This document shows, piece after piece, positions 1-49,759 of a stretch of DNA of 49,759 nt; positions within the stretch are counted from its first letter, which is position 1; each line of letters begins with the position of its first letter. The position numbers were made by a program, and so were the translations under genes. The stretch comes from Dehalococcoidia bacterium (lineage in GTDB: Bacteria; Chloroflexota; Dehalococcoidia; Dehalococcoidales; Fen-1064): NCBI GenBank assembly GCA_011171075.1, contig DUFD01000048.1, positions 1 through 49,759 of the forward strand, given 5' to 3'. The notes below the pieces were generated by a model, which was given only the letters and a program-made list of their open reading frames with translations, had not been told where the DNA came from and made no database searches.

Positions 1-1359
1 GGGGACGTACCCGCCGATGCTGTTATCACCGGCATGGGGAGAATTGATAGTCGCAGGGTATGCATCTATGCCCAGGATTTTACCAGCATGGGCGGCACCA
101 TGTCGGAGATGCAGGGACGAAAGATTTGCGAGCTGATGGACGGTGCCATGAGAGCCGGCTATCCGGTAATCGCCCTCAACGACTCGGGCGGAGCCAGAAT
201 ACAGGACGGGGTCGATTCACTTTCCGGATACGGACAGCTCTTTCGGAGGAACACCCTGGCTTCGGGAGTAGTCCCCCAGATATGCGCTATTCTCGGGCCT
301 ACCGCTGGTGGCGGGGTCTATTCGCCAGCCCTGATGGACTTTATCTTCATGGTCAAGGGTATTAGCTATGCCTTCATTACCGGTCCGAGGGTCGTCAAGG
401 CAGCCATCGGGCAGGACATCGGGGAAGAGGAACTGGGTGGTGCCATGGTCGCCCAGCGTAAGGCCGGAGTGGTCTGCCGCTCCGAGAACAGCGAAGAGGA
501 GTGTTTTCAAAACATCAGAGAACTGCTCAGCTACCTGCCATCGAGCAACCGTGAGCCGCCGCCAAGAGTCGACTGGGGAGATACCCCGGAACGTACCGAC
601 CCGCAGCTATTCGACATTGTTCCCGATAATCTGAGACGACCCTACGATATCCGAAAGATTATCGGCAGTGTTTTCGACCAGCGTGACGGCAAGGATAATT
701 TCTTCGAACTATTCCCCATGTTTGCCACCAATATCGTCACCTGTTTTTCCCGCCTGAACGGCCATTCGGTGGGAATCATCGCTAACCAGCCGATGTCCAA
801 GGCGGGCTCGCTTGATATCGACGCCTGCGACAAGGCGTCCCGTTTCATCAGGTTCTGCGACGCCTTTAACGTCGCGATTGTCAATCTGGTAGACGTCCCC
901 GGGTACCTGCCCGGTACCGACCAGGAGTGGGGCGGTATCATCAGGCACGGTGCCAAGATGCTCTACGCCTACTCAGAGGCAACTGTCCCCAAGCTAACCC
1001 TGACCATCAGGAAGGCCTACGGCGGTTCCTACCTGGGGATGTGCAGCAAGGACCTGGGTGCCGACGCCGTATTCTGCTGGCCTTCCACCGTCTTGGCCGT
1101 CATGGAGGCAGAAGGTGCCGCACCCATAATTTTTCGCCGGGAGCTGGAGGCCGCCGAGAACCCGGAAGAGCTACTCCAGACCAAGATAAAGGAATACCGG
1201 GAGCAATTCGCCAACCCGTACCGTGCTGCCGAAAGCCTCCACATCGACGATGTAATCGACCCGGCAGATACGCGCCCGAGGCTGATAGCGGCTTTAGAGA
1301 TGGCCATGGGTAAAACGGAGGAAAGGCCCACCAGGAAGCACGGCATTACTCCCACATGA
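1..1359 (+). CDS. Acyl-CoA carboxylase carboxyltransferase subunit (propionyl/methylmalonyl type), 5' partial
   Basis: Carboxyltransferase beta-type subunit of a biotin-dependent acyl-CoA carboxylase or methylmalonyl-CoA decarboxylase (PccB/MmdA family). It transfers CO2 between carboxybiotin and an acyl-CoA such as propionyl-CoA. The reading frame is open from base 1, so the N-terminus is outside the window; an internal ATG at 34 is not the start. Both crotonase-like halves are present: the N-half has NDSGGARIQDGVDSLSGYG and an oxyanion-type GPTAGGGVYSPAL; the C-half has VDVPGYLPGTDQEWGGII and KAYGGSYLGM. It ends at TGA 1357-1359, 16 bases before holA. Subunit type is secure; the substrate (propionyl-, acetyl- or another acyl-CoA) is not decided by the sequence. 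It may feed the methylmalonyl-CoA-type chemistry encoded at 36.6-42.5 kb, but that is inference. Confidence 0.93.
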   Translation, partial: GDVPADAVITGMGRIDSRRVCIYAQDFTSMGGTMSEMQGRKICELMDGAMRAGYPVIALNDSGGARIQDGVDSLSGYGQLFRRNTLASGVVPQICAILGPTAGGGVYSPALMDFIFMVKGISYAFITGPRVVKAAIGQDIGEEELGGAMVAQRKAGVVCRSENSEEECFQNIRELLSYLPSSNREPPPRVDWGDTPERTDPQLFDIVPDNLRRPYDIRKIIGSVFDQRDGKDNFFELFPMFATNIVTCFSRLNGHSVGIIANQPMSKAGSLDIDACDKASRFIRFCDAFNVAIVNLVDVPGYLPGTDQEWGGIIRHGAKMLYAYSEATVPKLTLTIRKAYGGSYLGMCSKDLGADAVFCWPSTVLAVMEAEGAAPIIFRRELEAAENPEELLQTKIKEYREQFANPYRAAESLHIDDVIDPADTRPRLIAALEMAMGKTEERPTRKHGITPT

Positions 1360-1375
1360 ACCGAGAAGCAAAACG

Positions 1376-2386
1376 TTGCTGTACATACTGTCAGGCCAGG
1401 ATGATTTCTCGCTCACCCAGTCGCTAGATAAGATAAAAGGCGAGGTTGGTGACCCCGAAGCGCTGGCAACCAACCTGACCGTCCTCGAAGGACCTCAGGT
1501 CACCGTAGACCAGTTGAGGAGCGTCTGCGAGGCTGCCCCTTTTGTTGCGGAAAAGCGACTGGTCGTTGTGAAGGGGTTGCTGCAACGCTTTCAACCACCG
1601 GACAGACCGGGACGCCCGGGCAGGCGAAGGAAGAGTACCAGTCAACCCGACGGTTACGAGGCACTGGTAACCTACATTGGCACTATCCCGGACAGCACGA
1701 TTCTGGTGCTGGTGGAAGGCGAAATTAAGAGTACCAATCCCCTCTTTGGTGCCCTCTCCAGTAAGGCCAAGGTACAGTCTTTCCCCCTCCTGCGAGAAAG
1801 CGGGCTCAAGCAGTGGGTACAGAATCGCATTAAAGCGGAAGGTGGCAGTATCAGCCCAGAAGCGGTAGACCTGCTAGCCAGGCTCATCGGTAGCAATCTC
1901 TGGATTATGTCAAGCGAAATATCAAAGCTGCTACTCTTCACTGACGGTAAGCGTATCAGCAAAGAGGACGTCAAACGGGTGGTTGGTTATACCCAGCAGA
2001 CAAGTATCTTCGCTGTGGTGGATGCCATCATCGAGTCCAGAACCAAAACAGCCAGTCAGTTGCTACAGCAGCTATTGAACGAGGGAGCCAGTACATCCTT
2101 CCTTATGGGAATGCTTGCCCGGCAGCTACGGCTCATCGTGCGCACCAAGGACATCCAGACAGCACGGATGTCGGCCAACGAACTCCGGAGTCGCCTCGGC
2201 CTGAGTTCGGAGTTCGTCGCTAAAAAGACACTGGAACAGGCCAGGCACTACTCCCTGCCACGATTGAGACAGGTATACCAGCAGCTACTGGAGACCGACC
2301 TGGCCATCAAGACAGGCAAATACGAGCCGGAGCTTGCCCTGAACATCCTCGTTGCCGAGCTCTGCCAGCAAAGACCGGCTTCTTGA
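1376..2386 (+). CDS. holA: DNA polymerase III delta subunit
   Basis: Clamp-loader delta subunit, which opens the beta sliding clamp during replication. The 336-residue length and the opening LYILSGQDDFSL fit the family; conserved features include the N-terminal AAA+-like fold without a Walker A motif, the SEISKLLLF segment and a C-terminal collar domain (ARQLRLIVRTKDIQ, KTGKYEPELALNILV). The start is TTG at 1376, since no ATG or GTG in frame gives the family N-terminus; a weak purine-rich stretch precedes it. The stop TGA (2384-2386) lies inside the -35 hexamer of the next promoter, so the downstream operon is transcribed separately. Confidence 0.92.
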   Translation: MLYILSGQDDFSLTQSLDKIKGEVGDPEALATNLTVLEGPQVTVDQLRSVCEAAPFVAEKRLVVVKGLLQRFQPPDRPGRPGRRRKSTSQPDGYEALVTYIGTIPDSTILVLVEGEIKSTNPLFGALSSKAKVQSFPLLRESGLKQWVQNRIKAEGGSISPEAVDLLARLIGSNLWIMSSEISKLLLFTDGKRISKEDVKRVVGYTQQTSIFAVVDAIIESRTKTASQLLQQLLNEGASTSFLMGMLARQLRLIVRTKDIQTARMSANELRSRLGLSSEFVAKKTLEQARHYSLPRLRQVYQQLLETDLAIKTGKYEPELALNILVAELCQQRPAS

Positions 2387-2412
2387 CACAGCACCCCTAC
2401 CGTTGCTATGAT
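2383..2412 (+). promoter_or_regulatory. Sigma-70-type promoter of the fur/diaphorase operon
   Basis: TTGACA at 2383-2388, an 18-base spacer, and TATGAT at 2407-2412. The predicted transcription start is about 2418-2420, at the first possible start codon of the Fur-family gene and inside the operator at 2418-2440. It overlaps the holA stop codon. Confidence 0.75.
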
Positions 2413-2417
2413 ATTCA

Positions 2418-2440
2418 TTGAGAATGAGAAACATTCGCAA
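2418..2440 (+). promoter_or_regulatory. Fur-family operator-like inverted repeat over the start codon
   Basis: Arms TTGAGAATG (2418-2426) and CATTCGCAA (2432-2440) are inverted repeats matching at 8 of 9 bases around the 5-base centre AGAAA; flanking A/T bases add one more pair. The GAATG...CATTC core resembles classical Fur/iron-box half sites. It sits at the predicted transcription start, where a repressor would block the polymerase, so autoregulation of the operon is likely. Confidence 0.6.
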
Positions 2441-2861
2441 TCACAGCAACGAAATAGCCGGCTATCCCCTCACGGCACAACGACGACTACTCCTGCAGCT
2501 GATTCGCGATGCCGCCGGGCATATCGACGCCAAGGAACTATACCGGCGCGCCAGCAGCAAGGATGAGTCCATCAGCCTAGCGACCGTCTACAGGAACCTG
2601 CGTCTTTTTCAAGAACTGGGACTTGTCGAGGAGAGACGCCTCGGGCAACTCAGCCATCATTACGAGATAAGGCATCCGGCAGAGCACCAGCACTTCGTTT
2701 GCCGCGACTGCGGGAAGGTCATTGAATTCCAGAATCCTCTCATCGACAAGCTGGTAGGTACGGTGCAGGATGAGCAGGGCTTTAGCGTGACCAGAACCGA
2801 GCTTTATTTTGAAGGATACTGCCCGGAGTGCCGGACAGCTAACGGGGAAAGTGGAAGATGA
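2418..2861 (+). CDS. Fur-family metalloregulator (Fur/PerR/Zur type)
   Basis: DNA-binding metalloregulator of 147 residues. The N-terminal winged helix is typical (YPLTAQRRLLLQLI, SLATVYRNLRLFQELGLVEE). The C-terminal dimerisation domain has the metal-binding HPAEHQHFVCRDC stretch and a second pair, CPEC, which together make the structural Zn site. The sequence alone does not say whether it senses iron, zinc or peroxide. Starts at TTG 2418 and ATG 2424 are both possible; neither has a Shine-Dalgarno sequence, and the predicted transcription start falls within a few bases of them, so the mRNA may be leaderless. Its last codon overlaps the next gene (ATGA), so it heads the operon that runs to nuoG-like at 6360 and probably controls it. 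Confidence 0.9.
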   Translation: MRMRNIRNHSNEIAGYPLTAQRRLLLQLIRDAAGHIDAKELYRRASSKDESISLATVYRNLRLFQELGLVEERRLGQLSHHYEIRHPAEHQHFVCRDCGKVIEFQNPLIDKLVGTVQDEQGFSVTRTELYFEGYCPECRTANGESGR

Positions 2862-3016
2862 GCCGCGAACAAATTGAGCAACTCGAGCGTGAGATAGCCG
2901 ACCTAAAGGCCAGGTGGCCGGCCCACTCGGTGAAGCCCGCTATGTGGCAACGTCTGGAAGAACTGGAGGAAGCCCTGGAGAAGGTCAGGAACGAGGAGAA
3001 AGACAATGCCCGGTAA
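2858..3016 (+). CDS. Small charged coiled-coil protein (52 aa), translationally coupled
   Basis: A 52-residue ORF whose ATG overlaps the Fur stop by four bases (ATGA) and whose end overlaps the next gene by 11 bases. The sequence is two charged helices (EQIEQLEREIADLKARW, then WQRLEELEEALEKVRNEE) separated by the turn PAHSVKP. It looks like a helical hairpin that could bind a partner protein. I do not recognise a characterised family. The overlaps on both sides make it very likely a real translated gene and a possible accessory of the regulator or of the Fe-S proteins that follow. Confidence 0.7.
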   Translation: MSREQIEQLEREIADLKARWPAHSVKPAMWQRLEELEEALEKVRNEEKDNAR

Positions 3017-3218
3017 GATGGCCCTGGTGGACTTCCCCAAGTGCCACCACGAAAAATGTGGCGACGGCATCTGTGTGGCCGCACTGGCATGTCCCCGAAA
3101 GTTACTGAAGCAGGAGAAGTCGGGCGAAATACCGATGACTGACCCAGCAATCTGTCAGGGCTGTGCCGATTGCGCCCGCGCCTGCCCTCTGAAGGCAATC
3201 CAGGTAGTAAGAACGTAA
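3006..3218 (+). CDS. 4Fe-4S ferredoxin-like protein
   Basis: A 70-residue iron-sulfur protein. The second half has a classical cluster motif, CQGCADCARACP. The first half has a spaced set of cysteines (C13, C18, C23, C29 before Pro), which could supply more ligands or a second, atypical cluster. ATG 3006 overlaps the preceding ORF; ATG 3018 is an alternative that keeps all cysteines. It sits just before the NuoE/F/G-like genes, so it is a candidate electron carrier or extra Fe-S subunit of that diaphorase. Confidence 0.8.
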   Translation: MPGKMALVDFPKCHHEKCGDGICVAALACPRKLLKQEKSGEIPMTDPAICQGCADCARACPLKAIQVVRT

Positions 3219-3231
3219 GGCGTAGAGAGAT

Positions 3232-3771
3232 ATGACCCCCAAAGCAGAAGCAGTAACACAGGACAGCAAAGACGAAGAAGCCATAAACCGGCAGGAGACC
3301 CGACTAGCCCTGAAGAGGTTTGGTCGGAAAAGGTGGAATCTCATCCCCATCCTGCAAAAGGTACAGGCCAGGCTGGGCTATCTCCCACGGGAGGCCATGG
3401 TTGAAATCGCCGCCTATCTGGGCATTCCGGAGATAGACGTCTACGGGGTAGTTACCTTCTATAACCAGTTCCGGCTCAATCCGCCGGGCAAGCATTCTAT
3501 CCGGGTATGTCTCGGTACGGCCTGCCACATGAAGGGCGGTTATATCACCCTCGATGCCTGGAAACGCCGACTCGACATCAACAGCGGTGAGACCACCGCC
3601 GACCGTGAGTTCGACCTTGACACGGTCGCCTGTGTCGGCTGCTGCACGATGGCGCCGGTAACGGTTGTAGACAACCAACCGGAGGGTAAGGTCGAGCCCA
3701 CCAAGGTCGACGGCATACTGCTGGCCTTCGAACTGGTACGCGAAGCCGAGAAAAAGGAAGCAAAACAGTGA
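3232..3771 (+). CDS. nuoE: NuoE-like [2Fe-2S] subunit of a soluble NAD(P)H diaphorase
   Basis: Thioredoxin-like [2Fe-2S] subunit of the NuoE/HndA/HoxE family, 179 residues. The first half is the helical region (LIPILQKVQARLGYLPREAM, GVVTFYNQFRL). The cluster ligands are CLGTAC with HMKGG, and CVGCC in VACVGCCTMAP. It passes electrons between FMN of the NuoF-like partner and downstream clusters. An ATG at 3232 follows a purine-rich GAGAGA stretch. The stop overlaps the next start by four bases (GTGA), so NuoE and NuoF are translated together. Confidence 0.92.
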   Translation: MTPKAEAVTQDSKDEEAINRQETRLALKRFGRKRWNLIPILQKVQARLGYLPREAMVEIAAYLGIPEIDVYGVVTFYNQFRLNPPGKHSIRVCLGTACHMKGGYITLDAWKRRLDINSGETTADREFDLDTVACVGCCTMAPVTVVDNQPEGKVEPTKVDGILLAFELVREAEKKEAKQ

Positions 3772-5684
3772 AAGCTACTCATTCACCAACCATTGCCTCC
3801 GCATTCGAAGATATAAAATCGCGGGCTATTGCACACTGGCAAGAGGTGTTTGACAGTGGTCAACCGGTGATTCTGGTCGGTACGGCTACATGCGGTCGGG
3901 CGGCCGGTGCCCTGGACGTGCTCGAAACAATCCAAACCGAGCTGGAAAAACTGGGAGTTGACTGTCCAGTGTTCGAGGTGGGCTGTCTGGGACACTGCTA
4001 CGCCGAACCGCTGGTGGTCATCAGCAAGCCGGGCTATCCCCCGATATGCTACGGCTATGTCAACACGGTGATTGCCGAAAGACTGGTACGTGAGTTCATT
4101 GCTGGTGACAATCCCTGCCTGGAGTTCGTCCTTGGCGCCCTGGAAGAGAACGACCTCATCCCGAGTTTTGCCGACTTTCCGCGTGCCGTTTATGAGAAAA
4201 AGGTAGTATTGAGGAACTGCGGCCATATCGACCCGACCGATATTGAACACTATATCGCCAACGACGGCTATTCGGGTCTGGCTACGGCACTCCAGACGTC
4301 CCCTGAGGAGATTATCACAGAGATTAAGGACTCCGGCCTGAGAGGCCGGGGTGGAGCCGGTTTTTCAACCGGAGAGAAATGGGAGAAGTGCCGCGATACA
4401 CGAGGAAGACCTAAATATGTGATATGCAATGCCGACGAAGGTGACCCCGGCGCTTTTATGGACCGGGCTATCCTTGAGAGCGACCCGCATTCGGTTATTG
4501 AAGGCATCATCATTGCCGCCTACGCTATCGGTGCCAGGTACGGCTATATCTACGTCCGCGCTGAGTACCCCCTCGCCGTTGAGCGTGTCCGCATTGCCCT
4601 TCGCCAGGCAAGAAAGCTCAATCTGCTGGGCAGACATATCCTCGAGAGCGACTTCAGCTTTGATATCAGGCTCTTCGAGGGCTCCGGTGCCTTTGTTTGC
4701 GGTGAGGAAACAGCCCTTATCGCTTCTCTTGAAGGCCAAGCTGGCATGCCCCGATATCGTCCACCCTACCCGCCGAGTAGCGGGCTTTACGGCAAACCGA
4801 CCGTGGTAAACAACGTTAAGACCCTGGCTTCAGTGCCCCCGATAATGGTCAACGGTGCCGGGTGGTTCAATGACATCGGCTCCGGAGAGAGCAGGGGTAC
4901 GGCGGTCTTCGCCCTGGCCGGTAAGATTGTCAATACCGGACTGGTCGAGGTGCCGATGGGGACAACACTGCGTCAGGTCATCTTCGACGTCGGCAGTGGC
5001 ATCCCTGACGGTAAGCGGTTCAAGGCAGTACAGATTGGCGGGCCTTCCGGCGGCTGCCTGCCCGAATCAGCCCTTGACCTGCCGGTTGACTTCGATTCGC
5101 TGACCGGGGCCGGAGCGATGATGGGCTCGGGAGGAATGGTGGTACTCGACGAGGACGACTGCATGGTGGAGATTGCCCGTTACTTCCTCGAATTCACCCA
5201 GCGCGAGTCGTGCGGCAAGTGCACCTTCTGCCGACTTGGCACGAAACAGATGCTCACCCTCCTTAACGATATCACGCAGGGAAAAGGGACCCAGGCAGAC
5301 CTTGATACCCTGAAGACGCTGGCCGAAGATATAAAGGCCGGCTCCCTCTGCGGTCTGGGCAAGACTGCCCCCAATCCCGTGCTGACCACCCTGCGCTACT
5401 TCGAGGACGAGTACCACGCCCACATTACAGAGGGATGCTGTCCTGCCCTGATGTGTCAGCAACTCATCGCCTATTATATCCTGCCCGATAAGTGTGAGCG
5501 CTCCTGCGATGCCTGCGTCGGCACATGCACCGTAGAGGCAATTAGCTCCAACAAGAGGAGAATCAAGGTAATCGACCAGGAGAAGTGTGTCAAGTGCAAC
5601 ACCTGCCTGACGGCGTGTCCCCCGCAGTATAACGCTGTTATCAAGCTATCACCACCGAGTGAAGTACCGGCGGCGGAGAAATAG
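3768..5684 (+). CDS. nuoF: NuoF-like NAD(P)H/FMN-binding subunit with N-terminal thioredoxin-like and C-terminal ferredoxin domains
   Basis: Flavin- and NAD(P)H-binding subunit, 638 residues, GTG start overlapping nuoE. Domains in order: a thioredoxin-like [2Fe-2S] domain (about 25-115, GTATCGRAAGA and GCLGHCYAEP); the NADH/FMN core (about 170-470, GLRGRGGAGFSTGEKW, CNADEGDPGAFMDR, GEETALIASLEG); an SLBB domain; the N3-type [4Fe-4S] site (ESCGKCTFCRLGT with SLCGLG); and a C-terminal two-cluster ferredoxin domain (CERSCDACVGTC, CVKCNTCLTACP). This layout is that of HndC/HydB-type subunits in NAD(P)-linked, often electron-bifurcating, complexes rather than of respiratory complex I, where both terminal domains are missing. 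Confidence 0.92.
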   Translation: MKATHSPTIASAFEDIKSRAIAHWQEVFDSGQPVILVGTATCGRAAGALDVLETIQTELEKLGVDCPVFEVGCLGHCYAEPLVVISKPGYPPICYGYVNTVIAERLVREFIAGDNPCLEFVLGALEENDLIPSFADFPRAVYEKKVVLRNCGHIDPTDIEHYIANDGYSGLATALQTSPEEIITEIKDSGLRGRGGAGFSTGEKWEKCRDTRGRPKYVICNADEGDPGAFMDRAILESDPHSVIEGIIIAAYAIGARYGYIYVRAEYPLAVERVRIALRQARKLNLLGRHILESDFSFDIRLFEGSGAFVCGEETALIASLEGQAGMPRYRPPYPPSSGLYGKPTVVNNVKTLASVPPIMVNGAGWFNDIGSGESRGTAVFALAGKIVNTGLVEVPMGTTLRQVIFDVGSGIPDGKRFKAVQIGGPSGGCLPESALDLPVDFDSLTGAGAMMGSGGMVVLDEDDCMVEIARYFLEFTQRESCGKCTFCRLGTKQMLTLLNDITQGKGTQADLDTLKTLAEDIKAGSLCGLGKTAPNPVLTTLRYFEDEYHAHITEGCCPALMCQQLIAYYILPDKCERSCDACVGTCTVEAISSNKRRIKVIDQEKCVKCNTCLTACPPQYNAVIKLSPPSEVPAAEK

Positions 5685-5688
5685 CCCG

Positions 5689-6360
5689 ATGAAAACCATA
5701 TCTCTGAAAATCGATGGCAAGCAAATCACCGCCCGCGAGGGTGACAACCTCCTCTGGGTAGCACTGGACAATGGTATCTACATCCCCAACCTGTGCGCTA
5801 TTCGTGATAAGCCCGAGCCAATGGCCGCTTGCCGCCTATGCTTCGTCGAGATGTCGGGGCAAACCCAGCCAGTCACAGCCTGCACTGAGACGGTTACTGA
5901 GGGCATGGAAGTGAATACCAGGGGTACCGAGGCCCTGAGGCTGGCCAGGCGTGGCTTTGAGCTTCTGATGGCCTCTAACAGGGTCGATTGTGCCCACTGC
6001 GTCAGGAGCGGCTCATGTGAACTGCAAAAAATCGCCCACCACCTGGGCACAAAGCTCAAGTCGAAACGACTGCGGGAATTGAGACGAGACCTGCCCGTGG
6101 ACAACAGCCACCCGCAAATCCGATACGACCCGAACAGGTGCGTCCTCTGCGGACGGTGTGTCTGGGTATGTCAGGAGCACCTTAAAACAGGAGCCCTTGG
6201 TTTTGCCTATCGTGGATTCGAGAGGGTTGTCACTACTTTCAAGGATGAACCGCTGGCCACGACCAGATGCGACCAGTGTCTCAAGTGTGTTGAAGTCTGC
6301 CCCACCGGCGCCCTACTGCCCAAAGAAAAGGCAAGGGCCGAAGCTAGACTCAGGGCTTAG
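5689..6360 (+). CDS. NuoG-N/HoxU-like iron-sulfur subunit
   Basis: A 223-residue electron-transfer subunit that matches only the N-terminal Fe-S part of NuoG, or HoxU. The start is ATG 5689, four bases after nuoF, behind GGAG at about 5674. A plant-type [2Fe-2S] domain (IPNLCAIRD, AACRLCFVEM, ACTETV) is followed by the His/Cys [4Fe-4S] segment (CAHCVRSGSCELQ) and two [4Fe-4S] motifs (CVLCGRCVWVCQEH, CDQCLKCVEVCP). The molybdopterin-like half of NuoG and any [FeFe]-hydrogenase H-domain are absent. It completes a diaphorase whose terminal electron donor or acceptor must be encoded elsewhere, perhaps ferredoxin. Confidence 0.88.
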   Translation: MKTISLKIDGKQITAREGDNLLWVALDNGIYIPNLCAIRDKPEPMAACRLCFVEMSGQTQPVTACTETVTEGMEVNTRGTEALRLARRGFELLMASNRVDCAHCVRSGSCELQKIAHHLGTKLKSKRLRELRRDLPVDNSHPQIRYDPNRCVLCGRCVWVCQEHLKTGALGFAYRGFERVVTTFKDEPLATTRCDQCLKCVEVCPTGALLPKEKARAEARLRA

Positions 6361-6380
6361 CTCACCTCTCAAAAAGGAAG

Positions 6381-6403
6381 CGGGTACCCTTCACGGATAC
6401 CCG
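6381..6403. terminator. Bidirectional hairpin terminator between convergent genes
   Basis: CGGGTA (6381-6386) pairs with TACCCG (6398-6403), and the stem extends inward by G-T and G-C pairs around a 5-base loop. On the minus strand the stem is followed by a T-rich run (the A run at 6371-6375 on plus). It lies 20 bases after the NuoG-like stop and 33 bases beyond the convergent DUF5679 stop. Confidence 0.65.
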
Positions 6404-6436
6404 TTTCACAACGTTTATGATGATCCAAGCTTTTCT

Positions 6437-6577
6437 CTAGGATTTGCCGATACGGAACATCTTGGTCCCGCAAGAGGGGCATACACCTTGAGTTGCCGGT
6501 TTGCCATTCTTCATGGTAATTGCCTTGGGGTCTTTCATCTGCCTCTTGGCACGGCACTTCACGCAGTATGCTTCCAT
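6437..6577 (-). CDS. DUF5679 small zinc-ribbon protein (46 aa)
   Basis: A 46-residue protein with two CxxC knuckles, YCVKC near the N-terminus and CPSC near the C-terminus, separated by a basic KRQMKDPKAITMKNGKPATQ stretch. This is the pattern of the DUF5679 family, whose function is unknown; the fold is probably a zinc ribbon. An excellent Shine-Dalgarno sequence (AAGGAGG) lies a few bases before the ATG at 6577, and a strong promoter lies about 65 bases upstream. It seems to be a highly expressed stand-alone gene. It is easily missed because of its size. Confidence 0.85.
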   Translation of the reverse strand: MEAYCVKCRAKRQMKDPKAITMKNGKPATQGVCPSCGTKMFRIGKS

Positions 6578-6636
6578 TAGGTAACCTCCTTCCCTTTACA
6601 ATAAGACTACCTTTGTTGCAGGTACTTTAGGCTTGC

Positions 6637-6665
6637 ATCTTAAACCATTTACACAGGCATGTCAA
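6637..6665 (-). promoter_or_regulatory. Promoter of the DUF5679 gene
   Basis: Read on the minus strand: TTGACA (6665-6660), a 17-base spacer, TAAGAT (6642-6637). It is correctly oriented, about 60 bases before the start codon at 6577. Confidence 0.7.
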
Positions 6666-6798
6666 TACCTTCAGGCACCTTTTCTTGCCTATTTGGTGAT
6701 AATTTTTGAGCCTGACATCGCCCGATATCCGTTTCAGTGTTAGAATTCAAGGGAAAAACTAAGAAATATGCGGGTAAGAAGAGACCGAGTACGGAGAC

Positions 6799-7410
6799 CT
6801 AGTCAGTTTCACTGGCAAGACACACAGCTACCGCACGGCGGTAAACATCTGTGGGGGCGGCCCCTTCTATCGGCATCCGACCACCGACCACCGTCAGGGG
6901 GACCCCCCAGCCCTCATACTGGCTCCGCACCTCTTCGACATCAGCCAGCACTTCCTGCCGCCGCTCATCACTCTCGAAGTCGGCAAGGAACTTCTCCATG
7001 TCCAGCCCGGCCTCGATTGCCAGGTCCATCAGAACCTTCCGGTCGCTGATATCACGGCAGTCGCGGAAGAACGCCCTAAAAGCTGCTTCATGGAAGCGCT
7101 CGAAGGCTGCCTCGCCCTGAAGCAAAGCACATTTGCTTGCTATCTGGGCGGGCATACTTGACGATGGATACGGCTGGCTCTCATCCCAGCGATTGAACAG
7201 GCCCACTTCCTCAAGAGCGGCACGTGCACGCGATTCCACGCTATGGGCCGATATCTGCCTGCCCGGAATATCTCCTACCATCAAAGGCCGGCTTTTCCAC
7301 ATGATTCTGACGCTGTCCACGTATTCCTTTTTGACCTGACGCAGTCGAACCGCCAGAACACAGCACCAGGGACAGAGGTAATCTGAATAAACGGTTATGT
7401 CTACGGGCAT
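6799..7410 (-). CDS. DsbA-family (FrnE-like) thioredoxin-fold oxidoreductase
   Basis: A 203-residue protein of the DsbA/FrnE/2-hydroxychromene-2-carboxylate isomerase group. The active-site motif is CPWC in SDYLCPWCCVLAVR near the N-terminus. An inserted helical domain follows, then the cis-Pro-containing VPLTVVGGRMPIEGA strand. No signal peptide is visible, so it is probably cytoplasmic, as FrnE proteins are. It starts five bases after the radical SAM gene stop, so the two are co-transcribed. The substrate is unknown. Confidence 0.85.
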   Translation of the reverse strand: MPVDITVYSDYLCPWCCVLAVRLRQVKKEYVDSVRIMWKSRPLMVGDIPGRQISAHSVESRARAALEEVGLFNRWDESQPYPSSSMPAQIASKCALLQGEAAFERFHEAAFRAFFRDCRDISDRKVLMDLAIEAGLDMEKFLADFESDERRQEVLADVEEVRSQYEGWGVPLTVVGGRMPIEGAAPTDVYRRAVAVCLASETD

Positions 7411-7415
7411 CTTGG

Positions 7416-8417
7416 CTACTCCGAATCGAGTGGTTCCGGGCTGAGTCTTCTGAAGAATGGGCTACGCTTTGGCTCACCAGTCGTATGCCATAAGTCTATC
7501 ATGCCATCGATAGAGTCCAGCAATTTCCTCTTATCTTCAGGTAACTTGCCATCTATTTCTCCCATGTAGCTGTTAATGGCGAAATCGCTGGTTATCAGCT
7601 CGGAGGTCACGTCCAGGTCTTCAACGAAGGCCCGTATCTCTTCCAGAATTCCTTCGACCGACTGGACGTGGTAATCTCCACGTAAGGCCTTCTCGTACAT
7701 CGGTGTCCCGGGCGCCGGGCGGAAACTCCGCAGCCGGATGAAACGGGGGTTTATCTCGTTAAGCACACGGGCGGAGTTCTTCGCGTGCTGCTGCCACCTT
7801 TCCCGACCACCAAGCCCGGGCATGATGTATTCGGATACCTCGAAACCAGCCTCGACCGCCTTTTTACCACCCGCTATCATCTCCTCGGCGGTTGCTCCTT
7901 TGTTAACATAGGCCAGCAGTTCATTATCACCGGTCTCAAGACCAACGTGTAACCGGGAAAGTCCGGCTTTCCGAAGTCGCTTCAATTCCTCGGGGTTCTT
8001 ACGGGACAATGTCTTTCCCCGAACGTAGGAGCATACTCTGTCCAGCGTGGGAAAGGTCTCACAGATAAACTCGACAATCTCGACAAGTTGCTCGGTCTTC
8101 ACCACCAGCGAGTCCGAGTCCTGCAGGAAGGCACTCCTGACACCGTCGTCTTCCAGCCAGAGGATGCCGTTGAGCCGGGCGATGTCCCCGACACCATATC
8201 CGGTACGCTCGGCCCACTCGCAGACCTCATCCGCAAGGCAGCGGGCAGCATGAATATCCGCCCTCACCTCTTCGATTGGTCGTACGCGAAACCTCTGCCC
8301 CTTATATACCGAGCAGAACTCACAGCGGTTCCAGGGACAGTTCTCGGTGACCCTGACCAGCAGAGAGTGGGCCTCCGAAGGAGGCCTGATTGGTCCTACA
8401 GCATCTGACATATCCAC
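7416..8417 (-). CDS. Radical SAM protein (CX4CX2C type)
   Basis: A 333-residue radical SAM enzyme. The cluster motif is CPWNRCEFC, with CX4CX2C spacing instead of the usual CX3CX2C; I recall this spacing as a regular feature of a widespread uncharacterised subfamily with a CPWNRC signature. The TIM-barrel strands are visible (LSRLHVGLETGDNELL, EAGFEVSEYIMPGLGG, RLRSFRPAPGTPM), close in style to Elp3/HemN-like barrels. No B12-binding domain is fused. It is co-transcribed with the DsbA/FrnE-like gene. The reaction is unknown. Confidence 0.85.
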   Translation of the reverse strand: MDMSDAVGPIRPPSEAHSLLVRVTENCPWNRCEFCSVYKGQRFRVRPIEEVRADIHAARCLADEVCEWAERTGYGVGDIARLNGILWLEDDGVRSAFLQDSDSLVVKTEQLVEIVEFICETFPTLDRVCSYVRGKTLSRKNPEELKRLRKAGLSRLHVGLETGDNELLAYVNKGATAEEMIAGGKKAVEAGFEVSEYIMPGLGGRERWQQHAKNSARVLNEINPRFIRLRSFRPAPGTPMYEKALRGDYHVQSVEGILEEIRAFVEDLDVTSELITSDFAINSYMGEIDGKLPEDKRKLLDSIDGMIDLWHTTGEPKRSPFFRRLSPEPLDSE

Positions 8418-8466
8418 CCTGCCTGAATCTATGATAAATCAGGCAGGGAAATTACACAACCGACCG

Positions 8467-9093
8467 CTAGTCTTTCTGCGCCAGTACAAAAAGGTGTTCA
8501 CCCCCGCCGAAAACAAGCTGCTCAGTAATCCTTCTCGACCATATGATGCGGAACCCACAGTCAACTATCATCTTGAGATTGGTCTCAGCATCAAAGTGGC
8601 TCCAGTACAGTCTCGTCCCCAACCAGTCATCAGCAATATCTTCGGGGAGGTCGCCGGCTCCCATGCAAAGCAGTGCCAGTCCGGATATTTTTAGCATCCG
8701 GTAAAAGCTCTGTAACAGGCCCAGGTGCTCGTCACGAGGTATGTGAATAATGGCGTAATATGAGCAGATTGCGTCAAATGACTCCTCTGCGAAGTCAAGC
8801 CCTGTTATGTCCTGACAGATAAACTCCGCCTCCGGCACCAGTTCCCGGGCCAACCTGATTTGCTCCTCGGAGAAATCCACCCCGACAACATTAAAAGACT
8901 GACTCAGGATACGGGTAACAGGCACGCCTGAGCCACAGCCAGCATCCAGTACTCTGGCACCCTTAGGCAGGCGTTGTGTTAGCTCCTGGAGTAGTTCTAT
9001 ATCACGGGGGTAGCTCTCACTTCGCGCCGCCAGGTAGCTCTCAGCGATGGTATCGTAGCCCTCTCTGACGATTTTTTTATGTTCGTCAACCAT
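8467..9093 (-). CDS. Class I SAM-dependent methyltransferase
   Basis: A 208-residue Rossmann methyltransferase. Motif I is VLDAGCGSGVPVTRIL, followed by the acidic strand-2 end NVVGVDFSEEQIRLAR and the motif SFDAICSYYAIIHIP. The N-terminal YDTIAESYLAARSES helix is typical of UbiE-like small-molecule methyltransferases. It lies 49 bases upstream of the radical SAM gene on the same strand and is probably in that operon. The substrate cannot be told. Confidence 0.88.
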   Translation of the reverse strand: MVDEHKKIVREGYDTIAESYLAARSESYPRDIELLQELTQRLPKGARVLDAGCGSGVPVTRILSQSFNVVGVDFSEEQIRLARELVPEAEFICQDITGLDFAEESFDAICSYYAIIHIPRDEHLGLLQSFYRMLKISGLALLCMGAGDLPEDIADDWLGTRLYWSHFDAETNLKMIVDCGFRIIWSRRITEQLVFGGGEHLFVLAQKD

Positions 9094-9179
9094 TTCCTAC
9101 ACCTGATTCCTTATGTCGAATTGTAGTGTCCATGTCCTTCCTATGTCAATCAACGCAGTAACGGCTGTCTCGGCACATA

Positions 9180-9209
9180 TTGACGCCAGCAGGCTGCTCA
9201 GCCTATAAT
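9180..9209 (+). promoter_or_regulatory. Promoter of the DUF177-rpmF-fab operon
   Basis: TTGACG at 9180-9185, an 18-base spacer and consensus TATAAT at 9204-9209. It is 84 bases before the DUF177 ATG at 9294 and the only strong promoter seen before the gene train that runs to acpP. Confidence 0.75.
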
Positions 9210-9293
9210 AGGCTGGCTGGCCAGGCCAGCAGAAATGGACCCAGTACATCAGCTAGCGGGGAAGGGACATATCCTCATCACGAGGAGGGCGGT

Positions 9294-9818
9294 ATGCTGC
9301 AGATAAACGTCTCCCAGCAACTCAGAGACCCAATTGGAGCAGTCAGGGAATACGACGTAAACGATATTGTCGATATTGCCGGTACCGAAGGCCGGGCAGA
9401 GGGAAAGGTAACTCTGACCCGCACCGACCGCGGTATCCTGGTTTATAGTGTGATACGGATGGAGATTGAACTTACCTGCAGTCGGTGTCTCAGCCTATGC
9501 AGCTATCCTCTGACGCTCAGGGTTGCCGAAGAGTATTTCCCAACCATAGATATAATGACCAGCGCACCGATGACAGTACCGGACGAGTCCGGCTGTTTTA
9601 CTATTGACGAGCACCACATTATCGACCTGACCGAGGCGATACGTCAGTACACGGTGCTGGCTACCCCGATGAAACCTCTCTGCCACGAGAATTGTGCTGG
9701 CCTGTGTCCCATTTGCGGGCATAACCTCAACGAGGGAGAATGCGGCTGCCCGCCACCGGACGCAGACCCTCGCTGGGCGGCGCTACGGAAGTTGACCGTC
9801 AGCAGCGACGATAGCTAA
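9294..9818 (+). CDS. DUF177/YceD-family protein
   Basis: A 174-residue YceD/DUF177 protein, a family linked to 23S rRNA accumulation and commonly located before rpmF. The start at ATG 9294 is chosen because GAGGAGGG lies just ahead; an upstream in-frame extension to 9180 would run through the promoter. It has the LTCSRCLS motif in the middle and a zinc-ligand-rich tail (CHENCAGLCPICG, GECGCP). It is the first gene of the ribosomal/fatty-acid operon. Confidence 0.88.
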   Translation: MLQINVSQQLRDPIGAVREYDVNDIVDIAGTEGRAEGKVTLTRTDRGILVYSVIRMEIELTCSRCLSLCSYPLTLRVAEEYFPTIDIMTSAPMTVPDESGCFTIDEHHIIDLTEAIRQYTVLATPMKPLCHENCAGLCPICGHNLNEGECGCPPPDADPRWAALRKLTVSSDDS

Positions 9819-9847
9819 TGAAACTACTAAATAAAGGAATTTGAATA

Positions 9848-10048
9848 ATGGGAGCTTTACCTAAGCGAAAGACCTCCAAGGCACGCAAGAATAAGAGGCG
9901 CAGTCATAACGCATTGTCTGCGCCGTCTCTGGTCGAATGCCCGCAGTGCCACAGCCCGAAACTACCCTACCATGTCTGCCCAACCTGTGGTAACTATGCC
10001 GGTCGGGAGGTAATGGAGATAAAGAGCCGCAGACCAAGGGCGACCTAA
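9848..10048 (+). CDS. rpmF: 50S ribosomal protein L32
   Basis: A 66-residue L32: MGALPKRKTSKARKNKRRSH is the typical basic N-terminus, and four cysteines (CPQC, CPTC) form the zinc knuckle, so this is the zinc-binding C+ form. It lies 29 bases after DUF177, the standard bacterial arrangement. Confidence 0.97.
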   Translation: MGALPKRKTSKARKNKRRSHNALSAPSLVECPQCHSPKLPYHVCPTCGNYAGREVMEIKSRRPRAT

Positions 10049-10060
10049 GGAAGGCTGCCT

Positions 10061-11008
10061 ATGCTCAGGACGGTTATCTGCGACCTTCTTGGCATCGAGT
10101 ACCCCATCATTCAAGGTGGAATGGCCCATCTTGGTACAGCCGAACTTGTTTCGGCTGTTTCCAATGCCGGCGGGCTGGGCATCATCGGTACCGGCTATTA
10201 CGAGCCAGATTGGGTACGGGACCAGATACGCCGTACTCAGGAGCAGACAGACAGGCCGTTCGGGATTAATATCCAGCTAAGGTCTCCCCACATAGAGCAG
10301 GTGGTACGTATCATTCTCGAAGAGAAAACCAGAATAGTCACTACCGGTGCCGGCAACCCGGCGAAGTACATGCCAGATTTCAAGCAGGCAGGGATAAAAG
10401 TGATTCCGGTAATTGCCACGGTCTCCACCGCCAGACACGTGCAGGAGGTGGGAGCCGATGCTGTTGTTGCTGAGGGCATGGAATCAGCGGGGCATATCGG
10501 CGAAACAACCACAATGGCGCTGGTACCACAGGTCGTGGACAGTGTCCGGATACCGGTTATAGCGGCTGGTGGTATCGCCGATGGACGGGGTCTGGCCGCC
10601 GCCCTGGCCCTTGGCGCCAAGGGCGTCCAGATGGGCACCGTATTTGCATGCAGCCAGGAATGCATCGCTCATCCAGAGTACAAGAAAAAAATCCTGGAAG
10701 CCAACGATTGCGCCACGGTGGTCACCGGCCATACCACAGGTTTGCCATTACGCAGCCTGAAAAACAGCCTCACCGAGCAGTACACGGCTCTGGAAGAGGG
10801 CGGGGCTACGCCGGAAGAACTGGACATGTTCGGACAGGGCAGAATGTACCTCGGTCTCATTGAGGGCGACGTCGACGAAGGTTCACTGCTGGCCGGCCAG
10901 ATTGCCGGTATGATAAAGGAAATCAAGCCGGTCAAGGAAATTATCGAAGGGATAATCGCCGAGGCCGAAGCCGTAATCACTGGCCTGAGCAAGCAAACAG
11001 GAGGATAA
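10061..11008 (+). CDS. fabK: Enoyl-[acyl-carrier-protein] reductase II (FMN, TIM-barrel type)
   Basis: A 315-residue nitronate monooxygenase/FabK-family flavoprotein that reduces the enoyl-ACP double bond in the last step of each fatty-acid elongation cycle. Family motifs are YPIIQGGMAHLGTAELVSAV, GGLGIIGTG, the AEGMESAGHIGE catalytic loop with His, and the phosphate-binding AAGGIADGRGLAAALALGA. The context (fabD, fabG and acpP follow) favours FabK over nitronate monooxygenase. It replaces FabI in this organism as far as the window shows. Confidence 0.92.
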   Translation: MLRTVICDLLGIEYPIIQGGMAHLGTAELVSAVSNAGGLGIIGTGYYEPDWVRDQIRRTQEQTDRPFGINIQLRSPHIEQVVRIILEEKTRIVTTGAGNPAKYMPDFKQAGIKVIPVIATVSTARHVQEVGADAVVAEGMESAGHIGETTTMALVPQVVDSVRIPVIAAGGIADGRGLAAALALGAKGVQMGTVFACSQECIAHPEYKKKILEANDCATVVTGHTTGLPLRSLKNSLTEQYTALEEGGATPEELDMFGQGRMYLGLIEGDVDEGSLLAGQIAGMIKEIKPVKEIIEGIIAEAEAVITGLSKQTGG

Positions 11009-11013
11009 ACATT

Positions 11014-11943
11014 ATGGCAGAACCAACCAAGGTAGCCCACGTCTTCCCCGGACAGGGAGCCCAGGCAGTGGGGATGGGACGCGACCTCTATGACAGCTAT
11101 CCGGCCGCCAGGGCAGTCTTCGAGCAGGCCGACGATGCCCTCGGTTTTGCCCTCTCCAGCATGTGCTTTGAGGGGCCAGATGATGAACTACGCAAGACAA
11201 TAAACACCCAGCCGGCACTGGTAACGGTCAGCTTCGCTTGTCTGAAGGCAGCCCAGGAGACAGGTGAAGGACTACCAACACCTGCCTTCGTTGCCGGTCA
11301 CAGTCTCGGCGAGTACACGGCACTGGCTGCAGCTGGCGTGCTCGACTTCGCCGATACAGTCCGTCTGGCTAGGGAGAGGGGACGCCTGATGTATGAAGCC
11401 GGACTCAAGCAACCCGGCACCATGGCGGCCATCATCGGACTGGACGAGGAAGTGCTGGCAGAGGTATGCCAGCAGACCGACACCTGCATCGCCAACTATA
11501 ACTGCCCGGGGCAACTGGTTATCAGTGGCGCTACCGCCGGGGTAGAACAGGCGGTGGAGCTGGCCAAGGAGAAAGGGGCATCACGTGCCGTGCCTCTCGA
11601 GGTAAGCGGCGCCTTCCACAGTCCCCTGATGCAGTCGGCGGTAGACGGTATGGCCGCGATTCTACCGACGATTAGTTTTCGGGACCCGATTATGCCTATT
11701 ATTGCCAATGTTACCGCCCAACCGCTGGCCACCGGTGAAGCCGTGAGAACCGAACTCCTAGACCAGTTGCGTAACAGTGTCCAGTGGCAGCGTTCTGTTG
11801 AATACATGCTCGGTCAGGGTGTTACCAAAGTTATCGAGATAGGCCCAGGCCGTGTTCTAACCGGCCTGATGAGACGGATTAACCGCGATGTGGAGACGGT
11901 GAATATCGGTGATGCCGAGGCTGTTAAGGCACTGGCGGAATAA
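11014..11943 (+). CDS. fabD: Malonyl-CoA:ACP transacylase
   Basis: A 309-residue transacylase that loads malonate onto ACP. The N-terminal FPGQGAQAVGMG motif, the nucleophile elbow GHSLGEY and the catalytic His in VSGAFHSPLM are present. An AGGAGG Shine-Dalgarno at about 10999 precedes ATG 11014, five bases after fabK. Confidence 0.96.
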   Translation: MAEPTKVAHVFPGQGAQAVGMGRDLYDSYPAARAVFEQADDALGFALSSMCFEGPDDELRKTINTQPALVTVSFACLKAAQETGEGLPTPAFVAGHSLGEYTALAAAGVLDFADTVRLARERGRLMYEAGLKQPGTMAAIIGLDEEVLAEVCQQTDTCIANYNCPGQLVISGATAGVEQAVELAKEKGASRAVPLEVSGAFHSPLMQSAVDGMAAILPTISFRDPIMPIIANVTAQPLATGEAVRTELLDQLRNSVQWQRSVEYMLGQGVTKVIEIGPGRVLTGLMRRINRDVETVNIGDAEAVKALAE

Positions 11944-11960
11944 AGCGAACGGAGCAATTC

Positions 11961-12713
11961 ATGGACCTTTCCGAGAGAGTGGCAATTGTTACAGGCGGAG
12001 GCCGGGGCATAGGACGGGCTATTGCTATCAAGCTGGCAGAGGTCGGCGCAACCGTCGTTGTCAACGATGTTGGTGATAGTAAGCCTGCCGATGAAGTTGC
12101 TGAAGAAATCAGTAAGATGGGCCGGCAAAGCATGGTCGCCCTCGCCGATGTCAGCCAGTCAACGGAGGTTACCAGCCTTGTGGACAATACGGTGGAAAAA
12201 TACGGCAAGGTTGATATCCTGGTAAACAACGCCGGCATAACCCGCGACCAGTTGATAATGCGTATGTCTGATGATGACTGGGACAAGGTACTGGGCATAA
12301 ACCTGAAGGGCGTCTTCCTCTGCAGTAAGGCCGTCCTGAGGCCAATGATGAAGCAGCGTTGGGGCCGGATTATCAGCATCTCCAGCATTGTCGGGCTGAT
12401 AGGTAATGCCGGTCAGGCCAATTATGCCTCGGCCAAGGCCGGTATTATCGGCCTTACCCGAACGATAGCCAAAGAGGTTGCCTCGCGGGGAATCACCGCT
12501 AATGCCATTGCGCCGGGATTTATAGACACGGCAATGACGCAACAGCTACCAGAGGAACGAAGACAGGAGTTAATAAACCAGATTCCCCTCGGTTCCCTGG
12601 GCACCCCCCGCGATATCGCCGAGGTGGTTGCCTTCCTCGCTTCAGAAGAGGCAAGGTATATAACCGGACAGGTTATCACGGTTGACGGAGGCATTTCGCT
12701 GGGTAAGCTATAG
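11961..12713 (+). CDS. fabG: 3-oxoacyl-[ACP] reductase
   Basis: A 250-residue short-chain dehydrogenase of the FabG type. It has the NADP-binding TGGGRGIGRAIA motif, the NNAG segment, the catalytic Ser and YASAK (Tyr/Lys), and the C-terminal YITGQVITVDGG. Its place between fabD and acpP makes the fatty-acid role secure. Confidence 0.95.
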   Translation: MDLSERVAIVTGGGRGIGRAIAIKLAEVGATVVVNDVGDSKPADEVAEEISKMGRQSMVALADVSQSTEVTSLVDNTVEKYGKVDILVNNAGITRDQLIMRMSDDDWDKVLGINLKGVFLCSKAVLRPMMKQRWGRIISISSIVGLIGNAGQANYASAKAGIIGLTRTIAKEVASRGITANAIAPGFIDTAMTQQLPEERRQELINQIPLGSLGTPRDIAEVVAFLASEEARYITGQVITVDGGISLGKL

Positions 12714-12734
12714 CTATGACAGCGAATAACGGAT

Positions 12735-13145
12735 ATGACAGGGCCAAGGCGAAGAGCCAGAACAATCGCTTTCCAGACGCTGTGTGAAACCAGCACCACC
12801 AGACACGACCCGGAGGTAACCCTAGACCAACTCCTGGGTGAGAGCAAGCTGTCCGAGGTTAATGCCAGCTTTGCCAGGGAGCTTGTCAGCGGAGTAATCA
12901 ATAACAGGCAGAAAATTGATGAATATATCCAGCGTTTTGCCCCTGCCTGGCCAATAGAACAGCTGCCGGTAGTTGACAAAAGCATACTGAGACTTGCAAT
13001 ATATGAGTTATTACTGGATAATAGGGTGCCGACTAAGGTGGCTATCAATGAGGCAGTGGAACTGGCCAAGATATTTGGTAGTGAGAATTCGGCAAAATTT
13101 ATCAATGGGGTATTAGGTGCAGTAAGCACGCTCGTCAACAACTAA
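12735..13145 (+). CDS. nusB: Transcription antitermination factor NusB
   Basis: An all-helical RNA-binding factor of 136 residues used in rRNA antitermination with NusE. The [14 protein letters not shown] opening, the [10 protein letters not shown] segment, [18 protein letters not shown] and [10 protein letters not shown] are all family signatures. ATG 12735 is used; an ATG at 12716 is in another frame and soon stops. Confidence 0.94.
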
Positions 13146-13168
13146 CAATACCGTCAAGGAGGTAGAAA

Positions 13169-13429
13169 GTGGCAACTGTTCTAGAACGAGTGAAGAAGAT
13201 AGTCGTAGAGCAACTGGGCGTTGACGAGAACGAGGTGGTTCCCACGGCCAGCTTTGTGGATGACCTGGGGGCCGATTCTCTGGACCTGGTAGAGCTGGTC
13301 ATGTCCCTGGAGGAGGAATTCAGCACCTCGAATCTTAAGGTAGAGATACCGGACGAAGATGCCGAAAAGATTGTAACCGTCCAGAATGCGGTAGACTACA
13401 TCACCGATCTCGGTATTAAGGACGATTAG
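13169..13429 (+). CDS. acpP: Acyl carrier protein
   Basis: An 86-residue ACP with the phosphopantetheine site [14 protein letters not shown] 13169 is the start behind a perfect AAGGAGG. The protein is acidic, as expected, with a slightly longer loop ([18 protein letters not shown]) than the E. coli protein. Confidence 0.96.
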
Positions 13430-13464
13430 CCCATAATTGATTATAGAATAATATAAAGGTTACT

Positions 13465-14169
13465 GTGATAAAGGCGGTATTTTTCGATTGGTTTAGTACG
13501 CTCGCCCACTATGACCCGCCGCGAGAACAACTGCAAGCCCAGGTTCTTAAGGAGCTGGGCTTCAATGTTTCACAACCGGTAATGCAGCGGGCGCTGGTAC
13601 TGGCGGACAAGACACTTTATGCCGAGCTCGCTGAGGTGTCCATGCGGAACCGGACTCCTGAAGAGCGAATGCAGGTCTATCTCCACCACCAGCAATCCAT
13701 TCTGAACAATGCCGGCATCGACAGCAGTATAGAACTCGCCGAAAAAACTATGAGAAGAGCGCGCGAACTGAATGTTAGCCCACGATTTGCCCTCTTTGAC
13801 GATGTTATCCCCACCGTTAAATTACTCAAGGAACGCCAATTCATAATTGGTCTGTTGACAAACATACACCGGGGTATCAACGACATCTGCAAGGAACTGG
13901 GGCTGGAGCCTTTCATGGACTTCATCGTAAGCTCCGGCGAGGCTGGAGCTGATAAACCCGACCCTGCCATCTTCCGGTTCGCCCTCGAACGGGCCAATGT
14001 AGACCCTGCTGAGACAGTACATGTGGGCGACCAGTACCTTCAGGACGTCATCGGAGCCAGAAATGTAGGTATCACGCCAGTATTTATTGACCGGTTTGAC
14101 GTATCATCGGAGGTTACCGATTGCGCTCGGATTCGAGACCTGACCGAGCTTCCCGCCTATCTTGACTAG
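13465..14169 (+). CDS. HAD-superfamily hydrolase
   Basis: A 234-residue haloacid dehalogenase-like hydrolase, GTG start. Motif I is FFDWFSTL, with the nucleophile Asp8 but Phe in place of the second Asp, as in many phosphatase and dehalogenase members; motif II is LLTNIH, motif III has DKPDPAIF and motif IV GDQYLQDVIGA. It follows acpP by 35 bases. The substrate is unknown; phosphatase activity is the likely type. Confidence 0.87.
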   Translation: MIKAVFFDWFSTLAHYDPPREQLQAQVLKELGFNVSQPVMQRALVLADKTLYAELAEVSMRNRTPEERMQVYLHHQQSILNNAGIDSSIELAEKTMRRARELNVSPRFALFDDVIPTVKLLKERQFIIGLLTNIHRGINDICKELGLEPFMDFIVSSGEAGADKPDPAIFRFALERANVDPAETVHVGDQYLQDVIGARNVGITPVFIDRFDVSSEVTDCARIRDLTELPAYLD

Positions 14170-14324
14170 CCGTTTTCTCAGCTACGAAACTACATGCGTA
14201 AACCTGCTTACTGCGGTGCACGAATTTGAAAACCCTTGTCTTCACATCCAGAGCTAAAGGCCGATTCAGATAGAGGAAGGCACAAGCCTGTCCGACAGCC
14301 GTGAAAACCGTACACGAAAAATAT

Positions 14325-14345
14325 CCAAGGGGGAAACCCCCTTGG
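14325..14345. repeat. Perfect palindromic hairpin (9-bp arms)
   Basis: CCAAGGGGG, loop AAA, CCCCCTTGG. It is followed by a run of short G/C blocks (GGTATCCCCCG, AAGGGGTTACACCCC), a pattern like the extragenic palindromic repeats seen between genes in this group of bacteria. It may also end transcription of the HAD gene. Confidence 0.7.
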
Positions 14346-14491
14346 TATCCCCCGTCCAAAGGGGTTACACCCCTCTTGACACCCCAAAACGGTGAGTGGA
14401 CTGGTTCTTGGCAGGTGCCTTCGCACCTAAAACAGAGCCGGGAATCGGATGTGAAAATATATCATTCCCAGATGATGCTAAAGGGAAGTTT

Positions 14492-14512
14492 AAGAGGGGC
14501 TACGCCCCTCTT
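14492..14512. repeat. Perfect palindromic hairpin with T-rich tail, possible terminator
   Basis: AAGAGGGGC, loop TAC, GCCCCTCTT, followed by CTTTATTTTCCC. The stem is perfect over 9 bp and the tail is T-rich, so it can act as a terminator on the plus strand, but its resemblance to the block at about 14359-14377 suggests a member of an extragenic repeat family. Confidence 0.65.
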
Positions 14513-14703
14513 CTTTATTTTCCCCCTTCCCCTCTGGGGAAGGGGATTCAGGGGATGGGGCCTCCACCACCGAACAGGGAATGAAGCAAATAAAAAATGT
14601 ATAAGGTTTACCTATAATATGCTGCCTGAACATGACTGATTGAAAAACAGGCTGGATTTTCGATATAATAGTTAGGTTCCATTCACGGAATCAGATGTCT
14701 CAT

Positions 14704-14780
14704 GGTGGGTGTTGCCTAGCGGTTAAGGCGCCAGGTTGTGGCCCTGGAGATCGAGGGTTCGAATCCCTCCACTCACCCCA
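14704..14780 (+). tRNA. tRNA-His (anticodon GTG)
   Basis: Complete cloverleaf with the extra 5' G (14704) opposite the discriminator C, both specific to tRNA-His. The anticodon loop TTGTGGC is closed by CCAGG/CCTGG, the T-arm is GAGGGTTCGAATCCCTC, and the 3' CCA is encoded. Confidence 0.96.
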
Positions 14781-14856
14781 TGCTACCCCGATAATGCAAT
14801 TCCTCTTTCCCATGTTCAATTGACAACCGGACAGCACCAGCACTAGAATGCAGCTA

Positions 14857-14932
14857 GCGCCTATAGCTCAGCGGATAGAGCATCGGTCTTCGGAACCGGG
14901 GGTCGGGGGTTCGAATCCCTCTGGGCGCGCCA
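14857..14932 (+). tRNA. tRNA-Arg (anticodon TCG)
   Basis: Cloverleaf with acceptor GCGCCTA/TGGGCGC, D-arm AGCTCAGCGGATAGAGC, anticodon loop CTTCGGA (TCG, reads CGA), T-loop GGTTCGAATCC and encoded CCA. It stands at the left edge of the accessory block; tRNA-Arg 3' ends are frequent integration sites. Confidence 0.96.
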
Positions 14933-15303
14933 GATTTCGAAGCAAAAAGTCCAACACGCATCATTTGGTAAAGACAATTCTTGCGGGATGGCACTAATTT
15001 GGCACTAACTACGTGCTGAAGAAGGTCTCGTATTACATGATAGTTTACCTTTGTTGTTATACATGGTTCAGCCCGAGCCAATCCACCGCGGCCCTGTGTC
15101 GTCGACTAAAATGACCATAACCGTGACCAGGCCAGTAGCCAACATCACTACTACGGATCTATACCCTGCCTAATAGACCGTCTACTGAAGTACCTGTGAA
15201 ATGCTACACACCGGATAGTCTGATGGGTGAGTCAATATTAACTGGATTCTAAGATAACCTTTTATTCTGGTAGAAAAACATCGTTAAATCTATTAGCGGC
15301 AGC
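14933..15303. other. Non-coding spacer after tRNA-Arg, possible integration boundary
   Basis: No gene with family support. On the minus strand a short frame reading toward the tRNA contains SAKLVPSRKN, which faintly recalls integrase C-termini, but it continues into the tRNA as a known type of spurious ORF. I saw no second copy of the tRNA 3' end within the window by eye. The A/T-rich end of this region lies just after the TIR-fusion stop codon. Confidence 0.45.
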
Positions 15304-18147
15304 CTAGTGTCCCATAGCTTCCTTCAGGTCAAGGTCAAGCCAGCGGTACTTGGCGCTGCCCCAGTAGTTGTAGTAGCCGACGGCATATGTGCCGTAGTAG
15401 TTCTTTACCCACGGCCACCACAGAGTGTAGTATTCCGGGACCACCGAGGGGATACAGTAGGCCTGCTCGAGGAGCCACGGCATCAGCTCCTTGTTTACTG
15501 CCATCATTGCAGCTTCGTCCAGACCAACATACCCTATCATTTCACCATAGGCCTCTTCAATCTCAGGCACACTGTAGTCCTCGTTAATACGGCTGACGTT
15601 GTAAGAGCTAGTACCCCTGAAGTCTATCATCTTCATGTAGGTACCATTACCCGAGTCGGTAGCGTACATTATCTCATAGGCATCGTAGTTTCTGCTACGG
15701 GCACGGCTGTTGTATGTGGCTTGGTCAACAATATCGAGTGACATGTTGATGCCGATGTCTGCCAGCATCTCCTGGTATATGGAGAGGATATCTATCATGG
15801 CGGGTGTCTGCCAGCAGATGACACTGCAGTCGAATCCATCGGGGTAGGGAGTCGTGGCCAGCAGCGCCTGGGCTGCCTCCACGTCACATCCGTAGAGCGC
15901 CGCGACATCATCGGGCAACTCTTCGAGGGTGGGCATGGCAGCCTGATATTCCTTGGTGGGTGTCAGCGGCCAGGTCAGTATCTCGCCCGAGCCCTGCCAG
16001 TAGCTGCCCCTTATCAGCGGCTGGTCTATGGCCAGCATCATTGCCTGCCTAACCTCTTTGATGCTGAAAGGTGACTCGGGCATATCCGTCCTGAAGAACA
16101 TGGCGTTAACCCCGTCGGGGAGGTATTCCTTATATTCTATGTCGCTCATCTTGGAGTCGGTGATAATAGGCTGGGCATCGTTGTAGGGCATTGAGACCAG
16201 TACATCAATATCCGCCGAACGAAATGCCGCTTCCCTGACCGAGGAGTCTGGTACAATCACATACTGACATTCGTCCAGGTAGGGCAGCCGGTTTCCCATA
16301 CCAGGGCCAATAGGGTCAGTCTCCCAGTAATTCGGATTTCTGGTAAAGGTAGCCTGGCTGTTGGAGACAAAATCGGTCAGTATGAACGGGCCGGTGCCGA
16401 CCACGTTCTCCCACTCTGTCTCGCCGCCATATTCCTCAACCACCTCAGGGCATACTATTGAGGTGTAATCCGGTATCAGAGTTATCATGTTGACCCACTC
16501 TGATACGGGGACCGAAACGGTTACTGTGCGTGCAGCATTATCGGATGTTATCTCGATGGTCGCGCACATACTGGCATAGAAGTAGGCGAAATAGCCCTCG
16601 GACACCGCCCGCTCCAGGGACTGCCTGACATCGCTGGCGGTCAGCAAACGGCCGTTCACCGGCTCCTTGTACTGCCATCTGACCCCCTGGCGGATGTGGA
16701 AGATGATTGTACCAAGTTCGGGTATCTCCCAGCTATCGGCCAGGCAGCCCGTCTTCAGGTCCATGCGGTTATCGCCACCATTCATGAAGTCGGACTCACC
16801 GGTGCCGGCCGGCCCCTTCGTCCAGTCACCCTGTAACAACTCATTTTTAGTCAGCGTGTTGGCGGGAGCATAGACGTGCCCCCCATAATTACCACCGACG
16901 ACCTCGTCAAAGTAGGTAATATCCGTAGTTCTGGCGACCACGTGTTTGCCTCCATACATCGGCTCCGATGCGAAGTGTGCAGTAACAGTTTTATCAGAAT
17001 CCATACTGATTACAGTCGAGCGCCCTGTACCTTCGGCATCCCCGGACCAATACTCAAATCCGTAATTCTCGGACGGCGTGGCTGTCAGAATAATTGAGTC
17101 ACCTTTATTGTATGAACCACTCTCGTGACTGACGCTTCCGCCCCCGGGCGGGTCCACTGTTACCGTCAGTTGGCAGTATATAATCTCTGTGAAGTGGGCA
17201 GTGACATTTTTATCAGAGTCTATAGTTATTTCAATATCTTGCTCTGTCCCCTCAACATCACCTGACCACTGATCAAACCTGTAGTTCTCAGACGGTGTGG
17301 CTGTCAGAGTAAATGAATCACCGTCATCGTATGAACCACTCTCAGGACTGACACTTCCGCCCCCGGGTGGGTCTACTATTACTTCCAGCTGGTAGGTTGC
17401 AGTCTCTGAACCACCACCATCTCCATCGGTAGATTCTTTATCTGACCATAATCCGGGGAGGAATATCACACCTGCCGCTACAAGAACACCCAGGACGACT
17501 ACTACTGTCAAAGTCTTTGGAAGCCAGCTGTATTTCCGGCCCTCAGCCCTCCCGGTCCAAAACCAGAAGAGTCTGGTCAGTCTTCCGCCGGTCCGGGGAG
17601 GTTTCTCCTCGGAGACAGCCTTCACCTTCGCTGCCGCCTTGGCTTCACGCTCCTCTCGCTGTACTACTGCCTCTGAGATTTTACCAGCCAGTTCTTCAGG
17701 CCGACTTTCTTCTACCGAGACCGGTTGAGGCCTGATTCCATATCTCTGGGTCAGGAGCGTTTGCACCGTATCAGCAAGCTGCTGCAGGTGCTTTTCCAGG
17801 GGTGGAGTATAAGCATCGAGCCACTGGTGACTGCTGATGTAAAAATCCATGGATTTAGACGGAGGTGCATTATCTATCCGGAGTGGGATAATGGGAATGT
17901 CCCTGCTGGCGGCTCTGCCAACCTCCCTTATTACCTGGGGTGAGTTGTTGGAGTCGGCCGACAACACCACGACGAATATACGACTCTCTTCAAGCGCATC
18001 GACTATCGACTCAACCCAGTCAGCGCCGGGCAGAATATCACGAGGTGCTATCCAGCAGCGTATGCCCCTTGATTCAAGCATGACGCACACTGCCTCGGCA
18101 ACCTGCTTATCAGGTGATGAATAGCTTATAAAGACATCGTGAGCTAT
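15304..18147 (-). CDS. TIR domain - membrane helix - two InlB-B-like repeats - solute-binding domain fusion
   Basis: A single unbroken frame of 947 codons from a putative ATA start at 18147 (928 residues from GTG 18090). Domains, in GTG numbering: TIR (to about 118; GIRCWIAPRDILPGADW, and a candidate catalytic Glu56 in SPQVIREV); a charged linker; one membrane helix (about 193-212, basic on its N-side, so N-in/C-out); two divergent InlB B-type repeats (about 232-372, TATPSENYxFxxWSGDxEGT); and a complete family-5 oligopeptide-type solute-binding domain (about 375-928). The frame upstream of GTG encodes HDVFISYSSPDKQVAEAV, the canonical TIR opening, so GTG 18090 would cut the domain. No ABC permease or ATPase genes are nearby, so the binding domain is probably a sensor. 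TIR domains of this type can be NADases. It lies on the same strand as the AAA+/RyR gene, 166 bases downstream. Confidence 0.85.
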   Translation of the reverse strand: MAHDVFISYSSPDKQVAEAVCVMLESRGIRCWIAPRDILPGADWVESIVDALEESRIFVVVLSADSNNSPQVIREVGRAASRDIPIIPLRIDNAPPSKSMDFYISSHQWLDAYTPPLEKHLQQLADTVQTLLTQRYGIRPQPVSVEESRPEELAGKISEAVVQREEREAKAAAKVKAVSEEKPPRTGGRLTRLFWFWTGRAEGRKYSWLPKTLTVVVVLGVLVAAGVIFLPGLWSDKESTDGDGGGSETATYQLEVIVDPPGGGSVSPESGSYDDGDSFTLTATPSENYRFDQWSGDVEGTEQDIEITIDSDKNVTAHFTEIIYCQLTVTVDPPGGGSVSHESGSYNKGDSIILTATPSENYGFEYWSGDAEGTGRSTVISMDSDKTVTAHFASEPMYGGKHVVARTTDITYFDEVVGGNYGGHVYAPANTLTKNELLQGDWTKGPAGTGESDFMNGGDNRMDLKTGCLADSWEIPELGTIIFHIRQGVRWQYKEPVNGRLLTASDVRQSLERAVSEGYFAYFYASMCATIEITSDNAARTVTVSVPVSEWVNMITLIPDYTSIVCPEVVEEYGGETEWENVVGTGPFILTDFVSNSQATFTRNPNYWETDPIGPGMGNRLPYLDECQYVIVPDSSVREAAFRSADIDVLVSMPYNDAQPIITDSKMSDIEYKEYLPDGVNAMFFRTDMPESPFSIKEVRQAMMLAIDQPLIRGSYWQGSGEILTWPLTPTKEYQAAMPTLEELPDDVAALYGCDVEAAQALLATTPYPDGFDCSVICWQTPAMIDILSIYQEMLADIGINMSLDIVDQATYNSRARSRNYDAYEIMYATDSGNGTYMKMIDFRGTSSYNVSRINEDYSVPEIEEAYGEMIGYVGLDEAAMMAVNKELMPWLLEQAYCIPSVVPEYYTLWWPWVKNYYGTYAVGYYNYWGSAKYRWLDLDLKEAMGH

Positions 18148-18162
18148 GCTACTGATACCTCC
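18145..18162 (-). promoter_or_regulatory. RBS and putative ATA start codon of the TIR fusion
   Basis: GGAGG at 18162-18158, then ten bases, then ATA (18147-18145) followed by codons for AHDVFISYS. An in-frame TGA lies 10 codons before the ATA (18177-18175), and no ATG, GTG or TTG occurs between it and GTG 18090. ATA occupies the place where an ATG would give the typical TIR N-terminus. Confidence 0.55.
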
Positions 18163-18313
18163 GTTATCGACTCATCCCCTATGTTAACTCCAGCCAAGAG
18201 CCGGTGTATCTTACTGAGAGCCAGTACAGACGTACTGACCACCAGAGATTCGGGCAGGCATTTCTAAATTTCAATCATAATACCACAAAACCAGGCCAAT
18301 CCTGCCTGTATTA

Positions 18314-20956
18314 TTAAACTAACCTGACAATTGTATATCCAGCTTTCGCCAGAATCTCGGGAATACCTTTCACCAGAATGTAATCTTTTTCTTTTTCGTC
18401 CTGTGGGAGGTCCTCCCAGGGCACTAGTAGTTTATGCCGTTTCTTAGACTTAACGGTTTCCTTAGCGTACTTCCACCTGGTATCAAGCTTTTCCTGCATC
18501 CACCTCGTGTGTTCCATTCTGACTAATCGTTCAACCTCCTTCTCACCGAGTACGCTAGGTTTCTCTTTGCCCCGGGCCGGAATCATGGCATAGCCAATGC
18601 TTAACAACTTGTTGGGAATGTCCCGGACATTGTTGCGGTTCTGTTCCTTCTCGTTTTCGGACAACTCAGAATAAGGTCTTAGCGAACTGTGTATCTTATC
18701 GTTTTCCAGAGTTTGCGGGCCATATCTGTAACCTTCTGCCCGCAGGTGGCCACAAAATACTTCGTGAGCTGCCTCGGCAAGTTTCTCCAGCAGGTCATCA
18801 TCTGGTTCCATAACGTGCACCAAGCTATAAAACTCCCGACCATCCACGTGTAGATTCAACTGGGTTTCGGTAGGCAAACTGGAACGCTCGAAGCTGTTCT
18901 TACCTATTAGTTGACTGGCAAGGACAATTCCCTCGAGCGAACGCGCTCCGTGTTTATACTCCTTGGTCAGTAAGAAAGCCCGGAGTACCCCCTCGTCAAT
19001 ATTTACAGTCCTTTTTTCTCCATCTTCGTGCAACACTTGTGGTGCGTTACGTTCCAGAACAGAACGAAGGAGAATAGCCCGACGAATGATGTAGTACGGG
19101 TCATCAGTTGAATTATTCACCTGGCAGTTAGGGCCAAAGATGTTGAGAAACCCTCTCAGTCGGCTAACAAAATCCGGTAATTTTATATTCCGGTATTCTT
19201 CATCGCTTAGTTTCGTAGTAAATTCCTCCATACTGCGGCTGGTACCACCTGCAAAAACAAAAATACTCTTTCCGATTGGATGGAGTATCTGCCCTTCCCG
19301 GAATTCGCCGTCCTGCATTGGTGCCAGAAAATAGCGTAACCAGCCCATAAGCTGTCCGTTGAGAGTGGTATCAAATTCATCCCAGAAAACGAGAGGTATT
19401 TTCCCGGCCAGCGCCTTATCACGCACCTGGTGAAAGGCGTCGATAAGTTGTTCAGGCCCAGCCAGTTGCGATAAGTTGAATGTCAGGGTTTCCATTTCAC
19501 CAGGCTTTATCGAGTATGCCACCTGCTTAATGGCAAACGATTTGCCGGCACCGGGTGGGCCAAAAACGCCGATTGAAAGCGGTGTACTCTGTGATTGCTG
19601 GCAGTATTCCCGAAGCAGGCCACCGATGCAATTAAGAGATTCAATCTCCCTGCGGTCTACAGTTATCAGGTTCCCGTAACGCCCAATCGGCACTCCATAA
19701 AGCGCCTGCTCCGGACCCTCGCGCACAATTCGCCTTGCAGTATTTTCCAGTGAGCCCAGCTTCTGTGTTTCCAGTATCGTCCATAAACGCGTAGCTGCTT
19801 CGGGCATGGAGTTATCAGTCCTGACCGATATTGCTTCAGCGGGGTTCTCAACAGGTACAGTGGCAAGACAGCTCTCCCCCTCTACTATTCTGGCGGCAAT
19901 ATCTGCAATTGGAAAGGCTATAGGGTGACGTTCCAGGTCAGCGCCGGCATCACCGTATCCTTCTGTATGGAGGAGTCGCATGGCGCTGATACCGGCCTGT
20001 ATTCCGTGGGGGAGGTCTGGTTTTAAGGCACTGGCCACCAGCTCTAGTGCAATCCCGGTTGCCAGGCAGGATGTATTGCCAACCATATAGCCTGGATAGC
20101 TGCTACCCCACTCGCCTTCAGTTGAACTGGGTTCGAAGAAAAGCGTGGTCTTCAGTTTATCGTCCTTTTCTCGCGATAGAAGGAGTGCGCCCGATGTATC
20201 AAAAGAAACGATGGTGTGTGCAAACATCGCCAGTTCATTTATTTTTGGGTTGTACATCAGTTCCCATACCAGGTCCTGTGCTGTCCGCTCCCACGAGACC
20301 TGTCGACTGATCTGAACTCCGGCATGATGACGTAGGTCGTTGGCTGTAACAAGCACCACAACACGCTCGGGATGGGTCTTTTGTAGATGTTCCCACAGGT
20401 TACCCGTCGCCAGGGTCTGTGACATCTTAAGCAGTACCCACGGCCTAGCCGTCTGGCTGGAGAGTCCCTTAGGCCAGCATTCAGGGTGGTCGCGAAATCC
20501 CAGATTAGCATCATCAAGGATGATAAGGGCTGGCTCATCTAGGTCATCAGCCAGGTTATGCGTACTGACATTTTTTCGTGCTTTGCGTATACCCAGAAAC
20601 TCTGATACCCGCCACACCATTCTGCTGCGTACCGTTCCGTGTCCGCCCATCCTGAATGGCATCCACATGGCATAGGAATGGTTAAATCTTCCGTCGTCTG
20701 GTCTAACCTGACTGTTAAAATCAGACAGCTTCCGTACTTCGAAACTGGTTCGCTCTGACTTGTTGGGAATACCCGTGATTGCTTCCATAAGGTCAGCCAG
20801 CAACGCGGCGCCACCTCTCTGGCAAAAGGCATGGGCCAAGTTGTCCATACTCCAGATGTATGATGGAGTAGCTGTCCGCTGTACCCTGGCAATATTCCAG
20901 TCTATGGTAACATCTCCAGCAATGATAACGGTCTTTTTTCGCTGTATCTTAGCCAC
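18314..20956 (-). CDS. PfkB-like / AAA+ ATPase / tandem RyR domain protein
   Basis: An 880-residue multidomain protein, GTG start behind GAGGAT. The N-terminal part (about 8-370) reads like a degenerate PfkB/ribokinase fold: IIAGDVTIDW at the start, LIILDDANLGFRD in the middle, and a C-terminal segment (MVGNTSCLATG) without the usual GAGD motif, so kinase activity is doubtful. A AAA+-type NTPase follows (Walker A GPPGAGKS 466-473, Walker B LVFWDEFD 522-529, sensor-like IFVFAGGTS). The C-terminus has two RyR domains (about 725-792, HEVFCGHLRAEGYRYGP and SLRPYSELSENEKEQNR; about 810-876, MEHTRWMQEKL, LLVPWEDLPQDEKEKD). RyR domains bind small ligands in eukaryotic receptors; bacterial ones have been proposed as nucleotide-signal sensors. 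It is divergently transcribed from the RCK/RyR membrane protein. No membrane segment is seen. Confidence 0.85.
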   Translation of the reverse strand: MAKIQRKKTVIIAGDVTIDWNIARVQRTATPSYIWSMDNLAHAFCQRGGAALLADLMEAITGIPNKSERTSFEVRKLSDFNSQVRPDDGRFNHSYAMWMPFRMGGHGTVRSRMVWRVSEFLGIRKARKNVSTHNLADDLDEPALIILDDANLGFRDHPECWPKGLSSQTARPWVLLKMSQTLATGNLWEHLQKTHPERVVVLVTANDLRHHAGVQISRQVSWERTAQDLVWELMYNPKINELAMFAHTIVSFDTSGALLLSREKDDKLKTTLFFEPSSTEGEWGSSYPGYMVGNTSCLATGIALELVASALKPDLPHGIQAGISAMRLLHTEGYGDAGADLERHPIAFPIADIAARIVEGESCLATVPVENPAEAISVRTDNSMPEAATRLWTILETQKLGSLENTARRIVREGPEQALYGVPIGRYGNLITVDRREIESLNCIGGLLREYCQQSQSTPLSIGVFGPPGAGKSFAIKQVAYSIKPGEMETLTFNLSQLAGPEQLIDAFHQVRDKALAGKIPLVFWDEFDTTLNGQLMGWLRYFLAPMQDGEFREGQILHPIGKSIFVFAGGTSRSMEEFTTKLSDEEYRNIKLPDFVSRLRGFLNIFGPNCQVNNSTDDPYYIIRRAILLRSVLERNAPQVLHEDGEKRTVNIDEGVLRAFLLTKEYKHGARSLEGIVLASQLIGKNSFERSSLPTETQLNLHVDGREFYSLVHVMEPDDDLLEKLAEAAHEVFCGHLRAEGYRYGPQTLENDKIHSSLRPYSELSENEKEQNRNNVRDIPNKLLSIGYAMIPARGKEKPSVLGEKEVERLVRMEHTRWMQEKLDTRWKYAKETVKSKKRHKLLVPWEDLPQDEKEKDYILVKGIPEILAKAGYTIVRLV

Positions 20957-20978
20957 TAATACATCCTCAAAATTTCAC

Positions 20979-21007
20979 AAAATACCTGACTATTGCGAGG
21001 TGGTCAA
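20979..21007 (-). promoter_or_regulatory. Promoter of the PfkB-AAA-RyR gene
   Basis: On the minus strand TTGACC (21007-21002), a 17-base spacer and TATTTT (20984-20979), 23 bases before the GTG at 20956. The -10 is only a partial match. Confidence 0.5.
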
Positions 21008-21362
21008 CGTATTTTACGCACTCTTAGAATAATTACCATCTACAAACGCTTTCGGGATTGATTTTACTGCCCGACAGAATAGCTGTCAATAATCCAACGT
21101 ACAGTACGTGTACGGTCGGTATTGCAGACCAAGCTCCCGTTCGAGGATAAACCGAAAGACAGAAGAATAACAATACAACTTCAAGCATGAGACGACCGGC
21201 AGATATGTATCGTACCTAGATAAGAGCAAGCCCAGTGACACGTTCGGTGGGATTTTGACGATTAACCAGGCCGAAGCTACCTGAAGGCCGAATTCGCCTC
21301 CAGACCAGTTCTTGCTTCCAATTACCAGCTACATTGCATCGCTTAACATCTATTCAGATTCA

Positions 21363-21391
21363 TTGACAGCCCCTACTACCGTACCTATAAT
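21363..21391 (+). promoter_or_regulatory. Consensus promoter of the RCK/RyR membrane protein gene
   Basis: TTGACA at 21363-21368, exactly 17 bases, TATAAT at 21386-21391. Both hexamers are perfect consensus. The start codon is 77 bases after the -10, leaving a leader with two competing stem options. Confidence 0.82.
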
Positions 21392-21467
21392 GCGAGATAT
21401 GAATGCCCCCTGGCTTGGGCATGACGTTCAGGGGACAGAATGCTATTATCGTTAGGGAGAATAAGCT

Positions 21468-23237
21468 TTGAATAGCATCAAACCGACCACGAGAATAAGG
21501 CGGTGGCTTGGCAGATACAAATGGTTATTAATTGGGCTAATGTGGGTGCTGGTAATATCGCTCGGTTACGTTGGATTTGCCAAGTATTTCAACAGCATCG
21601 GTGACACACATTCTTTCGGTGACATCCTCTATCGAACCCTTCAGCTATTCGCCCTGGAATCCGGGGCAGTATCAGGACCCATTGGCTGGGAATTACAGGC
21701 AGCCAGGTTTCTTGCCCCCGTAATGGCTGTCTATACTGCCATACAGGCGGTGGCCAGTATTTTCTGGGCGCAGACTCAGCTGTTCCGTGTGCGGTTTATC
21801 AGAAACCACGTAGTAATCTGCGGGTTAGGCCGCAAGGGGTATCTCCTGTCTCAGGCTCTCCGCAACCGGGGGGAGAGAGTTGTAGTAATCGAACAGGATA
21901 CAGGTAACGATTTTCTCGAGCAATGCCGGGAAAATAGCATCACGGTCTTAATCGGCGATGCAGCTGACCCCGCATTACTTCGCCAGGCGAGGGTAGATAG
22001 AGCCAAGTACGTCATATGTATCTGCGGCAGCGATGGTACCAATGCAGAAATCGCGGTGAATGTGCATAAGCTAGTCAGCGGACGGAAAGGCAAGGCACTT
22101 CCGTGTCTTGTTCACATGTACGACCTCCAGCTCTATAACCTACTCCGCGAGCGGGAGATGACGATGGGTGAAATAGATGCCTTCAGGCTGGAATTCTTTA
22201 ACGTTTTTGAAAGCGGGGCCAGAGTCCTTCTCCAAGAACACCCACCCTTCAATGATACTCCAGGTCAGAGGTCCCATATCGTAATAGTAGGGCTTGGACG
22301 GCTGGGTGAAAGCATTGTGATAAACGCAGCTAGAGCGAAGTGGGAGAGTCATGCTGCGGATTCGGACCAGCTCCGCATTACGGTGATTGACAAGCAGGCA
22401 AACACCAAAACTGAATCGTTATGCATTCGATATCCACAACTGGAGAAGGCCTGTGAACTGGTACCCAAGCAGATGGATGTTAAAGAGCCTGATTTTGAAC
22501 GTGGTGATTTTCTTCTTAACGACCAAGGATATCCCGATGTAAATATGGTCTATGTTTGTCTGGATGACGATTCTAACGCATTAAGCACTGCCTTGATACT
22601 GCACCAGCAGCTCAAGGCGCTAGGGATTCCTATTGTAGTACGGATGCTATATGAAGCAGGCCTAGCCACCCTGCTCCGGAAAAGAAATATAGACCATGAT
22701 AGTTTTGTTAATCTGCATGTTTTCGGACTTCTCGAGCGTACGTGTACCCCTGAGTTGATATCCGGGTGTACCTATGAAATTCTGGCACGTGCGACTCACG
22801 AAAAGTACGTAGCAAGTGAGAGGGAAAAAGGCTCTACTCCAGAGACGAATCCCTCTATGCTACCATGGGAGGATTTACCAGAAGTCCTCAGGGAATCCAA
22901 TAGAAATCAGGTTGAGCATATCCGGGTCAAACTGGAGGCCATTGGATGTGATATTGCAGTTACCAATGCTTGGGATGTACAACCGTTTCAATTCTCTGAA
23001 GAAGAAGTGGACTTCTTAGCACGTATGGAACACGAGCGCTGGATTGACGAGCGGCAACGGGCTGGGTTCACATATAAGACCACTGATAACCAGAATAAGA
23101 CTCACCCGGACCTTGTACCATGGGAACAACTGCCTGAAGAAGAGAAGGAGAAAGATAGAGACGTAATACGCCAACTCTCGGAGCTATTATCACAAGCTCG
23201 TTTCCAGATTTATCGATTCAGGGAAAAGCGTATATAG
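21468..23237 (+). CDS. Two-helix membrane protein with two RCK/TrkA-N domains and tandem RyR domains
   Basis: A 589-residue protein, TTG start behind AGGGAGA. Two membrane helices (about 17-40 and 78-101) flank a pore-loop-like segment, as in two-helix potassium channels, but no TVGYG-type selectivity filter is present (the loop reads LQLFALESGAVSG). Two Rossmann RCK/TrkA-N domains follow (HVVICGLGRKGYLLSQAL at about 114; HIVIVGLGRLGESIV at about 270). The C-terminus has two RyR domains (about 434-498 with MLPWEDLPEVLRESNR; about 511-584 with FLARMEHERWIDERQ and LVPWEQLPEEEKEKDR). The second RyR unit is strikingly like that of the divergent AAA+ protein, so both probably answer to the same signal. 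Likely an ion-conducting or membrane-bound effector; ion specificity unknown. Confidence 0.85.
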   Translation: MNSIKPTTRIRRWLGRYKWLLIGLMWVLVISLGYVGFAKYFNSIGDTHSFGDILYRTLQLFALESGAVSGPIGWELQAARFLAPVMAVYTAIQAVASIFWAQTQLFRVRFIRNHVVICGLGRKGYLLSQALRNRGERVVVIEQDTGNDFLEQCRENSITVLIGDAADPALLRQARVDRAKYVICICGSDGTNAEIAVNVHKLVSGRKGKALPCLVHMYDLQLYNLLREREMTMGEIDAFRLEFFNVFESGARVLLQEHPPFNDTPGQRSHIVIVGLGRLGESIVINAARAKWESHAADSDQLRITVIDKQANTKTESLCIRYPQLEKACELVPKQMDVKEPDFERGDFLLNDQGYPDVNMVYVCLDDDSNALSTALILHQQLKALGIPIVVRMLYEAGLATLLRKRNIDHDSFVNLHVFGLLERTCTPELISGCTYEILARATHEKYVASEREKGSTPETNPSMLPWEDLPEVLRESNRNQVEHIRVKLEAIGCDIAVTNAWDVQPFQFSEEEVDFLARMEHERWIDERQRAGFTYKTTDNQNKTHPDLVPWEQLPEEEKEKDRDVIRQLSELLSQARFQIYRFREKRI

Positions 23238-23463
23238 AAAGACCAGACCAACAAGACAAAGAGGCTGGTGAGAATATCATTGCTCAATAAATAGCATTTT
23301 GCGACATCTATTTCAAATGAGAAGGTCTTCACGTATGAACACTCATGGGGATATCCCGAAGTTTGTTCAATGATTCTCCCTCTCTTTGAATTCCAACGTT
23401 CACGATGCACGTGTGACATATGATAAACTACCAACAGGATAAATTAATTTTGAATGAAATCCT
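23238..23463. other. AT-rich spacer with a degenerate repeat copy
   Basis: No gene is seen. ACCAG/CTGGT at about 23246-23271 can form a weak hairpin after the RCK/RyR stop. A degenerate copy of the hairpin repeat lies at 23354-23371. Base composition turns AT-rich here and stays so to about 25.6 kb. Confidence 0.5.
23354..23371 (+). repeat. Degenerate copy (3) of the 45-base hairpin repeat
   Basis: Eighteen bases, TCCCGAAGTTTGTTCAAT, match the right half of the copies at 24067 and 25554 with one mismatch to a mosaic of the two. The left half is not conserved, apart from CATGGG nearby. Same orientation as the other two copies. Confidence 0.5.
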
Positions 23464-24012
23464 ATGGAAGAGCAACTGTATAATTTCCTCACTACGGGAA
23501 CGTATCTCTGTAGCGAATCGGTTACTTGGGGTAATGGTACTATACCTCTCCAGAGTAAGTATTATCTAAGCAATAAACAACCTCCTTTAAAATATGTATC
23601 CTCTGTGCGTGCGATTGTTTTTCGAGAAAACTCCGTTCTAGTTATTACGAGTCGTCAAGGTCAGTTGTATATCCTTCCGGGAGGACGAGTAGAAACGGGT
23701 GAACTTCCACTAGAAACTCTTAAACGCGAAGTGCTTGAGGAAACAGGATGGTCTTTGCGCACGACAGTATTACTAGGTTTCATGCACTTCAAGCATTTAG
23801 GACCAAAACCGGATAATTACGAATACCCATATCCTGATTTCATCTGGCCGATTTATATTGGTGAAGCAAATAGATATACCCCCGAGGCTATACTACCAGA
23901 TGATTGGGTGAAACAATCTCATTTCCAACTGATTAGAGAGGTGCAAAATCTGCCCATCAGAGAAGGTGAGATATTGCTGCTCGACGCGGCATCAAAATTA
24001 CGAGAGAAGTAA
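23464..24012 (+). CDS. NUDIX hydrolase
   Basis: A 182-residue NUDIX-fold hydrolase that would cleave a nucleoside diphosphate linked to another group. The box is complete: GRVETGE, then seven residues, then REVLEETGW. The strand ILPGG precedes it, and a long N-terminal extension (about 45 residues) is present. Such enzymes can act on ADP-ribose, NADH, capped nucleotides or dNTPs; the sequence does not decide. The gene is AT-richer than the core genes and lies after the RCK/RyR gene on the same strand. If the TIR protein makes ADP-ribose-type products, a NUDIX enzyme is a natural signal-clearing partner, but this is inference. Confidence 0.88.
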   Translation: MEEQLYNFLTTGTYLCSESVTWGNGTIPLQSKYYLSNKQPPLKYVSSVRAIVFRENSVLVITSRQGQLYILPGGRVETGELPLETLKREVLEETGWSLRTTVLLGFMHFKHLGPKPDNYEYPYPDFIWPIYIGEANRYTPEAILPDDWVKQSHFQLIREVQNLPIREGEILLLDAASKLREK

Positions 24013-24066
24013 AAGAATTAACATACGCTCATTTCATGCACTAACAACATAGCTAAATGGAACAGC

Positions 24067-24111
24067 CCACGAGTACGCATGGCTGGACAAACACCCCGAT
24101 GTTTGTTCAAT
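24067..24111 (+). repeat. Copy 1 of a 45-base hairpin repeat
   Basis: It is identical to 25554-25598 at 43 of 45 positions and in the same orientation. The right part forms an imperfect hairpin, TGGACAAACAC CCCG ATGTTTGTTCA. It follows the NUDIX stop by 54 bases. Copies 1 and 2 flank the acyltransferase gene as direct repeats. Confidence 0.8.
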
Positions 24112-24230
24112 GTCGAATATAGACTCTGATATCTATAACATAAAGGATACCATCAACCTACGCTTTTAATTCGACATCCTTGTTTGGTTTCTAGTAAAAT
24201 CAGCTAATCTTTATTATAGCAACTAGTTGA

Positions 24231-25379
24231 TTGATAGCCACATCAGATAGACAATATTACATAGACTGGTTACGATTAATAGCAGTATTTCTCCTTTTCT
24301 TCTATCATACTGCCTGTGTCTTTCATCCCTGGGATAACTTCTATATCAAGAATGACCAGCTGAGTCCCTTAATAACCTATATATTTATCTGGGCAGTGGG
24401 TCACTGGCATATGAGCCTGTTTTTCCTGCTGGCAGGTGCTTCTACATATTTTGCACTACAGAAACGGAGTGGTGTCGAATATGTTAAAGAGCGTTTTAAG
24501 CGACTTTTTATCCCCTTAATCTTTGGGACTCTGGTGCTCATCCCACCGCAATCCTATCTTGGGCTAGTTAACCACTCTGATTATTCCCAATCTTTCATCT
24601 CATGGCTACCCAACTTTTTTCACCTGCAAACTGCCGATATGGATGCTTTTTTTCTTGGTGGGTTTACAGTTGGACACCTGTGGTTCATTATGCATCTTTT
24701 CATATATTCGTTAATTTCATTGCCGATTTTTCTTTATTTCAAACGTGAATCTGGACGTCGATGGATTAAACGAATAGTCAGTTTGTTAATTCAACCTCCT
24801 GTATTGTTTCTATTATTTCCAGCTCTGCTAATACCGATAAGCAAATTTCCTTGGATAGCCGGTGGGAATCCACTGTTTTACATTACATTCTTCGTAATTG
24901 GCTTCATTTTAATGTCCGATCATCGTTTTATAGATAGGATAGACAGATATAGGCTTGTCCTGCTCCTCCTGGGAGTTGTGCCGTTAATAGGGTTTATCAC
25001 TATGGACGGTGCAGACTTCTGGCCATCAAATATGCCCGTATGGGTTGAAAGCATTACCAGTGAGTATAGAAATGCATTTGTTCCATGGTTCTTTATACTT
25101 TCTTTAATAGCTTATGGAAGACGTTTCCTGAATTTTAGTAACAGGTTTCTGAGATATTTCGCTGAAGGAGCCTATCCAATCTATATCTTGCACAATACTG
25201 TTATCATCATAATAGCCTTCTTCGTGGTCCAGTGGAGTTTTGGTGTTGGAGTCAAGTATGCAATCATCCTAGCATCCTCTTTTATTGTGACTGTCCTTGC
25301 TTATGACATCTTGGTTAGGCGAACCAACATCACTCGTTTTCTATTTGGTATGAAACCTCAATCTAAGAAAAAGGTTTGA
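24231..25379 (+). CDS. Acyltransferase 3 family integral membrane protein
   Basis: A 382-residue membrane protein with about ten hydrophobic helices. It opens with the family signature YYIDWLRLIAVFLLFFYHTA (catalytic His in FFYH) and keeps the MSLFFLLAGASTYFAL and FIMHLFIYSLISLPI segments. Members O-acylate surface sugars or lipids. TTG 24231 follows an in-frame TGA and has no clear Shine-Dalgarno; no better start exists, so translation may be weak or the extreme N-terminus lost. It is AT-rich and flanked by direct repeats, both signs of recent acquisition. A role in the RyR/TIR block is not evident. Confidence 0.85.
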   Translation: MIATSDRQYYIDWLRLIAVFLLFFYHTACVFHPWDNFYIKNDQLSPLITYIFIWAVGHWHMSLFFLLAGASTYFALQKRSGVEYVKERFKRLFIPLIFGTLVLIPPQSYLGLVNHSDYSQSFISWLPNFFHLQTADMDAFFLGGFTVGHLWFIMHLFIYSLISLPIFLYFKRESGRRWIKRIVSLLIQPPVLFLLFPALLIPISKFPWIAGGNPLFYITFFVIGFILMSDHRFIDRIDRYRLVLLLLGVVPLIGFITMDGADFWPSNMPVWVESITSEYRNAFVPWFFILSLIAYGRRFLNFSNRFLRYFAEGAYPIYILHNTVIIIIAFFVVQWSFGVGVKYAIILASSFIVTVLAYDILVRRTNITRFLFGMKPQSKKKV

Positions 25380-25682
25380 ACTATAAAGTAAATTGCAAAT
25401 GGGCAAAAGCACCACACAATGCTTTTATACAGTCATAAGGATTGCTCATATTCTTATGAGTGATAGAAATACCCTTATCATAATGACAATTGCGACATAG
25501 CGTTATTCGTTGAGTTTGATGTTTCACTTTAAATTAAACGCAAAAGGCATCATCCACGAGTACGCATGGCTGGACAAACATCCCGATGTTTGTCCAATAG
25601 TGAGTAAGGGCTTCAACGATTCTGTTGGTTGGTGCCGCCTTGCCCGTCCTAAATACTGTGAGGCCGCAGGGCAATGGCCCAC
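25380..25682. other. Spacer with hairpins and repeat copy 2
   Basis: No credible gene. AAAAGCA (25405-25411) pairs with TGCTTTT (25420-25426), a weak terminator for the acyltransferase gene. CTCATA TTCT TATGAG (25445-25460) is a second hairpin. The 45-base repeat lies at 25554-25598, and the ORF that runs through it is not supported by any family. Confidence 0.55.
25554..25598 (+). repeat. Copy 2 of the 45-base hairpin repeat
   Basis: It contains a perfect 11-bp hairpin: TGGACAAACAT (25571-25581), loop CCCG, ATGTTTGTCCA (25586-25596), preceded by the conserved flank CCACGAGTACGCATGGC. One of the two differences from copy 1 converts a G-T pair and the other an A-C mismatch into Watson-Crick pairs, so this copy is the better-folded one. 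Confidence 0.8.
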
Positions 25683-27092
25683 TTACGGCTGTTTTACAGT
25701 TGATGTTCTTAGCGTACTCTTCTTCGGCGAACCGGGAACTCTGAACTTACTATTATCAAGACGGGGAATGGCCTTTTCCACCGGTTTTCCCACTTGCGGG
25801 ACCCATTGGTAGGGCAACCTGTAAGCACGATATACCGCAGGCGTTCCCATCATCCTGTTAAAATACGGACTAATATACTCCCAGACAATCTCAAGTGCGG
25901 GGGTTACCTCGATAAAACGTCCGCTACTACCCTCTGTTATCAACGTATTCCCGTTGGGCAAACGCTGGGCTGAGCTTATGAAGCTGCTATATATCCTGAC
26001 ATTCTGCATCGAGCCACCCCTAGGTGTACCGGGCATGCCACCAGAGCCACATTTCCATACAACTTCAAGGGTTGTCGGGTCAATCTCCAGTACCCGGGAA
26101 TAGTCCCTGAGAGCATTACTCACGCCATTGCGAGAGCCAGGATTTGGGGAACCATATCCGGCTGCCCCTCCGTTGTCATAAACCAGGACATTCCCCTCCC
26201 CAGGGAGTCCTCGGGGAATCATATGAGCATGATGCGGCCCGATAATCCAGCCCAGTTTCACGAGCGCCGGGGTAGCGGTATAATCCGGTCCTAACTGCCA
26301 GACTATGTTACCCGTCTTTTTGTTGATAATCCCGATGATATTTGTCTGCCGGCCACTCCAGATAAGGTTTTCCGGATGAAAGCGTTCGTCGCCCTGCTCA
26401 TACCATTTGTTAGGGCCCAAGACTGATACCGAGTTCATGTGCATCCAATCTCCTACTTCCCTTCTACCAACAGCCCTTAGACTCGGGTTTCGGGCCATTG
26501 TGTTTCTGGCTGTCTCGCTGAAACCCACTTCATCAAAATGCTCGCTACATACCCATTCCCAGATTATATTGCCGTCCCAGGTTACCTCGACGACGGTATC
26601 ATCCAGAAGTAACTTCTCACTTACCTGGGAGTTCTTTAGATTCTTGTGGCAAAGTATAATCGTATTACCTTTATCAACTGAGGGATTCATCCCGGGTACA
26701 TAGTATCCCACGGTGTTTCCTTCTCTCTGGTAGTCATGGTGTTGTCTTGTCATCCATGTCGGCTTCTGTCGCGGGTCTCTTATGCGCTCGTACCTGTTAA
26801 ACCTCCAGACAATATTCCCGTCCCAGTCCACCTGTACGAGGTCGACCATATCCTGGAAGCCATATTTGGTATTTCTGATACCGGTACTTCCCATGATATG
26901 GCCCCCAGGCAACATCTTGTTGGGAAAACCGTGTAACCCTTTCCACTGGTTCACCGTATTGCCGTTCATGTCAATCAGGACAGCCATGCCTTTAGGTAAT
27001 CGAGGCATTCTACTCTGAAATACGGTATAGCCGTTCCAGCATTTCTCCGGGTCATAGATAGTCGTACCAGTGGGATAGACACTTGAAGGCAT
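25683..27092 (-). CDS. Arylsulfotransferase (ASST)-like beta-propeller protein
   Basis: A 469-residue protein made of repeated blade motifs of the form GNIVWxxxxx (DGNIVWRFNRY, DGNIIWEWVCSEHFDE, TGNIVWQLGPDY, TLEVVWKCGSGG, ALEIVWEYISPYF), each followed by H- or N-rich loops (MHMNSVSVLG, GPHHAHMIPRG, AQRLPNGNTLITEGSSGR). This is the arylsulfotransferase propeller pattern. Conserved histidines at RQHHDYQREGN and GPHHAHMI are candidates for the catalytic site. No signal peptide is seen, unlike the periplasmic enzymes, so a true sulfotransferase role is uncertain. It is convergent with the accessory block. Confidence 0.7.
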   Translation of the reverse strand: MPSSVYPTGTTIYDPEKCWNGYTVFQSRMPRLPKGMAVLIDMNGNTVNQWKGLHGFPNKMLPGGHIMGSTGIRNTKYGFQDMVDLVQVDWDGNIVWRFNRYERIRDPRQKPTWMTRQHHDYQREGNTVGYYVPGMNPSVDKGNTIILCHKNLKNSQVSEKLLLDDTVVEVTWDGNIIWEWVCSEHFDEVGFSETARNTMARNPSLRAVGRREVGDWMHMNSVSVLGPNKWYEQGDERFHPENLIWSGRQTNIIGIINKKTGNIVWQLGPDYTATPALVKLGWIIGPHHAHMIPRGLPGEGNVLVYDNGGAAGYGSPNPGSRNGVSNALRDYSRVLEIDPTTLEVVWKCGSGGMPGTPRGGSMQNVRIYSSFISSAQRLPNGNTLITEGSSGRFIEVTPALEIVWEYISPYFNRMMGTPAVYRAYRLPYQWVPQVGKPVEKAIPRLDNSKFRVPGSPKKSTLRTSTVKQP

Positions 27093-27488
27093 ACTCTCTT
27101 CCCCCTCCTATCTCTGAGGCGCAATAATTGCCGGTATTATAGTAGACTATTAATGAGTAAAGTAAAAGCCTTCTTCCTCTCCCTTAGGATACAGTCTGAT
27201 TAAGGCCTGATTTGTTTCGGTAACGACCGCATCGCACTTAGAAGCGTTGTTCTCTGGTAAACTGTGGTAGAGCAACACGGAGACATACCAATGTCCCGCG
27301 ATATATGGAGAGGGCGCTGAGGCACAAGGAGACTCTGGGAGCATAGGCCCTCAAATCTGAGGGCTTTTTCTTTTTGCTATCGATTCGTTTGAGCTTATCG
27401 TATGATGTATAATGCTAAAAAATGTTTCCCTTTGAATGATAAACGGCACTCTATGTGGCCACCTGATTATTTTCGGAGGTAAGTAAAA
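27093..27488. other. Spacer holding a possible regulatory leader
   Basis: No gene. A plus-strand intrinsic terminator (27347-27375) is present with no ORF ending before it, and GAGGGC at 27310-27315 could pair with its left arm, giving an alternative fold. A TATAAT lies at 27408-27413 behind a poor -35, and a GGAGGT Shine-Dalgarno at about 27475 serves the SDR gene. The 27180-27346 stretch may be a small RNA or an attenuator leader; I do not recognise a known riboswitch class. Confidence 0.45.
27347..27375 (+). terminator. Intrinsic terminator in a leader-like region
   Basis: GCCCTCA (27347-27353), loop AATC, TGAGGGC (27358-27364), followed by TTTTTCTTTTT. A textbook rho-independent terminator; no plus-strand protein gene ends upstream. 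Confidence 0.8.
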
Positions 27489-28247
27489 ATGAGACTAAAA
27501 AACAAAGTAGCAATAGTAGCCGGTGCTGGCTCAATCAGGCCGGGGATGGGTAACGGGAAAGCCACCGCCATCCTGTTTGCCAGGGAAGGGGCTAAAGTGG
27601 TTGCCGCCGACCGCAATCTGGAGGCTGCTGAAGAGACAGTGGCCATAATCAAGAGCGAAGGCGGTGACGCTATCGCGGTCCATGCGAATGTCCTGGAGGA
27701 AACAGATGCCAAGAGGGTCGTCGAGGCAGCCATTTCTAAGTACGGCAAGCTAGACATACTATTCAACAACGTCGGTGGTGCCCGCGGCGATAATGGCCTT
27801 GAAGTCTCAATTGAGGACTGGGACTTCACCATGAACCTGAACCTGAAAAGCGTGCTCCTGATGTGCAAACATGCCGTTCCCGAGATGATAAAGAACGGAG
27901 GCGGGACAATAGTAAACAATTCATCCATGGCTGCCTACCATTCGCACAATCTGTACGCCTATTCCACTTCCAAAGCGGGTGTTATCGCACTGACCCGGTG
28001 CCTCGCTGTCGGGTTAGCCAGACACAATATCAGGGTAAACTGCGTGGCTCCCGGTCTTATGGACACGCCTATGGTCGCACCCTTAATGAACGAGGCGCGG
28101 ATACGCACCGTTGAAGAAAGGGTACCGCTCAAGCGCCACGGTAAAGCGGAAGAAACAGCCTACACTGTTTTATTTCTGGCATCACCGGAGTCATCATTCA
28201 TCACTGGCCAGACCTTACCTGTTGACGGCGGCATGGCAGCGCGGTAG
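27489..28247 (+). CDS. Short-chain dehydrogenase/reductase (SDR)
   Basis: A 252-residue classical SDR. The cofactor motif is slightly expanded (GAGSIRPGMGNGKA), with NNVGG in place of NNAG, and catalytic Ser in NNSSMAAYH and YSTSK. The C-terminus ITGQTLPVDGGMA is typical. A GGAGG precedes the ATG. It forms a small operon with the carboxymuconolactone-decarboxylase-like gene and a second SDR. The substrate is probably a hydroxy- or keto-acid, alicyclic alcohol or acyl-CoA; not resolvable. Confidence 0.9.
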   Translation: MRLKNKVAIVAGAGSIRPGMGNGKATAILFAREGAKVVAADRNLEAAEETVAIIKSEGGDAIAVHANVLEETDAKRVVEAAISKYGKLDILFNNVGGARGDNGLEVSIEDWDFTMNLNLKSVLLMCKHAVPEMIKNGGGTIVNNSSMAAYHSHNLYAYSTSKAGVIALTRCLAVGLARHNIRVNCVAPGLMDTPMVAPLMNEARIRTVEERVPLKRHGKAEETAYTVLFLASPESSFITGQTLPVDGGMAAR

Positions 28248-28284
28248 CTCACCAGAGCGGACAACTGAAAAAAGGGAGGTTGAC

Positions 28285-28815
28285 ATGCAGCGCATTAGCT
28301 TGGTAGAGAAAGACCAGGCTCATCCCCTGATAAAGGAAACTTACCAGAAACTGGAAGACCAGGGGTCTCAGGTCCTGAACCTGTACAAGGTAATGGCGCA
28401 CTGTCCACACATAGGCCTGAACTTTCAGCGACTGGGTAACTCGATTCTTCGGGGGGAGGGGCTCGCCGCCACATTTCGCGAGCTGGCCATTCTCCGTGTC
28501 GCTAATCTGGCACAGGCCGAGTACGAGTTCGTCAAGCACGCTGCCGTTGCATTACGGGTCGGGGTGCGCCAGAAGCAGATTGACGAAATCTCAGATTGGG
28601 CTAATTCGGCGGAATTCAATGACCAAGAGCGTGTGGTGTTGCGGTACACAGACGAGGTTACGCAAGGTACGGGAGTAAGCGATACGACGTTTGCTGACCT
28701 TCAGACTTTCCTGAATGAGCCTGCCATCGTTGAACTCACCACGGCCATTGGCTATTATGGCATGGTGGCCAAGATACTCACTACCCTCCAGATTGAGCTG
28801 GAACCTGAGCCATGA
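28285..28815 (+). CDS. Carboxymuconolactone decarboxylase (CMD)-family protein
   Basis: A 176-residue helical protein of the CMD/AhpD superfamily. ATG 28285 behind GGGAGGT is taken as start; the frame is open further upstream but that overlaps the SDR. The core FRELAILRVANLAQAEYEFVKHAAVA has the conserved Glu/His pattern but lacks the AhpD CxxC, so a peroxidase role is unlikely. Such proteins often accompany SDRs in degradation loci; the activity is unknown. Confidence 0.85.
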   Translation: MQRISLVEKDQAHPLIKETYQKLEDQGSQVLNLYKVMAHCPHIGLNFQRLGNSILRGEGLAATFRELAILRVANLAQAEYEFVKHAAVALRVGVRQKQIDEISDWANSAEFNDQERVVLRYTDEVTQGTGVSDTTFADLQTFLNEPAIVELTTAIGYYGMVAKILTTLQIELEPEP

Positions 28816-28861
28816 TTTGCGCAGGTCTGTGACCAATAAAACTTAGTAAGGTGAAGCGAAA

Positions 28862-29644
28862 ATGAAACTGGACGGAAAAGTGGCCATTGTTACCGGGGGA
28901 AGTCGGGGTATCGGCAAGCAGATTTGTCTTACCTTTGCCCGGGAGGGTGCCGCTGTCGTGGTGGTCGCCCGCACTGAGAAGGAAGGGCAAAGCAGACTCC
29001 CCGGCACGATACATCAGACCGTTGAAGAGATTCGCGCCTCTGGCGGCAGGGCTATCCCCGTCAGGACCGATATAACAGTTGACGAGGATGTGGAGAGAAT
29101 GGCCCGGATGGCCATCGAGGAATTCGGGCGGGTAGATATCCTGGTCAATGATGCGGCAGCCAATGTTAACTCCTCTATTGCTGATTTGCCCATCAAACGC
29201 TGGGACCTGATGATGCGGGTCAATCTTCGAGGCACCTTTATCTGTACCAAGGCGGTGCTGCCAGCAATGATGGCCCAGCGGAGTGGCAACATTATCTGTA
29301 TGACTTCTATCGCCGCTAAGCGGCAGGCACCTCCGGGCGAGGTATGCTACAGCATCACCAAAGCGGGTATCGAGCTCTTCTGCTGGGGACTGGCACAAGA
29401 GGTTAAGGAGTACAACATCGCCGTCAACGACCTCTACCCGACCGGTGGCGTTACCACCGATGGCTTCAACGAGGTCTTCAGGAACCGTACTTTCAGCGAA
29501 GAGGAACTGAAGAGGAGAAAGACTCCTGAGCAGATAGCTGAGGCTGCTTTGTGGCTGGCCCAGCAGGACGCCAGCACCTTCACCGGCCATTCGGTAAATG
29601 ATGACGAGGTACGGGCATTTATTGAAGGACGGGCCAGACCCTGA
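28862..29644 (+). CDS. Short-chain dehydrogenase/reductase (SDR)
   Basis: A 260-residue SDR with TGGSRGIGKQ, a substituted NDAA for NNAG, the catalytic triad with MTSIAA and YSITK, and a longer loop after strand 3 (EKEGQSRLPGTIHQTVEEI), as in hydroxysteroid-dehydrogenase-like members (the HSDL2 type). It ends the three-gene SDR/CMD group. Confidence 0.88.
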   Translation: MKLDGKVAIVTGGSRGIGKQICLTFAREGAAVVVVARTEKEGQSRLPGTIHQTVEEIRASGGRAIPVRTDITVDEDVERMARMAIEEFGRVDILVNDAAANVNSSIADLPIKRWDLMMRVNLRGTFICTKAVLPAMMAQRSGNIICMTSIAAKRQAPPGEVCYSITKAGIELFCWGLAQEVKEYNIAVNDLYPTGGVTTDGFNEVFRNRTFSEEELKRRKTPEQIAEAALWLAQQDASTFTGHSVNDDEVRAFIEGRARP

Positions 29645-29740
29645 CGCTATCTTGAATATCTCGTCTTTGTAATTACAATGCTACCTGTAACAAGCTGGCA
29701 AGCCATATTACCTGATTCCAAATTTTTTCATTTTTACCTC

Positions 29741-29769
29741 TTGACAACACTGTTCACAATCGCTATAAT
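29741..29769 (+). promoter_or_regulatory. Perfect consensus promoter of the padR-like gene
   Basis: TTGACA at 29741-29746, a 17-base spacer, TATAAT at 29764-29769. The operator palindrome begins within the -10 box and covers the start of transcription. Confidence 0.85.
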
Positions 29770-29802
29770 ACTATCTAGATATATCTAGATAGTATCTAGA
29801 TA
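29768..29802 (+). promoter_or_regulatory. PadR operator: 28-bp perfect palindrome and three TATCTAGATA units
   Basis: Positions 29768-29795 form a perfect 28-bp palindrome. Within 29772-29802 the self-complementary 10-mer TATCTAGATA is present three times, at 29772, 29782 and 29793, spaced 10 and 11 bases apart, so the copies lie on the same face of the helix. The site overlaps the promoter's -10 and start point, which suits tight self-repression. Confidence 0.8.
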
Positions 29803-29826
29803 TAATTTCTCCCTCAGGAGGCAAAC

Positions 29827-30339
29827 ATGTTTAGAGACAGGATATTTAACGAAGAACGATTCTTCCGAGGCTCACGGCGCAGAAGCTCCTTCCAGAAAGG
29901 CGACCTGAAATATATCATCCTGGACCTGATAAAAGATAAACCACGACACGGCTATGATATTATCCGCGAGCTGGAGGAGCAATCATACGGCCTTTATAAA
30001 CCAAGCCCGGGTGTTATCTACCCTACCCTACAGATGCTGGAGGAGATGGGTTATGCCAGCTCTACTGAGCAGGAGGGTAAAAAGGTTTACTCAGTCACAG
30101 AAGACGGCCTTCAGTTTCTGGCAAAACAGAAGGATATTACCGATGGCGTAAAGAGCCAGATGAAAAAAAAGTGGAGTTTCCGCAAAATCGGCAGGATGGC
30201 CATGGTGATGAAGGAGTACCACGCACTGGAACACCTGCTAGGTCGGGGTCTTCGCAGCCTGGATGCCGAAAAAACACAGCGGATACGTGAAGTCCTTATC
30301 CAGGCTTACGACAATATCGAGGCAATAATAGAGGAATAG
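29827..30339 (+). CDS. PadR-family transcriptional regulator
   Basis: A 170-residue PadR regulator. The winged-helix domain is typical: LKYIILDLIKDKPRHGYDII, SPGVIYPTLQMLEEMGYASS, KVYSVTEDGLQFL. A C-terminal helical dimerisation domain follows. An AGGAGG lies seven bases before the ATG. The N-terminal extension (about 25 residues, rich in Arg/Phe/Glu) is longer than usual. It probably represses itself and the small membrane gene 18 bases downstream; its ligand may be a phenolic or drug-like compound, as for other PadRs, by inference only. Confidence 0.92.
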   Translation: MFRDRIFNEERFFRGSRRRSSFQKGDLKYIILDLIKDKPRHGYDIIRELEEQSYGLYKPSPGVIYPTLQMLEEMGYASSTEQEGKKVYSVTEDGLQFLAKQKDITDGVKSQMKKKWSFRKIGRMAMVMKEYHALEHLLGRGLRSLDAEKTQRIREVLIQAYDNIEAIIEE

Positions 30340-30357
30340 AAAGAGAGGCTTACTGAG

Positions 30358-30552
30358 ATGGGTTATTTCAGAATAATGGCAGCGATACCGGGATTTTTCC
30401 TGAGTTCGTTCTTCTTTATGCTTCTATGGGACGCCATTACCCCCAAACTTGGACTGGTGGATATCAGCTATGCCACATCGATGTTGATAACCATTACGTT
30501 GTGGCTGGCCGTAGCACCACTGGCAGCGGTCTCGGGTAGAAAGAGAAGATAG
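30358..30552 (+). CDS. Small two-helix membrane protein (64 aa)
   Basis: A 64-residue hydrophobic protein with two likely membrane helices (about 6-25 and 38-59), a loop with two Asp residues between them and a basic RKRR end. It lies 18 bases downstream of the PadR regulator, in the same operon, and is thus a likely target of it. No family recognised. Confidence 0.7.
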   Translation: MGYFRIMAAIPGFFLSSFFFMLLWDAITPKLGLVDISYATSMLITITLWLAVAPLAAVSGRKRR

Positions 30553-30648
30553 CAATCATCTCTAACATGGTTAAATAGATTATCATAAGCTCGCTTGTAA
30601 ATCACGTGGAGAAACATCCGGAGTGCGGAAGAGATGAAAACGACCCTC

Positions 30649-31299
30649 TTAGTAACTGCGCCCGATGAGCCTTATCTTTTCGATTTGTTGGTTCGCCAGT
30701 GAAAAGACGGTGCGCTCGGCACCACGCAATCGACGCCTCTCCTGACGTTCGCTAGCCCAATCATCAAACGAGGCAAGAACGAGCGGCCTCGGAGTACCAG
30801 GTAGTGATACTGGTTTGAGCTCCAGAGGAATGCCCAGTTTCGTCAACCCCGCCTCGTAAAGGGTGTCGCGCGATGTATCAAAGGCCTCCCAGCCATCGAT
30901 ATACACCTCTGCAAGGACGTGGTCCTGCTCCTGGTACGGCTCACCCATCTGACTCCCGATGCGTTCGTCCTGTCTGGTTATCCACTCAAAGAGCATCAAT
31001 TCCGCTTCGACCTTAAAAATCCGGTATCTTGCCGGTATTCCAATAGACCTCAGCATGGCTATGAGGAGATTGGTTTTCCCCGAGCACATGCCTGCCTTCT
31101 CCCGGAGGGTATCCGAAGCTTTAACATACCAGTCGTCATATACATAGTCCAGTTCTTTGACAAACCTGTATAGCGTATCGAGTTTCAGGTGCTTATTGAG
31201 CAGACCGCCAGTCAGACCAAGGGAAATAGCTTGTATCTCAGGCGTCTCATCAAAATTACACAGTGCAGTTGGTTGAAGGTACTCTTCAAAGGAATCCAT
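30649..31299 (-). CDS. Transglutaminase-like cysteine protease-fold protein
   Basis: A 216-residue transglutaminase-like protein. The triad is visible: Cys in EKAGMCSGKTNLLIAMLRS, His in QDHVLAEVYIDG and Asp in WEAFDTSRD. The IGIPARYRIF stretch is typical. No signal peptide, so it is cytoplasmic. Such stand-alone domains may be peptidases or amide-cleaving enzymes. It stands alone on the minus strand. Confidence 0.85.
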   Translation of the reverse strand: MDSFEEYLQPTALCNFDETPEIQAISLGLTGGLLNKHLKLDTLYRFVKELDYVYDDWYVKASDTLREKAGMCSGKTNLLIAMLRSIGIPARYRIFKVEAELMLFEWITRQDERIGSQMGEPYQEQDHVLAEVYIDGWEAFDTSRDTLYEAGLTKLGIPLELKPVSLPGTPRPLVLASFDDWASERQERRRLRGAERTVFSLANQQIEKIRLIGRSY

Positions 31300-31434
31300 A
31301 GTACAATGCCCGAATTCGTAGAGTATGTGTATTTTAACCAGCTTTCCTCCGTATTGTCCAGTAATACCGTGCCCCCAACAGGTTACTGCGAGTCTACGAA
31401 ATCACTTGCATCAACATGTGGTGAGCACAATATA

Positions 31435-31463
31435 TTGACGGATTGGTAACCGCAAGGTATATT
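31435..31463 (+). promoter_or_regulatory. Promoter of the CaiB/BaiF CoA-transferase gene
   Basis: TTGACG at 31435-31440, a 17-base spacer, TATATT at 31458-31463, 75 bases before the ATG at 31538. Confidence 0.65.
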
Positions 31464-31537
31464 TCCTTTATATCTAAATTCTGCCGTGCGAAAAGACAAG
31501 GGTGGCGGATTAGCAGAGTCTACGGAGGAAGAGGGAA

Positions 31538-32752
31538 ATGGCCCATAATCTCGAAGGAATTAAGGTTATAGAGACCGCATCAGTCTATGCCGGACCGATG
31601 GCCGGTCGGCTCTTAGCAGACTGGGGTGCAGACGTAGTCCATATCGAGCACCCGGTCAGGGGCGATATAGCCAGGAGTGAGTCTTCCAAGCGTGGCGGTA
31701 AGATAATACAGTCGGACATCAACTACCGCCTCGAGAACTACAACAGGAACAAGCGGAGCGTTACCCTTGACCTGTCTCTTGAAGCCGGGCGACAGGTCAT
31801 CTATAAGTTATTACAGAAGGCAGATGTCTATATTTCCAACTTCCGACCGCGCGAGCTCAAGACTTACGGGCTGGAATACGAGACGTTGAGCCGACTGAAT
31901 CCGGGTATCATTCATGCCAATATCAGCGGCTACGGGAAAAAAGGCCCGGACAAGGACCTGCCCGGCTACGAGTTCACCAGCTACTTCCCGAAGACAGGTA
32001 TGCTGCATGTCCTGCAGACACCTGGGTCGGGGCCGGGATTTCCTCCTTATGGACTGGGTGATAATGTTGCCGGAATGACACTGGCGTGCGGCATCATGAC
32101 GGCCCTCTTCATCCGGGAGCGAACGGGAATCGGACAGGAGGTCGACGTATCGCTCTTCCAGGCAGGGGTTTATGCCCTGTCTCTTGACATCGCCGGGTCG
32201 CTGGTTACCGGTCAGGACCGGCAACAGGTAGAGACAACAGAAGTGGCCAATGCGCTGGTCTCCCCATACCGTACCAGGGATGATAGGTGGCTTTATCTCG
32301 GCATCTCGCAGCCAGACCCTTACTGGTCACGGTTCTGTCAGGCAATAGACCGTGAAGACCTGGAAAATGACCCCAGGTTCGCTACATTCGAATCGAGGAT
32401 AGAGAATCACGTTGCCCTGAACCACGTATTGGAGGAGGTCTTCGGGAACCGGACGCTTGAGGAGTGGAAAGCGCCACTTAACGAGGCCGGACTGCCCTGG
32501 GCGCCGGTACAGAATCTACCCGAGACTACCGCCGACCCGCAAGCACGAGCCAATGGCTTCTACGTAGGTTATAACCATCCGACATACGGCTACATCGAGG
32601 GGGTGGCCAATCCGATACAGATGGGCAAGACCGCAGCCGAGGTCACCCGACCGGCCCCGGAACTCGGTCAGCACACCGAGGAGGTCCTGCTGGAATTCGG
32701 ATTTACTTGGAAAGATATCGAGCAATTTAAAAGCAAGGGCGTCATTGGCTAG
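31538..32752 (+). CDS. Class III (CaiB/BaiF) CoA-transferase with Glu at the usual catalytic Asp
   Basis: A 404-residue family III CoA-transferase. Family motifs are KVIETASVYAGPMAGRLLADWGADVVHIE, the NRNKRSVTLDLS region and ISGYGKKGP. In this family an Asp after a P-x-Y pattern carries the acyl-CoA intermediate; here that place reads LPGYEF, so Glu replaces Asp. The region PKTGMLHVLQTPGSGPGFPP is like the subgroup with an aromatic/arginine-rich loop. The substitution may still be functional but is unusual. The second CoA-transferase (39402-40685) has the normal Asp. The acyl donor and acceptor are unknown. Confidence 0.9.
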   Translation: MAHNLEGIKVIETASVYAGPMAGRLLADWGADVVHIEHPVRGDIARSESSKRGGKIIQSDINYRLENYNRNKRSVTLDLSLEAGRQVIYKLLQKADVYISNFRPRELKTYGLEYETLSRLNPGIIHANISGYGKKGPDKDLPGYEFTSYFPKTGMLHVLQTPGSGPGFPPYGLGDNVAGMTLACGIMTALFIRERTGIGQEVDVSLFQAGVYALSLDIAGSLVTGQDRQQVETTEVANALVSPYRTRDDRWLYLGISQPDPYWSRFCQAIDREDLENDPRFATFESRIENHVALNHVLEEVFGNRTLEEWKAPLNEAGLPWAPVQNLPETTADPQARANGFYVGYNHPTYGYIEGVANPIQMGKTAAEVTRPAPELGQHTEEVLLEFGFTWKDIEQFKSKGVIG

Positions 32753-32981
32753 ACAACCCGGTGCTCAGGGCTTGTTTAGCTCAGTCATCAATATATGATG
32801 ACGCGCTCACGAAATATCAGTGCTGTTCATCCTTGACAAGGTAAAAGCAGTATAATAACCTGCTGAGACAACATGGACAGAGTAGACACCTGTGCTTATT
32901 GCGAAACACCCTTTCAATGGATGTCCTGAATAGGTATACTGTGTTCATGGGGTCAGTATAAAAGATAGTTGGAGGACCGTT

Positions 32982-33887
32982 ATGAATGAATATATATCCA
33001 TGGAAAAGCGTTTTCGATATGACTGCTCAGGCAAATGGTTCAAGGGTAGTGTCCATGTGCATACCACCAACTCCAGTGGTGGTCTGACCGTGGACGAGAC
33101 GACTGCTTTCTACGCCGAGGCAGGCTACGACTTCATCTGCATTACTGACAAGATGGTTCCTTTTACCGGGGATCCAGATGCCCAGTATCCGCTTCTTGTA
33201 TTGGACGGGATAGAAGTGGAGGGACAGGATGACCAGGGTTCTTATTACCATGTAGTTTGTATTGAAGGTATTGATGGCATCACCGGCGATACGAAGCTAA
33301 CGGAGGTTATCAGAAGAGTACGGGCACAAGGGGGCATCCTTGTCTGGGCTCATCCGCATACATCCAATAACACCGTAGCGGAAGGGATTCGTCACAAATT
33401 TCACGGTGTTGAGGTGTTCAACTCTATCGCCCAGATAGCCTTCGGGAAGGGCATGGGAGCTTTTCACTGGGATGCCTCACTGATACATCAGCCCGATATG
33501 CTCGGATTTGCCACCGACGATGCCCACTTCATCACAGAGGTCCCAGCGGAAAAAGGTGGGTGGATTATGGTCAATGCACCGGAGCTCTCCCGTGATGCGA
33601 TAATAGCGTCAATTCACAGGGGAAACTTTTACAGTTCCAGCGGTCCGCTCTTTAAGTCGATATCTATTGAGCAGGGTAACCGGATAGTGGCTGAGACTTC
33701 TCCCGTTATCTACGCACGTTTGGTCGGTGCTAGAGGACTGAATAAGTACAGGGGTACAAAAAATAAAGAGCCGATGATGGAGATGCACTTCCGATTACCT
33801 GATGACTGGTCTTACGCACGCCTGGAGATTGAGGACGCCAATGGCAGAGTCGCCTGGAGTAACCCTCTTCTCATCGGTAAAGGGTAA
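32982..33887 (+). CDS. PHP-domain metal-dependent hydrolase
   Basis: A 301-residue PHP-type protein. The metal ligands are visible: HVHTTNS, ITDK, GIEVEGQ, the WAHPHTSN histidine, EVFNS and TDDAH. Proteins of this type hydrolyse phosphate esters or nucleotides such as phosphoadenosine or phosphohistidine. The C-terminal part (about 230-300) has a beta-sandwich look (KSISIEQGNRIVAE, YARLEIEDANGRVAWSNP). Substrate unknown. Confidence 0.85.
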   Translation: MNEYISMEKRFRYDCSGKWFKGSVHVHTTNSSGGLTVDETTAFYAEAGYDFICITDKMVPFTGDPDAQYPLLVLDGIEVEGQDDQGSYYHVVCIEGIDGITGDTKLTEVIRRVRAQGGILVWAHPHTSNNTVAEGIRHKFHGVEVFNSIAQIAFGKGMGAFHWDASLIHQPDMLGFATDDAHFITEVPAEKGGWIMVNAPELSRDAIIASIHRGNFYSSSGPLFKSISIEQGNRIVAETSPVIYARLVGARGLNKYRGTKNKEPMMEMHFRLPDDWSYARLEIEDANGRVAWSNPLLIGKG

Positions 33888-33946
33888 TTACCCCGGATAT
33901 TTCGCAACGGACCAGCCTGTGTCGGGCGCTGGTCAAAAGGGGAAAA

Positions 33947-34714
33947 ATGAGTGAATTATTGCTGGTGGAGACTAAAGAGCATATCTGTACCATTTCTCTC
34001 AACCGACCTGATAAGCGGAATGCCCTGAACCCCGACCTGCTGCGCCTTATGAAAGATACCTTTAGCAACATAAAGGCGGGAGGAGAAGTCAGGGTAGTAG
34101 TCCTGCGCGGTGCTGGAGAAAAGGCTTTTTGTGCCGGCGCAGACCTTCCGGCCGTGCTATCGGCAGAAAGCGGTCGGGATATTCTACAGGACGCTATCGA
34201 AAGCGTGGTTAACTGTCCATGCCCGGTTATTGCCATGATTTACGGGTATGCAGTGGGGGCAGGGTGTGACCTTGCGTCTGCCTGTGATTTGAGAATTATC
34301 GCCGACTCAGCCCGGATGGGGATAAATCCGGTCAAACTCGGCCTGGTGTATACCCCGAAGGCCATAGGGCGACTTGTTAGACTGATTGGTCCCGGTTACG
34401 CCAAGGAGCTATTCTTGACCGGCAGGTTCTTCACGGCGCAGAGGGCAAAGGAAATGGGACTGGTAAACTATGTTGTCCCTGAGGATGAACTGCTGGCTAC
34501 TACCTACGCCCTGGCCCAGGAAATCGTCGAAAATGCCCCCCTGGCCGTGGCCGGCACCAAGTCTATCATAAATAAATACATAGATAGTAAATTAAGTCCG
34601 GAAGAAGAAGCAGCAGCACGGGCCATCGTGAGAAATGTCCGGCAGACCGAGGACATGAAAGAAGGGGTGCAGGCCTTTGCAGAGAAACGGAAACCCGAAT
34701 TCCAGGGGAAATGA
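33947..34714 (+). CDS. Crotonase-family protein lacking both hydratase glutamates
   Basis: A 255-residue enoyl-CoA hydratase/isomerase-family protein. The oxyanion and CoA segments are present (NRPDKRNALNPDLL, GAGEKAFCAGADL, YGYAVGAGCDLASACDLR). The positions of the two catalytic Glu residues of enoyl-CoA hydratase are Asp (in GAGCD) and Pro (in GINPVKLG), so ordinary hydration is unlikely; decarboxylase, thioesterase, isomerase or C-C lyase chemistry is more likely. It shares its end with the next gene. Confidence 0.88.
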   Translation: MSELLLVETKEHICTISLNRPDKRNALNPDLLRLMKDTFSNIKAGGEVRVVVLRGAGEKAFCAGADLPAVLSAESGRDILQDAIESVVNCPCPVIAMIYGYAVGAGCDLASACDLRIIADSARMGINPVKLGLVYTPKAIGRLVRLIGPGYAKELFLTGRFFTAQRAKEMGLVNYVVPEDELLATTYALAQEIVENAPLAVAGTKSIINKYIDSKLSPEEEAAARAIVRNVRQTEDMKEGVQAFAEKRKPEFQGK

Positions 34715-36527
34715 CGCATCCCAGGACTATGTTTTCAGCTATAAGCTGAATCGCGAACCGGAGTCCCGACCAGTCTATCACCATCGTCCGGCTGAACTGG
34801 TAAGGGCAATCCTGGAGAGCCTGCTCAACGTTGTCACACCCATGAAAGCGGGCGAGGATACGAAGATTGACGGTTTCAGATGGCTGATGGACACTGAGAG
34901 TGCTTTTCAGATATTTCCGGAGGCCGATGGCCATTCTCACTCCTCGAAGACTGCTTTTTATGAACCCAGGATAGACCTGATTAAGAAGCTGATAGAGTCT
35001 ATCATGACCATGGTCGAGTTTGAGCAGGACGGCCAGGTAATCAGGGTGGATGGTTTCAGACTGAAAGACCTTCAGGACTGGCTGGTTTCCAGCACTGGCG
35101 ACCCACGGGAGGTTTTTGAGTACGCCGGTAGCCATTGCAGCTGTGATTGCGTCTTCTGCTGCAATAAAGGGAATCCTTCCTCTATTGTTGTGGACGACTC
35201 CCCAAACCGAACAGCCGAGGAAGAGTTTGAGGAGATGAGGACCAGGACAAAATATTTCTCACCGGAAGCCAGCAAGGCCTTGTTCCCTGGTTTAGGCTGC
35301 GTCTACGAGGTGCTGGAGCACCCTTTTTTTATGGAGGTGCTTCACTTACTGAGAGAGAAGATTTCTCAACCGTTCCGGATAACCACCAACGGCTGCAATC
35401 TATCCCCTGAAACAGTCGCCAGGCTTGCCGAGCTTAAACCCGTCTACTTATATCTCTCGCTGAATAGCTCCTCAGCCCTGCGTCGGCAGAGGCTGATGAG
35501 AGATGTAGAACCCAGGACAGCCATTAAGTCTCTGCCTCTACTCCGGCAGCACGGCATACCATATGCAACCGTAATCGTGCCCTGGCCAGTGGATTCGATA
35601 AACGAAATGCTGGACGACCTTTCTTCTACTATCGCCTATGCTGCCGGACATGAGACGCACCTTGTTCAGGTGAACCTCCCGGGATACACCAGCCACTTCT
35701 CATCCACCGGGCTTTTTGACCTCCCCCAGCTCTGGCGGGCGGTTGTCTCCCGCATCAGAGAGCTCAGAGAGGAACATGATTGCCCCATTGTGGTAATGCC
35801 AACTCTATACGAGGAGAATATCTATCAACCGCGTAAAAACCTGCCGCAAATACTGGGGTTGGTAAAGAACTCCCCCGCCAACATCGGCGGACTGCAGATG
35901 GGAGACGTCATTGTACGGATAAATAGCATTCTAATTCACGACAGGCCACAGGCCCGCGACCTCCTTGCCACCCTCCAGCAAAGTGAGGCCAGGACAGCCA
36001 CTGTCGGTGTGCAGAGGGGGCACCAGACTCTCGAAATGAGCCTGGATTTGACCAGAAATTCTTACCCTTACTCCAGAGACATGGACAATTACCTGGGTAT
36101 CGTTTTTGCCGGTACCGGGCTCAGGACAAGTGATATTGAAAGCCTGAGGGAGATTATAGAGGCCCGCCGGGTGAAGCGGGTACTGTTTCTTTCTTCAGAG
36201 TTGATGAAGCCCACGTTCGAGCAGTGCCTGACCGAATCACATCTGCCAGATAAGAGCAAGTACGAATTCGACATCGCCGCCCCCAAGAACCAGTTTTTTG
36301 GCGGTAATATACTCATGGGAGACCTGCTGGTGGTTCAGGACTTCATCGATTGCATCAGGGACTACGTCTCGCAGAAAGGGTACAGACCAGACCTGGTGAT
36401 AATTCCCTCATCACCGTTTAATCTCAGCGGATGGGGCAGGGACCTTACCGGCAGGGTATACCTTGATATTGAAAGGGAGACGGGAATACCGGTTGAGCTT
36501 TTACACTGCGCCACCATGTATGAATAA
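34677..36527 (+). CDS. Radical SAM - PDZ - DUF512-like protein
   Basis: A 616-residue protein; TTG 34677 with an upstream AAGGGG is the best start, overlapping the crotonase gene by 38 bases. The N-terminal 120 residues contain two FRLKDLQDWL-like regions and may be a repeated substrate-binding domain (IDGFRWLMD, VDGFRLKDLQDW). The radical SAM motif is CSCDCVFC in a Cys-rich HCSCDCVFCCNKG, CX3CX2C. A PDZ domain follows (about 395-460, NIGGLQMGDVIVRINSILIHD) and then a DUF512-like C-terminal domain (KRVLFLSSELM, NIL(M)GDLLVVQDF, PDLVIIPSSPFNLSGWGRDL). In better-known relatives the PDZ domain precedes the radical SAM domain. Function unknown. Confidence 0.82.
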   Translation: MQRNGNPNSRGNDASQDYVFSYKLNREPESRPVYHHRPAELVRAILESLLNVVTPMKAGEDTKIDGFRWLMDTESAFQIFPEADGHSHSSKTAFYEPRIDLIKKLIESIMTMVEFEQDGQVIRVDGFRLKDLQDWLVSSTGDPREVFEYAGSHCSCDCVFCCNKGNPSSIVVDDSPNRTAEEEFEEMRTRTKYFSPEASKALFPGLGCVYEVLEHPFFMEVLHLLREKISQPFRITTNGCNLSPETVARLAELKPVYLYLSLNSSSALRRQRLMRDVEPRTAIKSLPLLRQHGIPYATVIVPWPVDSINEMLDDLSSTIAYAAGHETHLVQVNLPGYTSHFSSTGLFDLPQLWRAVVSRIRELREEHDCPIVVMPTLYEENIYQPRKNLPQILGLVKNSPANIGGLQMGDVIVRINSILIHDRPQARDLLATLQQSEARTATVGVQRGHQTLEMSLDLTRNSYPYSRDMDNYLGIVFAGTGLRTSDIESLREIIEARRVKRVLFLSSELMKPTFEQCLTESHLPDKSKYEFDIAAPKNQFFGGNILMGDLLVVQDFIDCIRDYVSQKGYRPDLVIIPSSPFNLSGWGRDLTGRVYLDIERETGIPVELLHCATMYE

Positions 36528-36607
36528 AAAACAGATTCCTGATATTGCTATAATGTCAGGAGAGCCAGACAGGAGGACAAGCTCTGGCACACAGGAGGCC
36601 TGCCGAC

Positions 36608-37594
36608 ATGAAATTGGTTGAGCAAATGCTCAGCGGGAATACTGCTGCCCTGGCACGGTTGATTAGCCTGGTAGAGGACGGGAGCAGCGAAGTGTCCCAA
36701 ATTATGAAGCTGATTTATCCCCGCACAGGGAAAGCCTACCGCATTGGCCTGACCGGACCTCCCGGACTGGGCAAGAGCACCATAGTCGACAAGCTGACAG
36801 CGGTGGCCAGAGGTCAGGGCCTGGAGGTAGGAATCATTGCGGTGGACCCCACCAGTCCGTTTTCGGGAGGCGCTCTATTAGGCGATAGAATCAGGATGCA
36901 GCAGCACTATCTTGATGAAGGCGTCTTTATTCGCAGCATGGCAACCCGTGGCAGCCTCGGGGGTTTGCCCAGAACCGCCAACGAGGTAATCAACCTAATC
37001 GATGCTTCCGGTAAGGACATTATCTATGTAGAGACGGTAGGAGTGGGGCAGAGCGAGCTGGACATCATCAAAAATGTAGATACGGCAATAGTCGTCCTGG
37101 CCCCCGAATCTGGAGACAATATCCAGACCATGAAAGCGGGCCTGCTTGAGATAGCGGATATATTCGTAATAAACAAGGCTGACCGGCCGGGTGCCGATGA
37201 CCTTATCAGTGAGATGCAGGCCATGCTTCAACTTCATAGCGGGCGAACGCGGTGGGAAATACCCATAGTGGCGACTGAGGCGATTAACAACAAAGGTATT
37301 GAGGAACTCTACCGGCAAATTCAGCTACATCGTGAGGCCCTCAATGGGATGGGCATGCTTGACCAGCGGCGTAAACAGCAACGTCGGGAACAATTCATAA
37401 ACACACTGGAGAAGAAAATCAGCACCGAATTGCTTGAGATTATCAGGCAGGATGGTCAATTAAATCAGTACGTTGGTGAGGTAGAGAAGGGGGAAATTGA
37501 CCCCTATTCAGCCGCCGATGAGATTTTGAATTCGAAGACCTTCCTGACTACTCTGGCACAACAGCTATCACAGAGAAAGCGGCCTGGTGGCTAG
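36608..37594 (+). CDS. meaB: MeaB/ArgK-family G3E GTPase (B12 mutase chaperone)
   Basis: A 328-residue P-loop GTPase that guards and reloads adenosylcobalamin in acyl-CoA mutases. Motifs: GLTGPPGLGKSTIVDKL (Walker A), DPTSPFSGGALLGDRIRM, ETVGVGQSELD (Walker B/switch region), NKAD (G4). It sits 5.9 kb from the mutase large subunit, which is on the opposite strand, and is likely its partner. TATAAT lies at about 36550, within an inverted repeat TCCTGA/TCAGGA. Confidence 0.92.
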   Translation: MKLVEQMLSGNTAALARLISLVEDGSSEVSQIMKLIYPRTGKAYRIGLTGPPGLGKSTIVDKLTAVARGQGLEVGIIAVDPTSPFSGGALLGDRIRMQQHYLDEGVFIRSMATRGSLGGLPRTANEVINLIDASGKDIIYVETVGVGQSELDIIKNVDTAIVVLAPESGDNIQTMKAGLLEIADIFVINKADRPGADDLISEMQAMLQLHSGRTRWEIPIVATEAINNKGIEELYRQIQLHREALNGMGMLDQRRKQQRREQFINTLEKKISTELLEIIRQDGQLNQYVGEVEKGEIDPYSAADEILNSKTFLTTLAQQLSQRKRPGG

Positions 37595-37630
37595 GGAATA
37601 CTGCACCTGTTACGGAGGAGGAACAGTCGA

Positions 37631-38968
37631 ATGAAAGCGACCAGCAAGCTCGCCAAGTTCATACACGACTTGAGTTATGAGGACCTGTCAGACGACGCGA
37701 TAGCAAAGGCAAAGCTGTGCCTGATGGACTGGCTGGGGGTTACGGTGGGGGGATATGCCGGCGGACTAGGTGATATAGACCCTATGATTGGTGCCCTTCA
37801 GCCGTTGTTTGGTCAACCACAGGCCACCCTCATCACGAAAAAAAGGAAAGTAGACGTTCTCAATGCGGCGCTAATTAATGGTACCGCTTCTCATTACCTG
37901 GACTATGACGATATCCAATCGGGAATGTCCGGGCATCCCTCCGTACCGGTGATGCCGGCTGCCCTGGCAATGGGGGAGTACCGCAAGGTCGACGGCAAAA
38001 GATTTATCACGTCACTGGTGGCCGGATTTGAGGCCGAATGTAGAATCGGGGAGGCCGTCAATCCCGAGCATTACGGGAGAGGCTGGCACGCCACGGCTAC
38101 CCTGGGTTGTTTCGGGGCTGGAGCAGCGGTTGCCAATATGACTGGGCTCAGCACCGAAAAGGTAATCTCGACTCTGGGCATTGCCGGTACCCAGGCATTC
38201 GGTGTACGGCAATCGTTTGGCACCATGTGCAAACCGTTCCATGCCGGAAAAGCCGCCAGCAACGGGATTCTGGCAGCCATTCTGGCTGAAGGTGGCTTCA
38301 CAGCCCCGCAGGAAATCCTCGAAGGCATCGATGGATTTGGTAAGATTTATTCGACAAAATTTGACGAAACAAAGATTGATAAATTAGGGCAACCTTTCAA
38401 AATAGAGCAGGTCATCTACAAGCGCTACGCCTCGTGTTACTTCACTCATGCCACTGTCCGGTGCATGCTGGGAATCCGGGAAAAGCACAGACCAGCATTG
38501 TCAGAAATAGACAAAATAACGGTAAAGGTGAGTCCGCTGGCCATCGATGTTGCGGGCAATCCTGTTCCTCAGACCGGATTGGAGGGGAAATTCAGCCTCA
38601 GTTACTGTGCCGTATTAGCCCTCGATAAGGGCCAGGCGCTGGAGTCCGACTTCACAGAGGAGCTGGTGAACGACCCGGAAACCAGGAGCTTGATGGCCAG
38701 AGTAGTTACGGTCACCGACGACTCGTTTACAGCACTGCAGTCAGAGATTTGTATCGAACTGAAAGACGGCTCGGAGATTAGGGAAAAGACTGACCTGATA
38801 AGCGAACGTGCCGTATCCGTGACCGGATGGGAATCCATACTGGAGGCGAAGACCGTTAATTTAATACGGGGTATTTTCCCTTTAGAAGTGGCTCGGGATG
38901 CTATCAAGGCTATCAGAGGACTGGAAGAAATCGATGACATCGGGAAGGTCGTAAACCTTCTGAGTTAG
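37631..38968 (+). CDS. MmgE/PrpD-family protein
   Basis: A 445-residue protein of the 2-methylcitrate dehydratase / cis-aconitate decarboxylase family. It has the helical N-domain (LSYEDLSDDAIAKAKLCLMDWLGV), HYLDYDDIQSG, SGHPSVPVMPAALA, and GIAGTQAFGVRQSFGTMCKPFHAGKA. Members dehydrate or decarboxylate hydroxy-tricarboxylic or related acids. It is 36 bases after MeaB and convergent with the mutase operon, so it may process a branched hydroxy-acid intermediate of the same pathway. Confidence 0.9.
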   Translation: MKATSKLAKFIHDLSYEDLSDDAIAKAKLCLMDWLGVTVGGYAGGLGDIDPMIGALQPLFGQPQATLITKKRKVDVLNAALINGTASHYLDYDDIQSGMSGHPSVPVMPAALAMGEYRKVDGKRFITSLVAGFEAECRIGEAVNPEHYGRGWHATATLGCFGAGAAVANMTGLSTEKVISTLGIAGTQAFGVRQSFGTMCKPFHAGKAASNGILAAILAEGGFTAPQEILEGIDGFGKIYSTKFDETKIDKLGQPFKIEQVIYKRYASCYFTHATVRCMLGIREKHRPALSEIDKITVKVSPLAIDVAGNPVPQTGLEGKFSLSYCAVLALDKGQALESDFTEELVNDPETRSLMARVVTVTDDSFTALQSEICIELKDGSEIREKTDLISERAVSVTGWESILEAKTVNLIRGIFPLEVARDAIKAIRGLEEIDDIGKVVNLLS

Positions 38969-38980
38969 TATATACCGGGA

Positions 38981-39409
38981 CTAACTATTAGCTGCGCTCT
39001 GGTGGCCTACAGTTCTTACATGCTCACGTATGTAGTCGGCTATTTCACCGACCATTGTCCCCTGAACAAATATCTCACTAATCCCTTTCTCTTTTAAGAA
39101 GGGGATATCCTCTTTGGGGATAATCCCTCCGCCGATAACCAGAATGTCTGCTATCTCCTGCTCTTTCAGAAGCTCTACCACACGAGGAAAGAGGTACTTA
39201 TGAGCCCCTGACAGACAACTCAGACCTATGACGTCCACATCTTCCTGTATTGCTGACTGGACTATCGTTTCTGGAGTCTGCCTTAGGCCGGTATAGATGG
39301 TCTCCATTCCCTCATCCCTTAGTCCCAGGGCGATTACCTTGGCCCCCCGATCATGCCCGTCCAGCCCTGGCTTGGCTATCAGGACCCTGATTTTCTTTTC
39401 TTCATTCAT
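38981..39409 (-). CDS. B12-binding small subunit of acyl-CoA mutase
   Basis: A 142-residue cobalamin-binding domain with the base-off DGHDRG motif in [17 protein letters not shown] (the DxHxxG His coordinates cobalt), and GLSCLSGAH and VIGGGIIP for the nucleotide tail. The ATG at 39409 gives MNEEKK; a longer frame to 39469 overlaps the preceding gene more. The ATG is behind GGAAGG and overlaps the CoA-transferase stop by 8 bases, so they are coupled. It is the separate B12-binding half that pairs with the large mutase subunit at 40707. Confidence 0.93.
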
Positions 39410-40685
39410 CTTGATTTCCTTCCTCTTCCCTTGCAGCCTGTTCTTGCAGGCGGCGAGCCGCCGGGTCAATCGCAGTTTTCCGTACCCGGCGTTCCATCTC
39501 TTCCCGGTGCTCCTCTTCTTCCTCCTGCAACTTCTTTATCTTCTCCTCGGAATAACCCAGGATGCCGCTCAGGACTTCTATATTGTGCTGCCCCATAGTA
39601 GGAGGCGCAGTATGCCCACTCTCGTCGATAGCAGGCATTTTTATCGGATTACCGGCCAGCTTTATCTCTCCACCCAGAGAGTGGGGCAGATTCAGAATCA
39701 TATTACGATGTAACACCTGAGGGTCGATAGCTGCCTCGGCCAGATTATTGATTGGGGCGCAGGCCATGTCTTCGGCATTAAACAGTTCCAGCCAGTCCGA
39801 AGCGGGGGCCTTTGCCAGGTACTCTTCGATGGTGCGGTTGAATTCCTCGCGGTGCTTTACCCTATCCCTGCCGTTCTTGAACCTCGGGTCATCTACCATC
39901 CAGTCAGCCCCAATTACCCTGGCCAATCTCGGCCAGACAGGACCAAGAGCAATGTAGCTATCATCTTTACACTTGTAGACACCGTAAGGTAATATCGCCA
40001 GGTGGCCTGAACCCAGAGGCTGGGGGACAATGCCTGAGCAAAAATAATAGGAGAGCTCATAGGCAAGCAGTGAGATACTGCTGTCCAGCAGGCTGACGTC
40101 TATCTTTTGTCCTTCCCCAGTGCGTTCCCGCTGGGTGAGGGCTGAAACTACTCCCAGGGCGCCAAACATACCTCCTGCCAGGTCGATTATAGGAGGGCCA
40201 GGCCTGACGGGGCGCCCACCAGGCTCACCGGTGATACTCATTACGCCACTCAAAGCCAGGGCGGTAATATCATAAGAAGGCCGTTCGGCATAAGGTCCGG
40301 TAGCGCCATAACCGCTTACCGAGCAGGAAATAATACGGGGGTTGATACTTTTCAGCGTTTCATAGTCAAAACCGAGGCGTTTCATGACACCGGGACGGAA
40401 GTTATCCCATACCACGTCGGAGATTTTAACCAGGTCATAAATCGCCTCTCTACCTGATTCGGTGCCAAGGTCAAGTGTGACTCCCTTCTTGTTACGATTG
40501 AAGGCCATGTAATAGAACAACTCACCCTGATGGTCGGGGCCAGCCACTTTCCGGCTCGGGTCGCCGATAGGCGACTCAATTTTAATGACCTCAGCTCCCA
40601 AATCAGCCAGTAGCATCGCTCCAAAGGGACCGGCGATGGCCCGGGAGAAATCGATAACCCTGTACCCAGATAAGGGCCCTTTCAT
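39402..40685 (-). CDS. Class III (CaiB/BaiF) CoA-transferase
   Basis: A 427-residue family III CoA-transferase. It has [50 protein letters not shown] and the catalytic Asp in [14 protein letters not shown]. The C-terminal 35 residues are a highly charged coil ([20 protein letters not shown]) beyond the usual length. It lies between the mutase large subunit and the B12-binding subunit, so it probably activates the acid for, or recovers it from, the mutase. Confidence 0.93.
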
Positions 40686-40706
40686 TTTTTCACTCCTGCT
40701 ATTTCA

Positions 40707-42467
40707 CTAGAGAGACACTGGCTCATATTCCCCGAAGACCTCTCTGAGAACATCACACATCTCTTGCTCGCTGACATAGGCCTTAGCACACTCTATGAAG
40801 TGCGGGATGAGATTCTCATCCTCCTTATTTGCCTTGTCCTTTAGCTCCTTCAACAACTTCGCCACGGCACGGTTGTCGCGATTCTTCTTAAGTTCAGTGA
40901 GGTTCCGAATCTGCTTTTCCTCCGCCTGTTCTCTTCTAACCGGGTCATAGACAGGTGGTACCAGGTGGTTAATCTCCAGTTCCAGTTCATGTTCACCCAC
41001 GAAGCAGTTAACCCCTACCATCAAATCCTCACCACTTTCTATCCTTCTCTGACGGGCATGGGCACTTTTTGCTACCTCTCTTTGCATATAGCCATTTTCG
41101 ATAGCGGCCACAGCGCCACCCATCGCTTCTATTTTGTCCAGCTCTTTCCAGGCAGCCTCTTCGATTTCATCAGTTAGAGATTCGACATAGTAAGACCCCG
41201 CCAGCGGGTCACGCACCGTGCCCAGCTTGGCTTCGTAGTGCACAATTCTGGTAGCATCTCTGGCCAGCTGGGATGACTCCAGACCACGGCCCATGACCAA
41301 TGGCTCGTCATAAGGAGGATAGGCAGTCCCCTCCCCACCGCTCAGAGCCGAGGCAACCGCACCTATTACCGAACGGGTCAGGTTGTTAAGAGGACGCTGG
41401 ATAGTGGTATTCTCGCAGCCTATATGAGCACCCATACGACCTCCACGGAGAAGCATACTCCGCTCGTTCTTGGCACCGAACTTCTCTTTTACTATCCTGG
41501 CATACATCCTTCGGGATGCCCGGTGAAAGGCAATCTCCTTGAACATCTCCATGCTTCCGCCAAACTGGTTGATGGTAAACCTGGGGGCAAAGGAGTCAAC
41601 ATCCAGGCCAGCATTAACGCCTTCCTGTAAGTAGGCAATCAGTATCGCCATGCTGAAAGCCAAATCCTGCTCGCGGGTAGCTCCGGCCCCCCTGATGTGG
41701 TAACCTCCGGCGCTGGTGATATTTATCCGCGGGCAATACTCGTTCAGGAACACCAGGCTATCACGGAACATTCTCATCGAGGGTCCGGGTGGGAATATAT
41801 AGGTGCCCCGTGCTACGAACTCTTTCAAAATATCATTCTGGGGGGTTGCCCTGAGTTTTTCCAGGGGTATTCCTCTTTTTTCCGCAAGAGCGAAATACAT
41901 TGCGATGATGATATTTGCCGGAGCGTTAATGGTAAAGTTTGAGGCAATCCTGTCAAGCTCTGTCTCTCCCTGAAACGGTTCGTAGATTATCTCGAAGTCC
42001 CTCAAGGTATCAACGGTTACGCCAACCTTACCCACATCACCACGAATCAAAGGGTTGTCCGAGTCATACCCGCACTGGGTGGGCAAGTCGAAGGCAAGAT
42101 TGGGTCCACCCCTGTCTCCCCGTTCTTGCAGTTCCTTGTAGTAGTCTCTGGTGTCTTCGGCCGTCCCGTAACCTGAATAACCGGCCGCCCTCACCAGCCG
42201 GGCAGCTTCTGGCCTACTTCTCCTCTGAGTTGTGGCTCTACCTACCCTGGGAACCGGCATACCGGGTTGCGCGGCGTAGATACCGGCAGTAAATGGGTAT
42301 TCTCCAGGAAAACCGACCTTGCTGAGAAAGTCAAAGCCCTGGGCATCGATGGGGGTGTAGAATTTGGTCGGAGATTCCTTCAGCCCGAAACTCTCCAGGG
42401 CTGGCTTCAAGACCTTCTCTTCCCATTCCTGCTTCTTTTTCTTTATTTTCTGTATATTATTGCTCAT
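40707..42467 (-). CDS. Divergent B12-dependent acyl-CoA mutase large subunit
   Basis: A 586-residue TIM-barrel catalytic subunit of the methylmalonyl-CoA mutase superfamily. General motifs are kept: FDLPTQCGYDSDNPLIRGDVG, TPQNDILKEFVARGTYIFPP, GGYHIRGAGAT with the catalytic His, and DPLAGSYYVESLT. Active-site loops differ from methylmalonyl-, isobutyryl- and ethylmalonyl-CoA mutases: the usual YPTMYRGRxWTMRQYAGFGTA becomes YAAQPGMPVPRVG followed by an inserted Arg-rich stretch; the Q-rich HTQTAG loop becomes GGRMGAHIGCENTT; TQSLHTNSYDEA becomes GEGTAYPPYDEP. It therefore probably isomerises another acyl-CoA. First gene of the operon with the CoA-transferase and B12 subunit. Confidence 0.9.
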   Translation of the reverse strand: MSNNIQKIKKKKQEWEEKVLKPALESFGLKESPTKFYTPIDAQGFDFLSKVGFPGEYPFTAGIYAAQPGMPVPRVGRATTQRRSRPEAARLVRAAGYSGYGTAEDTRDYYKELQERGDRGGPNLAFDLPTQCGYDSDNPLIRGDVGKVGVTVDTLRDFEIIYEPFQGETELDRIASNFTINAPANIIIAMYFALAEKRGIPLEKLRATPQNDILKEFVARGTYIFPPGPSMRMFRDSLVFLNEYCPRINITSAGGYHIRGAGATREQDLAFSMAILIAYLQEGVNAGLDVDSFAPRFTINQFGGSMEMFKEIAFHRASRRMYARIVKEKFGAKNERSMLLRGGRMGAHIGCENTTIQRPLNNLTRSVIGAVASALSGGEGTAYPPYDEPLVMGRGLESSQLARDATRIVHYEAKLGTVRDPLAGSYYVESLTDEIEEAAWKELDKIEAMGGAVAAIENGYMQREVAKSAHARQRRIESGEDLMVGVNCFVGEHELELEINHLVPPVYDPVRREQAEEKQIRNLTELKKNRDNRAVAKLLKELKDKANKEDENLIPHFIECAKAYVSEQEMCDVLREVFGEYEPVSL

Positions 42468-42587
42468 CGTTCTGCCTCTCCAGCAAGAAATTCACCCTCA
42501 TTATTGCGGATTTAAGCCTATCACAAGACTAGCAGGTTAGCAACTACTCCCGTGGACCTTCAGGATTTTCTGATTTTAATTACCGTT

Positions 42588-42624
42588 GATAGTATTGACT
42601 TCACCATGGATGCGTGATACTATC
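42588..42624 (+). promoter_or_regulatory. Promoter with flanking inverted repeat before the DUF4349 gene
   Basis: TTGACT (42595-42600), a 17-base spacer, TACTAT (42618-42623). The octamer GATAGTAT (42588-42595) and its complement ATACTATC (42617-42624) overlap the two promoter boxes, which suggests regulator binding. The same octamers form the outer arms of the PadR palindrome at 29768-29795. Confidence 0.65.
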
Positions 42625-42706
42625 TGGCACTGAACGTATATATACAAATAGTGAAACCCATGACACCGGTAAAAATTGATACCAGTTACCCGAAGGAGAT
42701 AGTCAG

Positions 42707-43903
42707 ATGAAGAAACTAATCATAACCACAGGGCTACTGGGCGTGGCCTGTCTGTTGGTAATAACATCTTGCAGTAGTTCTCCAAAGTACGAGTTCAGAA
42801 TAGCTGATTCAGACTACTATTCAGAAGAAGAAGCCTTTAGAGTATGGGCTTCTGAATCCGCCGGTGGTTCTGGTTCTTCTACAGACATAATAGTAATTGA
42901 ACAAGAGCCACCAGCGTCATCAGACATGCTTTTTCCCGAATCCATAAAAGACGCGACAAGTGGAGAAGGCGAGTCTCAGGCTTTTGATATCGATACCCAG
43001 CGGATGATTGTCCGCACCGGCGATATCCGCATGGTGGTCGACGACATCGCTATCACCCTGGAAGAAATCACCGATATGGCCGAGGACTCCGGGGGGTACG
43101 TAGTCTCTTCAAATATATGGAAAGAAGACGAAAGATTTGTCGGGGTTATCAGTATCCGTGTGCCGACGGAGCTGTTCGACAGCACGATGAGAGCCCTGCG
43201 TGAGCTGGCGGTCGAGGTAGTAGCGGAGGAAACCTCAAGTCAGGACGTAACTGAGGAGTATATCGACCTTGAAGCTAAATTGAGGAACCTCGAGGCCACC
43301 GAAGAGCAGCTACTGGTGATAATGCAGATGGCGGTAGAGGTGGAGGACATCCTGGAGGTCCAGCGGGAGTTGACCAATACCAGAGATGAGATTGAACGCA
43401 CCATAGGCCGCATGCAGTACCTCGAGCAGACTACCGAGACATCTTTTATCTCAGTGCAACTAACACAGTCCAAGCTCGACGTTGAATTCAGGGCCTATGG
43501 CGGCAGATATATTACCGGCGGTGATGAAGTTATCTTCGTGGCCGAGATTGTCGGTGGTTTTGCGCCGTATACCTACGAATGGGACTTCGGTGACGGGAAC
43601 ACCAGCACCGAGGCGATACCTGCCCACACCTATAACTCTGCCGGCGACTACACTATATCGCTGACGGTGACCGATGACCGGGGCAACACGGACACCGAGA
43701 TAAGGACCGATTATATCCACGCCGAGTCCGGCTGGAGTGCCGGCAACATCGCCAAGAGCGCCTGGAAGGGCCTGCGTACCTTCGGGCAGGTGCTGGCAGA
43801 CATTATTATCTGGGTGGGCATCTTCAGCCCCGTCATAATCGTGGTCGGGGTGGTGATATACCTGGTAAGGCGCCGAATCAAGAGGAGAAAGGCCGTAGAG
43901 TAG
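42707..43903 (+). CDS. DUF4349 lipoprotein with inserted PKD domain
   Basis: A 398-residue surface protein. A signal peptide with lipobox VITSC (residues about 18-22) leads to an acylated Cys. The DUF4349 core follows (RMIVRTGDIRMVVDDI, GGYVVSS, IRVPTELFDSTMRALREL, then a long coiled coil with YIDLEAKLRNLEATEEQLL). A PKD domain (about 275-345, EWDFGDGNTSTEA, HTYNSAGDYTISLTVTDDRG) lies where other members go straight to their C-terminal membrane helix; here the helix is at about 368-390. Both an N-terminal lipid and a C-terminal helix would anchor it. It heads a surface-protein cluster. Function of DUF4349 unknown. Confidence 0.87.
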   Translation: MKKLIITTGLLGVACLLVITSCSSSPKYEFRIADSDYYSEEEAFRVWASESAGGSGSSTDIIVIEQEPPASSDMLFPESIKDATSGEGESQAFDIDTQRMIVRTGDIRMVVDDIAITLEEITDMAEDSGGYVVSSNIWKEDERFVGVISIRVPTELFDSTMRALRELAVEVVAEETSSQDVTEEYIDLEAKLRNLEATEEQLLVIMQMAVEVEDILEVQRELTNTRDEIERTIGRMQYLEQTTETSFISVQLTQSKLDVEFRAYGGRYITGGDEVIFVAEIVGGFAPYTYEWDFGDGNTSTEAIPAHTYNSAGDYTISLTVTDDRGNTDTEIRTDYIHAESGWSAGNIAKSAWKGLRTFGQVLADIIIWVGIFSPVIIVVGVVIYLVRRRIKRRKAVE

Positions 43904-43908
43904 GACGG

Positions 43909-44940
43909 TTAGAAACTGCTTTCAATCGCCACTCGGACCTCGTCGTTGATCCGACCGTTGCCGTTGGTATCGGAGGTCACCTCAAAGAGTAACGCCGCCA
44001 GCCCGCTGACATGGGCAGCAGCGAACGAGGTACCGCTCTTGTATCCGTAGCTATTGTCAGGGAGTGTTGAGTAGATATCAAAGCCGGGGGCAATTACATC
44101 CACCCAGTCGCCATAGCCTGACAGCGGAGCCAGGGTCCCGTCCTGGGTTGAGGCTGCCACGGCAATGCAGTTCTCATAGTAGGCCGGATACACAGGCGTC
44201 TGACTGCCCTGGTTCCCGGCGGCGGCCACCACCACTACCCCCTGCTCCCAGGCATAGTCGATAGCTGCTTCCAGTTCTGCCGAAGGCTCGAAAAACTCGG
44301 CGCTGATATTAATAACGCTGGCACCCTCGTGCACCGCCCGGATGATGCCTTCGGCCATTGTCTCAGCGCTGGTCATACCCCTGTCGTCAGCCACCTTGAT
44401 GCTCATTACCCGGCACGACGGCGCCATCCCGGCAATACCCTTGCCATTGTTACTGCTGGCGGCAATAATACCGGCAATATGAGTGCCATGACCGTAGATA
44501 TCATCGGAAACGGGGCTATCAGTAAGGTTGACAGCCAGAACGACTCTGCCCTCCAGATCTTCATGGTCGCCTGCAACACCGGTATCCAGCACCGCCACCA
44601 GGACCTCTGCCCCCCCAGTCACGGGATTAGACGGTCGTGTCACCCGAACTTGCCCCAACGCCCACTGCATATCGATATAAGGGTCATTCAGCGCCACGGT
44701 ATCGGGCTGAGCGGTAGACGTAGAGCCGCTAACCTCAGTAACTGCCTCCAGGCCTGCTTCTGCCAACACCTGTTGGTCAGCAGCAGCCGAAAGGGCACTC
44801 GGGAGACCAGGCTGCGCCCAGGACAGCTGGCCGGGGAGCTGAAGACCATCGGCGGTCAGAACGCCCTCAGTGATTCCCACCGAGGCAAACAGCAAGCCCA
44901 CCAGCATCACAACCGGGGTTGCCATGTTGAATAGCTTCAT
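43909..44940 (-). CDS. Subtilisin-like S8 serine protease, secreted
   Basis: A 343-residue protease. The triad is Asp in VLDTGVAGDH, His in GHGTHIAGIIA and Ser in GTSFAAAHVSGLAALL, with the oxyanion Asn in AAGNQG. A signal peptide is at the N-terminus (MKLFNMATPVVMLVGLLFAS), then a short propeptide. The protein ends with DTNGNGRINDEV, a calcium-loop/dockerin-like motif, close to the end. It lies between the DUF4349 lipoprotein and the giant surface protein and may process it. Confidence 0.93.
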   Translation of the reverse strand: MKLFNMATPVVMLVGLLFASVGITEGVLTADGLQLPGQLSWAQPGLPSALSAAADQQVLAEAGLEAVTEVSGSTSTAQPDTVALNDPYIDMQWALGQVRVTRPSNPVTGGAEVLVAVLDTGVAGDHEDLEGRVVLAVNLTDSPVSDDIYGHGTHIAGIIAASSNNGKGIAGMAPSCRVMSIKVADDRGMTSAETMAEGIIRAVHEGASVINISAEFFEPSAELEAAIDYAWEQGVVVVAAAGNQGSQTPVYPAYYENCIAVAASTQDGTLAPLSGYGDWVDVIAPGFDIYSTLPDNSYGYKSGTSFAAAHVSGLAALLFEVTSDTNGNGRINDEVRVAIESSF

Positions 44941-45060
44941 TAAGTCTACGTTAACATGGCAACAGAATGGCAGGTATGACTAAATCGTCCCGACGCGGTA
45001 TGGTACCTTAGTGCCAGTACAAATAGCCTTAGTCGTGGGACGTAGTAACAAGGTAGCCAA

Positions 45061-45104
45061 TAGAAAAGGGCTCAGCAAGCGTAATCTGTTAACTCGCTGA
45101 GCCC
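45061..45104 (-). terminator. Intrinsic terminator of the giant surface-protein gene
   Basis: On the minus strand GGGCTCAGC (45104-45096) pairs perfectly with GCTGAGCCC (45076-45068) around a 19-base loop and is followed by TTTTCTA. It lies 71 bases past the stop of the giant gene. The rest of 44941-45175 shows no gene. Confidence 0.7.
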
Positions 45105-45175
45105 CTAACACATCACCCGGAAGTTTGTCCCTTAAGGCAGGGGTCTAAACTATCAGCGCAGTCTGAGTCCCTTTT

Positions 45176-48100
45176 TTACACGGCCTGTGCCTGTCGCCTT
45201 TTTCTCAGGTACCAGAGCAGCAAGGCAAGCAGTATCAGGCCAGCTGGTAGCCCAAGCACCAGTCCCCAGTTAATCCAGACCGAGCTCTCGAATTCCCCGC
45301 TTAGGCCGCCTATCTCGACCTGGTAGGTGCCCGGGTCGTTCGGGCCAACGTCAAAGGTTATCGTCTCAGTCTGCCCGGGTTCAAGGCTGACCTTCTGTGT
45401 TGCTATTATTATGCCGTCCAGCTTGAGGAAAGCGGTATAGGTGCCACCCTCACCGCCAATGTTCGTCACCTCGACTGTAATGGTAGCGTCTTCTCCCGTG
45501 GTCACCACAAATGTCAGGAATTCCCATATCTCCGACCGTAAAGGTGTGATGATAAGGTTATCCAGCAGGAAGTCAGCAAACTCTTGGTCACTTCCTGGCG
45601 GAGTGTGGGTACTTACTCGAGCCAGGACCGCGAATATCGTGAAGTGCTCTACATCGGCAGTCTCCTTGCCAAGCTCAGCAACAACGCCACCGCGAGAGGC
45701 GAACTCAGTCCAGCCGAACTCATCAGTGTAGCAGGCCAGCGCAACAGAGACCACATTCTCAGGTAACTCGTCCAATTCATAACCCAGGGTGACACTTGCC
45801 CGTATACTGAATTCGGTACCCGACGGCCTGAAGTCATAGGCTTTACCCAGCAGAGTGGTATTGTCCGGAAGCCCGGGATTCTCAGCCTCCGTTATCTCGA
45901 TTAAAGTTACCACTCTTCCTTCACTGTCCGCCACTATGGTGCCCTGTTGTATCTCGAGCAGGTGTCTGCCGTCCGGACTCGGTGCTTCCATGGTAGCCAG
46001 CAGCTCTCCGGTATCCGCCATCGGCACCCTGGTAATCTCACCAAGGAAATTGACCGTGAAGTAGTCAGGTTCTTCCTCATCAGGTTCTTCATCATCCCCG
46101 CCGTTAACAGGTTCAGCAGCAACGTTAAGAATAGCCGTATCTGATTTGTCAAGATAGGTGCCGGTCACTCTCCACTGACCGATATTCTCTGAGGTATAGG
46201 TATTACCCGACCAGTTACCACCGGCACCGACCTGTATGGAGAAGGCTGTGAATGAAGTGACATCACCCATGCTGGCACCAGTTGTATCATAAGCCCTTGC
46301 AGTATAGGTCTGGGACTCACCGGCATAGATACTGATGGTTTCCGGTGAGATTACTATATAACCCAACCGACGAATGGGAGGAGGGATACGGTCACCAAAG
46401 TTGGCCACATAATCATTACCAAGGGCCACTTCAAAGTCCGCCTCATTCGACGTGGTGGACGTATAACCAGCTAGATCTGTCTCTTCTACGGTGTAGACAC
46501 CAGGGACCTCAACCTTAAACATGTACCGACCGAAACCATCGGTAGTCGTGGCATTTATGGCGGTACTTTCAACTCTGAGGGTGACAGTCACACCGGGAAT
46601 ACCGAGTTCATCATCGTCCCAATCTGTATTGCCATTGGTATCATTGAAAACAGTGCCGTAGATTGAAGCAAATTCAGATTCTCTTGCCGCATCTCCGAAG
46701 TCAACCTGGTAGTCCTCACCCAGGGTTACGTCGACATGTACCTCGTTCGGGGTGGTGGAGAAGTGGCCATCGGGGTCGGTCTCAACCACCGTGTGGACGC
46801 CGGCAATATCAACCCTGAACATGTACCGCCCGAACTCATCGGTGGTCGTGGATGTTGTATCATCAAGAGTGACGGTCACATCAGGAATACCGAGTTCTCC
46901 GTCATCCTGTTCTCTATTGCCGTTTGCGTCGTCGAAAACAGTGCCGTAGATTACGGCAAATACAGATTTGATTATCGCATCTCCGAAGTCAACCTGGTAG
47001 CTATCACCCAGGGTTATGTCGACATGTACCCCGTTCGGCGTGGTGGAGAAATAGCCATCCGGGTCGGTCTCAACTACGGTGTGGACACCGGCACTATCGA
47101 CACTGAACGTGTACCGCCCGAACTCATCGGTGGTCGTGGGTGTTATATCATCAAGGGTGACGTTCACATCAGGAATACCGAGTTCTCCGTCATCCTGTAC
47201 TCCATTGCCGTTCGCGTCGTTAAAAACGGTGCCGTAGATTACGGCCGGGTCTTCAGGGCCACTCAATACATCACCGAAGTCGACTTCTTCGTCTTCGCCG
47301 AGTACAACGGTGATGGGCACCTCGTCCGGGGTGGTGCTATTATAACCTGGCAGGTTTGTCTCAACGACCCGATAGTTACCGGGCGTGACATTCAAGAAAC
47401 TATAGCTGCCATCACCAGCTGTGAGGGTCGTGCGTAGGACGGTCTCACCCCTGAATAGTTCTATAGTAACGCCACCAATACCAATCTCGCCAGCGTCATA
47501 CACCCCATTGCGGTCGGTGTCATTGAAAACAAAACCGCTCACCGTGGGGCCCGGCTCGATGTCGAACTCGTTGCTTTCTCCGGTGATGGTATCACCAGTA
47601 GCCGTAATAGTATTATCAGTGCCGGTCGTATGTATAGTGACTTCACCTGTCCAGACACCTAAAGTGAAGTCGCCCGTCTCCACCGGCGCTATAGTCCCTG
47701 TGCCGTCGCTGAGGTCTGCCCTGCCTGTGTAGTCGGTGACGGTATTGTTGTACTCATCAACAGCCGTGATGGTGATTGTGAAAGGTACTCCAGCTACCTG
47801 CGGACTGAATATAGCACTAAAGTTGAAATGGTCTAGCTCGTCCGCAGTCCAAGTCTTGGTAGCAGTAGCATAGACAGTCTCCGAAACACTTGCCTTGACG
47901 ACAGTGTCACCTACCAAGGTGGAGGTAATGACTGCGTCTGCTTCACCACTTTCATTGGTAATCATTTGCCTTGAGACGAAGTCGCCAGGACCACTTACAA
48001 TTGCCCAGGTTATTACTTCATTCAATACCGGATTATCCTCATCGTCATAGGCTGTAACGATGAGGGTGTGCTCGGTACCAACCGTGTTGCTATCGCTCCC

Positions 48101-49759
48101 GACATGCCTCAGTTCAAGTCTTACGGTCTCACCGCTGCTAACGTTAAACTCGTTGCTTTCTCCGGTGATGATACCATCAATAGCCTCAATAGTATTGTCA
48201 GTGCCAGCAGTGGTTATAGTGACATCTCCCGTCCAGACACCGGCAGTAAAGTCGCCCGTCTCCACGGGCGTAATTGTTCCAGTGTCGTCACTGAGGTCTG
48301 CCCTGCCAGTGTAGTCGGTGATGGTGTTGCCGTACACATCGACAGCCGTGATTGTGATGCTAAAAGGTATCCCGGCTACCTGCGGACTGGGTATGGTAGC
48401 AAAGATGAAATGGTGAAGCGGGCCAGGCTCAACGTCAAACTCGTTGCTTTCTCCGTTAATAGCACCGTCAGTAGCCTCAATAGTATTGTCAGTGCCGGCA
48501 GTGGTTATGGTGACATCTCCCGTCCAGACACCGGCAGTAAAGTCGCCCGTCTCCACCGGCATTATGGTTCCAGTGTCATCGCCGAGGTCTGCCCTGCCCG
48601 TGTAGTCGGTGACGGTGTTGTTACATGCATCGACAGCCGTGATGGTGATGCTGAAAGGCACCCCGGCTACCTGCGGACTGGGTATGGTAGCAAAGATAAA
48701 ATGGTCATGGGGGCCAGGCTCAACGTCAAACTCATTACTTTCTCCGGTGATGCTATCATCGGTGGCCGTAATAGTATCATCAGTTGAGGTGGCGGTTATA
48801 ATGACATTTCCTGTCCAGACACCTGATATGAAATTACCCGTGACCGGCCCGTCTGTAGAAACCGCCTTTACGGTACCGGTGTCGTCACTGAGGTCTGCTG
48901 TGTCCGTGTAGTCAGTGACGGTGTTGTTACATGCATCGACAGCGGTGATTGTGATGCTGAAAGGCACCCCGGCTGCCTGCGGGTTGGGTATGGTGGCAAA
49001 GATGAAGTGGTCAAGCGGTCCACTCTTGACAAACAAGGTAGCATCAGCTTCTTCCCCGTAGTAATCACCGGTTACCGTCCATCTACCTGCATTCTCAGAG
49101 TTATAGGTATTATGAGGTGACCAGTTGCCACCAGCCGCAGTATTTATGGAGAAAAAGGTGTCTGAGGTAACATCACCCAGACTAGTGTTGTACGCGTCAT
49201 AGGCCTCAGCAGTATAGGCCAGGGATTCACCGGCAGTGATGTTGTCAATATCAAGATACGATGAGATTTTTATATAGTCTACGACAGGGGTCTCTTCTGT
49301 AGCCGTGTTACTCTCCGGGTCAGGGTCGTATTCACTGCCACCTATCGCAGCAATATTTTCAACACTTACCTGTGTGATTTCCTGGTTAATGGTGACTACC
49401 ACCGTTAGTGTTATCTCACCATCGCTGGCCAGGTCTCCTATATTCCAGGTAATCGTTCCATTGCTGAGGATGCCACCATCCGCCGATACCAGAGTGACTC
49501 CATCCGGCAGCTCGTCCGTGACGACTACCCCGGTGGCATCACTGGGACCATTATTTCTAATGGTAATTGTATATGTTAATTCTGCTCCAGCTATTACTAA
49601 CTGTTTATCACCCGTCTTGGTTATCGAGAGGTCCGCTCGCCTCTGAAAACCAAAATTGACAGTGGCCGTGCCTCCAGCCACCACGTATACATCATCAACA
49701 GGATTGGGCGTAGTCCCTATATACCCGGACGGTGCCGTAACCTCTACACTGTGTGTACC
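45176..49759 (-). CDS. Giant multi-repeat membrane-anchored surface protein, 5' partial
   Basis: At least 1527 residues; the frame is open to the window edge. Modules from the N-side: the tail of a carboxypeptidase-like or SdrD-type repeat (GTTPNPVDD); DUF11 (LTYTITIRNNGPSDATGVVV); a filamin/Ig-like module (AGESLAYTAEAYDAYNTS); four Ig-like repeats with DHFIFATIPSPQVAG and TVTDYTGRADL; a Big_1-like module (ITNESGEADAVITSTLVGDT); four SdrD-B type repeats (IYGTVFNDANGNG, DDGELGIPDV, DEFGRYTF); a second copy of the filamin-like module (AGESQTYTARAYDTTG); a CARDB-like domain (VEVTNIGGEGGTYTAFLKLDG); and a single C-terminal helix (LVLGLPAGLILLALLLWYL) ending in a basic tail. Likely an adhesin or S-layer-linked protein. 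No LPxTG motif. Confidence 0.9.
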   Translation of the reverse strand, partial: GTHSVEVTAPSGYIGTTPNPVDDVYVVAGGTATVNFGFQRRADLSITKTGDKQLVIAGAELTYTITIRNNGPSDATGVVVTDELPDGVTLVSADGGILSNGTITWNIGDLASDGEITLTVVVTINQEITQVSVENIAAIGGSEYDPDPESNTATEETPVVDYIKISSYLDIDNITAGESLAYTAEAYDAYNTSLGDVTSDTFFSINTAAGGNWSPHNTYNSENAGRWTVTGDYYGEEADATLFVKSGPLDHFIFATIPNPQAAGVPFSITITAVDACNNTVTDYTDTADLSDDTGTVKAVSTDGPVTGNFISGVWTGNVIITATSTDDTITATDDSITGESNEFDVEPGPHDHFIFATIPSPQVAGVPFSITITAVDACNNTVTDYTGRADLGDDTGTIMPVETGDFTAGVWTGDVTITTAGTDNTIEATDGAINGESNEFDVEPGPLHHFIFATIPSPQVAGIPFSITITAVDVYGNTITDYTGRADLSDDTGTITPVETGDFTAGVWTGDVTITTAGTDNTIEAIDGIITGESNEFNVSSGETVRLELRHVGSDSNTVGTEHTLIVTAYDDEDNPVLNEVITWAIVSGPGDFVSRQMITNESGEADAVITSTLVGDTVVKASVSETVYATATKTWTADELDHFNFSAIFSPQVAGVPFTITITAVDEYNNTVTDYTGRADLSDGTGTIAPVETGDFTLGVWTGEVTIHTTGTDNTITATGDTITGESNEFDIEPGPTVSGFVFNDTDRNGVYDAGEIGIGGVTIELFRGETVLRTTLTAGDGSYSFLNVTPGNYRVVETNLPGYNSTTPDEVPITVVLGEDEEVDFGDVLSGPEDPAVIYGTVFNDANGNGVQDDGELGIPDVNVTLDDITPTTTDEFGRYTFSVDSAGVHTVVETDPDGYFSTTPNGVHVDITLGDSYQVDFGDAIIKSVFAVIYGTVFDDANGNREQDDGELGIPDVTVTLDDTTSTTTDEFGRYMFRVDIAGVHTVVETDPDGHFSTTPNEVHVDVTLGEDYQVDFGDAARESEFASIYGTVFNDTNGNTDWDDDELGIPGVTVTLRVESTAINATTTDGFGRYMFKVEVPGVYTVEETDLAGYTSTTSNEADFEVALGNDYVANFGDRIPPPIRRLGYIVISPETISIYAGESQTYTARAYDTTGASMGDVTSFTAFSIQVGAGGNWSGNTYTSENIGQWRVTGTYLDKSDTAILNVAAEPVNGGDDEEPDEEEPDYFTVNFLGEITRVPMADTGELLATMEAPSPDGRHLLEIQQGTIVADSEGRVVTLIEITEAENPGLPDNTTLLGKAYDFRPSGTEFSIRASVTLGYELDELPENVVSVALACYTDEFGWTEFASRGGVVAELGKETADVEHFTIFAVLARVSTHTPPGSDQEFADFLLDNLIITPLRSEIWEFLTFVVTTGEDATITVEVTNIGGEGGTYTAFLKLDGIIIATQKVSLEPGQTETITFDVGPNDPGTYQVEIGGLSGEFESSVWINWGLVLGLPAGLILLALLLWYLRKRRQAQAV

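Follow-up and report, generated by a model that had tools for sequence, protein, structure and literature searches.

A receptor-like TIR protein with a predicted extracellular solute-binding domain, encoded beside RyR-domain genes in a Dehalococcoidia bacterium

Results

Genes at the locus

We analyzed a stretch of 49,759 nucleotides from a Dehalococcoidia bacterium (Chloroflexota, order Dehalococcoidales; contig DUFD01000048.1 of assembly GCA_011171075.1), hereafter the window. The features that are relevant to this study are as follows.

14857 to 14932, plus strand: tRNA-Arg, the border of the cassette, where synteny with a congener ends
15307 to 18147, minus strand: receptor-like protein with a TIR domain, a transmembrane (TM) helix, two InlB B repeats and a family-5 solute-binding (SBP_bac_5) domain, 947 aa counted from an ATA codon
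17707 to 18147, minus strand: its TIR domain, catalytic Glu75 present, AlphaFold2 pLDDT 93
17458 to 17514, minus strand: its TM helix, residues 212-230, positive inside
16966 to 17421, minus strand: its two Flg_new_2/InlB B repeats, about residues 243-394 (Pfam)
15307 to 16965, minus strand: its solute-binding (SBP) domain (Pfam), 79.5% identical to a permease-linked SBP of the same genome
18314 to 20956, minus strand: protein with a ribokinase fold, an AAA+ domain and tandem RyR domains (RyR-AAA), upstream, separated from the TIR start codon by about 170 nt
21061 to 21391: divergent promoter-like sites, 21089-21061 on the minus strand (11 of 12) and 21363-21391 on the plus strand (12 of 12), consensus matches only
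21468 to 23237, plus strand: 2TM-TrkA_N-RyR protein (TrkA-RyR), divergent, from Pfam and helix prediction
23464 to 24012, plus strand: Nudix hydrolase that adjoins the cassette, membership uncertain

Synteny with the congener G002 extends through tRNA-His and tRNA-Arg (14857-14932) and ends there, with the cassette starting about 370 nt beyond tRNA-Arg. The GC content, about 0.55 upstream, drops to 0.41-0.50 between 18 and 26 kb, as would be expected for acquired DNA. Two repeats were also observed in this region. One is a 45-nt direct repeat, 96% identical (24067-24111 and 25554-25598), around an acyltransferase gene in the low-GC stretch, and the other is a likely dispersed repeat at 14325-14600 that has many copies of 70-87% identity in congeners G001 and G002.

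A single frame joins a TIR domain to a solute-binding domain

The minus strand frame 15304-18171 runs from stop to stop over 955 codons with no internal stop, and the single gene within it (18147-15307) codes for a TIR domain, one membrane helix, two InlB-B repeats and an SBP_bac_5 domain. Specifically, Pfam places TIR_2 (PF13676) at residues 5-124 (6.7e-25, 88.4 bits versus a curated cut-off of 28), Flg_new_2 in two stretches (4.5e-35) and SBP_bac_5 (PF00496) at residues 468-836 (4.8e-55, 187.6 bits versus a curated cut-off of 32.4). The InlB-B repeats constitute a 219-nt tandem duplication that is 76% identical, and the relatives of the fused SBP in the PDB are AgaA, DppA and OppA. The helix has six K+R and one D+E on its N-terminal side versus one K+R and six D+E on its C-terminal side, so that the TIR domain is predicted to be inside and the SBP outside of the cell. 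No homologue of the DppB/DppC permeases is present in the window. These results agree with a first-pass annotation of this DNA, which had described an uninterrupted frame with a receptor-like layout in which the SBP has no role in local transport; the same annotation had raised the prospect of the two halves being separate genes with an intervening stop, which was looked for and not found.

The apparent start codon of this gene is an ATA at 18147 that is preceded at 9 nt by GGAGGT. The first ATG, GTG or TTG in frame is a GTG at 18090, and a start at that position would lose beta-strand 1 of the TIR domain. As no canonical start codon keeps this strand, translation must begin at the ATA. TIR relatives have a Met exactly at this position, and the ATA may represent a non-canonical AUA start, a mutated ATG or an error in the sequence. 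This is the main caution regarding the window's own copy, expression of which may be weak or absent. The occurrence of ATA at a conserved Met position is what would be seen in a decaying or barely expressed gene that was silenced by an ATG-to-ATA change. However, we consider such decay to be distinctly unlikely given the good Shine-Dalgarno sequence, the 947 intact codons, the retention of Glu75 and of the partner genes, the acceptance of ATA as a rare start in translation table 11, and the possibility that the assembly, which is in 53 contigs, has one base wrong here.

Regarding activity of the TIR domain, an alignment of 25 TIR domains from the TIR/RyR system shows that Trp32, Ser63, Glu75 and Pro88 are invariant in all 25. 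An AlphaFold2 model of the window's TIR domain (pLDDT 93, pTM 0.87) has as its best structural matches the TIR domains of SPARTA, of AbTir with bound 3AD, and of SARM1. Together, the invariant residues and the matches of the model make TIR catalysis likely. Loss of the catalytic Glu, which the first reading had named as the observation that would speak against it, is thus not the case, and the model is confidently NADase-like.

RyR-domain proteins are encoded next to the TIR gene

Pfam assigns an AAA domain and two RyR domains to the RyR-AAA protein of the window, with the RyR R12 profile (PF02026) scoring 86.1 bits versus a cut-off of 27.4. A model of this protein (pLDDT 85.5) matches RyR R12 structures (6uhi) and ribokinase-fold kinases, with the ribokinase-fold part placed at the N-terminus by position. 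RyR-AAA has no NCBIfam model and no match in phages, and no PADLOC model matches the RyR partner proteins.

Phage RyR-domain proteins bind or cleave 2'cADPR and 3'cADPR via H75, W78, H100 and D117 (PMC13232231, 2026 preprint). The C-terminal RyR domain of the window's RyR-AAA contains H816, W819, H841 and D858, which is the same spacing as in the phage protein RyDEP (H, W at +3, H at +25 and D at +42), and the H, W, H and D are kept in 65, 61, 37 and 52 of 67 homologues, respectively. The H and W are also kept in loci without a TIR neighbour, so conservation of these residues is not specific to TIR loci. As judged from the alignment, it supports nucleotide binding generally, and not TIR coupling in particular. 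Among homologues that lack a TIR neighbour there are also some in which N or D replaces H841, where a different use is possible.

The promoter-like sites suggest one transcript that would carry RyR-AAA followed by the TIR-SBP gene, plus a divergent TrkA-RyR transcript. The Nudix gene was considered as a conserved partner and rejected, as none was found near the other RyR-AAA loci. The initial description of the TIR-SBP protein as a possible one-component sensor is not supported, since its gene is located in a recurrent multi-gene neighbourhood with RyR-domain proteins.

TIR genes with exchangeable sensors recur at RyR-AAA loci

Close relatives of the window's TIR domain are present in 4 of 156 genomes of the order, and all 4 are among the 7 genomes that contain RyR-AAA (Fisher p 1.5e-6 for co-occurrence over the 156 genomes, uncorrected for relatedness). 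A scan of named genomes located 79 further RyR-AAA loci in Chloroflexota, Acidobacteria, Clostridia and others, many of them from metagenome bins for which single phylum labels may be wrong. A TIR gene is present in 23 of these 79 loci (24 of 80 with the window), with a few of the 23 calls being weak or partial (L120, L163), and it lies at a distance of at most 1 kb in 15 of the 79 and of at most 3 kb in 20 (402 kb examined). Control loci from the order, 271 kb in total and not taxon-matched to Anaerolineae, contain no TIR gene. TIR_2 is generally scarce in the order, with 28 matches listed across 151 genomes. A TrkA-RyR gene is present in 21 of the 79 further loci (22 of 80 with the window), and two additional stretches (L188, L191) contain TIR and TrkA-RyR pairs with no RyR-AAA in the stretch examined.

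Many RyR-AAA loci have no TIR gene in the flanks examined, above all those of Clostridia and Pelosinus. The Clostridium and Pelosinus loci L147-L167 mostly contain RyR-AAA with neither TIR nor TrkA-RyR in their flanks, and RyR-AAA may have a different use there. A SLOG-like gene is present in 37 of the 80 loci, and in almost all of these it is next to RyR-AAA or fused with it; the members tested have no Pfam, NCBIfam or PADLOC match. Note that these SLOG-like ('GVTGHR') genes, for example L119:12645-13205, are named from a sequence pattern only. Large proteins with a start that looks DUF4062-like by eye were also observed at 19 of the 80 loci (such as L103:12648-17681 and L110:5420-10675) and are a possible partner.

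The sensors carried by TIR neighbours of RyR-AAA include WD40 propellers, GH43_C2, PPC repeats and SBP_bac_5, as well as fn3/carboxypeptidase-regulatory-like domains or lectin plus TPR domains. A single RyR-AAA locus can contain as many as three TIR genes that differ in their sensors (L104, L105, L115), and one 7 kb stretch (L043:1-6822, genome G079) contains genes for TIR-TPR, TIR-zinc ribbon, caspase-InlB, SLATT-like and RyR-only proteins together with a RyR-AAA fragment. A constant TIR domain with a variable sensor and a constant RyR partner is what would be expected if the RyR protein receives the TIR product.

Fused solute-binding domains resemble those of resident importers

The TIR-SBP architecture is not unique to the window and is also present in two other genomes. 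One TIR-SBP_bac_5 protein (L063, genome G137, from another family of the order) has 894 aa, an SBP match of 3e-77 and three predicted helices after the TIR domain, an odd number that predicts that its SBP is also outside. The other (L102, Chloroflexota bacterium CSMAG_2180) has 772 aa and an SBP match of 4.6e-49, and its gene is 126 nt from RyR-AAA. Their SBPs show about 29-32% identity to that of the window in partial alignments. Furthermore, congener G001 has a protein with a caspase domain, Ig-like repeats, one helix and an SBP that is 71% identical to the window's. Its gene (L035:6912-10451, minus strand) codes for a caspase-Ig-TM-acidic linker-SBP_bac_5 fusion of 1180 aa and adjoins a DUF4384 gene. 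An 867-aa TIR ORF of G007 was evaluated as another TIR-SBP of the window's family and rejected, as it has no SBP match. A chimeric assembly or chance fusion of frames might be suspected from the single copy of the fusion in a draft genome of 53 contigs; however, this explanation is strongly disfavoured by a junction without a stop and by the recurrence of the architecture, with different SBPs, in two further genomes, in one of which it adjoins RyR-AAA.

In a tree of SBPs, the window's domain pairs with G000C46 from the same genome (79.5% identical), which is located beside two permease genes. The SBP of the caspase fusion pairs with G001_b (78.9% identical) and that of L063 with G137C41 (64% identical), which is also beside permease genes. 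Thus, for three of the four fused SBPs the closest relative is a stand-alone SBP of the same genome, which indicates repeated capture from resident importers. As read from this tree, effector domains are predicted to have been joined to copied SBPs of resident importers in independent events, each inside one lineage. Part of the pairing pattern could also result from gene conversion between paralogues.

For the L102 lineage, G541:C5 was evaluated as a stand-alone SBP and rejected, since its ORF is truncated by the start of the contig and since it has exactly the TM segment of the L102 TIR-SBP. The closest relative of the L102 SBP is probably a second, tandem TIR-SBP gene that is cut by contig ends. 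The juxtamembrane and TM segments of L102 and of this putative copy are identical and their SBPs are 71% identical, which would represent divergence of the sensor on a constant TIR-TM part if the genes are indeed tandem. The nearest stand-alone SBP of this lineage is 42.6% identical. The probable split pair corresponds to L102:1-2739 and L198:3-1832. As a separate observation, L041:721-11356 of G003 contains five near-tandem SBP genes, an expansion of the family that supplied the fused domain.

The 79.5% identity to a permease-linked SBP of the same genome would also suit a membrane-tethered scavenger or transport accessory that feeds importer permeases encoded elsewhere, with the TIR domain merely clustering the SBP. 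We regard such a role as very unlikely, given that the window has no permease homologue, that the TIR retains its catalytic Glu, that RyR genes accompany the TIR family whichever sensor is present, and that a caspase can stand in the TIR's place.

Discussion

The reading that we rank first, with a probability of about one half, is a ligand-gated signal that is generated by the TIR domain and read by RyR proteins. Specifically, the extracellular SBP would bind a small ligand, probably the same peptide-like compound as the importer SBP from which it was copied, and closure on this ligand would act through the InlB-B stalk and the helix to bring TIR domains together inside the cell. The TIR domains would then cleave or cyclise NAD+ into an ADP-ribose-type signal, and the neighbouring RyR-AAA and TrkA-RyR proteins, the latter resembling a K+ channel, would bind this signal and either execute or terminate a defence or stress response. 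The architecture, topology, catalytic residue, TIR fold, RyR linkage, sensor swapping, SBP capture and conserved RyR residues come from computation. From these we infer which ligand is bound, that binding activates the protein, what chemical signal is made, how the RyR proteins act and any involvement in defence. It is gene neighbourhood that suggests the link from TIR to RyR, and the RyR proteins could be degraders rather than readers of the signal. Regarding phage defence, PADLOC gave no match for the partner genes.

Ranked second, and in our judgment unlikely, is a TIR domain that functions as a terminal NADase effector, with a ligand or membrane insult leading to NAD+ depletion and growth arrest, and with the RyR proteins acting only as brakes or in clean-up. 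The closest folds do include the NAD-depleting TIRs of SPARTA and SARM1, RyDEP cleaves cADPR (PMC13232231), and a Nudix gene adjoins the cassette. However, RyR-AAA is a large multidomain protein, and the up to three TIR genes at one RyR-AAA locus fit several inputs with one reader better than they fit redundant killers. Extending the preferred RyR-read signal to a general scheme of modular transmembrane NAD+ signalling, with swappable extracellular or WD40 sensors on TIR domains, an ADP-ribose messenger and RyR-domain readers that include TrkA-N/RyR proteins of the K+-channel type, is a tentative step that we hold as possible rather than probable. Such a scheme would be the bacterial equivalent of the action of cADPR on ryanodine receptors.

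If true, the ligand-gated signal would be an undescribed bacterial route from an outside chemical to an internal alarm, with TIR enzymes serving as ligand-gated surface receptors in bacteria that borrow their specificity from the cell's own peptide importers. It would also place RyR domains in a cellular context, outside of phages, as the readers of messengers that TIR enzymes make. Whether cADPR-type molecules act on ryanodine-receptor domains, and by what means, is an old question on which this bears directly and which becomes testable with small soluble bacterial domains.

Neither a TIR domain with a solute-binding protein nor one with RyR-AAA was found in the literature searched, which did not extend to Burroughs et al. 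2015 (NAR), a work that reportedly covers nucleotide-centric conflict systems, possibly with RyR domains, and in which earlier notice is possible. The TIR/RyR cassette appears to be uncatalogued. An SBP sensor is new among TIR proteins, and the caspase-TM-PBP arrangement has a precedent in the EACC1 two-gene caspase systems (Kaur et al. 2020, PMC7159879). Those systems similarly have an N-terminal effector, a membrane helix and an extracellular periplasmic-binding-protein domain, with variable C-terminal domains, but the window's protein has a TIR domain in place of the caspase and RyR-AAA as the partner. Bacterial TIR-WD40 and TIR-TPR proteins likewise combine a TIR domain with C-terminal sensors that can be exchanged, and several of these proteins adjoin RyR-AAA as well, whereas the window's sensor is a solute-binding domain outside of the cell. 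Animal Toll-like receptors, by analogy only, also have an extracellular ligand domain, one helix and an intracellular TIR domain; in the window's protein, the domain order is reversed with the TIR at the N-terminus, there are no leucine-rich repeats, and the sensor is unrelated. RyDEP (PMC13232231) shares with the window's RyR-AAA protein the RyR domain (PF02026) with H, W, H and D ligand residues at equal spacing. However, RyDEP is a phage counter-defence protein, whereas the RyR domains of the window belong to large host proteins whose genes are linked to those for TIR proteins.

Finally, Thoeris (a ThsB TIR plus a reader) resembles this locus in having a TIR gene beside a gene for a nucleotide-derivative-binding domain and a supposed ADP-ribose-type messenger. 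None of the known Thoeris effectors (SIR2-SLOG ThsA, TM-macro or other) is among the adjacent genes, for which the Pfam domains are AAA, RyR, TrkA_N and Nudix. The window's TIR also differs in being membrane-anchored with an extracellular sensor, and the candidate readers are RyR-type, with SLOG-like partners in other loci, rather than ThsA. The Thoeris trait of a TIR gene adjacent to a candidate reader gene is nevertheless present, with RyR-AAA adjacent and TrkA-RyR next, and this arrangement is replicated in other loci.
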